Shown: positions 1 through 48,307 of the stretch, in pieces | How the letters are laid out: each line of letters starts with the position of its first letter | Position numbering within the stretch: position 1 is the stretch's first letter | From: Saccharofermentans sp. | GTDB lineage: Bacteria; Bacillota_A; Clostridia; Saccharofermentanales; Saccharofermentanaceae | DNA length: 48,307 nt | Direction of reading: 5' to 3' | Assembly: GCA_024695565.1 (NCBI GenBank) | Contig: JAILHX010000051.1 | Location: forward strand, 1-48,307 | Made by a program: the position numbers and the translations under genes | The notes under the pieces: model-generated | Seen by the model: the letters and a program-made list of their open reading frames with translations, nothing else | Told to the model about the DNA's origin: nothing | Databases searched by the model: none

Positions 1-1
1 T

Positions 2-673
2 CATTCAGCAACAAAGTTCATCGGCGGCCACGGCACGACATTGGGCGGCGTTATCGTTGATTCAGGCAACTTCGACTGGGCAGCTTCCGGCAAGTATCCC
101 TGGATCTCAGAACCCAACCCGAGCTATCACGGCGTTAAGTTCACAGAAGCTGCAGGCAAGGCTGCATTCGCAGTATACATCAGAGCAATCCTTCTGAGAG
201 ATACAGGTTCATCAATTTCACCTTTCGCAGCATTCCTTCTCCTCCAGGGCACAGAGACACTCTCCCTCAGAGTTGAGCGTCACGCTGAGAATACAAAGAA
301 GGTATTGGATTTCCTCGTAAACCACCCGAAGGTTGCAAAGGTAAACCATCCGGCACTTGCTGATCACCCTGATCACGATCTTTATACTAAGTACTTCCCT
401 AACGGCGGCGGTTCCATCTTTACATTCGATGTTAAGGGCGGCAAGGAAGAAGCATTCAAGTTCATCGATAACCTGAAGATCTTCTCACTCCTCGCAAACG
501 TTGCTGACGTTAAGAGCCTTGTTATCCATCCGGCAAGCACAACACACTCACAGCTTTCCGAGGAAGATCTTAACAGCATCGGCATCCATCAGAGCACGAT
601 ACGTCTCTCAATCGGTACAGAGCACATCGATGACATCATCGCTGACCTCGAGAACGGCTTCGCAGCTATCTGA
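2..673 (+). CDS. metY: O-acetylhomoserine (O-acetylserine) sulfhydrylase, C-terminal part
   Basis: The gene is cut by the window start; the frame is open from base 2, and about 223 C-terminal residues are present. The product is a PLP enzyme of the Cys/Met metabolism family that adds sulfide to O-acetylhomoserine to make homocysteine. The first residues, [11 protein letters not shown], hold the PLP lysine (K of SATK). Near the C terminus, [18 protein letters not shown] is the family's substrate-binding signature, followed by a conserved RLSIGTE. A full-length homologue is about 425 residues, so roughly half is missing. cysK follows 58 bases downstream, which suggests a sulfur-assimilation locus. 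A close paralogue such as a cystathionine gamma-synthase is less likely given the [11 protein letters not shown] form. Confidence 0.93.
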
Positions 674-700
674 CCTCAAACTCACAATCTGATATATAAT
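672..700 (+). promoter_or_regulatory. possible cysK promoter
   Basis: There is a TATAAT at 695-700, ahead of the cysK ribosome site GGGAGG. A CTGACC-like -35 overlaps the metY stop at 670-675 with a long spacer of about 19 bases. cysK may therefore be transcribed alone as well as by read-through from metY. The -10 is good and the -35 weak. Confidence 0.4.
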
Positions 701-731
701 TACACTTAGCAGTCATACGGGAGGTTTTATT

Positions 732-1664
732 ATGACTAAGATTTACACATCAGCAGATCAACTTATCGGTAAGACACCGCTTCTTGAATTAACACATCTT
801 GAGAAAGCTTTGGGCCTCGAAGCTAAGCTTGTTGCAAAGCTTGAATATTTCAATCCTGCAGGCAGCGTTAAGGACCGTATCGCAAAGGCGATCATCGAGG
901 ACGCTGAAGCTTCAGGCAGACTTAAGGAAGGCAGTGTCATCATCGAGCCCACCAGCGGCAACACCGGTATCGGTCTCGCTTCCGTAGCAGCTGCTAAGGG
1001 TTACCGTCTCATCATCACAATGCCTGAGACGATGAGCGTTGAGAGAAGACAGCTCATTAAGGCTTACGGTGCAGAACTTGTTCTCACAGAGGGCTCCAAG
1101 GGTATGAAGGGTGCGATCGCAAAGGCTGAGGAACTCCAGGCTGAGATCCCTAACAGCATCATCGCAGGCCAGTTTGTAAATCCCGCAAATCCCAAGGCTC
1201 ACAAAGAGACTACAGGTCCTGAAATATGGGAAGACACAGACGGCGAAGTAGATATCTTCGTTGCAGGTGTAGGTACAGGCGGAACAGTTACAGGTGTAGG
1301 CGAATACTTGAAGTCACAGAAGGCTTCCGTTAAGGTTGTAGCTGTTGAGCCTGCAGATTCTCCCGTTCTGAGTAAGGGCACTGCCGGTGCGCATAAGATC
1401 CAGGGCATCGGTGCCGGCTTCGTACCTGAGGTTCTTAATACAACAGTTTACGATGAAGTTATTCCTGTTACCAACGACGATGCATTCGCTACAGGCAAGC
1501 TCCTCGGTAAGAGCGAAGGCGTTCTCGTAGGAATCTCATCAGGTGCAGCTCTCTGGGCAGCAATCGAACTTGCTAAGCGTCCCGAGAACAAGGGCAAGAC
1601 AATCGTTGCACTCCTGCCTGACACAGGTGACCGTTATCTCTCAACTCCGCTTTTCGCTGAGTAA
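732..1664 (+). CDS. cysK: cysteine synthase A (O-acetylserine sulfhydrylase)
   Basis: A cytosolic PLP enzyme that makes L-cysteine from O-acetylserine and sulfide. At 310 residues it is full length for the family. The PLP lysine is K47 in NPAGSVKDR. The substrate loop TSGNTG lies near residue 75, and the glycine-rich phosphate-binding loop GTGGT near residue 178. Family-typical elements GIGAGFVP and GISSGAA occur towards the C terminus. The ATG follows a GGGAGG ribosome site, and a strong terminator follows the stop. It lies next to metY, so both cysteine and homocysteine routes for sulfide are present. Cystathionine beta-synthase is less likely because there are no C-terminal CBS domains. 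Confidence 0.96.
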
Positions 1665-1693
1665 CAGTTACAAACAAATGCCATAGAAATCCA

Positions 1694-1729
1694 AACATCC
1701 GTTGTCCGTCGGGCAGCGGATGTTTTTTT
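1694..1729 (+). terminator. Rho-independent terminator of cysK
   Basis: Stem AACATCCG (1694-1701) pairs with CGGATGTT (1717-1724), followed by a run of T. It closes the sulfur genes. Confidence 0.88.
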
Positions 1730-1780
1730 GTGCGCGTTTTCGAGAATGTTTTATATTAAATGCACGAAAACTCTTCGTGA

Positions 1781-1842
1781 AAATATAAGAAAAGGCGATA
1801 TCTTATATTTTTTGCCCCTGTTTTCGCGAAAAAAATATAAGA
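1781..1842. repeat. ATATAAGA inverted repeat plus third copy
   Basis: AAATATAAGA (1781-1790) and TCTTATATTT (1801-1810) form a perfect 10-base inverted repeat with a 10-base centre. A third copy of AATATAAGA lies at 1833-1841, after the palindrome TTTTCGCGAAAA. It lies just upstream of the aldo/keto reductase promoter and could be an operator or a hairpin element. Confidence 0.6.
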
Positions 1843-1900
1843 CGGGGAACGCAAATTGACAAAAATCAGCGGCAATCTGGCAGAAGCTCAAACGCCCCAT

Positions 1901-1909
1901 TGCTATAAT
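1901..1909 (+). promoter_or_regulatory. extended -10 promoter of the aldo/keto reductase
   Basis: TGCTATAAT is a perfect extended -10 element; no good -35 is present, as is usual for this class. The start of transcription would be near 1916, which rules out any translation start upstream of it. The same TTGCTATAATC string is used before the SDR gene at 34938. Confidence 0.65.
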
Positions 1910-1939
1910 CGAATTATCTATTATCGGGAGGTGGAAGCT

Positions 1940-3067
1940 ATGAGCATTGATTTATCCAAGATGCCGAAGATCGGTTTTGGCCTTATGAGACTGCCTGAGA
2001 CAGACGGGGTCATTGATATCGACAAGGTCTCTAAGATGGCGGACAGCTATCTGGAAGCAGGTTTTACTTACTTCGACACCGCATATGTCTATCACGGCGG
2101 CAACTCCGAGAGGGCTGTCAAAGAAGCTATCGTTAAGCGTCATCCGAGAGATTCGTTCACGCTCGCAACAAAGCTTCCCGCATGGTTCATTCATTCAGAG
2201 GAAGACAGGGACAAGGTCTTTAATGAGCAGCTCGAAAGATGCGGCGTAGACTTCTTCGACTTTTATCTCCTCCACAGCATTGAGGACGGAAATAACTACG
2301 ATACATACGAGAAGTACGACTGCTTCAACTGGGGCATGCAGAAGAAGGCTGAAGGCAAGATAAAGCACTTCGGTTTCTCCTATCACGGCACACCCGAGCT
2401 CCTCGTAAAGATCCTCGACAAGCACCCTGAAGTGGAGTTTGTCCAGATTCAGCTTAACTACATCGACTGGGACAATTCGATCGTTCATTCCGGAGAGCTC
2501 TATAAGATCCTTTCTGAGAGGAATATCCCGATAATCGTCATGGAGCCCTGCAAGGGCGGCAAGCTCGCAAATCTTGACGACGAATGCTCAGAGATCTTTA
2601 AGGCCATCCGTCCTGACAAGTCCGTTGCTTCCTGGGCTTTCCGCTTCGTTGCAAGCCTTCCCGGCGTAGCTACGATCTTAAGCGGAATGTCTACTGAAGA
2701 CCAGATGGCAGACAACATGAACACATTTAAGAATTTCGAGCCCCTTAACGATGAGGAAAAGGCTGCGATCGGCAAGGTCGTTGAAGCAATGTCCCGCGTA
2801 GAGCTCATCGGCTGCACGGCTTGTAAATACTGCGTCGAAGGCTGCCCTATGGGCATCAGCATTCCTGATGTCATCAGCGCGATCAATACAGCGAGGAAAT
2901 TCCCGGGCGACATGAGGCCGCAGTTCTTCTATAACGGGCTTGTGGACAGATACAGCCATGCATCAGACTGCATCGGATGCGGCCAGTGCGAAGGCGTGTG
3001 CCCGCAGCACCTGCCGATCATCGAGATCCTCAAGGAAGGCGTCGAAAAGTTCGAAGCGCAGGGCTGA
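1940..3067 (+). CDS. aldo/keto reductase with C-terminal 4Fe-4S ferredoxin domain
   Basis: 375 residues; a predicted cytosolic oxidoreductase. Residues 1-280 form the aldo/keto reductase barrel with the usual catalytic tetrad visible as D46, Y51, K78 and H112. The C-terminal 90 residues carry two cysteine clusters, CTACKYCVEGCP and CIGCGQCEGVCP, typical of two 4Fe-4S centres. This subfamily is common in Clostridia; the physiological substrate is unknown. ATG 1940 is chosen because GGGAGG precedes it and the extended -10 promoter lies just upstream. A TTG start at 1856 is open in frame but lies before the promoter. It appears monocistronic, with a terminator after it. Confidence 0.9.
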   Translation: MSIDLSKMPKIGFGLMRLPETDGVIDIDKVSKMADSYLEAGFTYFDTAYVYHGGNSERAVKEAIVKRHPRDSFTLATKLPAWFIHSEEDRDKVFNEQLERCGVDFFDFYLLHSIEDGNNYDTYEKYDCFNWGMQKKAEGKIKHFGFSYHGTPELLVKILDKHPEVEFVQIQLNYIDWDNSIVHSGELYKILSERNIPIIVMEPCKGGKLANLDDECSEIFKAIRPDKSVASWAFRFVASLPGVATILSGMSTEDQMADNMNTFKNFEPLNDEEKAAIGKVVEAMSRVELIGCTACKYCVEGCPMGISIPDVISAINTARKFPGDMRPQFFYNGLVDRYSHASDCIGCGQCEGVCPQHLPIIEILKEGVEKFEAQG

Positions 3068-3088
3068 TTATTTGGAAATTTGCATATG

Positions 3089-3132
3089 CCCACCGAATCT
3101 GCGAATTTGCGGACTCGGTGGGTATTTTTTTT
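3089..3132 (+). terminator. Rho-independent terminator after the aldo/keto reductase
   Basis: CCCACCGA (3089-3096) pairs with TCGGTGGG (3115-3122), followed by a long T run. Confidence 0.85.
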
Positions 3133-3157
3133 GTCATTTGCGGACTACGCAAGGAAA

Positions 3158-3412
3158 TACCGACTAAAACTTGGTTTTCTCGATTTTAGTAGGTAATTTG
3201 GTTCAAGTTACGGCGCTCGAAAATGAACAGACTACCGACTAAAATCTGTTTTCTCGTTTTTAGTAGGTAATTGGGTTCAGTTACAGCGCTCGAAAATGAA
3301 CAGTACTACCCACTAAAATGTTAAAACACGGATTTAGTCGGTAATTTGAATGCACTATGCAAAATCAACTACCGACCAAAAACATAAACCACAGATATAG
3401 CCGGTATATACC
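3158..3412. repeat. four tandem palindromic units, TACCGACTAAAA family
   Basis: Units begin at 3158, 3233, 3307 and 3370 (spacing 75, 74 and 63). Each opens with TACCGACTAAAA or a variant and continues to its complement, such as TTTTAGTAGGTA. Units 1 and 2 also share a second part ending GCGCTCGAAAATGAACAG. Units 3 and 4 are more diverged. The array fills most of the gene-free stretch between the aldo/keto reductase terminator and the mgtE promoter. No coding potential is seen. Confidence 0.85.
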
Positions 3413-3482
3413 GCCACGGATTTATCATCTGCTTTCCGGGACGGAAAAAACCTTGCCGGCACCCGAAAAAATATAGCAAAAC

Positions 3483-3525
3483 AAGCATTTTCGGGGTTAA
3501 CAAATGCTTTTTACCGTGCTAAAAT
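3483..3525 (+). promoter_or_regulatory. mgtE promoter with overlapping inverted repeat
   Basis: The -35 TTAACA (3497-3502), a 17-base spacer and the -10 TAAAAT (3520-3525, preceded by TGC) form a strong promoter. An inverted repeat AAGCATTT (3483-3490) / AAATGCTT (3502-3509) overlaps the -35 and could be an operator. Transcription would start near 3532. Confidence 0.7.
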
Positions 3526-3531
3526 TTCGAA

Positions 3532-3727
3532 CGGGGAGATAAGCCCCAATCCCATTTAAAAAGTGAGGTGAATACGGTGGACGCTGGTGACAGTTGCGAC
3601 AAACGAGGGAAACGCGGCCGAAATATCCTTTGTTCCTTAATGTGCCAGTCGATGACCGTATCGGACCTTAAGGACTAAATGATGTATCGTCACCTCTGTT
3701 TGCCCAAAGCATAACGGAGGTTTTTTG
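3532..3727 (+). promoter_or_regulatory. structured mgtE leader RNA with terminator; candidate riboswitch
   Basis: About 195 bases of leader can fold into a closed multi-stem structure. GAGGTGA (3565-3571) pairs with TCACCTC (3690-3696); inside it, ATACGGT (3572-3578) pairs with ACCGTAT (3655-3661); then CTGG (3584-3587) pairs with CCAG (3645-3648). The 3' strand of the outer stem also pairs with CGGAGGT (3715-3721) to make a hairpin directly followed by six T. The two pairings exclude each other, the normal design of a transcriptional riboswitch. Known mgtE leaders in Bacillota are Mg2+-sensing M-box RNAs, but I could not match the M-box core, so the class is open. Confidence 0.6.
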
Positions 3728-3761
3728 TTCCCGTCGTTTGTTTACTTTTAGGAGGAGACAA

Positions 3762-5156
3762 ATGGCAGAGAAGGAAATAAGAAGAGATTATCAGGACGAG
3801 ATAATCTCGCTGATGAGGGGTAACGATTCCCCGAGGGTAATTCATTACAAACTAGAAGATTATCACGCAAGTGACATCGCACAGATCTTAGAGGAGCTTA
3901 ACGACACCGAGAGGAAGAAGCTCTTCAGAGTCTGCGGCAAGACGCTGCTTGCGGAAGCTTTCGAGTGCCTTGAGGAAGACCAGGCAAGCGAATACCTTAA
4001 CGAGATGGACATCAGGCGTGCTGCGGCAGTCGTCTCAGAACTCGAGACCGATACCGCTGCAAACGTTCTGAGGGAACTCGATAAGGAGAGAAGAGGTCTC
4101 ATCATCGATGCGCTCGATACGGAGGTCAGACAGGAGATCAGCATCATCGCATCATACGATGAAGATGAGATCGGTTCCAAGATGACCGCGAACTTTATCA
4201 GGATCGGGCTTGATCTCACGGTGAAGCAGGCGATGAGCGCGCTCGTTACACAGGCAGAAGAGAACGACAACATCTCAACACTCTTCGTTGAAGATGACGA
4301 GGGCTTATTCTACGGAGCTCTTACGCTCAAGGACCTGATCACGGCAAGAAGCACGACGGATCTTAACACGCTTATAGTTACGTCGTTCCCTTATGTTTAT
4401 GCTAACGAGCTGATCGACGACTGTATCGAGAAGCTCAAGGATTATTCGGAGGACTTGATCCCTGTCCTTGATGAGGACAACAAGATACTCGGAGTTATCA
4501 CATCACAAAGCATCGTCGAAGTAGTCGATGATGAGCTCGGTGAAGACTACGTTAAGCTCGCCGGCCTCATTGCAGAAGAAGATATCAAGGAGCCTCTGGG
4601 ACAGAGCATCCGCAAGAGAATGCCCTGGCTTCTTATCCTCCTTTGTCTCGGAATGCTCGTATCTACGCTGGTCGGTGTTTTCGAAGGCGTGATCGCACAT
4701 CTTACGATAATCATGGCGTTCCAGTCACTGATCCTCGACATGGCAGGTAACGTCGGTACGCAGTCGCTCGCTGTCACGATCAGAGTCCTGACAGACGAGA
4801 ATCTGACGGTCGGACAGAAGTTCAAGCTCGTGTTCAAGGAAGCCAGAGTCGGCCTCAGTGTCGGTCTCATATTGGGAATCGCATCGATCGTCCTGATCGG
4901 CCTTTATCTGATGGTGATCAAGCAGCGCGAAGCGGTTTTCGCATTCTCCGTAAGCGGATGCATCGGCGTGGCACTCCTGATATCGATGATATTCTCGTCC
5001 ATCGTCGGTACATTGATCCCGCTGTTCTTCAAGAAGATCAAGGTTGACCCGGCTGTCGCATCCGGACCCCTGATCACGACGGTCAACGACCTTATCGCAG
5101 TCGGCTGCTACTATGGCATGAGCTGGCTCCTGCTGATCAACGTTATGGGCTTCTAA
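3762..5156 (+). CDS. mgtE: magnesium transporter MgtE
   Basis: 464 residues; a Mg2+-selective inner-membrane channel gated by cytosolic magnesium. Residues about 20-130 form the acidic, helical MgtE N domain, and about 135-260 form two CBS domains. Five membrane helices follow, from about 280 to the end. Family motifs are visible: GNVGTQSLAV after the second helix, and DPAVASGPLITTVND in the last part, whose acidic residue lines the ion path. ATG 3762 has AGGAGG at 3750-3755; a TTG at 3738 is open but has no ribosome site. The gene stands alone behind the structured leader and is followed by a perfect terminator. A corA gene at 37982 is a second magnesium route. Confidence 0.96.
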   Translation: MAEKEIRRDYQDEIISLMRGNDSPRVIHYKLEDYHASDIAQILEELNDTERKKLFRVCGKTLLAEAFECLEEDQASEYLNEMDIRRAAAVVSELETDTAANVLRELDKERRGLIIDALDTEVRQEISIIASYDEDEIGSKMTANFIRIGLDLTVKQAMSALVTQAEENDNISTLFVEDDEGLFYGALTLKDLITARSTTDLNTLIVTSFPYVYANELIDDCIEKLKDYSEDLIPVLDEDNKILGVITSQSIVEVVDDELGEDYVKLAGLIAEEDIKEPLGQSIRKRMPWLLILLCLGMLVSTLVGVFEGVIAHLTIIMAFQSLILDMAGNVGTQSLAVTIRVLTDENLTVGQKFKLVFKEARVGLSVGLILGIASIVLIGLYLMVIKQREAVFAFSVSGCIGVALLISMIFSSIVGTLIPLFFKKIKVDPAVASGPLITTVNDLIAVGCYYGMSWLLLINVMGF

Positions 5157-5187
5157 AAGGCGCTGTAACACTGTTAAACTGCTTATA

Positions 5188-5222
5188 AAGACCCGGCCTC
5201 AATAACAGGCCGGGTCTTCTGT
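5188..5222 (+). terminator. Rho-independent terminator of mgtE
   Basis: A perfect 12-base stem, AAGACCCGGCCT (5188-5199) with AGGCCGGGTCTT (5207-5218), followed by a T-rich tail. Confidence 0.9.
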
Positions 5223-5309
5223 TATCGGGACCATCAGGCAGCCCTGTTCCTGCTTATGAATAAAGCATTCCGAAACAAAATAATAATATTATTTATACAG
5301 TTGTTATAC

Positions 5310-5338
5310 TTGACCATATATCAACGGGGGTTGATAAT
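5310..5338 (+). promoter_or_regulatory. promoter with internal palindrome, TSCPD / HD-GYP operon
   Basis: The -35 TTGACC (5310-5315), a 17-base spacer and the -10 GATAAT (5333-5338). Between them lies a palindrome, TATCAA-CGGGGG-TTGATA (5319-5336), which runs into the -10. A protein bound there would block RNA polymerase, so repression is likely. Confidence 0.7.
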
Positions 5339-5370
5339 TTTATTAGTGAATAAAATAAGGAGAACTGTAA

Positions 5371-5619
5371 ATGGAACATGTTTCTTTCAGTCCCCGCGGC
5401 GTCTGTGCCATGAAGATAGATTTTGACATTGAGGACGGCAAGCTCTACAACGTCAAGTTTATCGGAGGCTGCAACGGCAACCTCAAGGCGATCGGAAAAC
5501 TTATTGAAGGAAAGGATGCCAAGGAAGTTGCTGACGTATTAAGAGGCAACGACTGCAACATGAAGGGTACGTCCTGCGCTGATCAGCTGGCAAAGGCGAT
5601 AGACGAATATAACAAGTAA
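5371..5619 (+). CDS. TSCPD domain protein (TIGR03905-like)
   Basis: 82 residues, cytosolic, one small domain. It has the family's conserved cysteines in FIGGCNGNL and NDCNMKGTSCADQLAKAI; the TSCPD family is named after the motif that appears here as TSCAD. The same domain occurs in B12-type ribonucleotide reductases, and stand-alone versions of unknown function are common in Clostridia. The four cysteines suggest a metal-binding or redox role, which is inference. ATG 5371 has an AAGGAGA ribosome site. It is the first gene of a likely operon with the HD-GYP gene, which starts 12 bases after its stop. Confidence 0.85.
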   Translation: MEHVSFSPRGVCAMKIDFDIEDGKLYNVKFIGGCNGNLKAIGKLIEGKDAKEVADVLRGNDCNMKGTSCADQLAKAIDEYNK

Positions 5620-5631
5620 GGCAGTCGGTAT

Positions 5632-8034
5632 ATGCTGGATTTTCTGATTAGCATCCAACAGAATATCATGATGATTCTCAGCAGTACGTGTGCAGTTATT
5701 GCTGTATTCGTGCTGTTCATGAAGTCGCTTCCGGCGAAGAGGCGCACTGCGCTTTTGTGTGTCGAGATCTGTTCGATGATCGTCATGGTCGCTGATTTTC
5801 TGGCATATGTTTACAGAGGCGATCCGTCTGCTACCGGTTTTTATTTAGTCAGGATTAGTAATTTTCTGGTCTTCTTCTTTAACATCGGCGTTCTTTATGC
5901 GTTCAATGCATATCTCATCTCTTTGTATGAGAATACGAGTAATGCGGCAGGAATAAAGCGCCTCAAGGCCGTTAATTATGTCGGCGTTGCCGGCGCAGTG
6001 ATGCTTATCTTCTCACAGTTTAACGGTCTTTACTATTACTTTGATGAAACGAATACTTATCACAGAGGTCCGGGATTCATCGTCTGCTATCTGATCCCGG
6101 CGGTGATGCTCCTGATCCAGGTTTCCGTAGTCATCCAGAATTACAAAAAACTCAGCCGCAGCATCAGTCTGTCATTACTCCTGTTCTCTGTCCTGCCGCT
6201 CATTGCTTCGATTGTTCAGGCCGTATTCTATGGTCTGTCACTCATCAACATGGCTATTGCCGCAATGGCGATGCTGCTTTATCTGTTCGCGCTCAAGGAC
6301 ATGAATGAGACTTATGCCCACGCAAACGACTTGAGGATCGAACTCCTCACGGCGGAGCAGCAGAGTATGAAGAGACTCTTCGAACAGACGGCAGAAGCTC
6401 TCGCGAGCGCAATCGATGCCAAGGACAAATATACGCATGGTCACTCCGCCAGAGTTGCGGGTTACTCCAAGATGATCGCCAAGATGGTCGGCAAGGATGA
6501 GAAGGAATGCGACGAGATCTACTTCGCAGCTCTACTCCACGACATCGGTAAGATCGGTATCTCAGACGACATCATCAACAAGAAGGGCAAGCTCACCGAA
6601 GAAGAGTATGAAGCCATCAAGCAGCATACCGTTATCGGCAAGCAGATCCTCACGAGCATCGTCGAGTTCCCTTACCTCAGCATCGGCGCTCACCACCACC
6701 ACGAGAGATACGACGGCAAGGGTTACCCCGATAAGCTCAAGGGCAGCGATATCCCCGAGCTTGCCAGGATCATTGCGGTAGCTGATGCTTACGATGCCAT
6801 GACCTCGAAAAGAAGCTACAGGGATCCGCTCCCTCAGGCAACCGTAAGACAGATCCTCATCGAAGAGATGGGCGCGCAGTTCGATCCTCTCTTCGCAACG
6901 CAGATGATCCACATGATCGACCAGGATCAGGAATACAACATGCGTGAGAAGGAAGACGTCAAAGAGTTCGTCGGAAACGATGACTTCAACTTCGATGTCA
7001 ACCGCGCTGTTTATACTGAAGGAATCCTCGCATTCCCGGGTGTTGACTTAAAGATCCGCATAAGGATCGCACCTACGGAAGATCACGACGAGAAGGAATG
7101 CTCGCCTTCGCTCATTGTTTTCGATTCCCTGGACGGAAGAGTCCACGAGACAGGCAAACTCGCAGAAGAACTGCTCTACACCGAGTATGTCGAGCTCAAG
7201 TTCGACGGCACCTATAACAAGGGCGAAGCCAGAGCAATAAGACCTAATATCATGAACATGAAGGCCGCATCCTCTGCTAACGTGACCATAGGCAGGATCT
7301 GCGGCGAATACGATCTCGAGATCGCCAGATTAAAGGACCACATGCTGGTCAAGATCATAGGCGAAGATAAGATGGTCGAATATGTCATCGCTCTTCCGGA
7401 CAGCACGAGATTCAGCTATATCAGCTTCTCCGGCGCTTACTATCACCTCAGCGTCACGTCCATAAAGCGCGCCGATGAACCTGTTTCAGAGAACTACATT
7501 CCGCGAATCGCAGAGCTCGTAACTTACATCGACGGCGAAGAAGGCAACGTTCCCAACGTCCAGGTCGACAACTACCGTACGGATGCTACAGAAGGCATTC
7601 CTCTTAATGGTTCCATGGAACTTGATTTCCACACCAAGAGTCTTCCTACTGCAAGACTTATCTGGCACTGCCCGTTCATTTGTCTGTTCACTTCTTCTAA
7701 TGGTAAAGTTACCGACGAAGACTACCGCGAGTTCGCACTCATAAGACTCGACGGCGAGGTCTGGGAGAGCGGCGATTTTGCATCCAATGAAGTTGTCATC
7801 AGCAAGAATGACCGCTTCGACGGATGGGACCAGTGGAAGAAGCTCAACAAGGACGGCATGGACTGCCACGTATCGCTCAAGCGTGAAGGCAAGAAGATTA
7901 CTGTCACGACCGAGAACGGTGGTATCCTGCTCAAGAGCACCACGACGATAAGGACCGATGACGACAAGGTCTTCGTTGCTCTCACGGGCGACCAGTGCGC
8001 ACTTACGAAGATATATTTTAAACCCGAATCCTGA
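5632..8034 (+). CDS. membrane HD-GYP phosphodiesterase with long C-terminal extension
   Basis: 800 residues. Residues 1-225 contain about seven hydrophobic helices, a likely membrane sensor. A short linker leads to an HD-GYP domain (about 240-430) with H269, the HDIGK pair H303-D304, and HHHHERYDGKGYP at 354-366, so the metal ligands and GYP loop look intact. Such domains hydrolyse cyclic di-GMP. Residues 440-800 hold about 360 residues with beta-rich character and many aromatics that I cannot assign; they should be cytosolic because they follow HD-GYP. It is translated just after the TSCPD gene without a strong ribosome site, so the two are probably coupled. Confidence 0.9.
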   Translation: MLDFLISIQQNIMMILSSTCAVIAVFVLFMKSLPAKRRTALLCVEICSMIVMVADFLAYVYRGDPSATGFYLVRISNFLVFFFNIGVLYAFNAYLISLYENTSNAAGIKRLKAVNYVGVAGAVMLIFSQFNGLYYYFDETNTYHRGPGFIVCYLIPAVMLLIQVSVVIQNYKKLSRSISLSLLLFSVLPLIASIVQAVFYGLSLINMAIAAMAMLLYLFALKDMNETYAHANDLRIELLTAEQQSMKRLFEQTAEALASAIDAKDKYTHGHSARVAGYSKMIAKMVGKDEKECDEIYFAALLHDIGKIGISDDIINKKGKLTEEEYEAIKQHTVIGKQILTSIVEFPYLSIGAHHHHERYDGKGYPDKLKGSDIPELARIIAVADAYDAMTSKRSYRDPLPQATVRQILIEEMGAQFDPLFATQMIHMIDQDQEYNMREKEDVKEFVGNDDFNFDVNRAVYTEGILAFPGVDLKIRIRIAPTEDHDEKECSPSLIVFDSLDGRVHETGKLAEELLYTEYVELKFDGTYNKGEARAIRPNIMNMKAASSANVTIGRICGEYDLEIARLKDHMLVKIIGEDKMVEYVIALPDSTRFSYISFSGAYYHLSVTSIKRADEPVSENYIPRIAELVTYIDGEEGNVPNVQVDNYRTDATEGIPLNGSMELDFHTKSLPTARLIWHCPFICLFTSSNGKVTDEDYREFALIRLDGEVWESGDFASNEVVISKNDRFDGWDQWKKLNKDGMDCHVSLKREGKKITVTTENGGILLKSTTTIRTDDDKVFVALTGDQCALTKIYFKPES

Positions 8035-8051
8035 CCGCAACATTTATAGGT

Positions 8052-8074
8052 CTTTATCTGTATATAAGATAAAG
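8052..8074. promoter_or_regulatory. small perfect inverted repeat before the lipoprotein gene
   Basis: CTTTATCT (8052-8059) and AGATAAAG (8067-8074) with a 7-base centre, just upstream of the ribosome site CGGAGGG. It is an operator or a leader hairpin; there is no T run, so it is not an ordinary terminator. Confidence 0.45.
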
Positions 8075-8095
8075 CTATAGCGGAGGGATACCTTA

Positions 8096-9109
8096 ATGAA
8101 ATTCCAAAAAGCGATCGCAACTGTTCTATGCATGGCTGTCGGCATGTCCGTTTTGTGCTGCAGCTGCTCAGCTGATAACGGCGGCTCCGGCGGCTCCGGA
8201 AGGAACCGCAACAGCAGAGATGACGAAGAAGAGGAAGAATATGAGGTCCCCGAAGATGAGATCCTCGTCGTCAGACGTTCCGAAAACGAGGCATGGGGTC
8301 ACGCCAGAAGCATTACATTTATTATGTCAGACGGCAATGTCTACTCATCTTCAACGAATTTCGGTTTTGGCAGTAATCAGTATCACAGCGTTCTTTCCTA
8401 TGAAGATGAGCTGACGCTCCTCCGCAAATATACTGAACCCATCGGCAAGATGGATGAAGACAAGATCGCAAAGCTCTACAATAACATGATGAAGATCGAT
8501 ACCGGTGCCGACTTCGAATACAGCGACGAAGAATGGGACGATGCAGGCTATTCGGACATAGAGGTCCTGAATTCCGATGGTGAATACATGAAGATCAGCG
8601 AGTCCGGCTGCCGCCAGGGCGAGCTGGAGGACCGCAACGCCAGGAAAGCCCTGTCTGTCATCAGGACTTTTTTCAACTTTCTGGACGTTGATTCCGTGCC
8701 CGTATGTTACCTTCCCACGGATACATTCATCGATACATTTGAGTGCACTGCGGATATAACAGACGATGCACACATGCTGATTACCAATAACAAAGAACTC
8801 GATGAATTCATAAGCCTTACGGGTGTCGATCTAAGGGAGATCGAAGATTTCTATTATTTCGGCGGCTGTGATTTCGACCCGTTTAGCTCAGTGTGCATCG
8901 CAGTCGAGATAAAAGGTTACGACGGATACCTGTCTTTGCAGGAGATCTCATCTGACGCCTTCATCGTTTCTGATAAATACGTCGGCTTCGGCATCATCGA
9001 AGATCCTGATATAGCAATCTCCGACGACTTCGTCGCTCAGAAATACTACTTCCACGTGGCAATAGTTCCCGCTTACGATCTGAGTGTCTACGATTCCTTT
9101 ACCGGGTGA
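8096..9109 (+). CDS. putative lipoprotein of unknown function
   Basis: 337 residues. A signal peptide of about 20 residues ends in the cysteine-rich SVLCCSC; C24, or an adjacent cysteine, is the likely lipidated residue. A glycine/serine linker (GGSGGSG) and a run of acidic residues (DDEEEEEYE) follow, then about 290 residues of mixed fold that I do not recognise. The acidic linker probably spaces the domain from the membrane through the cell wall. The ATG has a good CGGAGGG site. It lies 61 bases after the HD-GYP gene and is possibly in the same transcript. A shared bidirectional terminator follows. Confidence 0.8.
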   Translation: MKFQKAIATVLCMAVGMSVLCCSCSADNGGSGGSGRNRNSRDDEEEEEYEVPEDEILVVRRSENEAWGHARSITFIMSDGNVYSSSTNFGFGSNQYHSVLSYEDELTLLRKYTEPIGKMDEDKIAKLYNNMMKIDTGADFEYSDEEWDDAGYSDIEVLNSDGEYMKISESGCRQGELEDRNARKALSVIRTFFNFLDVDSVPVCYLPTDTFIDTFECTADITDDAHMLITNNKELDEFISLTGVDLREIEDFYYFGGCDFDPFSSVCIAVEIKGYDGYLSLQEISSDAFIVSDKYVGFGIIEDPDIAISDDFVAQKYYFHVAIVPAYDLSVYDSFTG

Positions 9110-9116
9110 TTTGGAG

Positions 9117-9291
9117 TTCCCGAAAACATATTCTAAAAGACTGCCCGGGCGGTCAGCTTTTTAGCTAACTTTTTTCGCGATTTTGTTAGCTAAAAAGTTA
9201 GCTTTTGCAAAAATCCAACATTTCAGCTAACAAAACACCCGTAAATTGTTAGCCAAAATGCTGACGCTGTTCGGGTGACACACGAAAACAT
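9117..9291. repeat. nested palindrome locus, TTAGCTAAC half-site, flanked by CGAAAACAT
   Basis: From 9151, GTCAGC-TTTTT-AGCTAAC is followed by a T-rich loop and then GTTAGCT-AAAAA-GTTAGCT. A second nested palindrome ends GTTAGC-CAAAAT-GCTGAC at about 9266. The 9-mer CGAAAACAT occurs at 9121-9129 and 9283-9291. A related copy of the palindrome lies at about 37080-37163. It sits between convergent genes; no coding potential is seen. Confidence 0.8.
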
Positions 9292-9308
9292 CAACAAATA
9301 ACACAACG

Positions 9309-9340
9309 AAAAAGCCCGGCACTTAACCGCCGGGCCTTTT
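9309..9340. terminator. bidirectional terminator between convergent genes
   Basis: GCCCGGC (9314-9320) pairs with GCCGGGC (9329-9335), with a run of A to the left and T to the right, so it can stop transcription from both sides. Confidence 0.85.
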
Positions 9341-9358
9341 GATATGAATACTTATACC

Positions 9359-10213
9359 TTAATATTTATACGCCGTGTACGTCGTAACGTTCAGTACCGT
9401 CTCGCCGTCAATCTGCAGTGCGACCGGGCGGTCGAAAGTTACCGTGATCTTGTGGCCTGTCTTAACCTCTACGACCTTCTTGTGATCAACGTGCTTGCCC
9501 TTGAAGATGGAGGGGAAGATGGCGAGCGTTCTGATCTTGCCGCTGCCGTGGAAGAGGAGCAGTGACAGGAGCCTGTCCTTGCCAAGACGGTCCTGCTCAG
9601 GGGTGGCGATCATGCCTCCGCCGTAGTAACGGCCGTTCATTGAAGGAGCGAGCCATACCTTCTTGTACGAGAGCTTCTGTCCGTCGATCTCGATCTCGGC
9701 ATTTGTGGGCTTGTAGTGGAAGAGCAGACCCTTGATGGCGATGCCTGCATAGTCGATCTTCTCTTTGCCTGCTTCTCTCTGCTGGTCGCCGACTTCGCAG
9801 CAGTAACCGTCGATGCCGTAACCGATGCCGTTGATGAAGCGCTTCTTCATGCCGTTGACTTCAACGAAGGGAAGATCCTTGATGTATTCATTGATCTGAA
9901 CGGGAGCGTCGCCGACCTTCTTGCCTAAGTCGTTCCAGAAGTCATTACCGGTTCCAGTGGGGAAGAAGTAGAGGGGCTGAACGATGTCGATCCCGTCGGT
10001 GTAATTGATAAAGCGGTTGAGCGTACCGTCGCCGCCGCAGAGATAGAGCTCGTCATCAGGATTCAGACCTGCAAAGAATCCCTTGGGATCATCGATCTTT
10101 GTGACATCCTCAAATTTGAGTTCTTTGCCGCTGAGGAAAGGTTTGATCTCCTCAGCCTTGGTCTTGCCGGTTCCGTTGCCGGACAGGCTGTTATACAGTA
10201 CGTAAGTGGACAT
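9359..10213 (-). CDS. diacylglycerol kinase family lipid kinase (YegS/DagK type)
   Basis: 284 residues, a typical length. The catalytic domain has GGDGTLN at 60-66, the nucleotide-binding signature of the diacylglycerol / sphingosine / NAD kinase superfamily, and PTGTGNDF at 85-92, a second conserved ATP-site motif. It probably phosphorylates diacylglycerol or a related lipid at the membrane face to give phosphatidic acid. The start overlaps the end of the acyltransferase gene by 23 bases, so translation is coupled. That partner makes phosphatidic acid by acylation, so the pair serves the same lipid pool. The exact lipid substrate cannot be read from sequence. Confidence 0.9.
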   Translation of the reverse strand: MSTYVLYNSLSGNGTGKTKAEEIKPFLSGKELKFEDVTKIDDPKGFFAGLNPDDELYLCGGDGTLNRFINYTDGIDIVQPLYFFPTGTGNDFWNDLGKKVGDAPVQINEYIKDLPFVEVNGMKKRFINGIGYGIDGYCCEVGDQQREAGKEKIDYAGIAIKGLLFHYKPTNAEIEIDGQKLSYKKVWLAPSMNGRYYGGGMIATPEQDRLGKDRLLSLLLFHGSGKIRTLAIFPSIFKGKHVDHKKVVEVKTGHKITVTFDRPVALQIDGETVLNVTTYTAYKY

Positions 10214-10952
10214 TTTCGTTCTCCTTCTCGTTTGATTCGACGTAAGCCAACATCAGTTCTCTGGCGTGTTCGCCGATGTCGTTGCAGCGCATGGACTTGA
10301 CCTGTTCTGCGGACATGACATCCAGAACGTCAAAGTAGATATCGCTCTTATGAAGAGGGAAGTTCTTGGGCATCTTCTCGGCACCCTTTATGCCGCAGAT
10401 CACGACGGGCACGTTAGCCTTCTGCGCGATCTTGAATATGCCGTTGTGGAAGGGCAAAAGTCCTCCTTCGAAGTTTCTCTTGCCTTCGGGATATACTGCG
10501 ACCGAACACTGGTCGTTCTTCATAAGCTCTGCAGCTTTGTCGATCGTTTTCATGGCCTCTCTGGGATTCTCGCGGTCAATGGGAAGGAAGCAGCAGCGTC
10601 TGATGAGCTTGCCCCAGCAGGGAACGTGGAAGTTCTCTTCCTTGGAGATGAATGCGAGGTCGTAATCCTGCAGGAGGAACCAGGTGGTAATTGGGTCTAA
10701 TTTGGAACGGTGGTTGCAGACCAGGAGAAATCTCTGGTTCTGCGGGATCTTATCAAGGCCCGTGGTATGGAAATGAACGCGGCCCACGAAGATCAGCCAC
10801 CATGTCGAACTGACGAGGAGCCATCTGTAATAGCCGCTGTGCTTGTCATAGAAGTGCTTCGAACTTACCAGACAGGCGCTCACAAATAAGAGCATCCAGT
10901 ACTGCAGGAACCCGGTTACGAGAATGAATAAGATCCACAGAAAGAATTTCAT
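10191..10952 (-). CDS. 1-acyl-sn-glycerol-3-phosphate acyltransferase (PlsC family)
   Basis: 253 residues; a membrane-bound acyltransferase that converts lysophosphatidic acid to phosphatidic acid. An N-terminal hydrophobic stretch (about 1-32) anchors it. The catalytic HX4D motif is H81-D86 in NHRSKLD, and PEGKR at 155-159 is the substrate-binding EGxR element. The ATG is preceded by GTGAGG, which contains the stop of a possible small upstream gene. It overlaps the downstream lipid kinase by 23 bases. Other members of this superfamily act on ornithine lipids, so the acceptor is inferred rather than shown. Confidence 0.92.
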   Translation of the reverse strand: MKFFLWILFILVTGFLQYWMLLFVSACLVSSKHFYDKHSGYYRWLLVSSTWWLIFVGRVHFHTTGLDKIPQNQRFLLVCNHRSKLDPITTWFLLQDYDLAFISKEENFHVPCWGKLIRRCCFLPIDRENPREAMKTIDKAAELMKNDQCSVAVYPEGKRNFEGGLLPFHNGIFKIAQKANVPVVICGIKGAEKMPKNFPLHKSDIYFDVLDVMSAEQVKSMRCNDIGEHARELMLAYVESNEKENENVHLRTV

Positions 10953-10966
10953 GTATGTACTTTACC

Positions 10967-11182
10967 TCACCCAATATTACTAATATAGCAAAAATCATAA
11001 GTATTTGAGTTCTTAAGTTGCACAATTATTTCGCTATCCGAACAATTCGAAAACATCTTGCTCAAGTTTTTCAGGTGCCCGCCCCGAAAGAATACAAAAC
11101 TTGCGAATGACAGAAGCGAATAGCAAGAAATGTAAAACAAAGGCAGAAACACAAAACTTATACCCTTCATTTTATTGAACAT
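10967..11182 (-). CDS. possible small membrane protein upstream of the plsC-like gene
   Basis: 71 residues if it starts at the ATG (11182) that follows a TAGGAG ribosome site. Residues about 8-33 are strongly hydrophobic and rich in F, L and S, and could span the membrane. The rest is polar and unrecognised. Its stop codon lies inside the GTGAGG ribosome site of the acyltransferase gene, which would fit an operon. Against it: the region is more AT-rich than neighbouring genes and no family is recognised. If it is not a gene, 10953-11278 is a 326-base gap holding only the ribosome site of the xylanase gene and one copy of CGAAAACAT (11048-11056). Confidence 0.35.
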   Translation of the reverse strand: MFNKMKGISFVFLPLFYISCYSLLSFASFVFFRGGHLKNLSKMFSNCSDSEIIVQLKNSNTYDFCYISNIG

Positions 11183-11278
11183 CCCAAAACTCCTACGGCT
11201 TGTTTGTTTAACCATTCTTGCTGTATCATTAACCGCAGGTAAAGTAACGAAAAATTATTTTTTCGCGCGGGAGGTAAT

Positions 11279-13321
11279 ATGAAAAGTAAACTTTTCCAAA
11301 TCATTGCCGGCGTGATCGCCGGTACAGTGCTCCTCGGCGGGTGTGATGCGCTCACAACAGCCACCACAACAGCAACGGAGTCACAAGGTTATCATGATGT
11401 TCCGCTCTCAATTGCTGCGGACTTCACGAAGGGTGAGAACGAAGGCGGCAACTGGGTCACATACGGTGATGCCAAGGTCACTCTCACAGACGGCACTGCT
11501 GTAGTCACAGAGCGTTCGGCTAGCAACTGCGGAATCGCCGTACCCTGCCCTGATTACAGAGGCAACACAGTAAAGGCTGAAGTTCAGGCATCAAGCGAGA
11601 ACGAGTCTCTCACAGTCTCTATGAGATATGAGATCTACGGAAACGTTTCCTACGTAAACATCGCTTTTGGTGCTCCTAACGAATCAGGCATTTTCAACAT
11701 CACAGGAACTATCGAGATCCCTGCAAACGCCACAAATGCACTGATCTACCTCGAAGCAAACGATGTAAGGGATTACACTGTTTCTTCATTCGTAGTCAGC
11801 GTTGAGGGCGAGTTCAACAACCTCACAGGCACACCTGTTGAAGAACTTCAGGATCCTACAGCTACAGCATCTCTTGCAGCTGCATATTCCAACTACTTCA
11901 AGTTCGGCGTTGCATCTCCTGCAACAGTTATGACGAACCCAACAGAGAGCTTCAGAGACCTTCTCAAGACACAGTTCAATTCAGTTACACCTGAAAACGA
12001 GCTCAAGCCCGAGAACGTTCTTGATGCTGCTACAACACTTGCAGATCCCGAGAAGTACAACGAGTGCCCTGCGATTCACTTCGACGCAGCAAAGCCCATC
12101 CTCGACTACTGCAAGGAGAACAACATTCCCATGAGAGGCCACACTCTCGTATGGCACTCACAGACACCTTCCTGGTTCTTCTATGAGAACTACGATGTCA
12201 ACGGCGAACTCGCCAGCAGAGAGCTCATGCTCAAGAGAATGGAGAACTACATCGACTCAGTCATCAACTGGTGCGAAGAGAACTATCCCGGCGTTATCTA
12301 TGCATGGGACGTCTGCAACGAGTGCATCGATGACGGCGGCGGAATCAGACAGAGCTACTGGACACAGACGATCGGTGACGACTTCGTAGAGAAGGCTTTC
12401 GAGTTCGCAAGAAAGCACGCACCTGCCAATGTCCAGCTCTTCTACAACGACTACAACGAATATCAGACATCCAAGCAGGATGACATCATCGCAATGCTTA
12501 CTCCTATTGCAGCAGCAGGCAACATCGACGGTATGGGCATGCAGAGCCACATCAGCTCCGGCCTCGACGTTGATAACTACATAGCAGCTGCCAAGAGATA
12601 TGCATCCGAACTCGGCGTTGTCATCCACATCACAGAGCTCGACGTTGCAGCTCCCAAGTCACTGAACCCCATGTACGACCAGGGCGTCTACATGCAGAAG
12701 CTCTTCACGGCCATCATCCAGGCATGTGACGAAGGACTGCCGCTCGAGTGCGTTACGGTCTGGGGCCTCACAGACGACATGAGCTGGAAGTCCGCTTCCA
12801 AGCCCCTCCTCTTCTACGGCAACCTCTCACCCAAGCCCGCATACGAAGGCGTTATGTGCGCTATCAACGGCGGCGAAGTTGCCAAGCCTGACGACTATCA
12901 GGAGCCTGTAGTTGACACAACACCTTTCGTTGAGGACTACGAGGACCAGAGCTTCGTCGGCGGCCCGAGATACAGCTCAGTCCAGAAGATCGTCGGTGAC
13001 GCTTACGAGGGCGACTACTGCCTCGAGAACTCCGAGGGTTACGCTGAGTACGACGGTTATGCAATGGACGTTTCCAACTATGCAGGACACACGATCCACA
13101 TCACCTTCGCTATCAAGTCCGATTCTGCTACATGTAAGCTCACAGCTGATATCGACGGCACATGGCCTACGATCGCAGAAGTCACAACAGGTGACGGTGA
13201 GTGGCACTATGTTGAGTGCGACTACGCTGTAGAAGCAGGCGCTACGCTCCAGGTTTACTGGGAGAGCGTAGACATGAACCCGTTCTATCTCGACAGCGTT
13301 ACGATCCAGACTGTTGACTGA
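11279..13321 (+). CDS. GH10 endo-1,4-beta-xylanase lipoprotein with flanking carbohydrate-binding-like modules
   Basis: 680 residues, exported and lipid-anchored: the lipobox LGGC puts the modified cysteine at 22. Residues about 40-175 form a beta-sandwich that resembles CBM22 / CBM4_9. Residues about 190-530 form the GH10 barrel, with acid/base E348 in WDVCNE and nucleophile E453 in HITELD; RGHTLVWHSQ is also typical. Residues about 545-680 form a second beta-sandwich of similar type. It hydrolyses internal beta-1,4-xylosyl bonds in xylan at the cell surface. The start has a GGGAGG site. It is monocistronic with a strong terminator. The binding modules' exact families need a profile search. 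Confidence 0.95.
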   Translation: MKSKLFQIIAGVIAGTVLLGGCDALTTATTTATESQGYHDVPLSIAADFTKGENEGGNWVTYGDAKVTLTDGTAVVTERSASNCGIAVPCPDYRGNTVKAEVQASSENESLTVSMRYEIYGNVSYVNIAFGAPNESGIFNITGTIEIPANATNALIYLEANDVRDYTVSSFVVSVEGEFNNLTGTPVEELQDPTATASLAAAYSNYFKFGVASPATVMTNPTESFRDLLKTQFNSVTPENELKPENVLDAATTLADPEKYNECPAIHFDAAKPILDYCKENNIPMRGHTLVWHSQTPSWFFYENYDVNGELASRELMLKRMENYIDSVINWCEENYPGVIYAWDVCNECIDDGGGIRQSYWTQTIGDDFVEKAFEFARKHAPANVQLFYNDYNEYQTSKQDDIIAMLTPIAAAGNIDGMGMQSHISSGLDVDNYIAAAKRYASELGVVIHITELDVAAPKSLNPMYDQGVYMQKLFTAIIQACDEGLPLECVTVWGLTDDMSWKSASKPLLFYGNLSPKPAYEGVMCAINGGEVAKPDDYQEPVVDTTPFVEDYEDQSFVGGPRYSSVQKIVGDAYEGDYCLENSEGYAEYDGYAMDVSNYAGHTIHITFAIKSDSATCKLTADIDGTWPTIAEVTTGDGEWHYVECDYAVEAGATLQVYWESVDMNPFYLDSVTIQTVD

Positions 13322-13343
13322 TAGTCTCTTGATCTGACTTATT

Positions 13344-13374
13344 AAGGCCGGCTCTTGATTGGGCCGGCCTTTTG
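13344..13374 (+). terminator. Rho-independent terminator of the xylanase gene
   Basis: AAGGCCGGC (13344-13352) pairs with GCCGGCCTT (13363-13371), followed by T residues. Confidence 0.9.
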
Positions 13375-13405
13375 CTTGTACATTTTTTTACACTTCCGGC
13401 ATCGA

Positions 13406-13459
13406 AAAGTGTACGGTTCAGTGTAAATTGAAGCCGATTTACAGCGGTCCGTACACTTT
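13406..13459. repeat. nested palindrome, AGTGTA half-site
   Basis: The outer arms AAAGTGTACGG (13406-13416) and CCGTACACTTT (13449-13459) are perfect. Inside, AGTGTAAA and TTTACA repeat the half-site, so the order is half-site, spacer, half-site, loop, complement, spacer, complement. It is part of a 605-base gene-free stretch (13322-13926). Confidence 0.8.
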
Positions 13460-13542
13460 GGAGGGCAAAAAAGGTACAAAAAATGCAAACGGTTTTCCGA
13501 CATCGTCTGCATGGTCACCGCCGGATAGGCGCGGGGAAATTC

Positions 13543-13720
13543 CGCGCTCAGTTTGCCCGAGAAAAAGTAAATCCGTGCCAACTTACTCAGATTCGGGCAA
13601 AAAGCGTGTCTGATTTGCCCGGAAAAAAGTAAATCCGTACAAACTTACTCAGAACTGGGCAAAAACAGCGCTCAGTTTGCCAGAAAAAAAGTAAATCGAC
13701 TTCCAACTACTCGATTACAA
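13543..13720. repeat. three tandem palindromic units, TTTGCCC family
   Basis: Units begin near 13543, 13604 and 13668 (spacing about 61-64). Each has TTTGCCC, then AAAAGTAAATC, then AACTTACTC, and (in the first two) the complement GGGCAAA. AAGTAA and TTACT form an inner stem inside the TTTGCCC/GGGCAAA outer stem. The third unit is shortened. Confidence 0.8.
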
Positions 13721-13723
13721 CGC

Positions 13724-13773
13724 GCGGGCGATTTTTGGGCGTTTTTGAAGTCATTTCCGCCCGCCAAAACGCC
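13724..13773. repeat. nested palindrome, GGGCG half-site
   Basis: GCGGGCG-ATTTTT-GGGCG (13724-13741), a short loop, then CGCCCGCC-AAAA-CGCC (13758-13773). It has the same architecture as the other intergenic elements but an unrelated half-site. Further GGGCG/CGCCC pieces continue to about 13826. The remaining bases up to the next gene show nothing else. Confidence 0.7.
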
Positions 13774-13926
13774 ATCTTATGCCATTTTGCATTTTCGCGG
13801 GCGTTTCTTGCTCAAAATACGCCCAGAATTTTGCACATCTTCCGGACATTCCCTTAGCCGGATTATACGCTCTCGAAAACAATCACAATTTGCAATTATC
13901 AAGCCTCTAATTTATTCTTTTGAATT

Positions 13927-15381
13927 ATGGGAGATGCGGTAAACAGGGAAAGAAAACTCATCATTGATATAGCCGTCTGCGCTGTATGGTCTTTGTTTGT
14001 CCTGGTGGTCTCAAATTGTGACATAAAGCTTATGAATCCGCTTCAGATCGCGGTGCTGACGGCAGGATTTATCGGGCTCTCATATCTCGTTATCAGAAGC
14101 GAAGGCAGGGATAAGACCGGCAGGATCATGGCGGTCATTACCATCGCTGCAATCGGCATAAGGACCGCGTATGTTCTGTACACGGGAGCACAGCTCAGGC
14201 AGCACGACATGGGCGAATTCGACTCTGATTTAGGTCTTAATTATCACGCTGAATATATTGAATATCTGCTCGAGAATCACAGACTGCTCGACCAGGACAT
14301 CACGAAGCACTGGCAGTTCTATCATCCGCCGCTCCAGCATATTATCTGCGCGGTCTTCTTCGGAATCTACCGTAAGATCGTGCCGTCGCTTGCACATAAC
14401 TGGGACGCGCTGCAGTGGCTGTCGCTGTTTTATTCACTCGTAACGCTCGCAGTTGCTAAGAGATTTGCAGGTGTTTGGAAGCTGTCGAAAAAGGGCACCC
14501 TTATTGCATATCTGACGGTAGCGTTCCACCCCCAGCTGATTATCTTCTCGGGTGCGCTCAATAACGATCCGCTGTCTGTCATGTTTGCGATAGCAGCGCT
14601 CTATCTGGTATTGATCTGGTATAGGGACGGAAGCAAGTCATTCTTAAAACTCATGGGCATAAGCGTGTGCGTGGGCCTTGGCATGATGGCAAAGCTCTCT
14701 GCGGGAATCATTGCGGTGCCGATCGCATTTATTATGCTGAAGGCTTTTTTCGAAGCAGAGAAAAAAGGCAGGTTCATCTGGCAATATATCGTGTTCCTCG
14801 CCGTCTGCGCGCCGCTGGGACTCTGGTATCAGGTGAGGTCGCTTGTTCTCTGGAACGTGCCGATAAACTACGTTGCGGTGCCTGACTTAGAGCTCAATCC
14901 GGGACTTGATATCAGCATGATACCCGCGTGGAAGAGGTTCTTCGCGTTCGGTGAGGGAGTCAATTACAACATAATCAACGAGACGCTGAATGAGGCTGTT
15001 TTCGACGGCGGGTACTATCAGCCTTATCCGCTGCTCGCGGCGATCGGCTATATAATGTTCTCGGCTTATGCGGTGCTGACGCTGACGATACTTGCGAATC
15101 TGATCGCAGCGTGGATCAAAGAGCGCAGCATGGACAACATGGTCATGACGGTCCTCATCGCGGCAGAGCTGGTATCTTATGTGATCTTCTGCTTCAAGAT
15201 GCCTTACACATGCACGATGTCATTCAGATATATCGTTCCGACGATCATCGCGGGCGCGTATTATTCCGGCAAGTCGGGCAGCATCAGCCCGAGGATCTTA
15301 TCGGCTTTTACGACGGGCGCAACAGTCGCATTTGCAGCCGTATCATTTATCTTCTACTGTATCGTCTGGCTGGCAGACTGA
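13927..15381 (+). CDS. multi-pass membrane protein, GT-C / glycosyltransferase family 39-like
   Basis: 484 residues with about 11 hydrophobic helices. The first extracytoplasmic loop after helix 3 contains an acidic pair followed by HWQFYHPPLQH; this HPP-type arrangement is common in GT-C enzymes such as ArnT, PMT and PglB relatives. These use polyprenyl-phosphate sugars to glycosylate lipids or proteins outside the membrane. The donor and acceptor are unknown. The ATG has no clear ribosome site, so the start is uncertain. The mRNA may be nearly leaderless, or a start a few codons downstream may be used. It is not clearly in an operon; the next gene begins 132 bases on with its own ribosome site. 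Confidence 0.75.
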   Translation: MGDAVNRERKLIIDIAVCAVWSLFVLVVSNCDIKLMNPLQIAVLTAGFIGLSYLVIRSEGRDKTGRIMAVITIAAIGIRTAYVLYTGAQLRQHDMGEFDSDLGLNYHAEYIEYLLENHRLLDQDITKHWQFYHPPLQHIICAVFFGIYRKIVPSLAHNWDALQWLSLFYSLVTLAVAKRFAGVWKLSKKGTLIAYLTVAFHPQLIIFSGALNNDPLSVMFAIAALYLVLIWYRDGSKSFLKLMGISVCVGLGMMAKLSAGIIAVPIAFIMLKAFFEAEKKGRFIWQYIVFLAVCAPLGLWYQVRSLVLWNVPINYVAVPDLELNPGLDISMIPAWKRFFAFGEGVNYNIINETLNEAVFDGGYYQPYPLLAAIGYIMFSAYAVLTLTILANLIAAWIKERSMDNMVMTVLIAAELVSYVIFCFKMPYTCTMSFRYIVPTIIAGAYYSGKSGSISPRILSAFTTGATVAFAAVSFIFYCIVWLAD

Positions 15382-15513
15382 ATCAGGACTTAACTTCCGG
15401 CATCTATTTGGCATAGATTTCGTGTCTTTTTTAGCGGTTCTATATTTATTTCACAAAAAATCTTTATAGTTAAATCAGGGAATAGGAATTTAGCGTTAAC
15501 CGGGAGGTTTCTT

Positions 15514-17898
15514 ATGAAGAGATTAAAGGCTCTTGCAATTGTAATGGCTGTATCGATGCTGCAGCCGCTTCTCATGTCATGCTCTGCGACAGGCAAAGAA
15601 GCGGTCGTAAAAGAAGACGATCCGTGGTACGAATCCATAAGATTCGAGCTCGACCAGGAGCATCTGCCGAGCGAGATGATGCAGGGTTCTGTCGTAAGTT
15701 ACAGCAACGGCAAGATCTATAACATCTACAGTCTCATCAATCTCACTGACTTCGATAACTACAGGAGGACCATACTCGATACTTATGATGAGAAGGGCAA
15801 CCTCTTAAGCCGCACGAAGCTCACGGATCCGACAGGTTACACACTCGATGGCATCCGGAGTGTTAAGCCTGACAGCGAAGGCAGAACTGCTGAAGCGATC
15901 GCGGGTGTTTTTTCCACCGGAGCTTTTGAGACCGCGATCGTCACCATAGACCTTACCACTGGAGAGACAAGCAATGTCAGGCTGTTCAAGGATAAGGACG
16001 ACAAGACTCTTGCAGTGTCACTGGGCGGTCAGGATTCGATAGGCGTATCGGAGGTGTATGTTGCAGGCGAATACTATATCCCTGTAATTTATGACTTCGA
16101 GAATGCTACCGGAACGTCTGCTCACGCATACGGGTACAGGGGTTCCGAATACTTATGCGAGTTCGATTTCTCGAGCGTTCCTTCTGTAAATGCGCTCGAG
16201 GAATTCTCATACGATACTAACAGCAAGACCGTATTCACGGTCGGGTTTACGCACGACGGTCCGGTGGTATTGGAGTTCGATCCCGAGACGGGAAAACTCG
16301 TAAGCTCCGGCAGCTATGATTCGCAGAGTGAAGACGAAGTAAATATTGCAGATTATAAGCCGGTCGTGTCAGGAGCCCTTTGCAAGATCGATACGCTCGG
16401 AAACATCACGGCCATGGATCTTGTGGAGCAGGAAGTAAAGACCGTCATTGATAATAACTGGTACTCACCTTATTTCTCCGATCTGGCAGAAGACGTCAAA
16501 CTCATCGACTGCGATGAGAACGGCGCTGTCATCTATTCCCAGAAAACGACGTCCTACTCGTTACTGTTCTCCAGCGTTAACGGCTGTGTAACGATCCTTA
16601 AGAAGGCGGATACGAATCCTCACGCCGGCAAGAAGATCATCGAGATCGCGCCGCCCATCGACAAGGAGATGACAGAGTACTTATCGAATGCGATCTATGA
16701 ATTCAACAGAACTGATGACGAGTATTTCATCAGGGTCTGGAGCAAATACAAGACCGGGATCAAGGCAGGAAGAGACCTGTCCATCCTTAACGCTGATGAC
16801 GAGAAACTCTACACGATGATCCAGGAGCTGAACGGTTCGGAAGCTCCCGACATCGCGATCGGAATCCAGAAGAATTATGCGATGAGGGATGGTGTTTTCG
16901 AAGACCTGACTGGATATCTTGATGCCGAAGTTCTCGAAAAGCAGTTCACCAACATAATCGAAGCTTCGAAGATCGACGGCAAGCTCTACTTCCTGCCGAT
17001 AACACTCGAGATCGAAGGCCTTGTAACCGACATGGATCTCATCGCGCCGGGAGATGTGGGGATCACTTTCGAAGACTACGAGAAGATGATCAGTGAGGAC
17101 TTGGACGGCTTCTCGCCCTACGATTATCCGATGTCTGAATATAACTACAAGCTGGACTTCATCCTGTCCTGCATCGATACCAAATCCGCGATCGAAGGAG
17201 ACAGCGTCGACTTCGGCACAGACCAGTTCTACGCAGCGGTCGAGTGGTCAGACAAGCTCTTCGTAGAGGACGGCTTTAATAAGGTTATTGATTTTGACTG
17301 GAACGAGGAACTGCTCAAGGCGCGCACCGGATGCCGCTACTCGAGGATTGGCACCTATCTCGATTTTATCTACGCCTGCCAGTCTTCCGAAGGCAGCTAC
17401 ACGATCATCGGCACGCCTTCCGTTGATGCATCGGGCCCGAGGTTCAGGGCGGTCGAGACGGTCTCAGTAACCAAGTCTTCCGACATGAAGGAAGGCGCCA
17501 AAAAATTCATTAATTTCCTGTTCTCAGGCGCGGGCTTTACCGGAGATTTTTGTGAGTTCCAGAACATCGTCACCAACAAGGAGATCATGGAAAGGAACAT
17601 ATCCATAATTACCGCGAAGAACAACGAAGCCTACGAGACAGACATGGCGATGTCCGAATATATGTCAGGCGTTATCGAAGAAGATGCTTACATGTTCGGA
17701 TTCAAGACGGCAACATCTGACATGGAGGAACAGATGATGGCAAGCCTTGCTTCAATATCGATCTACTACTACGATGACCCGGTCATCAATTCCTTCCTCA
17801 TTGAAGAGATCTCGCCGTACTACGCAGGCGACCGCTCGCTTGATGACACTGTTATGATCCTCAACGACCGTGCGAACAAGTACATAAAAGAGATGTGA
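15514..17898 (+). CDS. large lipoprotein: N-terminal beta-rich domain fused to an extracellular solute-binding domain
   Basis: 794 residues, exported. The lipobox LMSC gives C23 as the lipidated residue. Residues about 35-370 are beta-rich, with repeated short strands that look propeller-like. Residues about 375-790 resemble family 1 extracellular solute-binding proteins: an early EFNRTDDEYFIRVWSKY segment, then PDIAIG, LTGYL, and a hinge-like LPITLEIEGLVTD. Such proteins capture sugars or oligosaccharides for ABC importers, but no importer permease lies nearby, so it may be an orphan receptor or sensor. The fusion order is unusual. The start has GGGAGG; a good terminator follows. Confidence 0.75.
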   Translation: MKRLKALAIVMAVSMLQPLLMSCSATGKEAVVKEDDPWYESIRFELDQEHLPSEMMQGSVVSYSNGKIYNIYSLINLTDFDNYRRTILDTYDEKGNLLSRTKLTDPTGYTLDGIRSVKPDSEGRTAEAIAGVFSTGAFETAIVTIDLTTGETSNVRLFKDKDDKTLAVSLGGQDSIGVSEVYVAGEYYIPVIYDFENATGTSAHAYGYRGSEYLCEFDFSSVPSVNALEEFSYDTNSKTVFTVGFTHDGPVVLEFDPETGKLVSSGSYDSQSEDEVNIADYKPVVSGALCKIDTLGNITAMDLVEQEVKTVIDNNWYSPYFSDLAEDVKLIDCDENGAVIYSQKTTSYSLLFSSVNGCVTILKKADTNPHAGKKIIEIAPPIDKEMTEYLSNAIYEFNRTDDEYFIRVWSKYKTGIKAGRDLSILNADDEKLYTMIQELNGSEAPDIAIGIQKNYAMRDGVFEDLTGYLDAEVLEKQFTNIIEASKIDGKLYFLPITLEIEGLVTDMDLIAPGDVGITFEDYEKMISEDLDGFSPYDYPMSEYNYKLDFILSCIDTKSAIEGDSVDFGTDQFYAAVEWSDKLFVEDGFNKVIDFDWNEELLKARTGCRYSRIGTYLDFIYACQSSEGSYTIIGTPSVDASGPRFRAVETVSVTKSSDMKEGAKKFINFLFSGAGFTGDFCEFQNIVTNKEIMERNISIITAKNNEAYETDMAMSEYMSGVIEEDAYMFGFKTATSDMEEQMMASLASISIYYYDDPVINSFLIEEISPYYAGDRSLDDTVMILNDRANKYIKEM

Positions 17899-17929
17899 TC
17901 TATTACCCCTTGGGTTGATTCAGAGACGG

Positions 17930-17973
17930 TCAACGGAAAAGCTGCTTTTAGCGGTTTTTCCGTTGATCTTTTT
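17930..17973 (+). terminator. Rho-independent terminator
   Basis: TCAACGGAAAA (17930-17940) pairs with TTTTCCGTTGA (17956-17966), followed by TCTTTTT. Confidence 0.88.
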
Positions 17974-17983
17974 GGTCTTATAA

Positions 17984-18052
17984 GCCGTCTTAAGGAGTTA
18001 TTAATTTATCCCAAATACGAGATATAATAATTAACGTCTTGAATAAGACGGC
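17984..18052 (+). promoter_or_regulatory. LytTR operon promoter flanked by a 9-base inverted repeat
   Basis: The -10 TATAAT is at 18023-18028. GCCGTCTTA (17984-17992) and TAAGACGGC (18044-18052) are perfect complements that flank it. A smaller hairpin, GTCTT-GAAT-AAGAC, lies at its 3' end. The arrangement suggests operator control, perhaps by the LytTR protein itself. Confidence 0.55.
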
Positions 18053-18071
18053 ATGATAGGAAAGCGTAGAA

Positions 18072-18506
18072 ATGCAGGTAAGATTTGAACAGGTAAATTC
18101 GCCTTCAGAAGAAGGCGCGGTCATAAAGGCTCAGTCACAGACTGACGACATTAAGGCTGCCATAGAACTTCTCGAAGGAAGAGAAAAGAAGATCCCGCTC
18201 ATCAAGGACGGGCACAATGTTCTGATCGAGACTGCTGCGATCTACTATATCGAGTCCGTTGATAAGAAATCTTTCGTATATACAAAGCAGAATTGCTATG
18301 AGACGAGGCTCAGGTTATATGAGCTCGAAGAGTCTCTGGGCGCGTATTTCTCGCGCGTATCGAAGTCCATGATCGTCAACCTCAAGAAGATCAGGGGCGT
18401 GCGCTCGGACTTAAGCGGCAGGATGGAGGCGACGCTTCTTAACGACGAGAAGGTCGTCATCTCCAGAGGCTACGTAAAAGAAATCAAAAGGAGGCTTGAA
18501 CTATGA
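18072..18506 (+). CDS. LytTR-domain DNA-binding transcriptional regulator
   Basis: 144 residues. The C-terminal 100 residues are a LytTR DNA-binding domain: an early IYYIESVDKKSFVYT strand, LEESLGAYFSRVSKSMIVNL, and ISRGYVKEIKRRL at the end. There is no receiver domain, so it is not a standard two-component regulator. In known LytTR regulatory systems (HdrRM and BrsRM of Streptococcus) such a protein is held inactive by a membrane partner encoded just downstream. The DUF3021 gene here overlaps it by 4 bases (ATGA) and fits that role. The likely target is the ABC exporter that follows. Confidence 0.9.
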   Translation: MQVRFEQVNSPSEEGAVIKAQSQTDDIKAAIELLEGREKKIPLIKDGHNVLIETAAIYYIESVDKKSFVYTKQNCYETRLRLYELEESLGAYFSRVSKSMIVNLKKIRGVRSDLSGRMEATLLNDEKVVISRGYVKEIKRRLEL

Positions 18507-18922
18507 GCAGACTGAAGATGCTTATTACTCAGGCAAGCATTATGGCGACGGGCATCTTTTTGGGTGTCGGAATTGCCCAGCTTATATATCATCTGATCGG
18601 CGACGCTTATAATCCCGAATGGTATTTTATCCTGAGTGTTCTTTTGGCGAGCGTTCTCTGTTCGCTCCCTTCGCTGATCCTCGCAGGGGATAACGTAAAA
18701 CACTTCAAGCTCAAGCTCGTCCTTCATTTTATAGTTTTATTCATCGCTGTCTCTCTTCTCGGATGGCTCTTCCACTGGTACTCGAATCTGCTCGGATACG
18801 CAGTCGTTATGGGCATTTTCGTGTTCGTTTATATATTCACGTGGGTCCTGATGGCGTGGATCTACATGAAGGATGACAAGGCGATAAACAACGCGCTGGA
18901 CGCCATAAGGGATAAGGAATAA
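18503..18922 (+). CDS. DUF3021 family membrane protein, likely partner of the LytTR regulator
   Basis: 139 residues with four hydrophobic helices (about 10-30, 40-60, 70-90 and 97-118) and a charged C-terminal tail. DUF3021 proteins are nearly always next to LytTR regulators in Bacillota. By analogy to HdrM/BrsM, it would sequester or modulate the regulator at the membrane; this is inference. The start codon overlaps the regulator's stop (ATGA), with the ribosome site AAAAGGAGG inside the regulator gene, so the two are made together. No terminator lies immediately downstream, only a short repeat region. Confidence 0.88.
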   Translation: MSRLKMLITQASIMATGIFLGVGIAQLIYHLIGDAYNPEWYFILSVLLASVLCSLPSLILAGDNVKHFKLKLVLHFIVLFIAVSLLGWLFHWYSNLLGYAVVMGIFVFVYIFTWVLMAWIYMKDDKAINNALDAIRDKE

Positions 18923-18928
18923 TTATTG

Positions 18929-19040
18929 TTTTCAAGTCCCCGGAAACAATGATTTGATTCGCATCTCAAGTTCTCGAAAACATGATCTGTTCCGCATCTT
19001 CAAGTCCCCGAATCCATCCTTCAAGTCCCCGGAAATAGGA
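18929..19040. repeat. TTCAAGTCCCCGGAAA tandem degenerate repeats
   Basis: Four starts of TCAAGT(C/T)C(C/T)CG near 18931, 18967, 18999 and 19021. The first two units also share a GATNTG-TTCCGCATC-like tail. Unit 2 contains CGAAAACAT (18975-18983). It lies between the DUF3021 gene and the ABC gene. Confidence 0.65.
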
Positions 19041-19044
19041 TTTT

Positions 19045-19098
19045 AGAGCAACTTAGCAGGCCTTTTTTGCAACTTGGTCGCGTTGCTCTTTTCTTTTG
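19045..19098 (+). terminator. possible terminator with paired GCAACTT direct repeats
   Basis: AGAGCAAC (19045-19052) pairs with GTTGCTCT (19082-19089), followed by TTTCTTTT. Inside it, AGCAACTTAG (at 19048) and GCAACTTGG (at 19069) form direct repeats exactly 21 bases apart, the two-turn spacing used by LytTR proteins. It could be both an attenuator and a regulator site for the ABC genes. Confidence 0.5.
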
Positions 19099-19102
19099 CC
19101 CG

Positions 19103-19142
19103 GATTGGTTTAAGAATGTGCCTAACGCAACCAATACCAATC
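19103..19142. promoter_or_regulatory. ATTGGTT inverted repeat upstream of the ABC genes
   Basis: ATTGGTT (19104-19110) pairs with AACCAAT (19129-19135), and GATTGGT (19103-19109) alternatively pairs with ACCAATC (19136-19142). It ends just before the ribosome site AAGGGG. It is a leader hairpin or operator. Confidence 0.45.
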
Positions 19143-19158
19143 GAAAGGGGCATAAGAA

Positions 19159-20064
19159 ATGAACGCAATCGAAGTAAGAAATCTTACCAAGAAATACGGT
19201 GAACATCAGGCGGTCAAGGGGATCGATTTTGATGTTAAGGAGGGCGAGCTTTTCGCATTCTTAGGAGAGAACGGAGCAGGCAAATCCACAACGATCAACA
19301 TCCTCTGCACGATCCTCGGGAAGACATCAGGAGATATCAGGATCTGCTCACATGAGCTCGGCAAAGAGGACGACAAGATCAGAGAGAATATCGGCATCGT
19401 CTTCCAGAATTCAGTCCTCGACGACAACCTCACGGTCAGGGAGAATCTCTACACAAGAGGCAGCTACTACGGTCTTAACAGAAAGCAGATCGAAGAGCGC
19501 ATCAGAGACTTTTACGATAAGTTCGAGCTCGGGGAGATCATGAAGCGCAAGTATGGCAAGCTCTCCGGCGGCCAGCGCAGAAGAGTCGACATCGTAAGGG
19601 CGCTCCTTAACAAGCCGAAGATCTTATTCCTTGACGAACCGACGACGGGGCTCGATCCGAAGTCAAGAAAGATAGTTTGGGACCACATTGATTTCCTCCG
19701 CCGTGAGAAAGGCATGACGATCTTCCTTACGACCCACTACATGGAGGAGACGCGCGACGCCGATCACGTAGTGATATTGGATAAAGGCGAAGTCATCGCG
19801 AGAGGGACCCCTTCAGAACTTAAGAGCAGTTACGCTTCGTCAAAGTTCTTGTGGTATGCGGCAAGAAGCGAAGAGAACGACCGCGCCGCAGCCTCCATCA
19901 ATCCCGATTACGCATACGATGCCGACCACTACAACATCCTGTTCAGCGGCGACATTATAGATGTTCTGATGAGGGATCGCGCGAGGTTTAAGGACTTCGA
20001 GATATTGAAGGGCAGTATGGATGACGTGTTCCTCAATCTCACGGGAAGAATGATGGCGAATTAA
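19159..20064 (+). CDS. ABC transporter ATP-binding protein (drug/lipid exporter type)
   Basis: 301 residues. Walker A GENGAGKST is at 36-44, the signature LSGGQRRRVD near 136, Walker B ILFLDEPTTGLD near 154, and the switch histidine in LTTHYMEE. The C-terminal part, after about 225, matches the extra domain seen in DrrA/NatA-like exporter ATPases. It energises export with the ABC-2 permease encoded 13 bases downstream. Neighbouring LytTR/DUF3021 genes usually control such exporters, which commonly confer tolerance to peptides or other membrane-active compounds; the substrate here is unknown. Confidence 0.93.
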   Translation: MNAIEVRNLTKKYGEHQAVKGIDFDVKEGELFAFLGENGAGKSTTINILCTILGKTSGDIRICSHELGKEDDKIRENIGIVFQNSVLDDNLTVRENLYTRGSYYGLNRKQIEERIRDFYDKFELGEIMKRKYGKLSGGQRRRVDIVRALLNKPKILFLDEPTTGLDPKSRKIVWDHIDFLRREKGMTIFLTTHYMEETRDADHVVILDKGEVIARGTPSELKSSYASSKFLWYAARSEENDRAAASINPDYAYDADHYNILFSGDIIDVLMRDRARFKDFEILKGSMDDVFLNLTGRMMAN

Positions 20065-20077
20065 AAGGAGAAAGACA

Positions 20078-20986
20078 ATGGAAGGTTTTATCGGATTAAC
20101 AAGAAGAAACGTAAAGATCTATTTCAAAGACATCTACTCGGTGATCTTCTCACTGCTGACGTCGATGATAGTATTCGCGCTCTACATGCTGTTTCTAAGA
20201 GGCACGTTCGTAAGCGCTATCGAAAACACGATGATGGGCCTCGATTCGCTCATAAACAAGAGCGATACCGACATGTTCGTCAACTGCATCCTCCTGATCG
20301 GGATCCTTGGTTCGGCGACCATAACGATCCCTTATAACTGCCTCATGACGATCGTCAAAGACCGCGAGCGCAAAGTCGATTTTGACATCCTCGCAACGCC
20401 CGTAAAAAGATGGCAGATAATACTCTCTTATCTCGTCTCGGCAGTCATCTCATCTTTTGCAATGACAGCATTCCTGCTGACATTAGGACTCATCATCTTA
20501 AGCTTCATGGGCAACCTTCACATCACGGCGTTAAGCGTTCTTGCAGCATACGGCGTTGTCTTCTTGGGGTGCCTCTCATCAAGCGCGCTGTTCATGACCG
20601 TCGTATTATTCTTCAAGTCGTCATCCGCGTCCGCGGCATTTTTCGGGATCCTGTCTGCAGCAGCCGGCTTCGTTATAGGCGCATATATTCCGATATCGCA
20701 GTTCTCTTCAGGCATCCAGACATTCTGCAACATCTTTCCCGCGAGCCAGGTCTGCGCTCTTCTCAGGCACGTTCTGCTCGGCGGCATCACGGATGCGATG
20801 AATGAATCGATCGGCGGCGTAGATAACGGCCTCTTCATCGGGGAGATTCAGAAGGCGATGACATTCAATGCATCGATCTTCGGTCACACGCTGCCTGTAA
20901 ATGCGATGTGCATCTATATCGTTGTCTTCACGGCCCTGTGCCTTGGCGCAATGGTGTTCCTGTACACGAAGGTTTATAAGAAGTAA
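20078..20986 (+). CDS. ABC-2 type transporter permease
   Basis: 302 residues with six predicted membrane helices: about 18-40, 68-90, 108-135, 145-165, 180-200 and 275-297. It has the layout of the ABC2_membrane family, with a cytosolic N terminus, a short extracytoplasmic loop after helix 1, and a larger one before the last helix. It pairs with the ATPase encoded just upstream to form an exporter (two copies of each in the complex, by family knowledge). The ATG has an AAAAGGAGA ribosome site. A terminator follows. Confidence 0.9.
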   Translation: MEGFIGLTRRNVKIYFKDIYSVIFSLLTSMIVFALYMLFLRGTFVSAIENTMMGLDSLINKSDTDMFVNCILLIGILGSATITIPYNCLMTIVKDRERKVDFDILATPVKRWQIILSYLVSAVISSFAMTAFLLTLGLIILSFMGNLHITALSVLAAYGVVFLGCLSSSALFMTVVLFFKSSSASAAFFGILSAAAGFVIGAYIPISQFSSGIQTFCNIFPASQVCALLRHVLLGGITDAMNESIGGVDNGLFIGEIQKAMTFNASIFGHTLPVNAMCIYIVVFTALCLGAMVFLYTKVYKK

Positions 20987-20989
20987 TCG

Positions 20990-21022
20990 AAAATCAGGGT
21001 CTTCTTCAATTGCTGATTTTCA
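20990..21022 (+). terminator. terminator of the ABC exporter operon
   Basis: AAAATCAG (20990-20997) pairs with CTGATTTT (21013-21020). The A-start, T-end stem is AT-rich and of moderate strength. A second hairpin, AGACTCCG/CGGAGTCT (21046-21053 and 21067-21074), follows without a T run. Confidence 0.6.
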
Positions 21023-21127
21023 TACCATATATGATATATAAATCAGACTCCGGAAACCCGCATTTTCGGAGTCTGAAATTTATAGGATAAATCCTATATA
21101 AAAATAGCAGTAAGAGATAAACCAATC

Positions 21128-21177
21128 TGCCCTCCGTAAGAGTATGATTAGATAAACAAAAATACTTCCGGAGGGCA
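21128..21177 (+). promoter_or_regulatory. hairpin that sequesters the nitroreductase ribosome site
   Basis: TGCCCTCCG (21128-21136) is the exact complement of CGGAGGGCA (21169-21177), which contains the ribosome site GGAGGG used by the ATG at 21183. Flanking AGTAT/ATACT extends the stem. When folded, translation should be off, so this is a candidate RNA thermosensor, protein-binding leader or ligand switch. Confidence 0.6.
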
Positions 21178-21182
21178 TTCTT

Positions 21183-21695
21183 ATGGAATTCAAAGATGTA
21201 GTTAAGAACCGCTATTCATGCAAGAGTTACGACGGACGCAAAGTAGAGCAGGATAAGCTCGATCTGATCCTTGAGGCCGGAAGACTTGCGCCCACCGCCA
21301 AGAACCTTCAGGAGCAGCACATCTATGTTGTAAGTTCTGATGAAGGACTTGCCAGGATCGATGAGTGCACGCCCTGCAGATATAACGCAGGCACCTGCCT
21401 GATCGTTGCTTTCGACAAGAACAACGTTTATACATATCCGAGCGGCGGCAGGGATTCGGGTGTCGAGGATGCATCGATCGTTGCTACGCACCTCATGCTC
21501 GCTGCAAAGGACGCAGGCGTCGAGAGCTGCTGGCTCAACTGCATCGACCTCAATAAAGTTGCTGAAGAATTCGGCCTTCCTGAGAACGAAGAAGTCCTGA
21601 TGATATTAGATCTCGGATACCCCGCGGAAGACGCAGGCCCTCTTGCAAATCACAACAGCAGGAAGCCCGTATCAGAAACAGTTACTTACATCTGA
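21183..21695 (+). CDS. nitroreductase family flavoprotein
   Basis: 170 residues, short for the family but typical of the clostridial small forms. The N-terminal NRYSCKSYDGRKV supplies FMN phosphate contacts, and RLAPTAKNLQ and LDLGYPAEDAGP are further family motifs. It has one FMN per subunit of a dimer, is cytosolic, and uses NAD(P)H to reduce nitro compounds, quinones or other electrophiles; the true substrate is unknown. GGDDSGVEDASI-type residues, where nitroreductases cover the flavin, are seen near 85. The ribosome site is inside a hairpin (see 21128-21177). A second member is encoded at 34178. Confidence 0.9.
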   Translation: MEFKDVVKNRYSCKSYDGRKVEQDKLDLILEAGRLAPTAKNLQEQHIYVVSSDEGLARIDECTPCRYNAGTCLIVAFDKNNVYTYPSGGRDSGVEDASIVATHLMLAAKDAGVESCWLNCIDLNKVAEEFGLPENEEVLMILDLGYPAEDAGPLANHNSRKPVSETVTYI

Positions 21696-21723
21696 GATTT
21701 ATAAAGATCAGTCACATCAGAAG

Positions 21724-21754
21724 AGCGCGCCGCTAATATAAGTGGCGCGCTTTT
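21724..21754. terminator. terminator at the convergent nitroreductase / transglutaminase ends
   Basis: AGCGCGCC (21724-21731) pairs with GGCGCGCT (21744-21751), followed by TTT on the plus strand. The stop codon of the minus-strand transglutaminase gene (21733-21735) lies in the loop, so this hairpin includes the last codons of a gene read the other way. Confidence 0.8.
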
Positions 21755-24171
21755 ATCAGTACGAAGCTGAACAGTAACCTCTTATAAACAGGAAGTCTTC
21801 TGACGAGCATGTTCGTGCTCTTTTTGCATGCCTTAACGAACGTGGCAAGGTCGTCTTTGGTTATCTCTTCATGGCTGTAGGCAACCTTTTCGACGACTTC
21901 GACGGCTCGCACGGGGAGTCTCTTGCGGAGCAGGCCGTTTACGAACTTGTAGTACCTGTAGTATGCGATGATGCGGTCTCCCATGCTTCCGGTCTTGAAC
22001 TTGACGATCCAGAAGGATGTGTAGATTCCCTTGATGACGCAGAATGCGAGGAGCACGAGGATTATCTCGAGAACCACAAGGGCTATCTGGAGAGCTTTAT
22101 CTATGAACGCTTCCCAATCGACGGCTGGGCCTCCCGCGGGACCTCCGCCGCCCGGCTGCCGCACGCCGATTATGTTGCCGTTATCATCGTAGATAACTTC
22201 CATCTCCATCTGATCAATGTTAACAAGATTTCCGTTCTCGTCGATCAGGTTGCCTGAAGGATCGACGGAATAAGTTGCTGAAGGCGCTGTAGGATCGCTG
22301 TCAGGTGTATTTGTCGGCACGGCCGACTGATCTGAATTGCCGTATCTGTTGCGTGAGAAGGATACTTCCTCAATCTCGGGGTAAGCACTGGCGACCGCAT
22401 CGATATTGAAGTTTGCGGCGAACATGCTGTTGCCGGGTGTAGCGTCACCCATTATCCAGCCGTATCCCGGGACGAAGAATTCGAACCATGCGTGAGCCTG
22501 TTCGGCATATACGATGTTCATGGAATCAGGATATGTTCTGGTGTCCATAAATCCGGTTACGTATCTGGCGGGGATTCCGATCATGCGGAGGAGCACGACG
22601 GTGGTTGCTGCGTAGTGGACGCAGATACCCGTCTCGGCATCGCTTATGAACCACGGAACGAAGTCAACGTCGTGCGGTGTGTATTCTGTGTGTCTGTCGT
22701 AGGGGTGCAGTTCGCTGACAAATTGGGTGACTGCACGGACCTTGTCGCAGTCGGACATGTCGCTTCTGCCGCGGTAGCATTCTATGTACCAGTCGGGCAG
22801 ATCACCGCTCATGGCTATGGCGTCGCGGGTCCTCTCAGGGACTTCGAGCGCTACGCCGTAGACATAGTCTTCAATATATTCTTCCGTGTAGAAGTCACCC
22901 TTTACGGGGACCGACGATGCGACGTAAGACCGGTCTTCGTCAATGTCGATCGTGTTGTAGCAGCCGACCGTTGAATAACCTGCGAAGCCTGACGCATAGA
23001 AGTCACTATAGTAAGGCACGATGCTGACCATTGAATCCGTAAGCGGTGTGATCGTGTAAGTGTATTTACCGTTCACAGCCTCTATCCCGGCATCTTCTTT
23101 GTACGGATCGATACGGAGATTTGCACGGCTCAACGTGTTATTCCTGTACGTGTCAAGAGACTCTACCTTGAGATAGACACATGGTCCGTCGTAGTAGGGG
23201 ATCGAGGTGTCGTAATCTTCATTCGTGTCTTTATAGATCTGGAGTATCTTTCCCTGCGCAGGATTAAAAGGACCTACTTTGCTTAAGTCTTTGTTCGAAG
23301 GATAGAGTGCGACGAACTGGGTGCTCGATACCTGTTCACGGTCTGCATCAGGGTCGCGCACACCGTTGATCGCGGTGTCGATGAAGTTTAATACCGGGTT
23401 ATCGCTGAAGCTCGTAACGTGTCCGACGAATTCTTTGACGTCAGATAGGAACGTCTTTGCGATCTGATCCTGCGTATAACCTTTCTTAGGGAATATCAGT
23501 CCCAATCCGAATGCGAAAACAAACGACGGTACGAGAAGAATAAGCAGCATCTTCTCCGCCGTGGCGCGCTTCTTGTTGCGCAGAGCGTGAACTATAAGGA
23601 GTGCGAGAACGCCCGTGGCAGTGCAGATAACCGGTGCCTGCTGAGGCGTCAGTGTTACGTTTATGACTGCGAGAATGAACTCCGGGATATAGGGAATCAG
23701 TGATGCCGGGATCCACCTGCGCATTATTATTGTGCATGTCGTGATGCTGATCGCCGTGAGGTTATAGATCATGAGGATCATGAGGAGCAGTTCTTTGGAA
23801 CCTGTGAGCGCCCTGTATTCGCCGGGCATATTGTAGAAGGCGTTCTTCTGGACATAGTACAGGAATGCGACCCATCCGATCTTGGCATCAAACCAGTCGA
23901 AGGCGATCATTATCAGGAGCGCCAATGGCGGCAGGACCAATGCACCGATCGTGACATATCTATTCTTAATGCAGTGGATCAGCGCGAAAAATACGGATCC
24001 CAATATCGACCACAGAAGGACGGTAATGAGATTGAATCCGAACTTGAATGCTGTGCCGTACATCAGCGAAAAACCGATGCTCAGAAGTGACGATACGATT
24101 ATCGCCAGAAGCACCGAGAACTTATCCGGAGAGGCCTTCTCGATCACTGCATTTCTTTTCTCAGTCTGCAT
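21733..24171 (-). CDS. membrane protein with transglutaminase-like domain
   Basis: 812 residues. N-terminal residues 1-240 hold about six to seven membrane helices. An extracytoplasmic part follows with the transglutaminase core: catalytic Cys in ICVHYAATTV, His in AHAWFE, and Asp in GWIMGDATPG. A proline/threonine/serine-rich linker and one further helix (about 685-710) precede a cytosolic tail of about 90 residues. This TgpA-like layout is known next to MoxR and DUF58 genes, as here. Its job may be protein crosslinking or cleavage at the cell surface, but the substrate is unknown. Its start overlaps the DUF58 gene by 11 bases. Confidence 0.93.
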   Translation of the reverse strand: MQTEKRNAVIEKASPDKFSVLLAIIVSSLLSIGFSLMYGTAFKFGFNLITVLLWSILGSVFFALIHCIKNRYVTIGALVLPPLALLIMIAFDWFDAKIGWVAFLYYVQKNAFYNMPGEYRALTGSKELLLMILMIYNLTAISITTCTIIMRRWIPASLIPYIPEFILAVINVTLTPQQAPVICTATGVLALLIVHALRNKKRATAEKMLLILLVPSFVFAFGLGLIFPKKGYTQDQIAKTFLSDVKEFVGHVTSFSDNPVLNFIDTAINGVRDPDADREQVSSTQFVALYPSNKDLSKVGPFNPAQGKILQIYKDTNEDYDTSIPYYDGPCVYLKVESLDTYRNNTLSRANLRIDPYKEDAGIEAVNGKYTYTITPLTDSMVSIVPYYSDFYASGFAGYSTVGCYNTIDIDEDRSYVASSVPVKGDFYTEEYIEDYVYGVALEVPERTRDAIAMSGDLPDWYIECYRGRSDMSDCDKVRAVTQFVSELHPYDRHTEYTPHDVDFVPWFISDAETGICVHYAATTVVLLRMIGIPARYVTGFMDTRTYPDSMNIVYAEQAHAWFEFFVPGYGWIMGDATPGNSMFAANFNIDAVASAYPEIEEVSFSRNRYGNSDQSAVPTNTPDSDPTAPSATYSVDPSGNLIDENGNLVNIDQMEMEVIYDDNGNIIGVRQPGGGGPAGGPAVDWEAFIDKALQIALVVLEIILVLLAFCVIKGIYTSFWIVKFKTGSMGDRIIAYYRYYKFVNGLLRKRLPVRAVEVVEKVAYSHEEITKDDLATFVKACKKSTNMLVRRLPVYKRLLFSFVLIKARHLY

Positions 24172-25060
24172 GTGAAACCTCCGGAGGGATCCTGATCCTT
24201 AATATCTTCTGCAGAGCTCTCTCGAGGTCTGCTGCGGATTCAACGTCAAATGCGATCTCGCTGCTGTCAGGCGGCAGGATCCTTATCTTGTGGGAGATCT
24301 CCCTGTCTAAAAAGAATCTTGAAGTAAAGAGGATCTGTCCCAAGTGCTCGTCTAACACGGTCCTGTCTTCCGTGAGCTTTAGAAGGATACGCGAATGTCC
24401 GCCGTATTCTTCGAGAGGCTCCTTGATTAAGATCCTGTCTTTCTTTGCGGATATCTTCCAGTGAATGGTCTTGATCGAATCGCCGGCCTGATATTCCCTG
24501 ATGTCGTAGATCTCGGAATTCGGCTGCTTTGCTTTTCGAAGGTTCTTGGCCTTGAATCCGAACATGTCCGGCATGAATTCGGGCATGAGCGGAACGGGCT
24601 TTACGACGACTTCGTGCGTGGTATTTGCCCTTAAGTTCCTTCTGAAAAATCCGAACGGATCGTAGACTGCGACGTTCGAGAGTTTGTACGAATATGCGCC
24701 GCAGTGAGTCGTATCGACGGGTATCAGCGTGGTGCCGTTGTCGTGGATCGGGATCAGCACTTTTTTGGTGGTGCCGCCCATGTAATCGGTAACGATGAAT
24801 TCGACTCTGGCAAAAGAAAAATATGTAGCCTTGCCCCAGATCTTAAGCTTGATGAAAGACTTGTTGCCGATGTGGGGATTGACCGGAGCATCGACTTCGA
24901 AGCCCAGTTTGGAGCCGGCGATGAGGCACAAAATGAGCGAGATAAATGGGAGGATCAGGAGCGCGATCAGCAAATACCAAGCCACCCACATCTTGTAGAA
25001 CAGGAAGAAGATGACGGTTGCAAAAAGTGATACTGAGTATACGAGCCAGGTCCTCAGCAT
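24161..25060 (-). CDS. DUF58 domain protein
   Basis: 299 residues. Two N-terminal membrane helices (about 5-45) are followed by an extracytoplasmic or cytosolic beta domain and then the DUF58 core, visible as DIREYQAGDSIKTIHWKISAK (R, Y, GD and WK are the conserved residues). DUF58 proteins are often related to von Willebrand A domains and are encoded with MoxR ATPases. They may be clients of the ATPase in assembling envelope enzymes; this is inference. The start lies 8 bases after the MoxR stop, and the end overlaps the transglutaminase gene, so the three form one operon. Confidence 0.92.
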   Translation of the reverse strand: MLRTWLVYSVSLFATVIFFLFYKMWVAWYLLIALLILPFISLILCLIAGSKLGFEVDAPVNPHIGNKSFIKLKIWGKATYFSFARVEFIVTDYMGGTTKKVLIPIHDNGTTLIPVDTTHCGAYSYKLSNVAVYDPFGFFRRNLRANTTHEVVVKPVPLMPEFMPDMFGFKAKNLRKAKQPNSEIYDIREYQAGDSIKTIHWKISAKKDRILIKEPLEEYGGHSRILLKLTEDRTVLDEHLGQILFTSRFFLDREISHKIRILPPDSSEIAFDVESAADLERALQKILRIRIPPEVSHAD

Positions 25061-25068
25061 AAGTCTTA

Positions 25069-26001
25069 TCAGATCTTGGGAACAAGAACCTGCTTGAGTA
25101 TTTCGTTAACTATATCGATGGGGTTCTTGTCGTTGACTTCAGCTTCAGGTGTCAGGATGAGTCTGTGGATGATGACAGGCATGAATACCTTCTGGACATC
25201 GGTGGGCGTAACGTAATTTCTGCCCATAATGTAGGCATAAGCCTTTGCCATCTGGGTGAGCGCCAATGTGGCACGCGGGCTTCCGCCTCTCTCGAGATCA
25301 GCATGGCCTCTGGTCTTGTTGATCAGGAGAACGATGTAGTTGATCACCTTCTCATCAACGAAAACTCTGTTTACCTGATCCTGCATCTGCAGGAGCGTAT
25401 TGACGTCACAGACAGTCTGGACATCATCTAACGGGTTAATGCCGTTCTTGCGGGCTTCGATCATGGCCTTCTCTGCAGAAGATGACGGATAGCCCATGGA
25501 GATCCTTATCATGAATCGGTCGACCTGTGAGTCAGGAAGAAGGGATGTACCTGAAGATCCCGCAGGGTTCTGCGTAGCTATTACCGTGAACGGCTTGGGA
25601 AGCAGATATGTGTTGCCGTCGACTGTGACGCGGCTCTCTTCCATTGCCTCGAGGAGCGCTGACTGCGTACGTGAAGATGCACGGTTAAGCTCGTCTGCCA
25701 GGAACAGATTGTGGAAAACGGCACCGGGCTGGTACTTCATGGTTCCGCTGTTCTTGTCATACAGCGAGAAACCCGTAATATCAGAAGGCAGGACGTCCGG
25801 AGTGAACTGGACTCTGCCGTAATCAAGTCCCATTGTTTTCGAGAACGCGAGCGCCAAAGTAGTCTTACCTACACCCGGAACGTCTTCCATCAGGATGTGT
25901 CCGCCCGCCAGGATTCCCGTTAAAGTCTGCGCTATGACGTGGTCCTTGCCGCAGATAGCTTTCTTTACCTCAATGAGAATACTCTCAATAGCCTTATTCA
26001 T
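25069..26001 (-). CDS. MoxR family AAA ATPase
   Basis: 310 residues, cytosolic. Walker A is GVGKTT at about 43-48 and Walker B LFLADELNRA near 105-114. Sensor-type VIATQNPAG and the C-terminal lid with SPRATLALTQMAKAYA are typical of MoxR. MoxR proteins act as chaperone-like ATPases for metal insertion or complex assembly, and here would serve the DUF58 and transglutaminase proteins encoded in the same operon. It is the first gene of the operon. A GGGGGAAA ribosome site precedes the ATG. Confidence 0.95.
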   Translation of the reverse strand: MNKAIESILIEVKKAICGKDHVIAQTLTGILAGGHILMEDVPGVGKTTLALAFSKTMGLDYGRVQFTPDVLPSDITGFSLYDKNSGTMKYQPGAVFHNLFLADELNRASSRTQSALLEAMEESRVTVDGNTYLLPKPFTVIATQNPAGSSGTSLLPDSQVDRFMIRISMGYPSSSAEKAMIEARKNGINPLDDVQTVCDVNTLLQMQDQVNRVFVDEKVINYIVLLINKTRGHADLERGGSPRATLALTQMAKAYAYIMGRNYVTPTDVQKVFMPVIIHRLILTPEAEVNDKNPIDIVNEILKQVLVPKI

Positions 26002-26096
26002 ATTCTGTTTCCCCCGTTCATAATCTCTAATAATATAACAAAAGGGCTTTTAACTGAAAATATTAATAAGGCATTTTTCAGGTTCCCGGAAATACT

Positions 26097-26128
26097 AAAG
26101 GGCTGCCCCGCTTATACAAGGCAGCCCC
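26097..26128 (-). terminator. terminator of the minus-strand lipoprotein gene
   Basis: GGGCTGCC (26100-26107) pairs with GGCAGCCC (26120-26127); read on the minus strand it ends in CTTT. It separates the lipoprotein gene from moxR. Confidence 0.78.
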
Positions 26129-26163
26129 CTAGCATCTATGCTGTAACTTAATTAGGAGGAGAG

Positions 26164-27033
26164 TCAGAATATTACGCCGGAGATGAAATCATCCATTGAA
26201 TAGACGGTGCTATCTCCCGGGATGCGGACGAAGCCTGCAGAGTTATGAGCAGCTGCGACATCAGCGATGTCATCTCTGGTATCGACGGTGCCTGTTTCAT
26301 CGATCGTTCTGTTCCAATTGGCAGCGCCCCAGCTTACGGTAGTTGCCGTAACATTGACGTACCTGTATCTGCCGTCAGCGGTCTCATATACATAAGTCTC
26401 ATATACGATCTCGCCTGAGCCGTCGCTTATTACCGCGATCCAGCCGTCCTCGATCTCTGCATCATTAAGAGTAAAATCGAGGCTCTTAAATTCGTTGCCG
26501 CTCATATCGATCACTTTGACTGATTCGGGAAGAAAACTCAGGCTGATGCCGCAGCACGGATAAGTGAATGCTTCAGTTACCATATCCGTGGGTCCCGGAG
26601 CGGTCTCTTTGACGACGATAACGAGTTCGGAACCGTCATAGCGGACGTCTGTGATCTCGATGCTGTATCCGCCCGTGCTGAACTCGCCTGCAGTGATGAT
26701 GACAGCAAATGGCAGATCGCTGTCATCAGTGTTTCGGACATAAAACCCACGCTCAGGAGACTGTCCTGACACGGCAAGTCCGATCTGATAATCGAGGCCG
26801 CCTATGGTTCCTTTATCGCTGATTTCAGAAGGAGCAGCAGTATCGGTAGCGACCGGATCAGCATCAGTCGTAGTTTCTTCTTCGGCGTCTTCAGCATCTG
26901 TTGTTGTTCCCATTGGCGGCATTGTCATTTCTGTAAACGGCATCGTGACGTCTGTGTTGCATCCTGCAAATGCTGTAAGAGCAAGCGTTAGTGCCGTGCT
27001 GCAGCATAAGATGCGCCTTAATTCTTTTTTCAT
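26164..27033 (-). CDS. putative lipoprotein of unknown function
   Basis: 289 residues. The signal peptide ends with FAGC, so C25 is the lipidated residue. A low-complexity linker follows (about 27-75), rich in T, M, D, E and A, of the kind that spans the cell wall. Residues about 80-289 form a beta-rich domain I do not recognise, with two short repeated strand pairs. A GGGAGGG ribosome site precedes the ATG. It is divergent from the GH5 gene, with 156 bases between the starts, so their promoters share that interval. Confidence 0.78.
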   Translation of the reverse strand: MKKELRRILCCSTALTLALTAFAGCNTDVTMPFTEMTMPPMGTTTDAEDAEEETTTDADPVATDTAAPSEISDKGTIGGLDYQIGLAVSGQSPERGFYVRNTDDSDLPFAVIITAGEFSTGGYSIEITDVRYDGSELVIVVKETAPGPTDMVTEAFTYPCCGISLSFLPESVKVIDMSGNEFKSLDFTLNDAEIEDGWIAVISDGSGEIVYETYVYETADGRYRYVNVTATTVSWGAANWNRTIDETGTVDTRDDIADVAAAHNSAGFVRIPGDSTVYSMDDFISGVIF

Positions 27034-27150
27034 CCTATATCCCTCCCGGTTAGGCTTTATATCTTAAGTACAGATAAGTGAGAACTTTTGTTGCAGTCCT
27101 TTTGAATAAAGATGACAAGTATTGAATAGCGCTCGGAACTGCCGATACTG

Positions 27151-27156
27151 TATAAT
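27151..27156 (+). promoter_or_regulatory. GH5 gene -10 element
   Basis: A TATAAT preceded directly by TG, 34 bases before the ATG; no convincing -35 at standard spacing. Confidence 0.4.
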
Positions 27157-27189
27157 GAAGCAAGTTTTAAGTAAAAGGCAGGACTTACC

Positions 27190-28227
27190 ATGCGAGTATT
27201 CGAAGGATTTCAAAAAGGCGTTAATATCGGCGGTTGGATATCTCAGTACGAGAGATATTTAAGTGATACACACTTCGATACGTTCATAGTTGAAGGAGAC
27301 ATCAGATCTATCGCAGAATACGGCTTCGATCACGTCCGCGTACCAGTTGATTACATGGTCCTGGAAGAAGAGGACGGTACCTTGATCGAGAGCGGATTTA
27401 AGCATCTTGAAGACTGCAGAAAATGGTGTGAGAAGTACGGCCTCAAGATGATCATCGATCTTCACGAAGCATACGGTTATACATTCGATCCCATGAAGAA
27501 GACAGACAAGAAAAAGTTCTTCTACGACGCGGATCTTCAGGCAAGGTTTTTGAACCTCTGGAAAGAGATCGCAACAAGGTTTGCCGACTACACGGATCAT
27601 GTTGCTTTCGAGCCCTTAAACGAAGTTGTACCCCCTGATGTTGCAGAAGCGTGGAATGCTCTTCTCGGAAGATATATCGCGCTCATCAGAAGCATCGCGC
27701 CCAAGGCTTACATCGTTGTCGGCGGCGTCTGCTATAACAGCGTAACCACCGTTGCGCAGATAAACGTTCCGGTCGACGATCACATCGTTTATAACTTCCA
27801 CTGCTACGAGCCAATGATATTCACGCATCAGGGCGCTCACTGGATCGAGAGCATGCCCGCTGATTTCCGCATCGGCTATCCGAAGACGATAAAGGAATAC
27901 CGCGAAGCGAGCGACCAGCTCGATGCCGAAGTTGCAGGCGCCATCTATGTTGAAGGCATCAGCGAGATAGGCGAGAAGTTCTTCGAAGATATTTTCGAAC
28001 CCGCGATTAAGAAAGCAACAGAGGACGATGTCCCCATGTACTGCGGCGAACACGGAGTCATCGATCTCGCACCCAGGGAAGACGCTCTGCGCTGGATCCG
28101 TGACATCCACGCCGTATTCCACAAGTACGGAATCGGCTGCGCGCTCTGGAATTACAAGGGTCTCGACTACGGCATTTCCGACGCGGAGAACGTCGTGATC
28201 AGGGACGGTCTTAAGGCCGTATTGTAA
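27190..28227 (+). CDS. GH5-family glycoside hydrolase (cellulase-like), apparently cytosolic
   Basis: 345 residues with no signal peptide, so probably intracellular. It is a TIM-barrel enzyme of clan GH-A: the start GVNIGGWISQYE, HVRVPVDY after strand 2, DLHEAYG, acid/base E145 in FEPLNE, NFHCYEP, and nucleophile E287 in YCGEHGV. W-rich ALWNYKG follows, as expected for strand 8. GH5 enzymes act on beta-glucans, mannans or related short oligosaccharides; the subfamily is not assigned. A cytosolic location suits breakdown of imported oligosaccharides, complementing the surface xylanase at 11279. The ribosome site is modest (AGGCAGGA). Confidence 0.92.
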   Translation: MRVFEGFQKGVNIGGWISQYERYLSDTHFDTFIVEGDIRSIAEYGFDHVRVPVDYMVLEEEDGTLIESGFKHLEDCRKWCEKYGLKMIIDLHEAYGYTFDPMKKTDKKKFFYDADLQARFLNLWKEIATRFADYTDHVAFEPLNEVVPPDVAEAWNALLGRYIALIRSIAPKAYIVVGGVCYNSVTTVAQINVPVDDHIVYNFHCYEPMIFTHQGAHWIESMPADFRIGYPKTIKEYREASDQLDAEVAGAIYVEGISEIGEKFFEDIFEPAIKKATEDDVPMYCGEHGVIDLAPREDALRWIRDIHAVFHKYGIGCALWNYKGLDYGISDAENVVIRDGLKAVL

Positions 28228-28282
28228 AATTGCGGGACATACTGTATCATTATCGCGAAAACTTAAAAAAGGAGGAACACCA

Positions 28283-28303
28283 ATGAGGAAGATTATCTGC
28301 TGA
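28283..28303 (+). CDS. six-codon leader ORF upstream of the ABC-F gene
   Basis: ATG at 28283 encodes MRKIIC and then stops. It is preceded by a very strong ribosome site, AAGGAGG, at good spacing. It lies about 140 bases before the ABC-F gene, and alternative hairpins lie between them. Antibiotic-resistance ABC-F genes and erm genes in Bacillota are often induced by ribosome stalling on such leader peptides. That function here is inference, but the ORF and ribosome site are plain. Confidence 0.65.
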   Translation: MRKIIC

Positions 28304-28314
28304 TTATTTTAATT

Positions 28315-28416
28315 CTCGCGGATAAGTTCTTTTTCTAGTGTTCATTTATATTACTTTGAATATGTTTAGCCGCGGCCGTTTGTCCGCGGCTATTCGCTTA
28401 ATATAGGCTTATCCGG
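28315..28416 (+). promoter_or_regulatory. attenuator between leader ORF and ABC-F gene
   Basis: AGCCGCGG (28368-28375) and CCGCGGCT (28384-28391) form a strong hairpin. Upstream CGCGGATAAG (near 28317-28326) can instead pair with CTTATCCG (28409-28416), which would rearrange the region. These competing structures, together with the leader ORF, fit attenuation. The T run after the hairpin is poor, so control of translation or pausing is as likely as termination. Confidence 0.5.
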
Positions 28417-28445
28417 CGAAGATTCGAAATCTAGGAGGAATCTTT

Positions 28446-29897
28446 ATGCCAATGATAAACATCAGGGATCTGACCTTCGGTTACGACGGTTCAGACATAA
28501 CACTTTTCAGCGATGTCAACGTGACTATCGATACAACATGGAAGCTTGCTCTCGCCGGCCGCAACGGCCGAGGCAAGACCACTTTCTTCAAGCTCTTAAA
28601 AGGCGAATTAGACCACGCCGGAACGATCACGGGCGTACCGCCTGTCATCGAATTCCCGATGGATGAACTGCCCGACGCAGAAGAGTGGAGAGTACGCAAA
28701 GAATTGAATCTCATGGGCGCTGACCCCGACATCATGTGGCGCCCGCAGGAGACCTTATCAGGCGGCGAACGCACCAAGCTGATGCTCGCATATCTCTTCG
28801 CCGAAGACGGCATCTATCCGCTCATCGACGAGCCCACGAACCACTTGGACCGTCAGGGCAGAGAAGCAGTCGCTTCGTATCTTGCGTCCAAAGAAGGCTT
28901 CATCCTTATCTCTCATGACCGCGCATTTTTGGACCGCTGTACGGATCACACACTGGTCATTACGCGTTCGGGTATCGAGCTCGTGAACGCGACCTTCAGC
29001 ACATGGTGGGAGAACAACGAGCAGCGTCAGGAATCAGAGCTTGCGCGCAACAACCAGATCAAAAAAGAGATGGCATCGATCGATGCTGCCATGAAGAAAA
29101 ATGCGCAGTGGTCGAGCAAAGCCGAAGCAAGTAAGAGCCGCAACAATCCGCAGGGCTCGGAAGACCATTTCCGCAGGGCCTTTGAGGCGAAGAAGGCAAG
29201 TAAGCTCATGTCTCTGTCGAAGAACTTGGAGCACCGCAACGAGCGCAAGTTAGAAGAAAAGCAGTCGCTGCTTAAGGATTTGGAGCGCGAGCAGACGCTT
29301 AAGATATTCGGTTCGTCGCATCATGATAAGAAGCCGATAATCCTTAAGGACGTGACCGTCATGCGCGACGGAGACGTCGTTGCAAGCGGCATCAATCTGG
29401 TCGTTGAGCAGGGGCAGAAGATATCGTTAGAGGGCCCCAACGGCTGCGGCAAGAGCACGCTCATAAAGTTCCTGACGGGCTCTGATGAGAGCATCACTGC
29501 AGATGGAGATATCCACATCGCAAAGGGTCTCAAGATCTCTTATGTCGGCCAGGACACGTCAGTTCTCGAAGGGTGCATCTACGATATCGCCGACGAGCGC
29601 GGCTGTGATAAGACACAGTTCTCTACGATCCTGGTCAAGATGGGCTTTACCAAAGAGATGCTCTACCGCGACGTCGACGCGCTGTCTCTCGGGCAGAAAA
29701 AGTTCGTCATGCTCGCTATGTCTTTGTGCGAGTGCGCAGACGTGTATCTCTGGGACGAGCCGCTGAACTATATTGACGTATATATGCGTAAAGAAATCGA
29801 GCGCCTGATCAAAAACAGCGATGTAACAATGTTATTTGTCGAGCACGACCGCGCCTTTGTCGAGAGCGTGGCCGACGGGCGCGTGGAGATGGGGTGA
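28446..29897 (+). CDS. ABC-F family ribosome-protection-type ATPase, Lsa-like
   Basis: 483 residues, soluble, with two ATP-binding cassettes and no membrane helices. NBD1 has GRNGRGKTT (38-46), LSGGERTK and PLIDEPTNHLD. NBD2 has GPNGCGKST, LSLGQKK (a variant signature) and LWDEPLNYID. The inter-domain linker, about residues 185-280, is charged and helical; in Lsa/Vga proteins it reaches into the ribosome to dislodge lincosamide, streptogramin A or pleuromutilin drugs. The N-terminal third reads closely like Lsa(A) from memory (TWKLALAGRNGRGKTT, WRP, PLIDEPTNHLD). AGGAGG precedes the ATG. The leader ORF upstream supports an antibiotic-inducible gene; whether it confers resistance is not shown. 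Confidence 0.9.
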   Translation: MPMINIRDLTFGYDGSDITLFSDVNVTIDTTWKLALAGRNGRGKTTFFKLLKGELDHAGTITGVPPVIEFPMDELPDAEEWRVRKELNLMGADPDIMWRPQETLSGGERTKLMLAYLFAEDGIYPLIDEPTNHLDRQGREAVASYLASKEGFILISHDRAFLDRCTDHTLVITRSGIELVNATFSTWWENNEQRQESELARNNQIKKEMASIDAAMKKNAQWSSKAEASKSRNNPQGSEDHFRRAFEAKKASKLMSLSKNLEHRNERKLEEKQSLLKDLEREQTLKIFGSSHHDKKPIILKDVTVMRDGDVVASGINLVVEQGQKISLEGPNGCGKSTLIKFLTGSDESITADGDIHIAKGLKISYVGQDTSVLEGCIYDIADERGCDKTQFSTILVKMGFTKEMLYRDVDALSLGQKKFVMLAMSLCECADVYLWDEPLNYIDVYMRKEIERLIKNSDVTMLFVEHDRAFVESVADGRVEMG

Positions 29898-29905
29898 CGG
29901 ATTTG

Positions 29906-30380
29906 TTCAGTCAAAACTTCAGTCGCATGACGGAACTTTTGACTGAAGTTTTCAGAGCACTTAAAAATCCCGTTAGTTTTCCCGTTACATAACGGAATTT
30001 CTAACGGGATTTTTGCTTTACCCGCTCAAAATCCCGTTGATTTTCCCGTTAGTAAGCGGGATTTTCAACGGAGTTTTCTGCCCGGTCCCAAGAATACGTT
30101 TTTCGATGCGTAGGCAAACGTACTTTTAAACGCATTTTTCGCCAAAAACGGCCTAAATTACGTTTTTTAATGCGTAACCATACGTATTCAAAAACGTATT
30201 TTCAGCCCAAAACACGCCAAAATACGTTTTTCGATGCGTTCCTATACGCATCCAAAAACGCACTCAGAAAAAACTATGGTAAAACATATGGCTCAGGCCA
30301 TACTTTTTACCATAGAAATCGCCTCAAAACCCCGAAAACTATGGCAAAACATATGGCTTAGACCATACTTTTTACCATAG
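29906..30380. repeat. four successive families of nested palindromes (A, B, C, D)
   Basis: A 475-base gene-free array after the ABC-F gene. A (29906-29955): half-site TTCAGTC, one unit. B (29963-30014, 30028-30077): half-site CCCGTTA, two units. C (about 30093-30142, 30158-30203, 30221-30262): half-sites ATACGT and ATGCGT, three units. D (30274-30315, 30339-30380): half-site TATGG(C/T), two units. Each unit reads half-site, T/A-rich spacer, half-site, loop of a few bases, then the complements in mirror order. The families share no half-site sequence. B1 also resembles a bidirectional terminator (A5 left, T5 right) and may end the ABC-F transcript. Short ORFs here are by-products. Confidence 0.88.
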
Positions 30381-30427
30381 TTTTTGCAGCCGCCCCCGCA
30401 AGACAACCTCACAGCCCGCCCACACAC

Positions 30428-30460
30428 AAAAAAGGAGTTGCCTCACATGAGACAACTCCT
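30428..30460 (-). terminator. terminator of the 128-residue hypothetical gene
   Basis: AGGAGTTG (30433-30440 with flanking A run) pairs with CAACTCCT (30453-30460). Read on the minus strand it ends in seven T. Confidence 0.88.
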
Positions 30461-30491
30461 GATGCTTAGTAATCGTTCAGAAAAATCCTGA

Positions 30492-30878
30492 TTAGAGATC
30501 CATTTTCTTGAGCTCTGCAACAACTGCGTCAACCTGCTCCTGAGCGAGCTTGTTGTTCTTGCCGCCGAGCTTACCGAGGCTTGAGATACCGCCTGTGAGA
30601 TCGTCGAGGATAGCATTCTTAACCAGGTTATCAACGCCTGCCTGCTCTGATCTCATGACTGTGAACTTGTTGCCTTCCTTGCCGCCGAACCAGCCCTGTG
30701 TGATCTGGCACTGATTGTTTCTGTCGATTGCGGGGAATGCGATAACATAAGCGAATCCCTGCTTTACAAGCTGAGGCTTACCGGGGGTAAACTCATGATC
30801 CTTGATTGCCTCATAGAGAGACTCAACTGAGTAGCTGTTCTTTGTTTCTACCTTTACCTGCTTGATTCCAAAAGCCAT
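30492..30878 (-). CDS. hypothetical protein, 128 residues
   Basis: A small soluble protein. There is no signal peptide; it has a central FAYVIAFPAID beta strand, GWFGGKEGNKF, and a glycine/leucine-rich segment (LTGGISSLGKLGGK) before a charged C-terminal helix. I do not recognise the family. The ATG at 30878 follows AGGAGG; an upstream in-frame ATG at 30938 lacks a site and lies inside a leader hairpin. It has its own promoter and terminator, so it is monocistronic, and an operator-like inverted repeat overlaps its promoter. The zinc-ribbon pair lies just upstream on the same strand. Confidence 0.8.
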   Translation of the reverse strand: MAFGIKQVKVETKNSYSVESLYEAIKDHEFTPGKPQLVKQGFAYVIAFPAIDRNNQCQITQGWFGGKEGNKFTVMRSEQAGVDNLVKNAILDDLTGGISSLGKLGGKNNKLAQEQVDAVVAELKKMDL

Positions 30879-30900
30879 ATAAACCTCCTGAATTTTGGAC

Positions 30901-31000
30901 GGGATAAGTGTTATCCCAAGATTCAAAAAAGTGATCACCCGTGATGCGGTTCATCATCAATTCTCACTAAAAATTTTACCAAAGTATCACTTTTTTTCAA
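30901..31000 (-). promoter_or_regulatory. promoter, inverted repeat and leader hairpin of the hypothetical gene
   Basis: On the minus strand, -35 TTGAAA (30995-31000), a 16-base spacer and an extended -10 TGGTAAAAT (TAAAAT at 30973-30978). ATCACTTTTTT (30986-30996) and AAAAAAGTGAT (30925-30935) form a perfect 11-base inverted repeat spanning the start. GGGATAA-GTG-TTATCCC (30901-30917) is a perfect hairpin right before the ribosome site. Confidence 0.6.
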
Positions 31001-31053
31001 TGCGCGAAAAGTCTGTCTCGGTTATAGATTTTCGCTATTTCCAAAAACAGGGA

Positions 31054-31506
31054 TCACTTATTGTCGAGCGGTTTAAAAACGCCGGACAAATCGTTATTCT
31101 TCTGCTGTCTCTCCCAAGCCGCAAATTCGTCTTCGACGCCATTTGAAACACTGCCTGCCCGGGCGGGAGCATACGCATAACCGTTTGAAACGCCGGTCCT
31201 TGCAGTAGACTCATATTGCGCGAGTTCTTCTTCGGTAAGTCTTCTTACTTTCTCGCTTCCGGAAGGACCGCCGGCCGGATCGTCGATTCTTATCGAATTA
31301 CGGTAAACGTAAGACTGTCTCTCGTCTTTGGACAGACGGTCTTTCTGATCAGAGTAGACAACAAACGCGCCGTACTGATTCTTGTCACCGCGGCTGTCGC
31401 CGATGTTATTCGATTTTTCCAATATGGTTCCGAAGATCCAGCATGACAGACCGAATCCCAAACCTGATGCAAAAAGAAGAGCCAGAAAATCAACCATGCC
31501 TGTCAC
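31054..31506 (-). CDS. single-pass membrane protein, partner of the zinc-ribbon protein
   Basis: 150 residues (147 if the ATG at 31497 is used). One N-terminal membrane helix, about 5-27, is followed by a polar, glycine/serine/charged-rich cytosolic tail of about 120 residues, with no recognised domain. It overlaps the end of the zinc-ribbon gene (GTGA: GTG start at 31506, TGA stop at 31505-31503), so the two are translationally coupled and probably form a complex. A GGGGTGA ribosome site suits either start. It is the last gene before the 128-residue hypothetical. Confidence 0.72.
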   Translation of the reverse strand: MTGMVDFLALLFASGLGFGLSCWIFGTILEKSNNIGDSRGDKNQYGAFVVYSDQKDRLSKDERQSYVYRNSIRIDDPAGGPSGSEKVRRLTEEELAQYESTARTGVSNGYAYAPARAGSVSNGVEDEFAAWERQQKNNDLSGVFKPLDNK

Positions 31507-32726
31507 CCCTGTCTCTTCTTCGTGAAGTTGAATATAGCCTTATCCTGGGTAAGGTTGATATTCTTTATAACCTTGACTACTTTGCGGATTCCCGTTGAGA
31601 ACAGCGCGATGATTCCCGCGATGAGAACTGCGATCAGTTTTCCGGTGTTGTCGCTGCTGCTGCTCGATCTCGAAGAACGGCTCTCAAATATAAACGGCAG
31701 GGTTGCCTTAAACACGAAGAACAATCCGATCGTTGCAGCGATTCCGACGACAACAAGAAGAGTATAGAAGAGTATCTTGTTCCACGGAATTCCGCACACA
31801 ACTTTACCGGTGTCGCCGTTGACCAGGATCGTGTTGTGCTTGCCCTTGTATTTGAACGTGATGAACCATGCAGGAAGCATCGCATAGACCATGTCGTTGT
31901 CGAGCTTAAGAGAAGGGCTCGAGCTGATGACTTTCTTAGCGCTGGCCTTAACGCTGCCTATAGCATCGTTGTCGAAGTACTCTGTTGCGCGAAGAAGAGT
32001 TGCATGTCTTAAGTCGCTGTAAGTAACGTCAGAGATATTCGAATAGAAGCCTGCGAGATAGTCATCGTCGAACGGCTTTAAGCGTGTGAGGTCGAACGGC
32101 TCAAGTCTCGAGCTGCTCTCATCTGATAATGCCTCTGATGCGTCGATCGGAAGATTCCTGAGCTTCATTTTGCCCGCGCGGCCGAAGTATCTGGTGACGG
32201 AATTCTTGCCGCTCTTTACCTGTCCCTGTATGACGACGGCGTTTGCAAAATCGGCATTTACTACCCAGTACGGAATGTAGATTCCGCGCACCAGGTTAGG
32301 CGAGAAATTCTTGATCTCCCTGGGAACGAAGATACCCTTGCCGACCTTCTCTCTTACGAGTTCGATCGCCCTCTCCTTTGTGACAGAAAAGGGGAGCACG
32401 AACTCGGGGCACTTCTGCTTTGCGATCCTGCTGAATACGACGTTGGGATTGCCGCAGTAGATGCAGGTCGTTGATGCTTCGGTTCCGTTGATGATGATCT
32501 CACCGCCGCACTCGCTGCATTGATAAACGTAGCAGTCCATGAGCTGCTCTTCTTTGGAGTTATAAACTTCCTGAGCTGATTTTGCCTTCAGATCCTGTCT
32601 ATATTCTTTGGATTCAGCCTGGATTTCATCAGGTCTGAATGATCCGCCGCATGCGCCGCAGCATAACATCTGAGACTGCGGATCGAAGACCAGCGCATGA
32701 CCGCAATTCCTACATAAAGTTGCCAT
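31503..32726 (-). CDS. zinc-ribbon membrane protein
   Basis: 407 residues. Two zinc ribbons lie at the N terminus: C5-C8 with C22-C26 (LCRNCG, CCGACG), and CSECGG with CIYCGN near residues 70-95. A long soluble region with beta character follows (about 110-310), then two membrane helices (about 318-345 and 365-385). This resembles the TFIIB-zinc-ribbon/YdjL-like proteins of Bacillota, whose function is unclear. It has a promoter and a GGGGAAAA ribosome site, and is coupled to the 150-residue membrane protein downstream. The N-terminal part faces the cytosol by the absence of any signal sequence. Confidence 0.85.
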   Translation of the reverse strand: MATLCRNCGHALVFDPQSQMLCCGACGGSFRPDEIQAESKEYRQDLKAKSAQEVYNSKEEQLMDCYVYQCSECGGEIIINGTEASTTCIYCGNPNVVFSRIAKQKCPEFVLPFSVTKERAIELVREKVGKGIFVPREIKNFSPNLVRGIYIPYWVVNADFANAVVIQGQVKSGKNSVTRYFGRAGKMKLRNLPIDASEALSDESSSRLEPFDLTRLKPFDDDYLAGFYSNISDVTYSDLRHATLLRATEYFDNDAIGSVKASAKKVISSSPSLKLDNDMVYAMLPAWFITFKYKGKHNTILVNGDTGKVVCGIPWNKILFYTLLVVVGIAATIGLFFVFKATLPFIFESRSSRSSSSSDNTGKLIAVLIAGIIALFSTGIRKVVKVIKNINLTQDKAIFNFTKKRQG

Positions 32727-32776
32727 AGATTTTCCCCTTATCCCCTTTGTGATAACAGCTTATTCCATTGCTGAAT

Positions 32777-32804
32777 ATTTTATATTATTTGGGCGGCAAA
32801 TCAA
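32777..32804 (-). promoter_or_regulatory. promoter of the zinc-ribbon operon
   Basis: On the minus strand, TTGATT (32799-32804), a 16-base spacer, and TAAAAT (32777-32782). Confidence 0.55.
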
Positions 32805-32827
32805 GATTTTTTGAACGCGATCCGTCC

Positions 32828-32899
32828 TGTTTTCGAGTTCGCGAAAACATCAAGGCGGAAAGTAATATAATTAGAAAATGAGCCGGACACCCCGTGTCC
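32828..32899 (+). promoter_or_regulatory. regulatory region of the membrane HTH gene
   Basis: TGTTTTCG (32828-32835) pairs with CGAAAACA (32842-32849), overlapping a CGAAAACAT motif. TATAAT at 32866-32871 is a likely -10. GGACAC-CCC-GTGTCC (32885-32899) is a perfect 6-base hairpin right after the predicted start of transcription, a possible autoregulatory operator. Confidence 0.5.
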
Positions 32900-32992
32900 A
32901 AAGCCCCGTAAAACGGCAATTCTCGCTTTGTGTCGTGTTAATTTTCGAGGGCCGGGCGTAATCTGACATTGACCGAAAGGAGGCGCCGGACT

Positions 32993-34099
32993 TTGGATCA
33001 GAAGAAGATAGGGCAGTTTCTCAAGAAGCTCCGCAATGAGAAGGGAATAACCCAGGAAGAACTTGCCGGGCATTTTAATGTCAGCAACAGATCTGTCTCG
33101 AGATGGGAGACGGGCAAGAATCTTCCTGACATCTCACTGCTGGTTGAGATAGCTGATTTTTACGATGTTGATGTCAGAGAGATCATCGACGGGGAGAGGA
33201 AAAGCGAGATGATGGATAAAGAGGTAAGAGAGGTCGCCGATAAGATGGCGGTCTATGCAGGCAACGAGAAAGGCAAGTTATTAAGATCTATCCAGATAGC
33301 GGGAATAGCGGGAGTGCTGATAACGCTCATAGCACTTGTCCTGCAGACGATAAGTTATGAACCGGATATCAGAAGATCGTCTGCGGTCTTGTTGACTTTT
33401 ATAGCGTTTATCATCATGGGAATGATCACGCTCTATGTAACAGGACTTTTGCAGAAGATAACCAAACACAGAAAGCTCGTTAAGGCCATAAAGATAACCA
33501 CCATAGTGCTCATGGCCCTGGCCGCCCATTATGTGCTCATGGTAGTGGTTATTATCGGATTGTTCGCAGTATCTATTTACAGCGCGAAAGTTGAAGTAAG
33601 TACAGACCCCGGTGATTACAACACGTATTTCCACCACCAGGAAGCAAACGAATACCATATGGGTAATTATGAAGACTATGATGTATTCCCCCAGACTCTG
33701 GATGCTGAAGTCAAAGAATTCCACTTCACCTACTATAACCCCTGGGATCCCCAGTACATTGTATACATGACGCTGGATTATGAAGACCAATACGACGAGG
33801 AAATTGCAAGGCTTACCAAGATCGGCGTGGACGGTGAATACGTCAATTACTATTCTGTCACCGGCGAGCCTGACGGATATGATCTCGTAGCCATGAAGGC
33901 CGATGATTACAGCGGTTTTGTCTATGCCATGATCCCCGAAAATACTGCGGACAACACAGAGATCACTTATGTCGGCATAACCTTCTGCAATTATTCCCTG
34001 GATGTTGACGTTCACGAATACATGAAGGATGAATACCTCCTGGCGGGCTTTGATGCCACTGAAGATAATCCCTACAGAAAAGAAGCCTTAGGAGAATAA
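32993..34099 (+). CDS. XRE-family helix-turn-helix regulator with membrane and extracytoplasmic domains
   Basis: 369 residues from a TTG start that lies nine bases after AAAGGAGG; an upstream TTG at 32969 lies before this site. Residues about 5-60 are a Cro/XRE helix-turn-helix (GITQEELAGHFNVSNRSVSRWETGK). A charged linker leads to three to four membrane helices (about 105-210). A 150-residue extracytoplasmic part follows, rich in D, E and Y. It resembles membrane-anchored one-component regulators. It may read an extracellular signal and regulate the nearby nitroreductase or its own promoter hairpin; this is inference. 'VYAM' and 'DYSGFVY' strands suggest a compact C-terminal domain of unknown fold. 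Confidence 0.88.
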   Translation: MDQKKIGQFLKKLRNEKGITQEELAGHFNVSNRSVSRWETGKNLPDISLLVEIADFYDVDVREIIDGERKSEMMDKEVREVADKMAVYAGNEKGKLLRSIQIAGIAGVLITLIALVLQTISYEPDIRRSSAVLLTFIAFIIMGMITLYVTGLLQKITKHRKLVKAIKITTIVLMALAAHYVLMVVVIIGLFAVSIYSAKVEVSTDPGDYNTYFHHQEANEYHMGNYEDYDVFPQTLDAEVKEFHFTYYNPWDPQYIVYMTLDYEDQYDEEIARLTKIGVDGEYVNYYSVTGEPDGYDLVAMKADDYSGFVYAMIPENTADNTEITYVGITFCNYSLDVDVHEYMKDEYLLAGFDATEDNPYRKEALGE

Positions 34100-34128
34100 A
34101 AAACAACCCATCTGATATACATTTTTGC

Positions 34129-34168
34129 TGTTATCGTGGAAAATAAATTATCACTTGATAACAGGAGG
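34129..34168 (+). promoter_or_regulatory. hairpins adjoining the second nitroreductase ribosome site
   Basis: TGTTATC (34129-34135) pairs with GATAACA (34157-34163), which touches the ribosome site AGGAGG (34163-34168). Alternatively TTATC (34148-34152) pairs with GATAA (34157-34161). Either would put the site at the edge of a stem. Confidence 0.45.
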
Positions 34169-34177
34169 ACAGACGTA

Positions 34178-34696
34178 ATGAATGAGGTATTAAAGAACCT
34201 GGAAACAAGAAGAAGCTGCAGAAACTTCAAGCCTGACATGGTCAGCACTGAAGACCTTCAGGCAATCGTCAGGGCAGGCACATATGCAGCCAACGGCAAG
34301 GGCCTCCAGAGCCCCATCATCATCGCAGTCACCGACAAGGAGATGCGTGATGCGATCGCCGAAGAGAACCGCAAGATCGGCGGCTGGGAGCACGACTCAT
34401 TCTACGGCGCGCCCGTCATCATCATCGTTATCGCAAACAAGGAAGCACCCACATATGTCTACGACGGCTCACTCGTTCTCGGCAATATGATGACCGCCGC
34501 TGAGAGCCTCGGCCTCGCAAGCATCTGGATCCACAGAGCAAAGCAGGAATTCGACTCCGACTTCGGCAAGAACATCCTCGCCAAGCTCGGCATCGAAGGC
34601 GACTACGAAGGCATCGGCCACCTCGCACTGGGCTACGCAGCAGAGCCTGCAAAGGAAGCCGCACCGCGCAACGAAGGCCGCGTATATTACATCTGA
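34178..34696 (+). CDS. nitroreductase family flavoprotein (second copy)
   Basis: 172 residues. An N-terminal NLETRRSCRNF segment gives the FMN phosphate contacts. It also has AGTYAANGKGLQSP, GAPVIIIVIANKE, and the long SLGLASIWIHRAK helix and ALGYAAEPAKEAAPR tail typical of nitroreductases. It is cytosolic and dimeric by family knowledge, and reduces nitro, quinone or related compounds with NAD(P)H; the substrate is unknown. ATG 34178 follows AGGAGG; an upstream GTG at 34136 precedes that site and is not used. It probably lies in the same transcript as the membrane regulator. It is clearly different in sequence from the copy at 21183. Confidence 0.9.
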   Translation: MNEVLKNLETRRSCRNFKPDMVSTEDLQAIVRAGTYAANGKGLQSPIIIAVTDKEMRDAIAEENRKIGGWEHDSFYGAPVIIIVIANKEAPTYVYDGSLVLGNMMTAAESLGLASIWIHRAKQEFDSDFGKNILAKLGIEGDYEGIGHLALGYAAEPAKEAAPRNEGRVYYI

Positions 34697-34720
34697 GAAC
34701 AATAATGCAGTTTATTCCCG

Positions 34721-34750
34721 GGACCGCCTCGATTTTGAAGCGGTCCTTTT
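34721..34750 (+). terminator. terminator of the second nitroreductase gene
   Basis: GGACCGC (34721-34727) pairs with GCGGTCC (34740-34746), followed by TTTT. Confidence 0.82.
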
Positions 34751-34859
34751 AGTTTGTGCTTTTGCGTAAGACTGGCTTCAAGGAACCCAAGGAAGTCAGC
34801 CGGAACCGGTTTTCGGGGTCAAGTTTCGAGCGCCCGGAAAAAGTTACATTCGTAAAAAG

Positions 34860-34896
34860 TATATAGTTATATACGAAAAAACTATATAGAAAATCG
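34860..34896. repeat. TATATA inverted repeats
   Basis: GTATATA-GT-TATATAC is a palindrome, and the overlapping TATATAGTT pairs with AACTATATAG after an AAAAA spacer. It lies in the 230-base gap between the nitroreductase terminator and the SDR promoter. Confidence 0.45.
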
Positions 34897-34937
34897 AGCA
34901 TAAATCACTCATATATTACTAAGCCGCTTTCCCGAAG

Positions 34938-34947
34938 TTGCTATAAT
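34938..34947 (+). promoter_or_regulatory. extended -10 promoter of the SDR / alcohol dehydrogenase operon
   Basis: TTGCTATAAT, identical to the aldo/keto reductase promoter core at 1900-1909, with the ribosome site AGGGAGG downstream. No good -35. Confidence 0.65.
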
Positions 34948-34978
34948 CCCTATTAGCACACATTAGGGAGGTCAGGTC

Positions 34979-35707
34979 ATGTTAAATCTCAGGGGAAGAT
35001 GGGCACTCATCACAGGTGCATCCAGAGGCATCGGAAGACTTGCTGCCAAGGCGATGGCAGAGAGAGGATGCAATCTGATCCTTCAGAGCAGAGATACTGC
35101 GCACACCGCTTCACTCGAAGATGAGATCCAGGATATGGGTGCATTCTGCTACTCTTATGCTTGCGACTTGAACGATATTTCTTCAGTAAAGAAGATGCTC
35201 GAAGAGATCGACAAGATCGGTGTGGATGTTGACATCGTACTCAACAACGCAGGACTTCAGATCGCATACAGGACGGATTACTACGATACTCCTGTCGACG
35301 ATTACACAACAAGTTTTAACGTCAATACGATCGCTCCCGCCATGATCTGCTATCACTATCTTCCGAAGATGATCGAACATGGTTTCGGCCGTATCGTCAA
35401 CACGACGAGCGGTATCGACAAAGAGCCTGAGCAGGCAGGATATTCAGCTGCAAAAGCAGCGCTCGATAAGATCACGAAGGACATGGCATCAAGGCTCGAA
35501 GGAACGGGCGTTGCAATGAACCTCACAGATCCCGGCTGGTGCAGAACTGACTTGGGCGGCCCCAATGCTCCGAACGCACCGGAGAGCGCTGTCCCGGGTG
35601 TCCTCGTCGGAGCATTTGTTGACGACACTGTAAACGGTCAGATATTCCACGCACAGGACTTCGCGGGAATGACCCTCGAAGAAGCAGTAGACAGCCTCAA
35701 GTATTAA
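34979..35707 (+). CDS. SDR-family NAD(P)-dependent oxidoreductase
   Basis: 242 residues, cytosolic, classical short-chain dehydrogenase. The nucleotide-binding TGASRGIG is at about 12-19 and NNAG at 89-92. The catalytic residues are S144, Y155 and K159 (YSAAK). A basic residue after the first strand (SRD) suggests NADPH. The substrate is unknown. It is followed 19 bases later by an iron-dependent alcohol dehydrogenase, so the pair may reduce and reoxidise related aldehydes or ketones. The start has AGGGAGG and a strong extended -10 promoter. Confidence 0.92.
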   Translation: MLNLRGRWALITGASRGIGRLAAKAMAERGCNLILQSRDTAHTASLEDEIQDMGAFCYSYACDLNDISSVKKMLEEIDKIGVDVDIVLNNAGLQIAYRTDYYDTPVDDYTTSFNVNTIAPAMICYHYLPKMIEHGFGRIVNTTSGIDKEPEQAGYSAAKAALDKITKDMASRLEGTGVAMNLTDPGWCRTDLGGPNAPNAPESAVPGVLVGAFVDDTVNGQIFHAQDFAGMTLEEAVDSLKY

Positions 35708-35726
35708 GAACACAAAGGAGAACCGC

Positions 35727-36878
35727 ATGGAAAACTTTACTTTCTATTCACCCACAAAGTTCGTATTCGGCAGGAACACTGAAGCTGAAGCAGGCAGGCT
35801 CGTTAAGGCTTTCGGCGGAAGCAAAGTCCTCATTCATTACGGTGGCGGAAGCGTTGTCCGTTCAGGTCTTTTGGACAGGGTAAAGGCATCTCTTGATTCG
35901 GAAGGAATCCCCTATGTCGAGCTCGGAGGAGTTAAGCCTAATCCGAGAAGCGGACTCGTTTATGAAGGCATCGACCTCTGCAAAAAAGAGGGTGTTGATT
36001 TTGTCCTCGCAGTAGGCGGCGGCAGCTCCATTGATTCATCCAAGGCGATCGCTGCAGGCGTTGTATACGACGGCGATTTCTGGGACTTCTACTGCGGCAA
36101 GCCAATCGAGAAGGCTCTGCCCGTAGGCACCGTTCTCACCATCGCAGCTGCAGGCAGCGAAGGCTCAGGCGACTCCGTTATCACGAAGGAAGAAGGCATG
36201 TATAAGCGCGGTGCGAGCGGCGAAGGGATCCGCCCGAAGTTCTCCATTCTGAATCCTGAACTTACACAGACTCTTCCCTCATATCAGACTGCATGCGGAA
36301 TCACTGACATCATGGCTCACCTCTATGAGCGTTACCTCACAAATTCCAGGGACGTCGAAGTTACCGACAGACTTATCGAAGCTCTCCTCATCACGATGAA
36401 GAACGAAGGTCCCAAGGTAATCGCAGATCCCGATAACTATGAAGCACGCGCAAACATCATGTGGGCAGGCACTATGGCTCACACGAATTCATGCGGTGTT
36501 GGCAGATCACAGGACTGGAACAGCCACAACATCGAGCACGAGCTTTCCGCTCTCTACGACTGCGCTCACGGCGCAGGCCTCGCAGTCACGATGCCCGCAG
36601 TCTTCAAGTACGTAATGGATCACGACGTTGCTCGTTTCGAGCAGGCTGCAAAGAGAGTCTGGGGTGTTGAGACAGCCGAAGAGGGAATCGAAGCATTCAA
36701 GTCATTCCTGATCTCAATTGGCATGCCTTCAACATTGGGCGAGCTCGGCGGCAAGGCGGAAGACATTCCTACACTCGTTAAGAACCTCTGCTACGGCGAT
36801 GGCAGGACCGGTTCCATCTCAGGCTTCGTAACTCTTGACGAGAACGACTGCGCGAAGATCTACGAGATGATGATTTAA
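35727..36878 (+). CDS. iron-containing alcohol dehydrogenase (YqhD/BdhA-like)
   Basis: 383 residues, cytosolic, NADPH-dependent by similarity. It has GGGS at 97-100 in the nucleotide site, and the metal ligands fall exactly where they do in YqhD: D194, H198, H267 and H281. The N-terminal ENFTFYSPTKFVFG is typical of the butanol dehydrogenase branch. It reduces aldehydes such as butyraldehyde or methylglyoxal-type compounds to alcohols. It forms an operon with the SDR gene (19-base gap, AAAGGAG ribosome site). The bidirectional terminator at 36981 ends it. Confidence 0.94.
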   Translation: MENFTFYSPTKFVFGRNTEAEAGRLVKAFGGSKVLIHYGGGSVVRSGLLDRVKASLDSEGIPYVELGGVKPNPRSGLVYEGIDLCKKEGVDFVLAVGGGSSIDSSKAIAAGVVYDGDFWDFYCGKPIEKALPVGTVLTIAAAGSEGSGDSVITKEEGMYKRGASGEGIRPKFSILNPELTQTLPSYQTACGITDIMAHLYERYLTNSRDVEVTDRLIEALLITMKNEGPKVIADPDNYEARANIMWAGTMAHTNSCGVGRSQDWNSHNIEHELSALYDCAHGAGLAVTMPAVFKYVMDHDVARFEQAAKRVWGVETAEEGIEAFKSFLISIGMPSTLGELGGKAEDIPTLVKNLCYGDGRTGSISGFVTLDENDCAKIYEMMI

Positions 36879-36977
36879 AACAAAATTCCTTAAATCATTT
36901 CAGGTTGATTTCAACTTCGGGTCTGATAATTCAATCATCAGGAACGACAAATTAGTTCTCATACCCTCCCCCAAAAA

Positions 36978-37020
36978 CAAAGGGGCTGTCCCGATAAGTG
37001 ACAGCCCCTCTTCTGTTTTA
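36978..37020. terminator. bidirectional terminator between convergent genes
   Basis: AGGGGCTGTC (36981-36990) pairs with GACAGCCCCT (37000-37009). There is an A run on the left and CTTCTGTTTT on the right, so it serves both sides. Confidence 0.85.
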
Positions 37021-37043
37021 TTATCAAAAATCGTCCGCCCAAA

Positions 37044-37163
37044 CAGCGTCTGCATTTTGTCTCACTTTTATCGGCCATTTTGTTAGCTGAAAAGTTGGAT
37101 TTTGCCAAAATCCAACTTTTTGTCCAACTTTTTGGCCGCAAATTGTCAGCTAAAATGCTGACG
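37044..37163. repeat. second copy of the TTAGCTAAC-type nested palindrome
   Basis: AAAAGTTGGATTTTG pairs with AAAATCCAACTTTT around 37089-37119, and GTCAGC-TAAAAT-GCTGAC lies at 37145-37162. The order of elements and several words (TTTTGTTAGCT, CAAATTGT, AAAATGCTGACG) match the locus at 9151-9266, so the two are related copies. Both lie between convergent genes. Confidence 0.75.
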
Positions 37164-37175
37164 AGGAATAAAGCT

Positions 37176-37868
37176 TTATTTGTCTTTCTCGAAAACCACC
37201 AATCCGCATTCATACGGGTGATCTAAGATCACGACTTTTTTGCCCTTGGTCCTGTGCTTGAAGAGAAGTGCCGAGATCAGGATGTCGCCTGCGCCGCCGA
37301 GGATCATGATCACTGAGAATATCATCAGGATCGGGTTGGCGAGGAAGACGCATATTATTCCCGGAATGAATCCCAAGATCGTCATGGGCATCATGGAGCC
37401 CAGAATGTAGATGGGCTTTGAGAGCGGCACTTTGCAGGTGCAGTAGGGTGTAAGCATCTGCACGACGAATCCGAACTCGATGTCTTTTAAGTGATTCTTG
37501 GTGCCAAAAGACCAGAACAGGCCGTGGATTCCTTCGTGTACCACGATGCCGACCGCCATGATTACGATCACGATAATAAAGCTCACAGGCACGGGCCAGG
37601 GCATCGTCTCAAATCCGCCGTAGATATCCGTACCGTTATGCAGCACATATAAAGCAATAACAATTGCGATGAAGGGGAGAGTTGCCAGGAGACCTACAGT
37701 GTTTGCCGTAATAAGACTGATCGTAAGATCGACGCGCTTATAACCGCTGCCCTCTAATTCTGCGACAATCTTATTGAAGTTCTCGACCCTTTTCTTCTCG
37801 GCTTCTGTGAGCTCACGCTTATCTTTGCCGACCTGATTTTCGGGCGTTTTCTTATCCTGCTCTTCCAT
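37176..37868 (-). CDS. DUF3267 family membrane protein, putative zinc metalloprotease
   Basis: 230 residues from the ATG at 37868, which follows GGGAGGAGC. The N-terminal 50 residues are charged and helical. Four to five membrane helices follow (about 55-75, 95-115, 160-180, 185-205). The second contains HEGIH, an HExxH metal site, typical of the putative zincin peptidases of DUF3267. The substrate and function are unknown; intramembrane or membrane-adjacent proteolysis is a reasonable guess. It is divergent from corA, whose start lies 113 bases away on the other strand. Confidence 0.82.
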   Translation of the reverse strand: MEEQDKKTPENQVGKDKRELTEAEKKRVENFNKIVAELEGSGYKRVDLTISLITANTVGLLATLPFIAIVIALYVLHNGTDIYGGFETMPWPVPVSFIIVIVIMAVGIVVHEGIHGLFWSFGTKNHLKDIEFGFVVQMLTPYCTCKVPLSKPIYILGSMMPMTILGFIPGIICVFLANPILMIFSVIMILGGAGDILISALLFKHRTKGKKVVILDHPYECGLVVFEKDK

Positions 37869-37981
37869 GAAGCTCCTCCCGCCATGTAAACACAAGGGAA
37901 TGATACCACTCTTTACAGTGGTTATTTTCGCGATTTTAATATACTCTATTGACGGTAAAGTTATTCGGAGGGAAAAGTGCC

Positions 37982-38899
37982 GTGTATTACTTGATTGAAG
38001 AGACATTGCGCAAAGTGTCGCGTGATGAGATTAAGAGCAGGGACAAGCAGTTTGTCGCAGTCCTTACTTTCGATGAATGGCTGAAGGCCAAGGACAGCTT
38101 CGAGATGGGAATCGACATCGATCCCGATCCGAACGATATCTTCCTGACAAAAGCAGAAGTCAACTACGATTCCGTCACGGGTTCATTTGCAGTTCCTGAC
38201 AGGAACAATCCTTCTGCCGACGACCTCAAGTTTGCATTCGTTCTGGATGAGAAGGGCATCGTATTCATTGATGACAACGACACTGCAGAGAAGATCATTC
38301 AGGGCATCCAGCGCACCAAGAAGTGGAAGCTGCCGAGCCTTGAGCGCTTCCTCTACGACTTTTTGGACTACATCGTAAAAGACGACTTAAGACTCATGGA
38401 GAAATATGAGGATGAACTTGATCACATGGAGCAGGCCATCATCGACGGCGACGAGAATCTGCCGTCAGGCCGTCTGAACGACATCAGAAGTGACATCCGT
38501 TATCTGCGCATACACTACGAGCAGCTCATGGATCTCGCACAGGAATTCAATGAGAACGAGAACGGATTCTTCAAGCACGAGAACTTAAGATATTTCAGAC
38601 TGTTCATAGACCGCGCATCGAGACTTCACGACACGGCGATGTCCCTTCGTGACTACACGATGCAGCTGCGAGACCTTTACAAAGCTCACCTGGATATCAA
38701 GCAGAACCGCATCATGACCGTGCTCACGGTCGTAACCACGATCTTCATGCCGCTCACCCTCATCGTAGGCTGGTACGGAATGAACTTCCGCTACATGCCC
38801 GAACTCGAAAACCGTTGGAGCTACCCGATCGTCATCGTTGTGAGCATCGTGATCGTCGTCGGAAGCCTGCTCTTCTTCAAGAAAAAGAAGTGGCTATAA
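37982..38899 (+). CDS. corA: CorA family magnesium transporter
   Basis: 305 residues from a GTG start with CGGAGGG eight bases before it. Residues 1-240 form the cytosolic alpha/beta domain and the long acidic helix (KYEDELDHMEQ, then RDYTMQLRDLYKA). Two membrane helices end the protein (about 245-263 and 275-297), with the signature YGMNF at 265-269 in the loop between them. It is a pentameric Mg2+ (or Co2+/Ni2+) channel by family knowledge. It stands alone; a hairpin follows. It is the second magnesium transporter in the window, next to mgtE. Confidence 0.93.
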   Translation: MYYLIEETLRKVSRDEIKSRDKQFVAVLTFDEWLKAKDSFEMGIDIDPDPNDIFLTKAEVNYDSVTGSFAVPDRNNPSADDLKFAFVLDEKGIVFIDDNDTAEKIIQGIQRTKKWKLPSLERFLYDFLDYIVKDDLRLMEKYEDELDHMEQAIIDGDENLPSGRLNDIRSDIRYLRIHYEQLMDLAQEFNENENGFFKHENLRYFRLFIDRASRLHDTAMSLRDYTMQLRDLYKAHLDIKQNRIMTVLTVVTTIFMPLTLIVGWYGMNFRYMPELENRWSYPIVIVVSIVIVVGSLLFFKKKKWL

Positions 38900-38904
38900 A
38901 TATC

Positions 38905-38987
38905 GGATATTACTCTTTTGCCGCTTCAAACAGGTCCTCGGATGCCAAGGCATCCTGCGGAACTCGCGGCTCAAAAGAGTAATATCC
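38905..38987. repeat. long 83-base inverted repeat after corA
   Basis: GGATATTACTCTTTT (38905-38919) pairs perfectly with AAAAGAGTAATATCC (38973-38987), with GCCGC/GCGGC continuing the stem. The inner part holds a second perfect hairpin, GGATGCC-AA-GGCATCC. No T run follows, and it ends 24 bases before the methyltransferase start. It is a foldback element or a structured leader. Confidence 0.75.
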
Positions 38988-39011
38988 TCAACATAAAGAA
39001 AGAAAAGTGAA

Positions 39012-39653
39012 TTGATCAATCCATTCGTAGTCATATCCAACAGAATCGCGTGCAGCCTTGATAACCGCAGGGACAAGAAAGTATGCGGCAAGAAGCTTGG
39101 CGTGTTCGTTCCGACGCCTTTCGCGCGCACGCACGGCGCTACCGGCAGCCAGTCCGCGCCCTATCTCGGATTGGATATTGTCCTTAGTGACTTAAAGCTC
39201 GATCAGGGCGAATCCTTTATTGACATCGGCTGCGGCAAGGGCCGCGTTCTCGCTTATCTCGTGAGCAAAGGTTTCAAGGGTAAGATCACCGGCGTTGAGC
39301 TCAATCCCCAGGTTGCTTCAGTCGCGCGAAGCTGGACTTCGAATTACAGGAATATCGAGATCATCGAAGGCGATGCGTTCGGCGTTGATTTCAATAACTA
39401 CACGGTGCTGTTCATGTACCGTCCGATGGATATGGATACGTTCATCATGTTCGTAAATCTTCTCGAGATGACGCTCAAAAAAGAGATCAAACTCTATTAC
39501 TACGCAGACGGCGAGAGCGGCTTCTACCTTAACGAGAGACCCGGCTGGAACATGCTGATCCGCGAAGATATCTACAAAGCCGGCGGCTACTATATTCACA
39601 AGATCCCCCAGAGATATTCCGTGTGGATCTACAGACCGGCAGTGACTGAGTGA
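39012..39653 (+). CDS. class I SAM-dependent methyltransferase
   Basis: 213 residues from a TTG start (39012); no ATG or GTG start is available in frame before the first conserved block, and the upstream stop is 15 bases away, so TTG is the best choice, though with a weak ribosome site. Motif I is FIDIGCGKGR near residue 70, followed by the acidic GVELNPQ end of strand 2. The N-terminal 65 residues include ARTHGATGSQSAPYLG, a segment seen in small Rossmann methyltransferases of unknown target. The substrate is unknown. Its end overlaps a 58-codon ORF on the other strand by 25 bases. Confidence 0.8.
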   Translation: MINPFVVISNRIACSLDNRRDKKVCGKKLGVFVPTPFARTHGATGSQSAPYLGLDIVLSDLKLDQGESFIDIGCGKGRVLAYLVSKGFKGKITGVELNPQVASVARSWTSNYRNIEIIEGDAFGVDFNNYTVLFMYRPMDMDTFIMFVNLLEMTLKKEIKLYYYADGESGFYLNERPGWNMLIREDIYKAGGYYIHKIPQRYSVWIYRPAVTE

Positions 39654-39805
39654 AGTTTTTCGAGTGCTCGAAAAACCCGAGACTCAGAAGTGCAGTAAAC
39701 GAAATACTCCCAAAAAATCAGTCCTATTAATGGAACGCAGCCCTCAAAATTGCATAGTATAATCAGGGTGAACATGATAAATACCTCCTTGTTATCTTCT
39801 TTCAT
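39629..39805 (-). CDS. possible small hydrophobic protein, 58 residues
   Basis: An ORF too short for standard cut-offs. It starts at 39805 and has an in-frame internal ATG at 39775, which follows a very strong AAGGAGG site at good spacing. The first 35 residues include FIMFTLIILCNF and PLIGLIFWEYF, two hydrophobic blocks that could span the membrane. A shorter upstream ORF (MTNKNCRT) has its own GGAG site and its stop overlaps this start (ATGA). There is no database evidence; composition and the strong sites argue for it, size and lack of a clear promoter against. Confidence 0.35.
   Translation of the reverse strand: MKEDNKEVFIMFTLIILCNFEGCVPLIGLIFWEYFVYCTSESRVFRALEKLHSVTAGL
39646..39687. 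repeat. nested palindrome over the methyltransferase stop
   Basis: CTGAGT (39646-39651) and GTTTTTCGAG (39655-39664) pair with CTCGAAAAAC (39667-39676) and ACTCAG (39682-39687). GAGTG occurs twice on the left, as in the other nested elements. It includes the stop codon. Confidence 0.7.
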
Positions 39806-39883
39806 GTTCTGCAGTTTTTATTTGTCATAGTATAGTTCTCCTTTCCTGGTGACCCGGCTTAACGTGCCGGGTCGCTTGTTTTT
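39758..39883 (+). ncRNA. candidate small RNA with anti-Shine-Dalgarno loop
   Basis: A -10 TATAAT (39758-39763) and a perfect terminator hairpin, GACCCGGC (39851-39858) / GCCGGGTC (39866-39873) with a T-rich tail, bound a possible RNA of about 115 bases. GAACATGA (39770-39777) pairs with TCATGTTC (39802-39809), leaving a 24-base loop with ACCTCCTT, the complement of a ribosome site. No protein starts in it on this strand. The -35 is poor, so expression is unproven. It is antisense to the small ORF at 39629-39805. Confidence 0.4.
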
Positions 39884-39893
39884 GAGGTCTCCA

Positions 39894-39902
39894 TGTTATA
39901 AT
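39894..39902 (+). promoter_or_regulatory. extended -10 promoter of the luxE-luxC operon
   Basis: TGTTATAAT, just after the terminator at 39883 and 45 bases before the luxE start. Confidence 0.55.
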
Positions 39903-39947
39903 GACGGTGTTCTTGGATGTTGGCTTTGAATTTTTGGGGTGACGGTT

Positions 39948-41051
39948 ATGAAGCTGCGCAGGAAACTTTTCGCAAGCAAGGATCCTTACGACTGCACGAA
40001 GTCGGAGTTGTTTCTTGGCGCATGCAAAGAGAATTTTAGCCACCTGATCACGCACTGCGACGATTATAAGAAGATCGCTGACGGGTTTAACATTCATTCT
40101 TCCGAAGACATTAAAAGTGTTGAAGATATTCCGGTCATACCTACGATGCTGATGAAGCAGCATGATTTCCGTTCAGGACGTTATATGATCATGGCGACTT
40201 CGTCAGGCACCAGCGGAAAGATGAGCCACGTGCGCTTTGAATTCAGTGCGCTCTGGGCGGCTCTGAAGATGTCCATAAGAGTGACGAGATATCACGGGAT
40301 CTTATCAATGAAGCCGTGCCGCTATATCGTCATGGGTTACAAGCCTCACCGTTCCAATAAGACGGCAGTTGCGAAGACCGCGTATCTTACGACTTTCCTG
40401 GCGCCCGCGATCAGCCGCAAGTTCATCCTGAAGCACACGCCGGAAGGTTATAAACCTGACTTCGACAGCATCGTGGAAGCTCTCAAAAAATATGAGAAGA
40501 AAAAAGCGCCCGTTCGCTTCATGGGCTTTCCGTCGTACACGTTTTTCCTGTTCAAGATATTAGAGGAGAGAGGTCTCGCATTTAAGCTTCCCAAGGGCTC
40601 GAAGATCATGCTCGGCGGCGGATGGAAGCAGTTCTACAGAGAGGCCGCCGACAAAGAGACATTCTATAAACTTGCGAAGAAAACTCTCGGAATCGATGAA
40701 GAGAATATCGTTGAATTCTACGGCGCCGTTGAGCACCCGATCCTGTACACCGCGTGTCCCGCACATCACTTCCACGTGCCTGTCTACAGCAACATCGTGA
40801 TCCGTGACCCCGATACATTGGAACCTATGGAATTAGGCAAGACAGGTCTTGTAAATCTCATATCGCCGCTCTGCAAAGCGACGCCGATCCTGTCGATAAT
40901 GACTGACGATCTCGGCATCCTGCACGACGGAACGACGTGTTCCTGCGGTGTTAAGTCACCGTATCTGGAGATCATCGGACGCGTTGCCCCCGATGACATC
41001 AAGACGTGCGCTGCAGGCGCTGCGGATATTTTGCAGGGGGTGAAGGTATGA
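39948..41051 (+). CDS. LuxE-family acyl-protein synthetase / acyl-AMP ligase
   Basis: 367 residues, cytosolic. It belongs to the LuxE/AMP-forming ligase group: SSGTSGK is the ATP-binding P-loop-like signature near residue 86, and FYGAVEHP and GRVAPDD are further adenylation elements. In luminous bacteria LuxE activates fatty acid as acyl-AMP and hands it to LuxC for reduction to aldehyde. The start has GGGGTGA; an alternative GTG lies nine bases upstream. It ends in ATGA overlapping the LuxC-like gene, so the two are made together. No luciferase genes are present, so the aldehyde has another use. Confidence 0.85.
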   Translation: MKLRRKLFASKDPYDCTKSELFLGACKENFSHLITHCDDYKKIADGFNIHSSEDIKSVEDIPVIPTMLMKQHDFRSGRYMIMATSSGTSGKMSHVRFEFSALWAALKMSIRVTRYHGILSMKPCRYIVMGYKPHRSNKTAVAKTAYLTTFLAPAISRKFILKHTPEGYKPDFDSIVEALKKYEKKKAPVRFMGFPSYTFFLFKILEERGLAFKLPKGSKIMLGGGWKQFYREAADKETFYKLAKKTLGIDEENIVEFYGAVEHPILYTACPAHHFHVPVYSNIVIRDPDTLEPMELGKTGLVNLISPLCKATPILSIMTDDLGILHDGTTCSCGVKSPYLEIIGRVAPDDIKTCAAGAADILQGVKV

Positions 41052-42343
41052 TACTTTTCGACGGCAGGACATACGAGAGTTCCGAGCAGGACCGCCTCCT
41101 TAACGAACTCGAGAATAAGATCCCCGAGATCCTCGCCAGAGAGCAGCTGTCGCCCGAGGTCGTAATCGATGCTGTCGATCAACTCAGGATCGACACGATG
41201 GCCGGCAAGTTTGACCATCTCCTGACCGAGTTCCCGAAGGACATTGCCGATTCATATAAGGAGCAGGCAGCGACACTTCTGTCGAGAGAGCACCTGCACA
41301 GGAAGCTTGAGACGGAACTGGGCGTGACCGAAGAATACATCACCGATCCGTTAAAAGGATTCGCGCAGATCAGGGTCAAAAAAGTTCCGCTCGGTGTACT
41401 CTTCCATATCTCTGCGGGCAACATGGATTTCCTTCCCGCATACTCACTTGCTGAGGGACTTCTGACGGGCAACATCAACATATTGAAGCTCCCGTCTGCA
41501 GACAACGGACTGTCTCTGAAACTCATAATGCAGCTTATCGAATACAGGTCTGAACTTAAGGACTATATCTATGTTTTCGATACCGCTTCGACCGATATCC
41601 AGGGCATGCGGAAAATGGCAGAGTTATCCAATGCGATAAGCGTCTGGGGAAGCGATATGGCGATAGAAGCAGTAAGAGGTCTCGCGCCCACGGGTGTGAA
41701 GATAATCGAGTGGGGCCAGAAACTCGGATTCTGCTACATCAGTAAGCTTAGAGAAGTCGAAGATGCAGACGAAGAACTTGATGGTCTTGCAAAACACATC
41801 GCGACCACGAAGCAGCTTTTATGCAGCAGCTGCCAGGTCATTTACATAGATACTGAAGATGAGAATGAATTGCGCACATTTGCCGAAGACTTCCTGCCAC
41901 GCCTTGAGAAGGCCGCCAATGAGAATGCGACAGAAGAGATAGGCATACGTGCCAGAGACACTCTAAGCTCATACACAAGGCGCCTTAAGGCCTATCTCGG
42001 CGACGAAGAAGTCAATGAGAATGTATTAAGGGGCAGGGGAGTAAGCCTGATCCTGTCAAAAGACAGTGAACTCGAGTTATCGCCCATGATGTGCAACGTT
42101 CTGATTAAGCCCTTGCCCCGCGCTGATATCAGCAAGGTCCTCTACGAGAGCAGATACCATCTTCAGACAGCAGGTCTTATCTGTCCCAAGGAAGACAGGG
42201 CGGCTCTGACAGAGACGTTTACCAGAGGCGGTCTCATCCGCGTTACGAAGGGTGCTGACATGAGCGCGTACTTCCCGGGAGAGTGCCACGACGGCGAATA
42301 TGCATTGAGCAGGTATATGCGAATCGTCAATGTGGAAGAATAA
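41048..42343 (+). CDS. LuxC-family acyl-CoA / acyl-protein reductase
   Basis: 431 residues, cytosolic. LuxC (PF05893) reduces an enzyme-bound acyl thioester to aldehyde with NADPH. Visible features are the early VPLGVLFHISAGN nucleotide-binding region, SADNGLSLK, and QLLCSSCQVIYID with a candidate catalytic cysteine near residue 275. The start overlaps the LuxE stop by 4 bases; GGGGTGAAGG precedes it. LuxE plus LuxC would convert a fatty acid (or another carboxylic acid) to aldehyde. Two glycosyltransferase-type genes follow, so the product may feed a surface lipid or glycan. Confidence 0.88.
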   Translation: MILFDGRTYESSEQDRLLNELENKIPEILAREQLSPEVVIDAVDQLRIDTMAGKFDHLLTEFPKDIADSYKEQAATLLSREHLHRKLETELGVTEEYITDPLKGFAQIRVKKVPLGVLFHISAGNMDFLPAYSLAEGLLTGNINILKLPSADNGLSLKLIMQLIEYRSELKDYIYVFDTASTDIQGMRKMAELSNAISVWGSDMAIEAVRGLAPTGVKIIEWGQKLGFCYISKLREVEDADEELDGLAKHIATTKQLLCSSCQVIYIDTEDENELRTFAEDFLPRLEKAANENATEEIGIRARDTLSSYTRRLKAYLGDEEVNENVLRGRGVSLILSKDSELELSPMMCNVLIKPLPRADISKVLYESRYHLQTAGLICPKEDRAALTETFTRGGLIRVTKGADMSAYFPGECHDGEYALSRYMRIVNVEE

Positions 42344-42393
42344 CGGCTTCAACTATATAATTAAAAATATTTAAGCGTAAGGTTGAAGGTAAA

Positions 42394-44331
42394 GTGATTC
42401 CGGGATTGATCTGTCCGTTAATATATTCCCTTGTCTTAGGAGGAGTGTGGAGCGCCTGCTTTAAGAAAAAGTTCTCGGGCTCGCTGGCGCCTGCGTTCAT
42501 GGCCCACATTCTGCTGGTGCTCTTGAGCGGACTTATCTTCAAGCACTTATCCATAGGCGTCTGGGGCGGCATCGTTATCGCGCTCGCTGCAGCACTTGTG
42601 CTTGTTATAAAGAACGGACAGAAAATAAACAAAGACAGTATCCGCAAATACATCACAAAGCTATGGAACGAGGGACTTCTCCTGTTCACCGTTTTTTATG
42701 TGCTGTGCTTTCTTCTGAACTCCACCAAGTGCTTTATCTATTGGGACGAGTTCTCGCACTGGGGGATCTTTCTCAAGGAGAGCTTAAGGCTCGATAATTT
42801 CTACTGCACGTCACCTATGGAGTTCTACCATAAGGATTATGTGCCGGCGATGACACTTTTCGAGACCATATGGTGCAAGATAAGCTTCAGATATCTCGAA
42901 GCTGATGTTTACAGGGCGATGCAGGTGTTCATGTTCTCGCTCCTCATGCCGATGCTTGAGAAGATCAGCGAATACTCGGCAAAGCGGATCGGCGAATTGG
43001 GGAAGGGGAGCGCTCTCAGATACAGGGCTGCCCAGCTTGGCGCGATGTTCCTTGTGCTCTTCGTGCCGCTCTTGTTCAGGACGATCGACGGATTTGCGTT
43101 CTATCACACGATCTACTGCGACATCGCCGTCGCGCTACTGTTTTACTGGTGCGTCTACGAAGCTTACAAGGAACCTGACGACAAGATCTACCAGTTCGTA
43201 AGCCTTACGATCGCAGTTACCGTCCTGGTCCTCACCAAGATGATCGCCATGGCATTCCTGCCGCTGATATTCGGCGTTCTCATCGTAAGGATATTGTTGC
43301 TGTCCAAGTCGAAAATGAAGGCTAAGTACTGGGCGCTCATGATCCCGCTCATCGGCATGCCTGTTGCGTTCTGGGTTTGGTTTAACAAGTTTTCCGACAG
43401 ATTCATCGTTCACTCGGGCGAGATACAGAGTTACGACGGAATGAGCCTGTCCCAGATCGCGGAAGCTTTTGGCGACCCTGCGAAAAGTTCTATCCCCTAT
43501 CTCAGCGTTGTCAGGGAGTCTTACCTCAAAGCGATATTTACGAGAAACATCCTGGCGTTCGGATCTTACGCGCTCATCCTTATCCTGATTACTGCGCTGT
43601 TCTTCGTGATGGCGGTATTCATCAAGGACAGACCCGAGAAGAAGAAGACCATTGCTGCAGGCATCTGGACGATCCTCTCCGGCATTTACTATGCGTTCCT
43701 CATGTACTTCATGTACTGTACGAATTTTGAAGAGTATGAAGCCAGAAGGCTCGCAAGCTTCGAGCGCTACATGAACACGTTCATTATCGTCGCTTTGTTC
43801 CTGCTTCTTGCAGTCTATTTTGAATCGGAACTCTGGAAGTCCAAAAAGATGAGGACTGTTCCGGCAGTTGCGGTTGCAGTCATCTTTGCAGGCGTCGTGG
43901 CATTCTATCCTGAATGCGTCGTTCAGGTATTGCCGGGCTTTGTTACGGGCGATCAGAGATCGATGGCTGTTTTTACAAATGGAGCTGAAGTAATCGAATC
44001 CAATACGGGTGACGATGCGGCCGTTTATATCGTCGTCAGGGGCGACAACGGTGACTACTTAAGGCACCAGGAATACTACTGCGGTCCCAGAACGATCGGA
44101 GGCGGAAGCATCGGTCCCGTGATGTACGACGGCGACATATGGTCAGAAGACCTGACGGTCGAAGAGTTCATCGAAGATCTCGAAGGATTTGACTACATCT
44201 ACTTCAGCGAAGTGGACGATGTGTTCACGCAAAAGTATTCCGGAGCATTTGAGGATCCAACTCTGGTCGCTAATGGAGTAATATATAAGATAGTTGAGAT
44301 CGATTCCAAAGTTCATCTGGAGCAGACATAA
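42394..44331 (+). CDS. multi-pass membrane protein, GT-C-like
   Basis: 645 residues from a GTG start with AAGG-type ribosome site. About 12-13 membrane helices occur through residue 510, followed by a soluble extracytoplasmic domain of about 130 residues. The first large loop carries WDEFSHWG, an acidic pair in the position of the GT-C catalytic motif, and YWDEF/HKDYVP blocks follow. It probably transfers a sugar from a lipid carrier on the outer face. It lies 50 bases after luxC and only 6 before a GT2 gene that could make its polyprenyl-phosphate sugar donor. The acceptor is unknown. Confidence 0.72.
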   Translation: MIPGLICPLIYSLVLGGVWSACFKKKFSGSLAPAFMAHILLVLLSGLIFKHLSIGVWGGIVIALAAALVLVIKNGQKINKDSIRKYITKLWNEGLLLFTVFYVLCFLLNSTKCFIYWDEFSHWGIFLKESLRLDNFYCTSPMEFYHKDYVPAMTLFETIWCKISFRYLEADVYRAMQVFMFSLLMPMLEKISEYSAKRIGELGKGSALRYRAAQLGAMFLVLFVPLLFRTIDGFAFYHTIYCDIAVALLFYWCVYEAYKEPDDKIYQFVSLTIAVTVLVLTKMIAMAFLPLIFGVLIVRILLLSKSKMKAKYWALMIPLIGMPVAFWVWFNKFSDRFIVHSGEIQSYDGMSLSQIAEAFGDPAKSSIPYLSVVRESYLKAIFTRNILAFGSYALILILITALFFVMAVFIKDRPEKKKTIAAGIWTILSGIYYAFLMYFMYCTNFEEYEARRLASFERYMNTFIIVALFLLLAVYFESELWKSKKMRTVPAVAVAVIFAGVVAFYPECVVQVLPGFVTGDQRSMAVFTNGAEVIESNTGDDAAVYIVVRGDNGDYLRHQEYYCGPRTIGGGSIGPVMYDGDIWSEDLTVEEFIEDLEGFDYIYFSEVDDVFTQKYSGAFEDPTLVANGVIYKIVEIDSKVHLEQT

Positions 44332-44337
44332 GCATTT

Positions 44338-45282
44338 ATGGACAAGATTGCGGTACTGATACCTTGCTATAACGAAGAGAAGACTGTCGGGAAAGTAGTT
44401 GCCGACTTTAAGCGCGAGCTGCCTGAAGCGGCGATCTACGTCTACGACAACAACTCTACCGACAAGACTTCTGAGATCGCTGCGGCCAGCGGTGCAATCG
44501 TCAGGCACGAATACGTTCAGGGCAAGGGCAACGTTATCAGAAGGATGTTCAGGGACATCAACGCCGAGTGCTACATCATCACTGACGGCGATGACACATA
44601 TCCTGCCGAGTGCGCTCCGAAGATGGCTCAAGCGGTATTGGAACGCAACGTCGACATGGTAGTCGGTGACAGACTCTCATCAACGTATTTTAAAGAGAAC
44701 AAGAGACCCTTCCACAACACCGGCAACAGGCTGGTAAGAAGTTCCATCAACACTCTCTTCCATAACGACATCAAGGATGTCATGACCGGTTACAGGGCGT
44801 TCAGCTACGAATTCGCAAAGACATTCCCGATCCTCTCCGAAGGCTTTGAGATCGAGACCGAGATGAGCATCCACGCCGTCGACAAGAACATGCATGTCGA
44901 GAATCAGGTCATCGAATACAGAGACAGACCCGAAGGCAGCATCTCCAAGCTCAACACTTATTCCGACGGATTCAAGGTATTGGGCACGATCCTTAAGATG
45001 TACAGAACATATAAGCCGATGGGCTTCTTCGGCGTGATCTCACTGGTCCTCGCGCTCCTTGCGATCGGATTCGTAATACCTGTATTCATCACGTATATTC
45101 AGACTGGACTGGTTCCGCAGTTCCCGACATTGATCGTGTGCGGCTTTACCATGATCGCATCGATCCAGTCGTTCTTCGCAGGTCTGCAGCTGCAGACGAT
45201 CGTGCATCAGAAGAGACAGGATTTTGAGCTCAATCTTCAGAATGTCAGAACGCTTAAGGAATTGATTAAGAACAAGGATTGA
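44338..45282 (+). CDS. family 2 glycosyltransferase, polyprenyl-phosphate sugar synthase type
   Basis: 314 residues. The N-terminal 220 residues are a GT-A domain: VLIPCYNEEKTVGKV, YDNNSTDKT, and TDGDDTYP with the DXD-like acidic residues for the nucleotide sugar. GYRAFSYEFAKTFP and EIETEMSIHA are typical of DPM1/GtrB-like enzymes. Two C-terminal membrane helices (about 226-250 and 260-285) anchor it. It should load a sugar onto undecaprenyl phosphate on the inner face, for use by the GT-C-like neighbour. Four genes (luxE, luxC, GT-C, GT2) read as one operon ending here. Confidence 0.9.
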   Translation: MDKIAVLIPCYNEEKTVGKVVADFKRELPEAAIYVYDNNSTDKTSEIAAASGAIVRHEYVQGKGNVIRRMFRDINAECYIITDGDDTYPAECAPKMAQAVLERNVDMVVGDRLSSTYFKENKRPFHNTGNRLVRSSINTLFHNDIKDVMTGYRAFSYEFAKTFPILSEGFEIETEMSIHAVDKNMHVENQVIEYRDRPEGSISKLNTYSDGFKVLGTILKMYRTYKPMGFFGVISLVLALLAIGFVIPVFITYIQTGLVPQFPTLIVCGFTMIASIQSFFAGLQLQTIVHQKRQDFELNLQNVRTLKELIKNKD

Positions 45283-45378
45283 TTTTTCCTTCGTGCCCGA
45301 AAATTATCAGCTCCAATACAGATCCATCTGTGCAAGTTCCATCATCATGGTATAAACGATAACTTCCAATAAAAGAAA

Positions 45379-46437
45379 TTATAGAATAATCCCTCCGCCC
45401 ATAACGCAGCCGTCATCGTCAAAGAAGACCGCTGACTGGCCGGGCGCGGGAGCTTTTGCAGGCTCGTCAAATTCAATTAGCAGAGTATCGTCATCAGTTA
45501 ACATCATCGTTGCGCCCTGCGCTTTGTGATGGTAGCGGATCTTTACGTTGGTGCGGATCTTCTCGCCCTTATCAGGGCAGGGGATACTCATGAAGTTAAG
45601 TTCGCCGCATCTGATGGAATCAGCAAAAACAGAAGCCTCGTCACACAGGACGACCTCGTTTCTGGCGACGTCGATCCTCTTAACATAAGCGGGATAACCA
45701 AGAGCGATCCCAAGACCTTTTCTCTGACCGACAGTGTAATTGATAATGCCCTTATGAGTTCCTAAGATATTGCCTTCGGTGTCAACGAAGTTTCCTTCCT
45801 TAACACCTGACGTATCAGAATTTGCACGGATATAATCTTGGTAGTTACCGTTGCTGATGAAGCAGATATCCTGCGATTCGCCTTTGTTTGCGATGTGGAT
45901 CCCGGCCTTTTTTGCAATCTCGCGGACTGCTGCTTTATCGAGGTCTCCCAACGGCATCAGGGTACGTGCGAGATACTCCTGCGGGAGCTTATAGAGCATG
46001 TATGCCTGGTCCTTTTCTGCGTGCGTTGCAGACTTGACCGTATATCTTCCGTTAGCGTTTTTGATGATGTGCGCATAGTGGCCAGTGGCGACAAATTCTG
46101 CCTGCATGATGTCGGCCCAGTAGATCATCTTCTCCCACTTAACGTGGAGGTTGCAGCCGACGCATGGATTGGGCGTTTTGCCGTCAAGATAACACCGGAC
46201 GAACGGCTCTGTTACGTGCTCGCGGAATGCGCTCTCGCAGTTAAGGATATGGTAGGGAATACCGATGGTCCGGCAGACTTCACGGGCATCATCGATCTCG
46301 CAGCATCTGCTGTATCCCGCTTCAGGATTCCATGTGCGGATGGTAAGACCGAGGACTTCGTAGCCCTGCTCTTTAAGAAGGTATGCTGCAACTGCGCTGT
46401 CAACGCCGCCCGACATTCCGACTACTGCTTTTGCCAA
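45379..46437 (-). CDS. mnmA: tRNA-specific 2-thiouridylase MnmA
   Basis: 352 residues, cytosolic. It thiolates uridine 34 of tRNAs for Lys, Glu and Gln. The PP-loop is SGGVDS at 9-14. The two catalytic cysteines are C95 (PCVGCN) and C192 (SQDICFI), and ATGHYA (117-122) is also conserved. The C-terminal domains are complete (QRKGLGIALG and the last beta-barrel). A large ORF on the opposite strand (45838-46692) is a by-product of codon bias. The ATG lies 69 bases from the neighbouring gene on the same strand, which appears separate. Confidence 0.95.
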   Translation of the reverse strand: MAKAVVGMSGGVDSAVAAYLLKEQGYEVLGLTIRTWNPEAGYSRCCEIDDAREVCRTIGIPYHILNCESAFREHVTEPFVRCYLDGKTPNPCVGCNLHVKWEKMIYWADIMQAEFVATGHYAHIIKNANGRYTVKSATHAEKDQAYMLYKLPQEYLARTLMPLGDLDKAAVREIAKKAGIHIANKGESQDICFISNGNYQDYIRANSDTSGVKEGNFVDTEGNILGTHKGIINYTVGQRKGLGIALGYPAYVKRIDVARNEVVLCDEASVFADSIRCGELNFMSIPCPDKGEKIRTNVKIRYHHKAQGATMMLTDDDTLLIEFDEPAKAPAPGQSAVFFDDDGCVMGGGIIL

Positions 46438-46506
46438 ATCAAGAACTCCTTTTCCCTTGTAACTGCCTGCTTATTCTATAGCAAACACATCTTTTATATC
46501 AACGGG

Positions 46507-47598
46507 TTACCTGGTTCCGAAGAAGTAAGTGCCGTCTTCATATTGATATTTATATATTGTCTGGCCCGGAAACATTTTCGCGACATCACGGACATCGTAA
46601 CCGTCCTTAACATGATAGTTCCCGGGATTAATCGCACCGTATTTGTTCTGCTCGCAGACCACGAAAACGCGGCTTCCGTCAGCACCGTATGACAGCCTGG
46701 AACTTACGAGGATGACCCTCGATACATTCCGGATATTTCCGTGTGACTTTCTGATCTGCCAGTTATATATGTGCGAATAAACCGCCATCGTTGCAATGGT
46801 AAGAACGGGTATCGCAATCATTCCGCAAGCAAAAAAAGTATCGCCGGCGGGAGTGTTACGGAAGATGTATCCGTACATTGAGAAGATAACTACTATCCAT
46901 CCTGCAAAGCCGAAGAAACCTGCGCCGGCCATTCCAAGAGACTTCGGGTGAACACTGTTGTTCTTATATTTTTTTCTGAAATTTCTGATATGTTCATCCG
47001 CATCAGGCACTGACAGATCCGTGGTTTTAAGCTGGTTCTGGTGGCCGATGTGCATAGCATCGCAAGAGAGCTCCTGAGGGGGATTAGAAGGAATGAGAGT
47101 TTCCAATTCTTTCTTGGCCTTCATGAGCAGAGTCTGATCACCGTTAACTATGACGATCACGCGCTCGCCATTCTGAAGATTAACACGTGTATGTGGGAGC
47201 ATTATCCTGTAAGGCTGCTCCTGCTCATCTAAAAGGTCATCTTCCGTATATTCAGGGTAATCAGATCCGCCGTCGATAACGACAGTTCCGCCGTTTATCT
47301 CTGTCTTCCCGGCTTCGAAAAGTTTATTCAGTATCTTCTTCGTTCCGCTTGTGATCACTATCCATTCGGCGACGGCAGCTGTTAAGACCGGCACGAACAG
47401 GAATACTACTATGGACAGCGGATTATCCATGGCGAGCAATATCATGGACAGAATAAGTCCCACGATGCCGCCGGTGAAGATGGAGATTGCAAGGGCAAGG
47501 TAACTGAAGGGCTTCTTCGTAATTACCGCAGAAGCCATCATCCCGTTACAGTACTTGTCCAATAATCTCTTTTCTTCTTCTGTTATGGGTCTTCTCAT
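46507..47598 (-). CDS. membrane protein of unknown function
   Basis: 363 residues from the ATG at 47598. Two N-terminal membrane helices (about 30-55 and 60-85) are followed by a 130-residue beta-rich soluble segment. Two more helices occur near 225-245 and 255-280, then a C-terminal soluble part with VILVSSRLSYGADGSR. No family is recognised. A TATAAT ends only six bases before the ATG, so the mRNA may start at the initiation codon (see the promoter entry). An upstream in-frame start at 47616 lies inside that -10 and is unlikely. Confidence 0.75.
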   Translation of the reverse strand: MRRPITEEEKRLLDKYCNGMMASAVITKKPFSYLALAISIFTGGIVGLILSMILLAMDNPLSIVVFLFVPVLTAAVAEWIVITSGTKKILNKLFEAGKTEINGGTVVIDGGSDYPEYTEDDLLDEQEQPYRIMLPHTRVNLQNGERVIVIVNGDQTLLMKAKKELETLIPSNPPQELSCDAMHIGHQNQLKTTDLSVPDADEHIRNFRKKYKNNSVHPKSLGMAGAGFFGFAGWIVVIFSMYGYIFRNTPAGDTFFACGMIAIPVLTIATMAVYSHIYNWQIRKSHGNIRNVSRVILVSSRLSYGADGSRVFVVCEQNKYGAINPGNYHVKDGYDVRDVAKMFPGQTIYKYQYEDGTYFFGTR

Positions 47599-47604
47599 GC
47601 GCCT

Positions 47605-47610
47605 ATTATA
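47605..47610 (-). promoter_or_regulatory. -10 element that would give a leaderless mRNA
   Basis: On the minus strand TATAAT, preceded by TG, ends six bases before the ATG at 47598. Normal spacing places the start of transcription at or next to the initiation codon. The -35 is poor. Confidence 0.5.
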
Positions 47611-47618
47611 CAGCACTT

Positions 47619-47648
47619 AAAAGCCCGCTCTGCAAGAGCAAAGCGGGT
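47619..47648 (-). terminator. terminator of the truncated extracellular protein gene
   Basis: AGCGGG (with flanking bases) pairs with CCCGCT across an 11-base loop around 47623-47647, ending in a T run on the minus strand. Confidence 0.7.
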
Positions 47649-47675
47649 CTTGTGGTTTAAGTTCAGACAGGATCG

Positions 47676-48307
47676 TCACATAACCATTGCGATACCTGAA
47701 ATGTAGGGATTATCAGCCATGGAAGGATTTGATTCACCGACGCAGAAGTAATATACGCCGGTTTCAAGTGTGTCAGGCTTGTAATCGATATAGTATGTTT
47801 CACCTGAAGCAGATACATAACCATCATCGACAAGTGTATCGAGATTGAAGTCCAGGTCATCGAAGTCTCCCAGATAATAAACTTCATAGTAGAGTTCAGG
47901 ACCGTCGCCGTCGATAGTGATATACATACCCATAGCACTGGCTGCTGCATCGTAGAGACCGCTGCCGTAATATGTACCGTCGCCATAGTCGTACCAGCCG
48001 ATCTCAACGATATCTGCGAATGAATCATCATAGACAGAGAAAGAATCGTCACCGTATGATCCGCTGCCGGATCCGCCGCCGGTTTCGATGCCTGTATCAG
48101 TAATTACGACAGTTGCCGAACTCTCGGTGATGAGCAGTCCGTCTTCCGTATAAACCTTAACGGTGTAAATGCCTTCAGGCATATACCAGTCGTCTGTCAG
48201 ATCAACACCGATATCTTCATCGATCCAGATCTCATAGCATGTCCAGTCGATATTCTCAGGTCTGCTTGTGTAATAGAGCGTTCCCTCATAGTAAACCTCA
48301 TAATACA
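47676..48307 (-). CDS. partial beta-rich, probably extracellular protein
   Basis: The C-terminal 210 residues are present; the frame is open to the window edge, so the start lies outside. The sequence is very rich in Y, D, G, T and E, with only short hydrophobic stretches. Two units share a plan (YYEVYY...G... then a TGVYYFCVGES- or EGIYTVKVYTED-type strand), so it is built from repeats of immunoglobulin-like or other beta-sandwich modules. A GGGSGSGSYGDD linker separates them. No membrane anchor is seen at the C terminus. It is probably secreted or cell-surface; I cannot name its family. Confidence 0.72.
   Translation of the reverse strand, partial: YYEVYYEGTLYYTSRPENIDWTCYEIWIDEDIGVDLTDDWYMPEGIYTVKVYTEDGLLITESSATVVITDTGIETGGGSGSGSYGDDSFSVYDDSFADIVEIGWYDYGDGTYYGSGLYDAAASAMGMYITIDGDGPELYYEVYYLGDFDDLDFNLDTLVDDGYVSASGETYYIDYKPDTLETGVYYFCVGESNPSMADNPYISGIAMVM

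Follow-up and report, generated by a model that had tools for sequence, protein, structure and literature searches.

REP and REPIN elements, as outlined in PMC3733652, are extragenic palindromes at the 3′ ends of genes; a genome has several families of them, some are paired head to head, and certain copies lie beside the gene of a dedicated protein. The window analysed here, a stretch of 48,307 nucleotides from Saccharofermentans sp., contains palindrome arrays that resemble the REP/REPIN-RAYT system in place, multiplicity and partner gene, being extragenic and located mostly after genes that are convergent or unidirectional. However, the array unit consists of direct pairs of half-sites with starts 12 bases apart rather than of one tagged hairpin, and their candidate partner is a PD-(D/E)XK-like protein with many diverged paralogs, not a Y1 (HUH) tyrosine transposase. 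RAYT/Y1 was considered as the array partner and rejected, being absent from five of the six genomes tested: Y1_Tnp (PF01797) has no match in the relatives G001, G006, G033, G021 and G009, and in the relative G028 it matches two 22-position pieces only. The unit alignment also shows no tag shared by the array families that would correspond to the REP end tag (GTAG/CGTC); by eye, two elements of the window, both of type 2 (described below), have CGTC-like tips, and GTAG occurs in G001 inside a half-site, not as an unpaired tag. Because the Y1 enzyme test failed and the DNA architecture is different, the arrays are not classed as REP/RAYT. Their most likely way of working is that of REP/RAYT populations, but the enzyme and the DNA architecture would be unrelated.

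Other known systems show partial likenesses. The attC site of integrons is a palindrome with two pairs of boxes of about 7 bases and spacers of about 5 bases, in which each arm has its boxes in inverted orientation and unlike each other. The arrays share the box length, the spacer length and the palindromic layout, but their boxes within one arm are direct and nearly equal. Unlike CRISPR, with its near-identical repeats and unique spacers, neighbouring array units differ in letters while their geometry is constant. Stems and T-tracts are present as in intrinsic terminators, but these leave the half-site repeat and the spacing unexplained. The original remark, that the architecture is not accounted for by ordinary terminators or by REPs, is supported, for REPs as they are outlined in PMC3733652.

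The array occupies 475 bases between two convergent genes and holds eight palindromic units of four letter families:

28446..29897, + strand, open reading frame, left neighbour of the array, presumably an ABC-F-type ATPase gene (named from its sequence)
29906..29947, no strand, array unit 1, half-site TTCAGTC four times, the third copy being TTCCGTC
29968..30009, no strand, array unit 2, half-site TCCCGTT
30032..30073, no strand, array unit 3, half-site TCCCGTT, diverged
30093..30136, no strand, array unit 4, half-site ATRCGT, retrieved with the half-site adjoining a family gene (G001, locus L243)
30157..30200, no strand, array unit 5, half-site ATRCGT
30222..30263, no strand, array unit 6, half-site ATRCGT
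30274..30315, no strand, array unit 7, half-site TATGG, 52 from unit 6 (64 minus 12)
30339..30380, no strand, array unit 8, half-site TATGG
30492..30938, − strand, open reading frame, right and convergent neighbour of the array, gene of unknown function with a relative in G001

The unit alignment confirmed what had first been noticed here, namely four families in 1, 2, 3 and 2 units with nested half-sites. All eight units follow the plan X-n5-X-loop-X′-n5-X′ with a start-to-start half-site distance of 12. The dyad centres lie at 29926, 29988, 30052, 30114, 30178, 30242, 30294 and 30359. Successive centres are 62, 64, 62, 64, 64, 52 and 65 apart, six of these seven steps falling within 62-65; the lattice thus crosses the family borders unbroken, except for one step short by 12. 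Half-site identity in the window is 0.815 inside units and 0.516 across units. The families were originally called unrelated, which does not hold entirely, since most units have a common G at half-site position 5 (86-92% in 36 units aligned on the dyad from the window, G006, G028 and G033). When the whole array was used as a DNA query against 59 relatives, the sole matches were two short ones, each to unit 1, whose TTCAGTC family recurs at locus L042 of G028 with the identical odd third copy. Rfam gave no match in the window at the gathering score.

Shuffled sequence does not produce the architecture at a comparable frequency, a chance origin that had been raised at the outset. An exact search for a 5-base half-site present four times found three units in the window, none in 20 whole-window shuffles, and a mean of 0.008 units when the region was shuffled 500 times. 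In a tolerant search of the window's intergenic DNA, eight matches were obtained at spacing 12 and at most two at every other spacing from 8 to 40. Relatives, in which a search for the architecture irrespective of letters had been proposed, show the same geometry at the 3′ ends of genes with different half-sites: across six sequence sets (the window plus portions of G001, G028, G006, G021 and G033; 153 kb intergenic), a four-half-site search gave 40 matches at spacing 12, and no other spacing between 8 and 40 gave more than 6 (range 0-6). In a model-free test, 37 of 596 intergenic regions contained 7-mers repeated 12 bases apart, compared with 1-12 in ten dinucleotide-shuffle sets and a mean of 8.9 over distances 7-140; the next-ranking distances were 63, 11, 52, 45 and 64. 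Two of the 37 regions lie between divergent and ten between convergent genes, against 141 and 71 of all 596, so that divergent pairs are avoided and convergent ones favoured. Tandem units 64 apart with other letters occur at L042, L060, L072, L092, L105, L110, L129 and L130.

The elements are of two types. Type 1, to which the array belongs, combines a loop of about 4 with a linker of about 22. In type 2 the loop is long and direct pairs are ordered P′-16-P-10-P′ or similar, with a period of 64 by hand count, and is found in the window at three places:

9151..9266 (ends by eye), no strand, type 2 element, half-sites GTTAGC/GTTGGA/GTCAGC, between convergent genes
13377..13492 (ends by eye), no strand, type 2 element, half-site GTGTAC/GTGTAA, downstream of a xylanase-like gene
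about 37047..37163, no strand, type 2 element, half-sites GTTAGC/GTTGGA

Several other repeats were seen in passing. In other genomes, nested palindromes of a similar idea, with half-sites about 22 apart by eye and units 53 apart, lie at L035 after the ABC-F gene and at L006 16775-16927. In the window, positions 3160-3400, after a gene, contain tandem palindromes ACCGACTAAAA ... TTTTAGTAGGT with loops of about 13, by eye not of the 12-base type, and positions 13560-13760, adjoining the 13377 element, contain tandem repeats, GTAAATCC...ACTTACTC, plus TTTGCCC/GGGCAAA arms. A perfect 16-base inverted repeat, GGATATTACTCTTTTG, lies at 38905-38987 with its arms 51 bases apart. The non-coding stretch TTTCAGGTTGATTTCAACTT ... 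CATACCCTCCCCC is conserved between window 36895-36985 and G001 C13 at about 115018-115150 in differing gene contexts; the window stretch has no Rfam match, and it is possibly an undescribed structured RNA.

The symmetry of the units bears on whether they act as hairpins or as protein sites. In 36 aligned type 1 units (one odd-length unit of 37 was left out, and low-complexity half-sites were left out of the scans), partner agreement is 0.788 for hairpin, 0.782 for direct and 0.780 for cross partners (p=0.83 and 0.48). The lack of an excess of hairpin partners over direct partners disfavours arm-copying and favours four equivalent protein sites, and the presence of four equal sites per unit argues for a pattern that a DNA-binding protein would select. 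Tandem bidirectional terminators or RNA hairpins at gene ends, with the half-site repeat as a by-product, could be proposed on account of the 3′-end location, the A-tracts and T-tracts that border units in the alignment, and single-strand folding, for which z is -4 or lower in seven of the eight window units and which would leave room for some role of RNA hairpins. This explanation is nevertheless very unlikely, given that the agreement of hairpin partners is no closer than that of direct ones, that spacer pairing is only slightly above that of spacers shuffled across units (0.47 vs 0.38, p=0.015), that by eye ordinary terminators adjoin several elements, and that an RNA hairpin needs no two equal half-sites 12 bases apart.

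The view first taken of this locus, that palindromes are made from local sequence, understood here as neutral growth through template switching and slippage, could draw on the tandem units and on a within-unit identity of 0.78, which exceeds the between-unit identity of 0.61 at the same locus and 0.45 elsewhere. It can hardly be maintained, because the same letters are found at distant loci and beside one protein family, the hairpin-partner bias is lacking, the spacing is fixed across species, and arrays are nearly absent from three sampled genomes without the protein family (200 kb), in which one weak AT-rich match was found in 28.6 kb of intergenic sequence.

Half-site letters track the genome more than the place. 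GTTAGC/GTTGGA is common to window 9185 and 37082, and TGRRCGG occurs at four G006 loci. At syntenic sites, the sequence 3′ of the ABC-F gene holds the four families in the window, CTACAC/GTGCA in G001, TCACAGC in G033, and none in L003 and G028, among others. Similarly, 3′ of the 8096-9109 gene there is GTTAGCT in the window and GGTGGAA in G028 (both type 2), and none in G033. Downstream of the 35727-36878 gene, the window has GTTGGA and G033 has GTCGGA in three half-sites, with one intervening spacer conserved.

A candidate partner came from a G001 gene bordered by two CTACAC elements, which led to a family of unannotated proteins, some 260 residues long, that join a PD-(D/E)XK-like domain to an N-terminal domain of high variability. 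The family was matched in 36 of 59 genomes, comprising all of G001-G035 and one of the 24 in G036-G059, with up to 14 matches in one genome (G001, where 11 separate places are listed). Against 299 genomes of the phylum, the query of subfamily q3 matched G001 only, at E<=1e-12, and relatives in protein databases are a few hypothetical proteins of Saccharofermentans, Lachnospiraceae and Butyrivibrio. Column entropy in alignments A1 and A2 is 2.17 and 1.72 bits in the strand region of the N-domain, 1.87 and 1.57 in the long helix, and 0.80 in the nuclease domain of both. E148, D180 and E195 are invariant in a 61-sequence alignment; in a 52-sequence alignment, E146 and D178 are invariant and E193 is present at 90% or more.

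The structure models have mean pLDDT values of 90 and 81. Foldseek gave no match at E<=0.001 for the first model, and a second aligner placed Bax1, TnsA of Tn7, Can2 and Hjc, all PD-(D/E)XK nucleases, as the best structural alignments of the C-domain. No Pfam or NCBIfam match above the curated cut-off was found for the members scanned, and no PDB sequence matched the family better than E 0.3. The PHROG 'Holliday junction resolvase' matches weakly and in the nuclease part only (best E 1e-6), and the C-terminus of PDC-S68, a candidate defence protein in PADLOC, matches the nuclease domain (best E 1.6e-9), but the PDC-S68 models have about 1,200 positions and a different N-terminus. The models thus make the family a candidate nuclease of PD-(D/E)XK-like type.

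Upstream of the genes, TTGTCG occurs at least twice within 250 bases in 30 of 31 q12 genes (L235, L249, L240 and L261 among others) and in 5 of 25 and 5 of 23 genes of the other two groups; family members seem to have common operators. TTGTCGG near L055 and L046 was considered as an array half-site and rejected, as it is the promoter-side repeat of q12 genes. A stretch CCCCC...TTGAGACTTT...TGAGACT is common to several q3 genes. Subfamily sorting put 23 genes in q3; five of them, possibly misassigned, have the q12 repeat.

The linkage of these genes to palindromes was surveyed in relatives of the window's genome. Among 63 fetched genes, palindromes scoring 33 or more lie within 450 nt of 23 of the 42 genes of two main subfamilies, compared to 21 of 91 comparison genes matched for similar intergenic flank content (p=0.0006), a comparison that supersedes an earlier unmatched-flank background of 30 of 606 genes; for the remaining subfamilies, a palindrome lies beside 5 of 21 genes. 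In a larger, uniformly scored set, 12 of 20 q3 genes have a palindrome, with a median loop of 6.5, and 17 of 33 q12 genes have one, with a median loop of 12 (p=0.037); the flank and loop counts left out duplicates and proteins below 200 aa, and the loop comparison also left out members below 40% identity to the three queries. The palindromes beside gene copies include CGTAAAC on both sides of L221, TTCAGGT twice at L252, TCACAGT at L267, TGTACA three times at L272, TTGCCCC four times at L232 and TGAACGG at L258.

Eight gene-side half-sites come from genomes represented by bulk sequence. Four of them form paired inverted clusters within the genome of the gene but within none of the five remaining sets: TTCAGGT (three clusters, including the gene's own locus) and AGTCGGA in G033, TGRRCGG in G006 and ACTACAC in G001. 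Three of the eight have no paired cluster anywhere in the six sets. AGTGCGT/AATGCGT, beside a q3 gene of G001, has its sole match in 1.77 Mb at window 30093, in the ATRCGT family. Three further half-sites belong to genes of other genomes: TCACAGT of G009 is found again in G028, TGTACA of G024 is found in three sets, and CGTAAAC of G027 in no set searched. With a looser core, RTGGAA is found at three G028 loci, one being the gene's own, and the half-sites of G028 L235 and G001 L240 are without a paired cluster. In whole-genome counts, CTACAC pairs number 8 in G001 (control 0) and at most 6 elsewhere; TTCAGG pairs number 10 in G033 (control 0) and 10 in G021 (control 1), the frequency in G021 indicating a half-site common to several species. 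Many family members have no visible palindrome, which counts against the model, and in G028 short-loop arrays are present and no q3 gene was found. Dispersal was seen for only half of the half-sites that could be tested, which lowers our confidence in the model slightly.

The genes also occupy recurrent positions. Slot S1 holds family members in G028, G021, G009 and G033, and slot S2 in G001, G009, G008 and G005; by eye, palindromes beside genes in one slot differ between species. In other genomes, the slot neighbours are only 49-234 bases apart, leaving no room for a gene, and the empty slot of G028 retains one GTCACAC unit. It could be deduced that the genes are inherited vertically, gained and lost, and altered in specificity in place. 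An unlikely alternative is a domesticated host role, in which proteins and arrays organise the chromosome or insulate 3′ ends, the nuclease fold binds or is tightly controlled, and arrays are kept by selection without spreading. Retention in syntenic slots across species, the promoter-side repeat of q12 genes, and the scarcity of spacing-12 regions between divergent genes with their abundance between convergent ones would fit this role, whereas the differing half-sites at one slot, the missing genes, and the two invariant acidic residues with a third nearly so in both alignments would not. A selfish or defensive nuclease, for which arrays would titrate the protein or mark self while foreign DNA with the half-site is attacked, is likewise doubtful: the resemblance to PDC-S68 and the strong differences of the N-domain between copies are consistent with it, but pattern matches in viral_contigs yielded no confirmed relative, the q3 protein found no relative in plasmids, and simple decoys need no strict 12/64 geometry.

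The evidence suggests instead that palindrome arrays in rumen-type bacteria and a many-copy nuclease-type family form an undescribed partnership. Judged from sequence, the units are probably the sites of a reader-nuclease family, with one reader per half-site. Geometry, gene-array linkage, letters common within genomes, and the contrast of a variable N-domain with a conserved C-domain are observed; reading of the half-site by the N-domain, binding, cutting and spreading are what we infer from them. A unit would offer four equivalent 7-base sites on a 12-base step, two direct and two inverted, accommodating two readers per direct pair and four per unit. Each gene copy would combine a variable N-domain that fits one half-site with the conserved PD-(D/E)XK-like domain, and the arrays would adjoin the gene and scatter to gene 3′ ends. 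The nuclease may cut or nick at or near the array and in this way spread array copies to further 3′ ends, the role proposed for RAYTs with REPINs. When a reader alters, its arrays would alter too, and the constant protein scaffold would preserve the geometry. On this view, the window array would comprise four sub-arrays, each belonging to a different paralog of the short-loop subfamily (q3). The fuller proposal is more tentative, and we would place it somewhat short of even: a lineage-specific system in which reader nucleases keep and spread arrays with private half-sites, with about ten paralogs in the richest genomes, and in which a change of reader recasts all the scattered arrays of that paralog jointly.

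A literature search of titles and abstract openings, which returned papers on REP/RAYT, found no description of such arrays or of the protein family. If the partnership is confirmed, it would be a second, unrelated answer to the REP/RAYT problem of how bacterial genomes come to keep, spread and alter short extragenic palindromes. The many pairs of reader and half-site would then also provide a natural table for how a small domain specifies seven bases.
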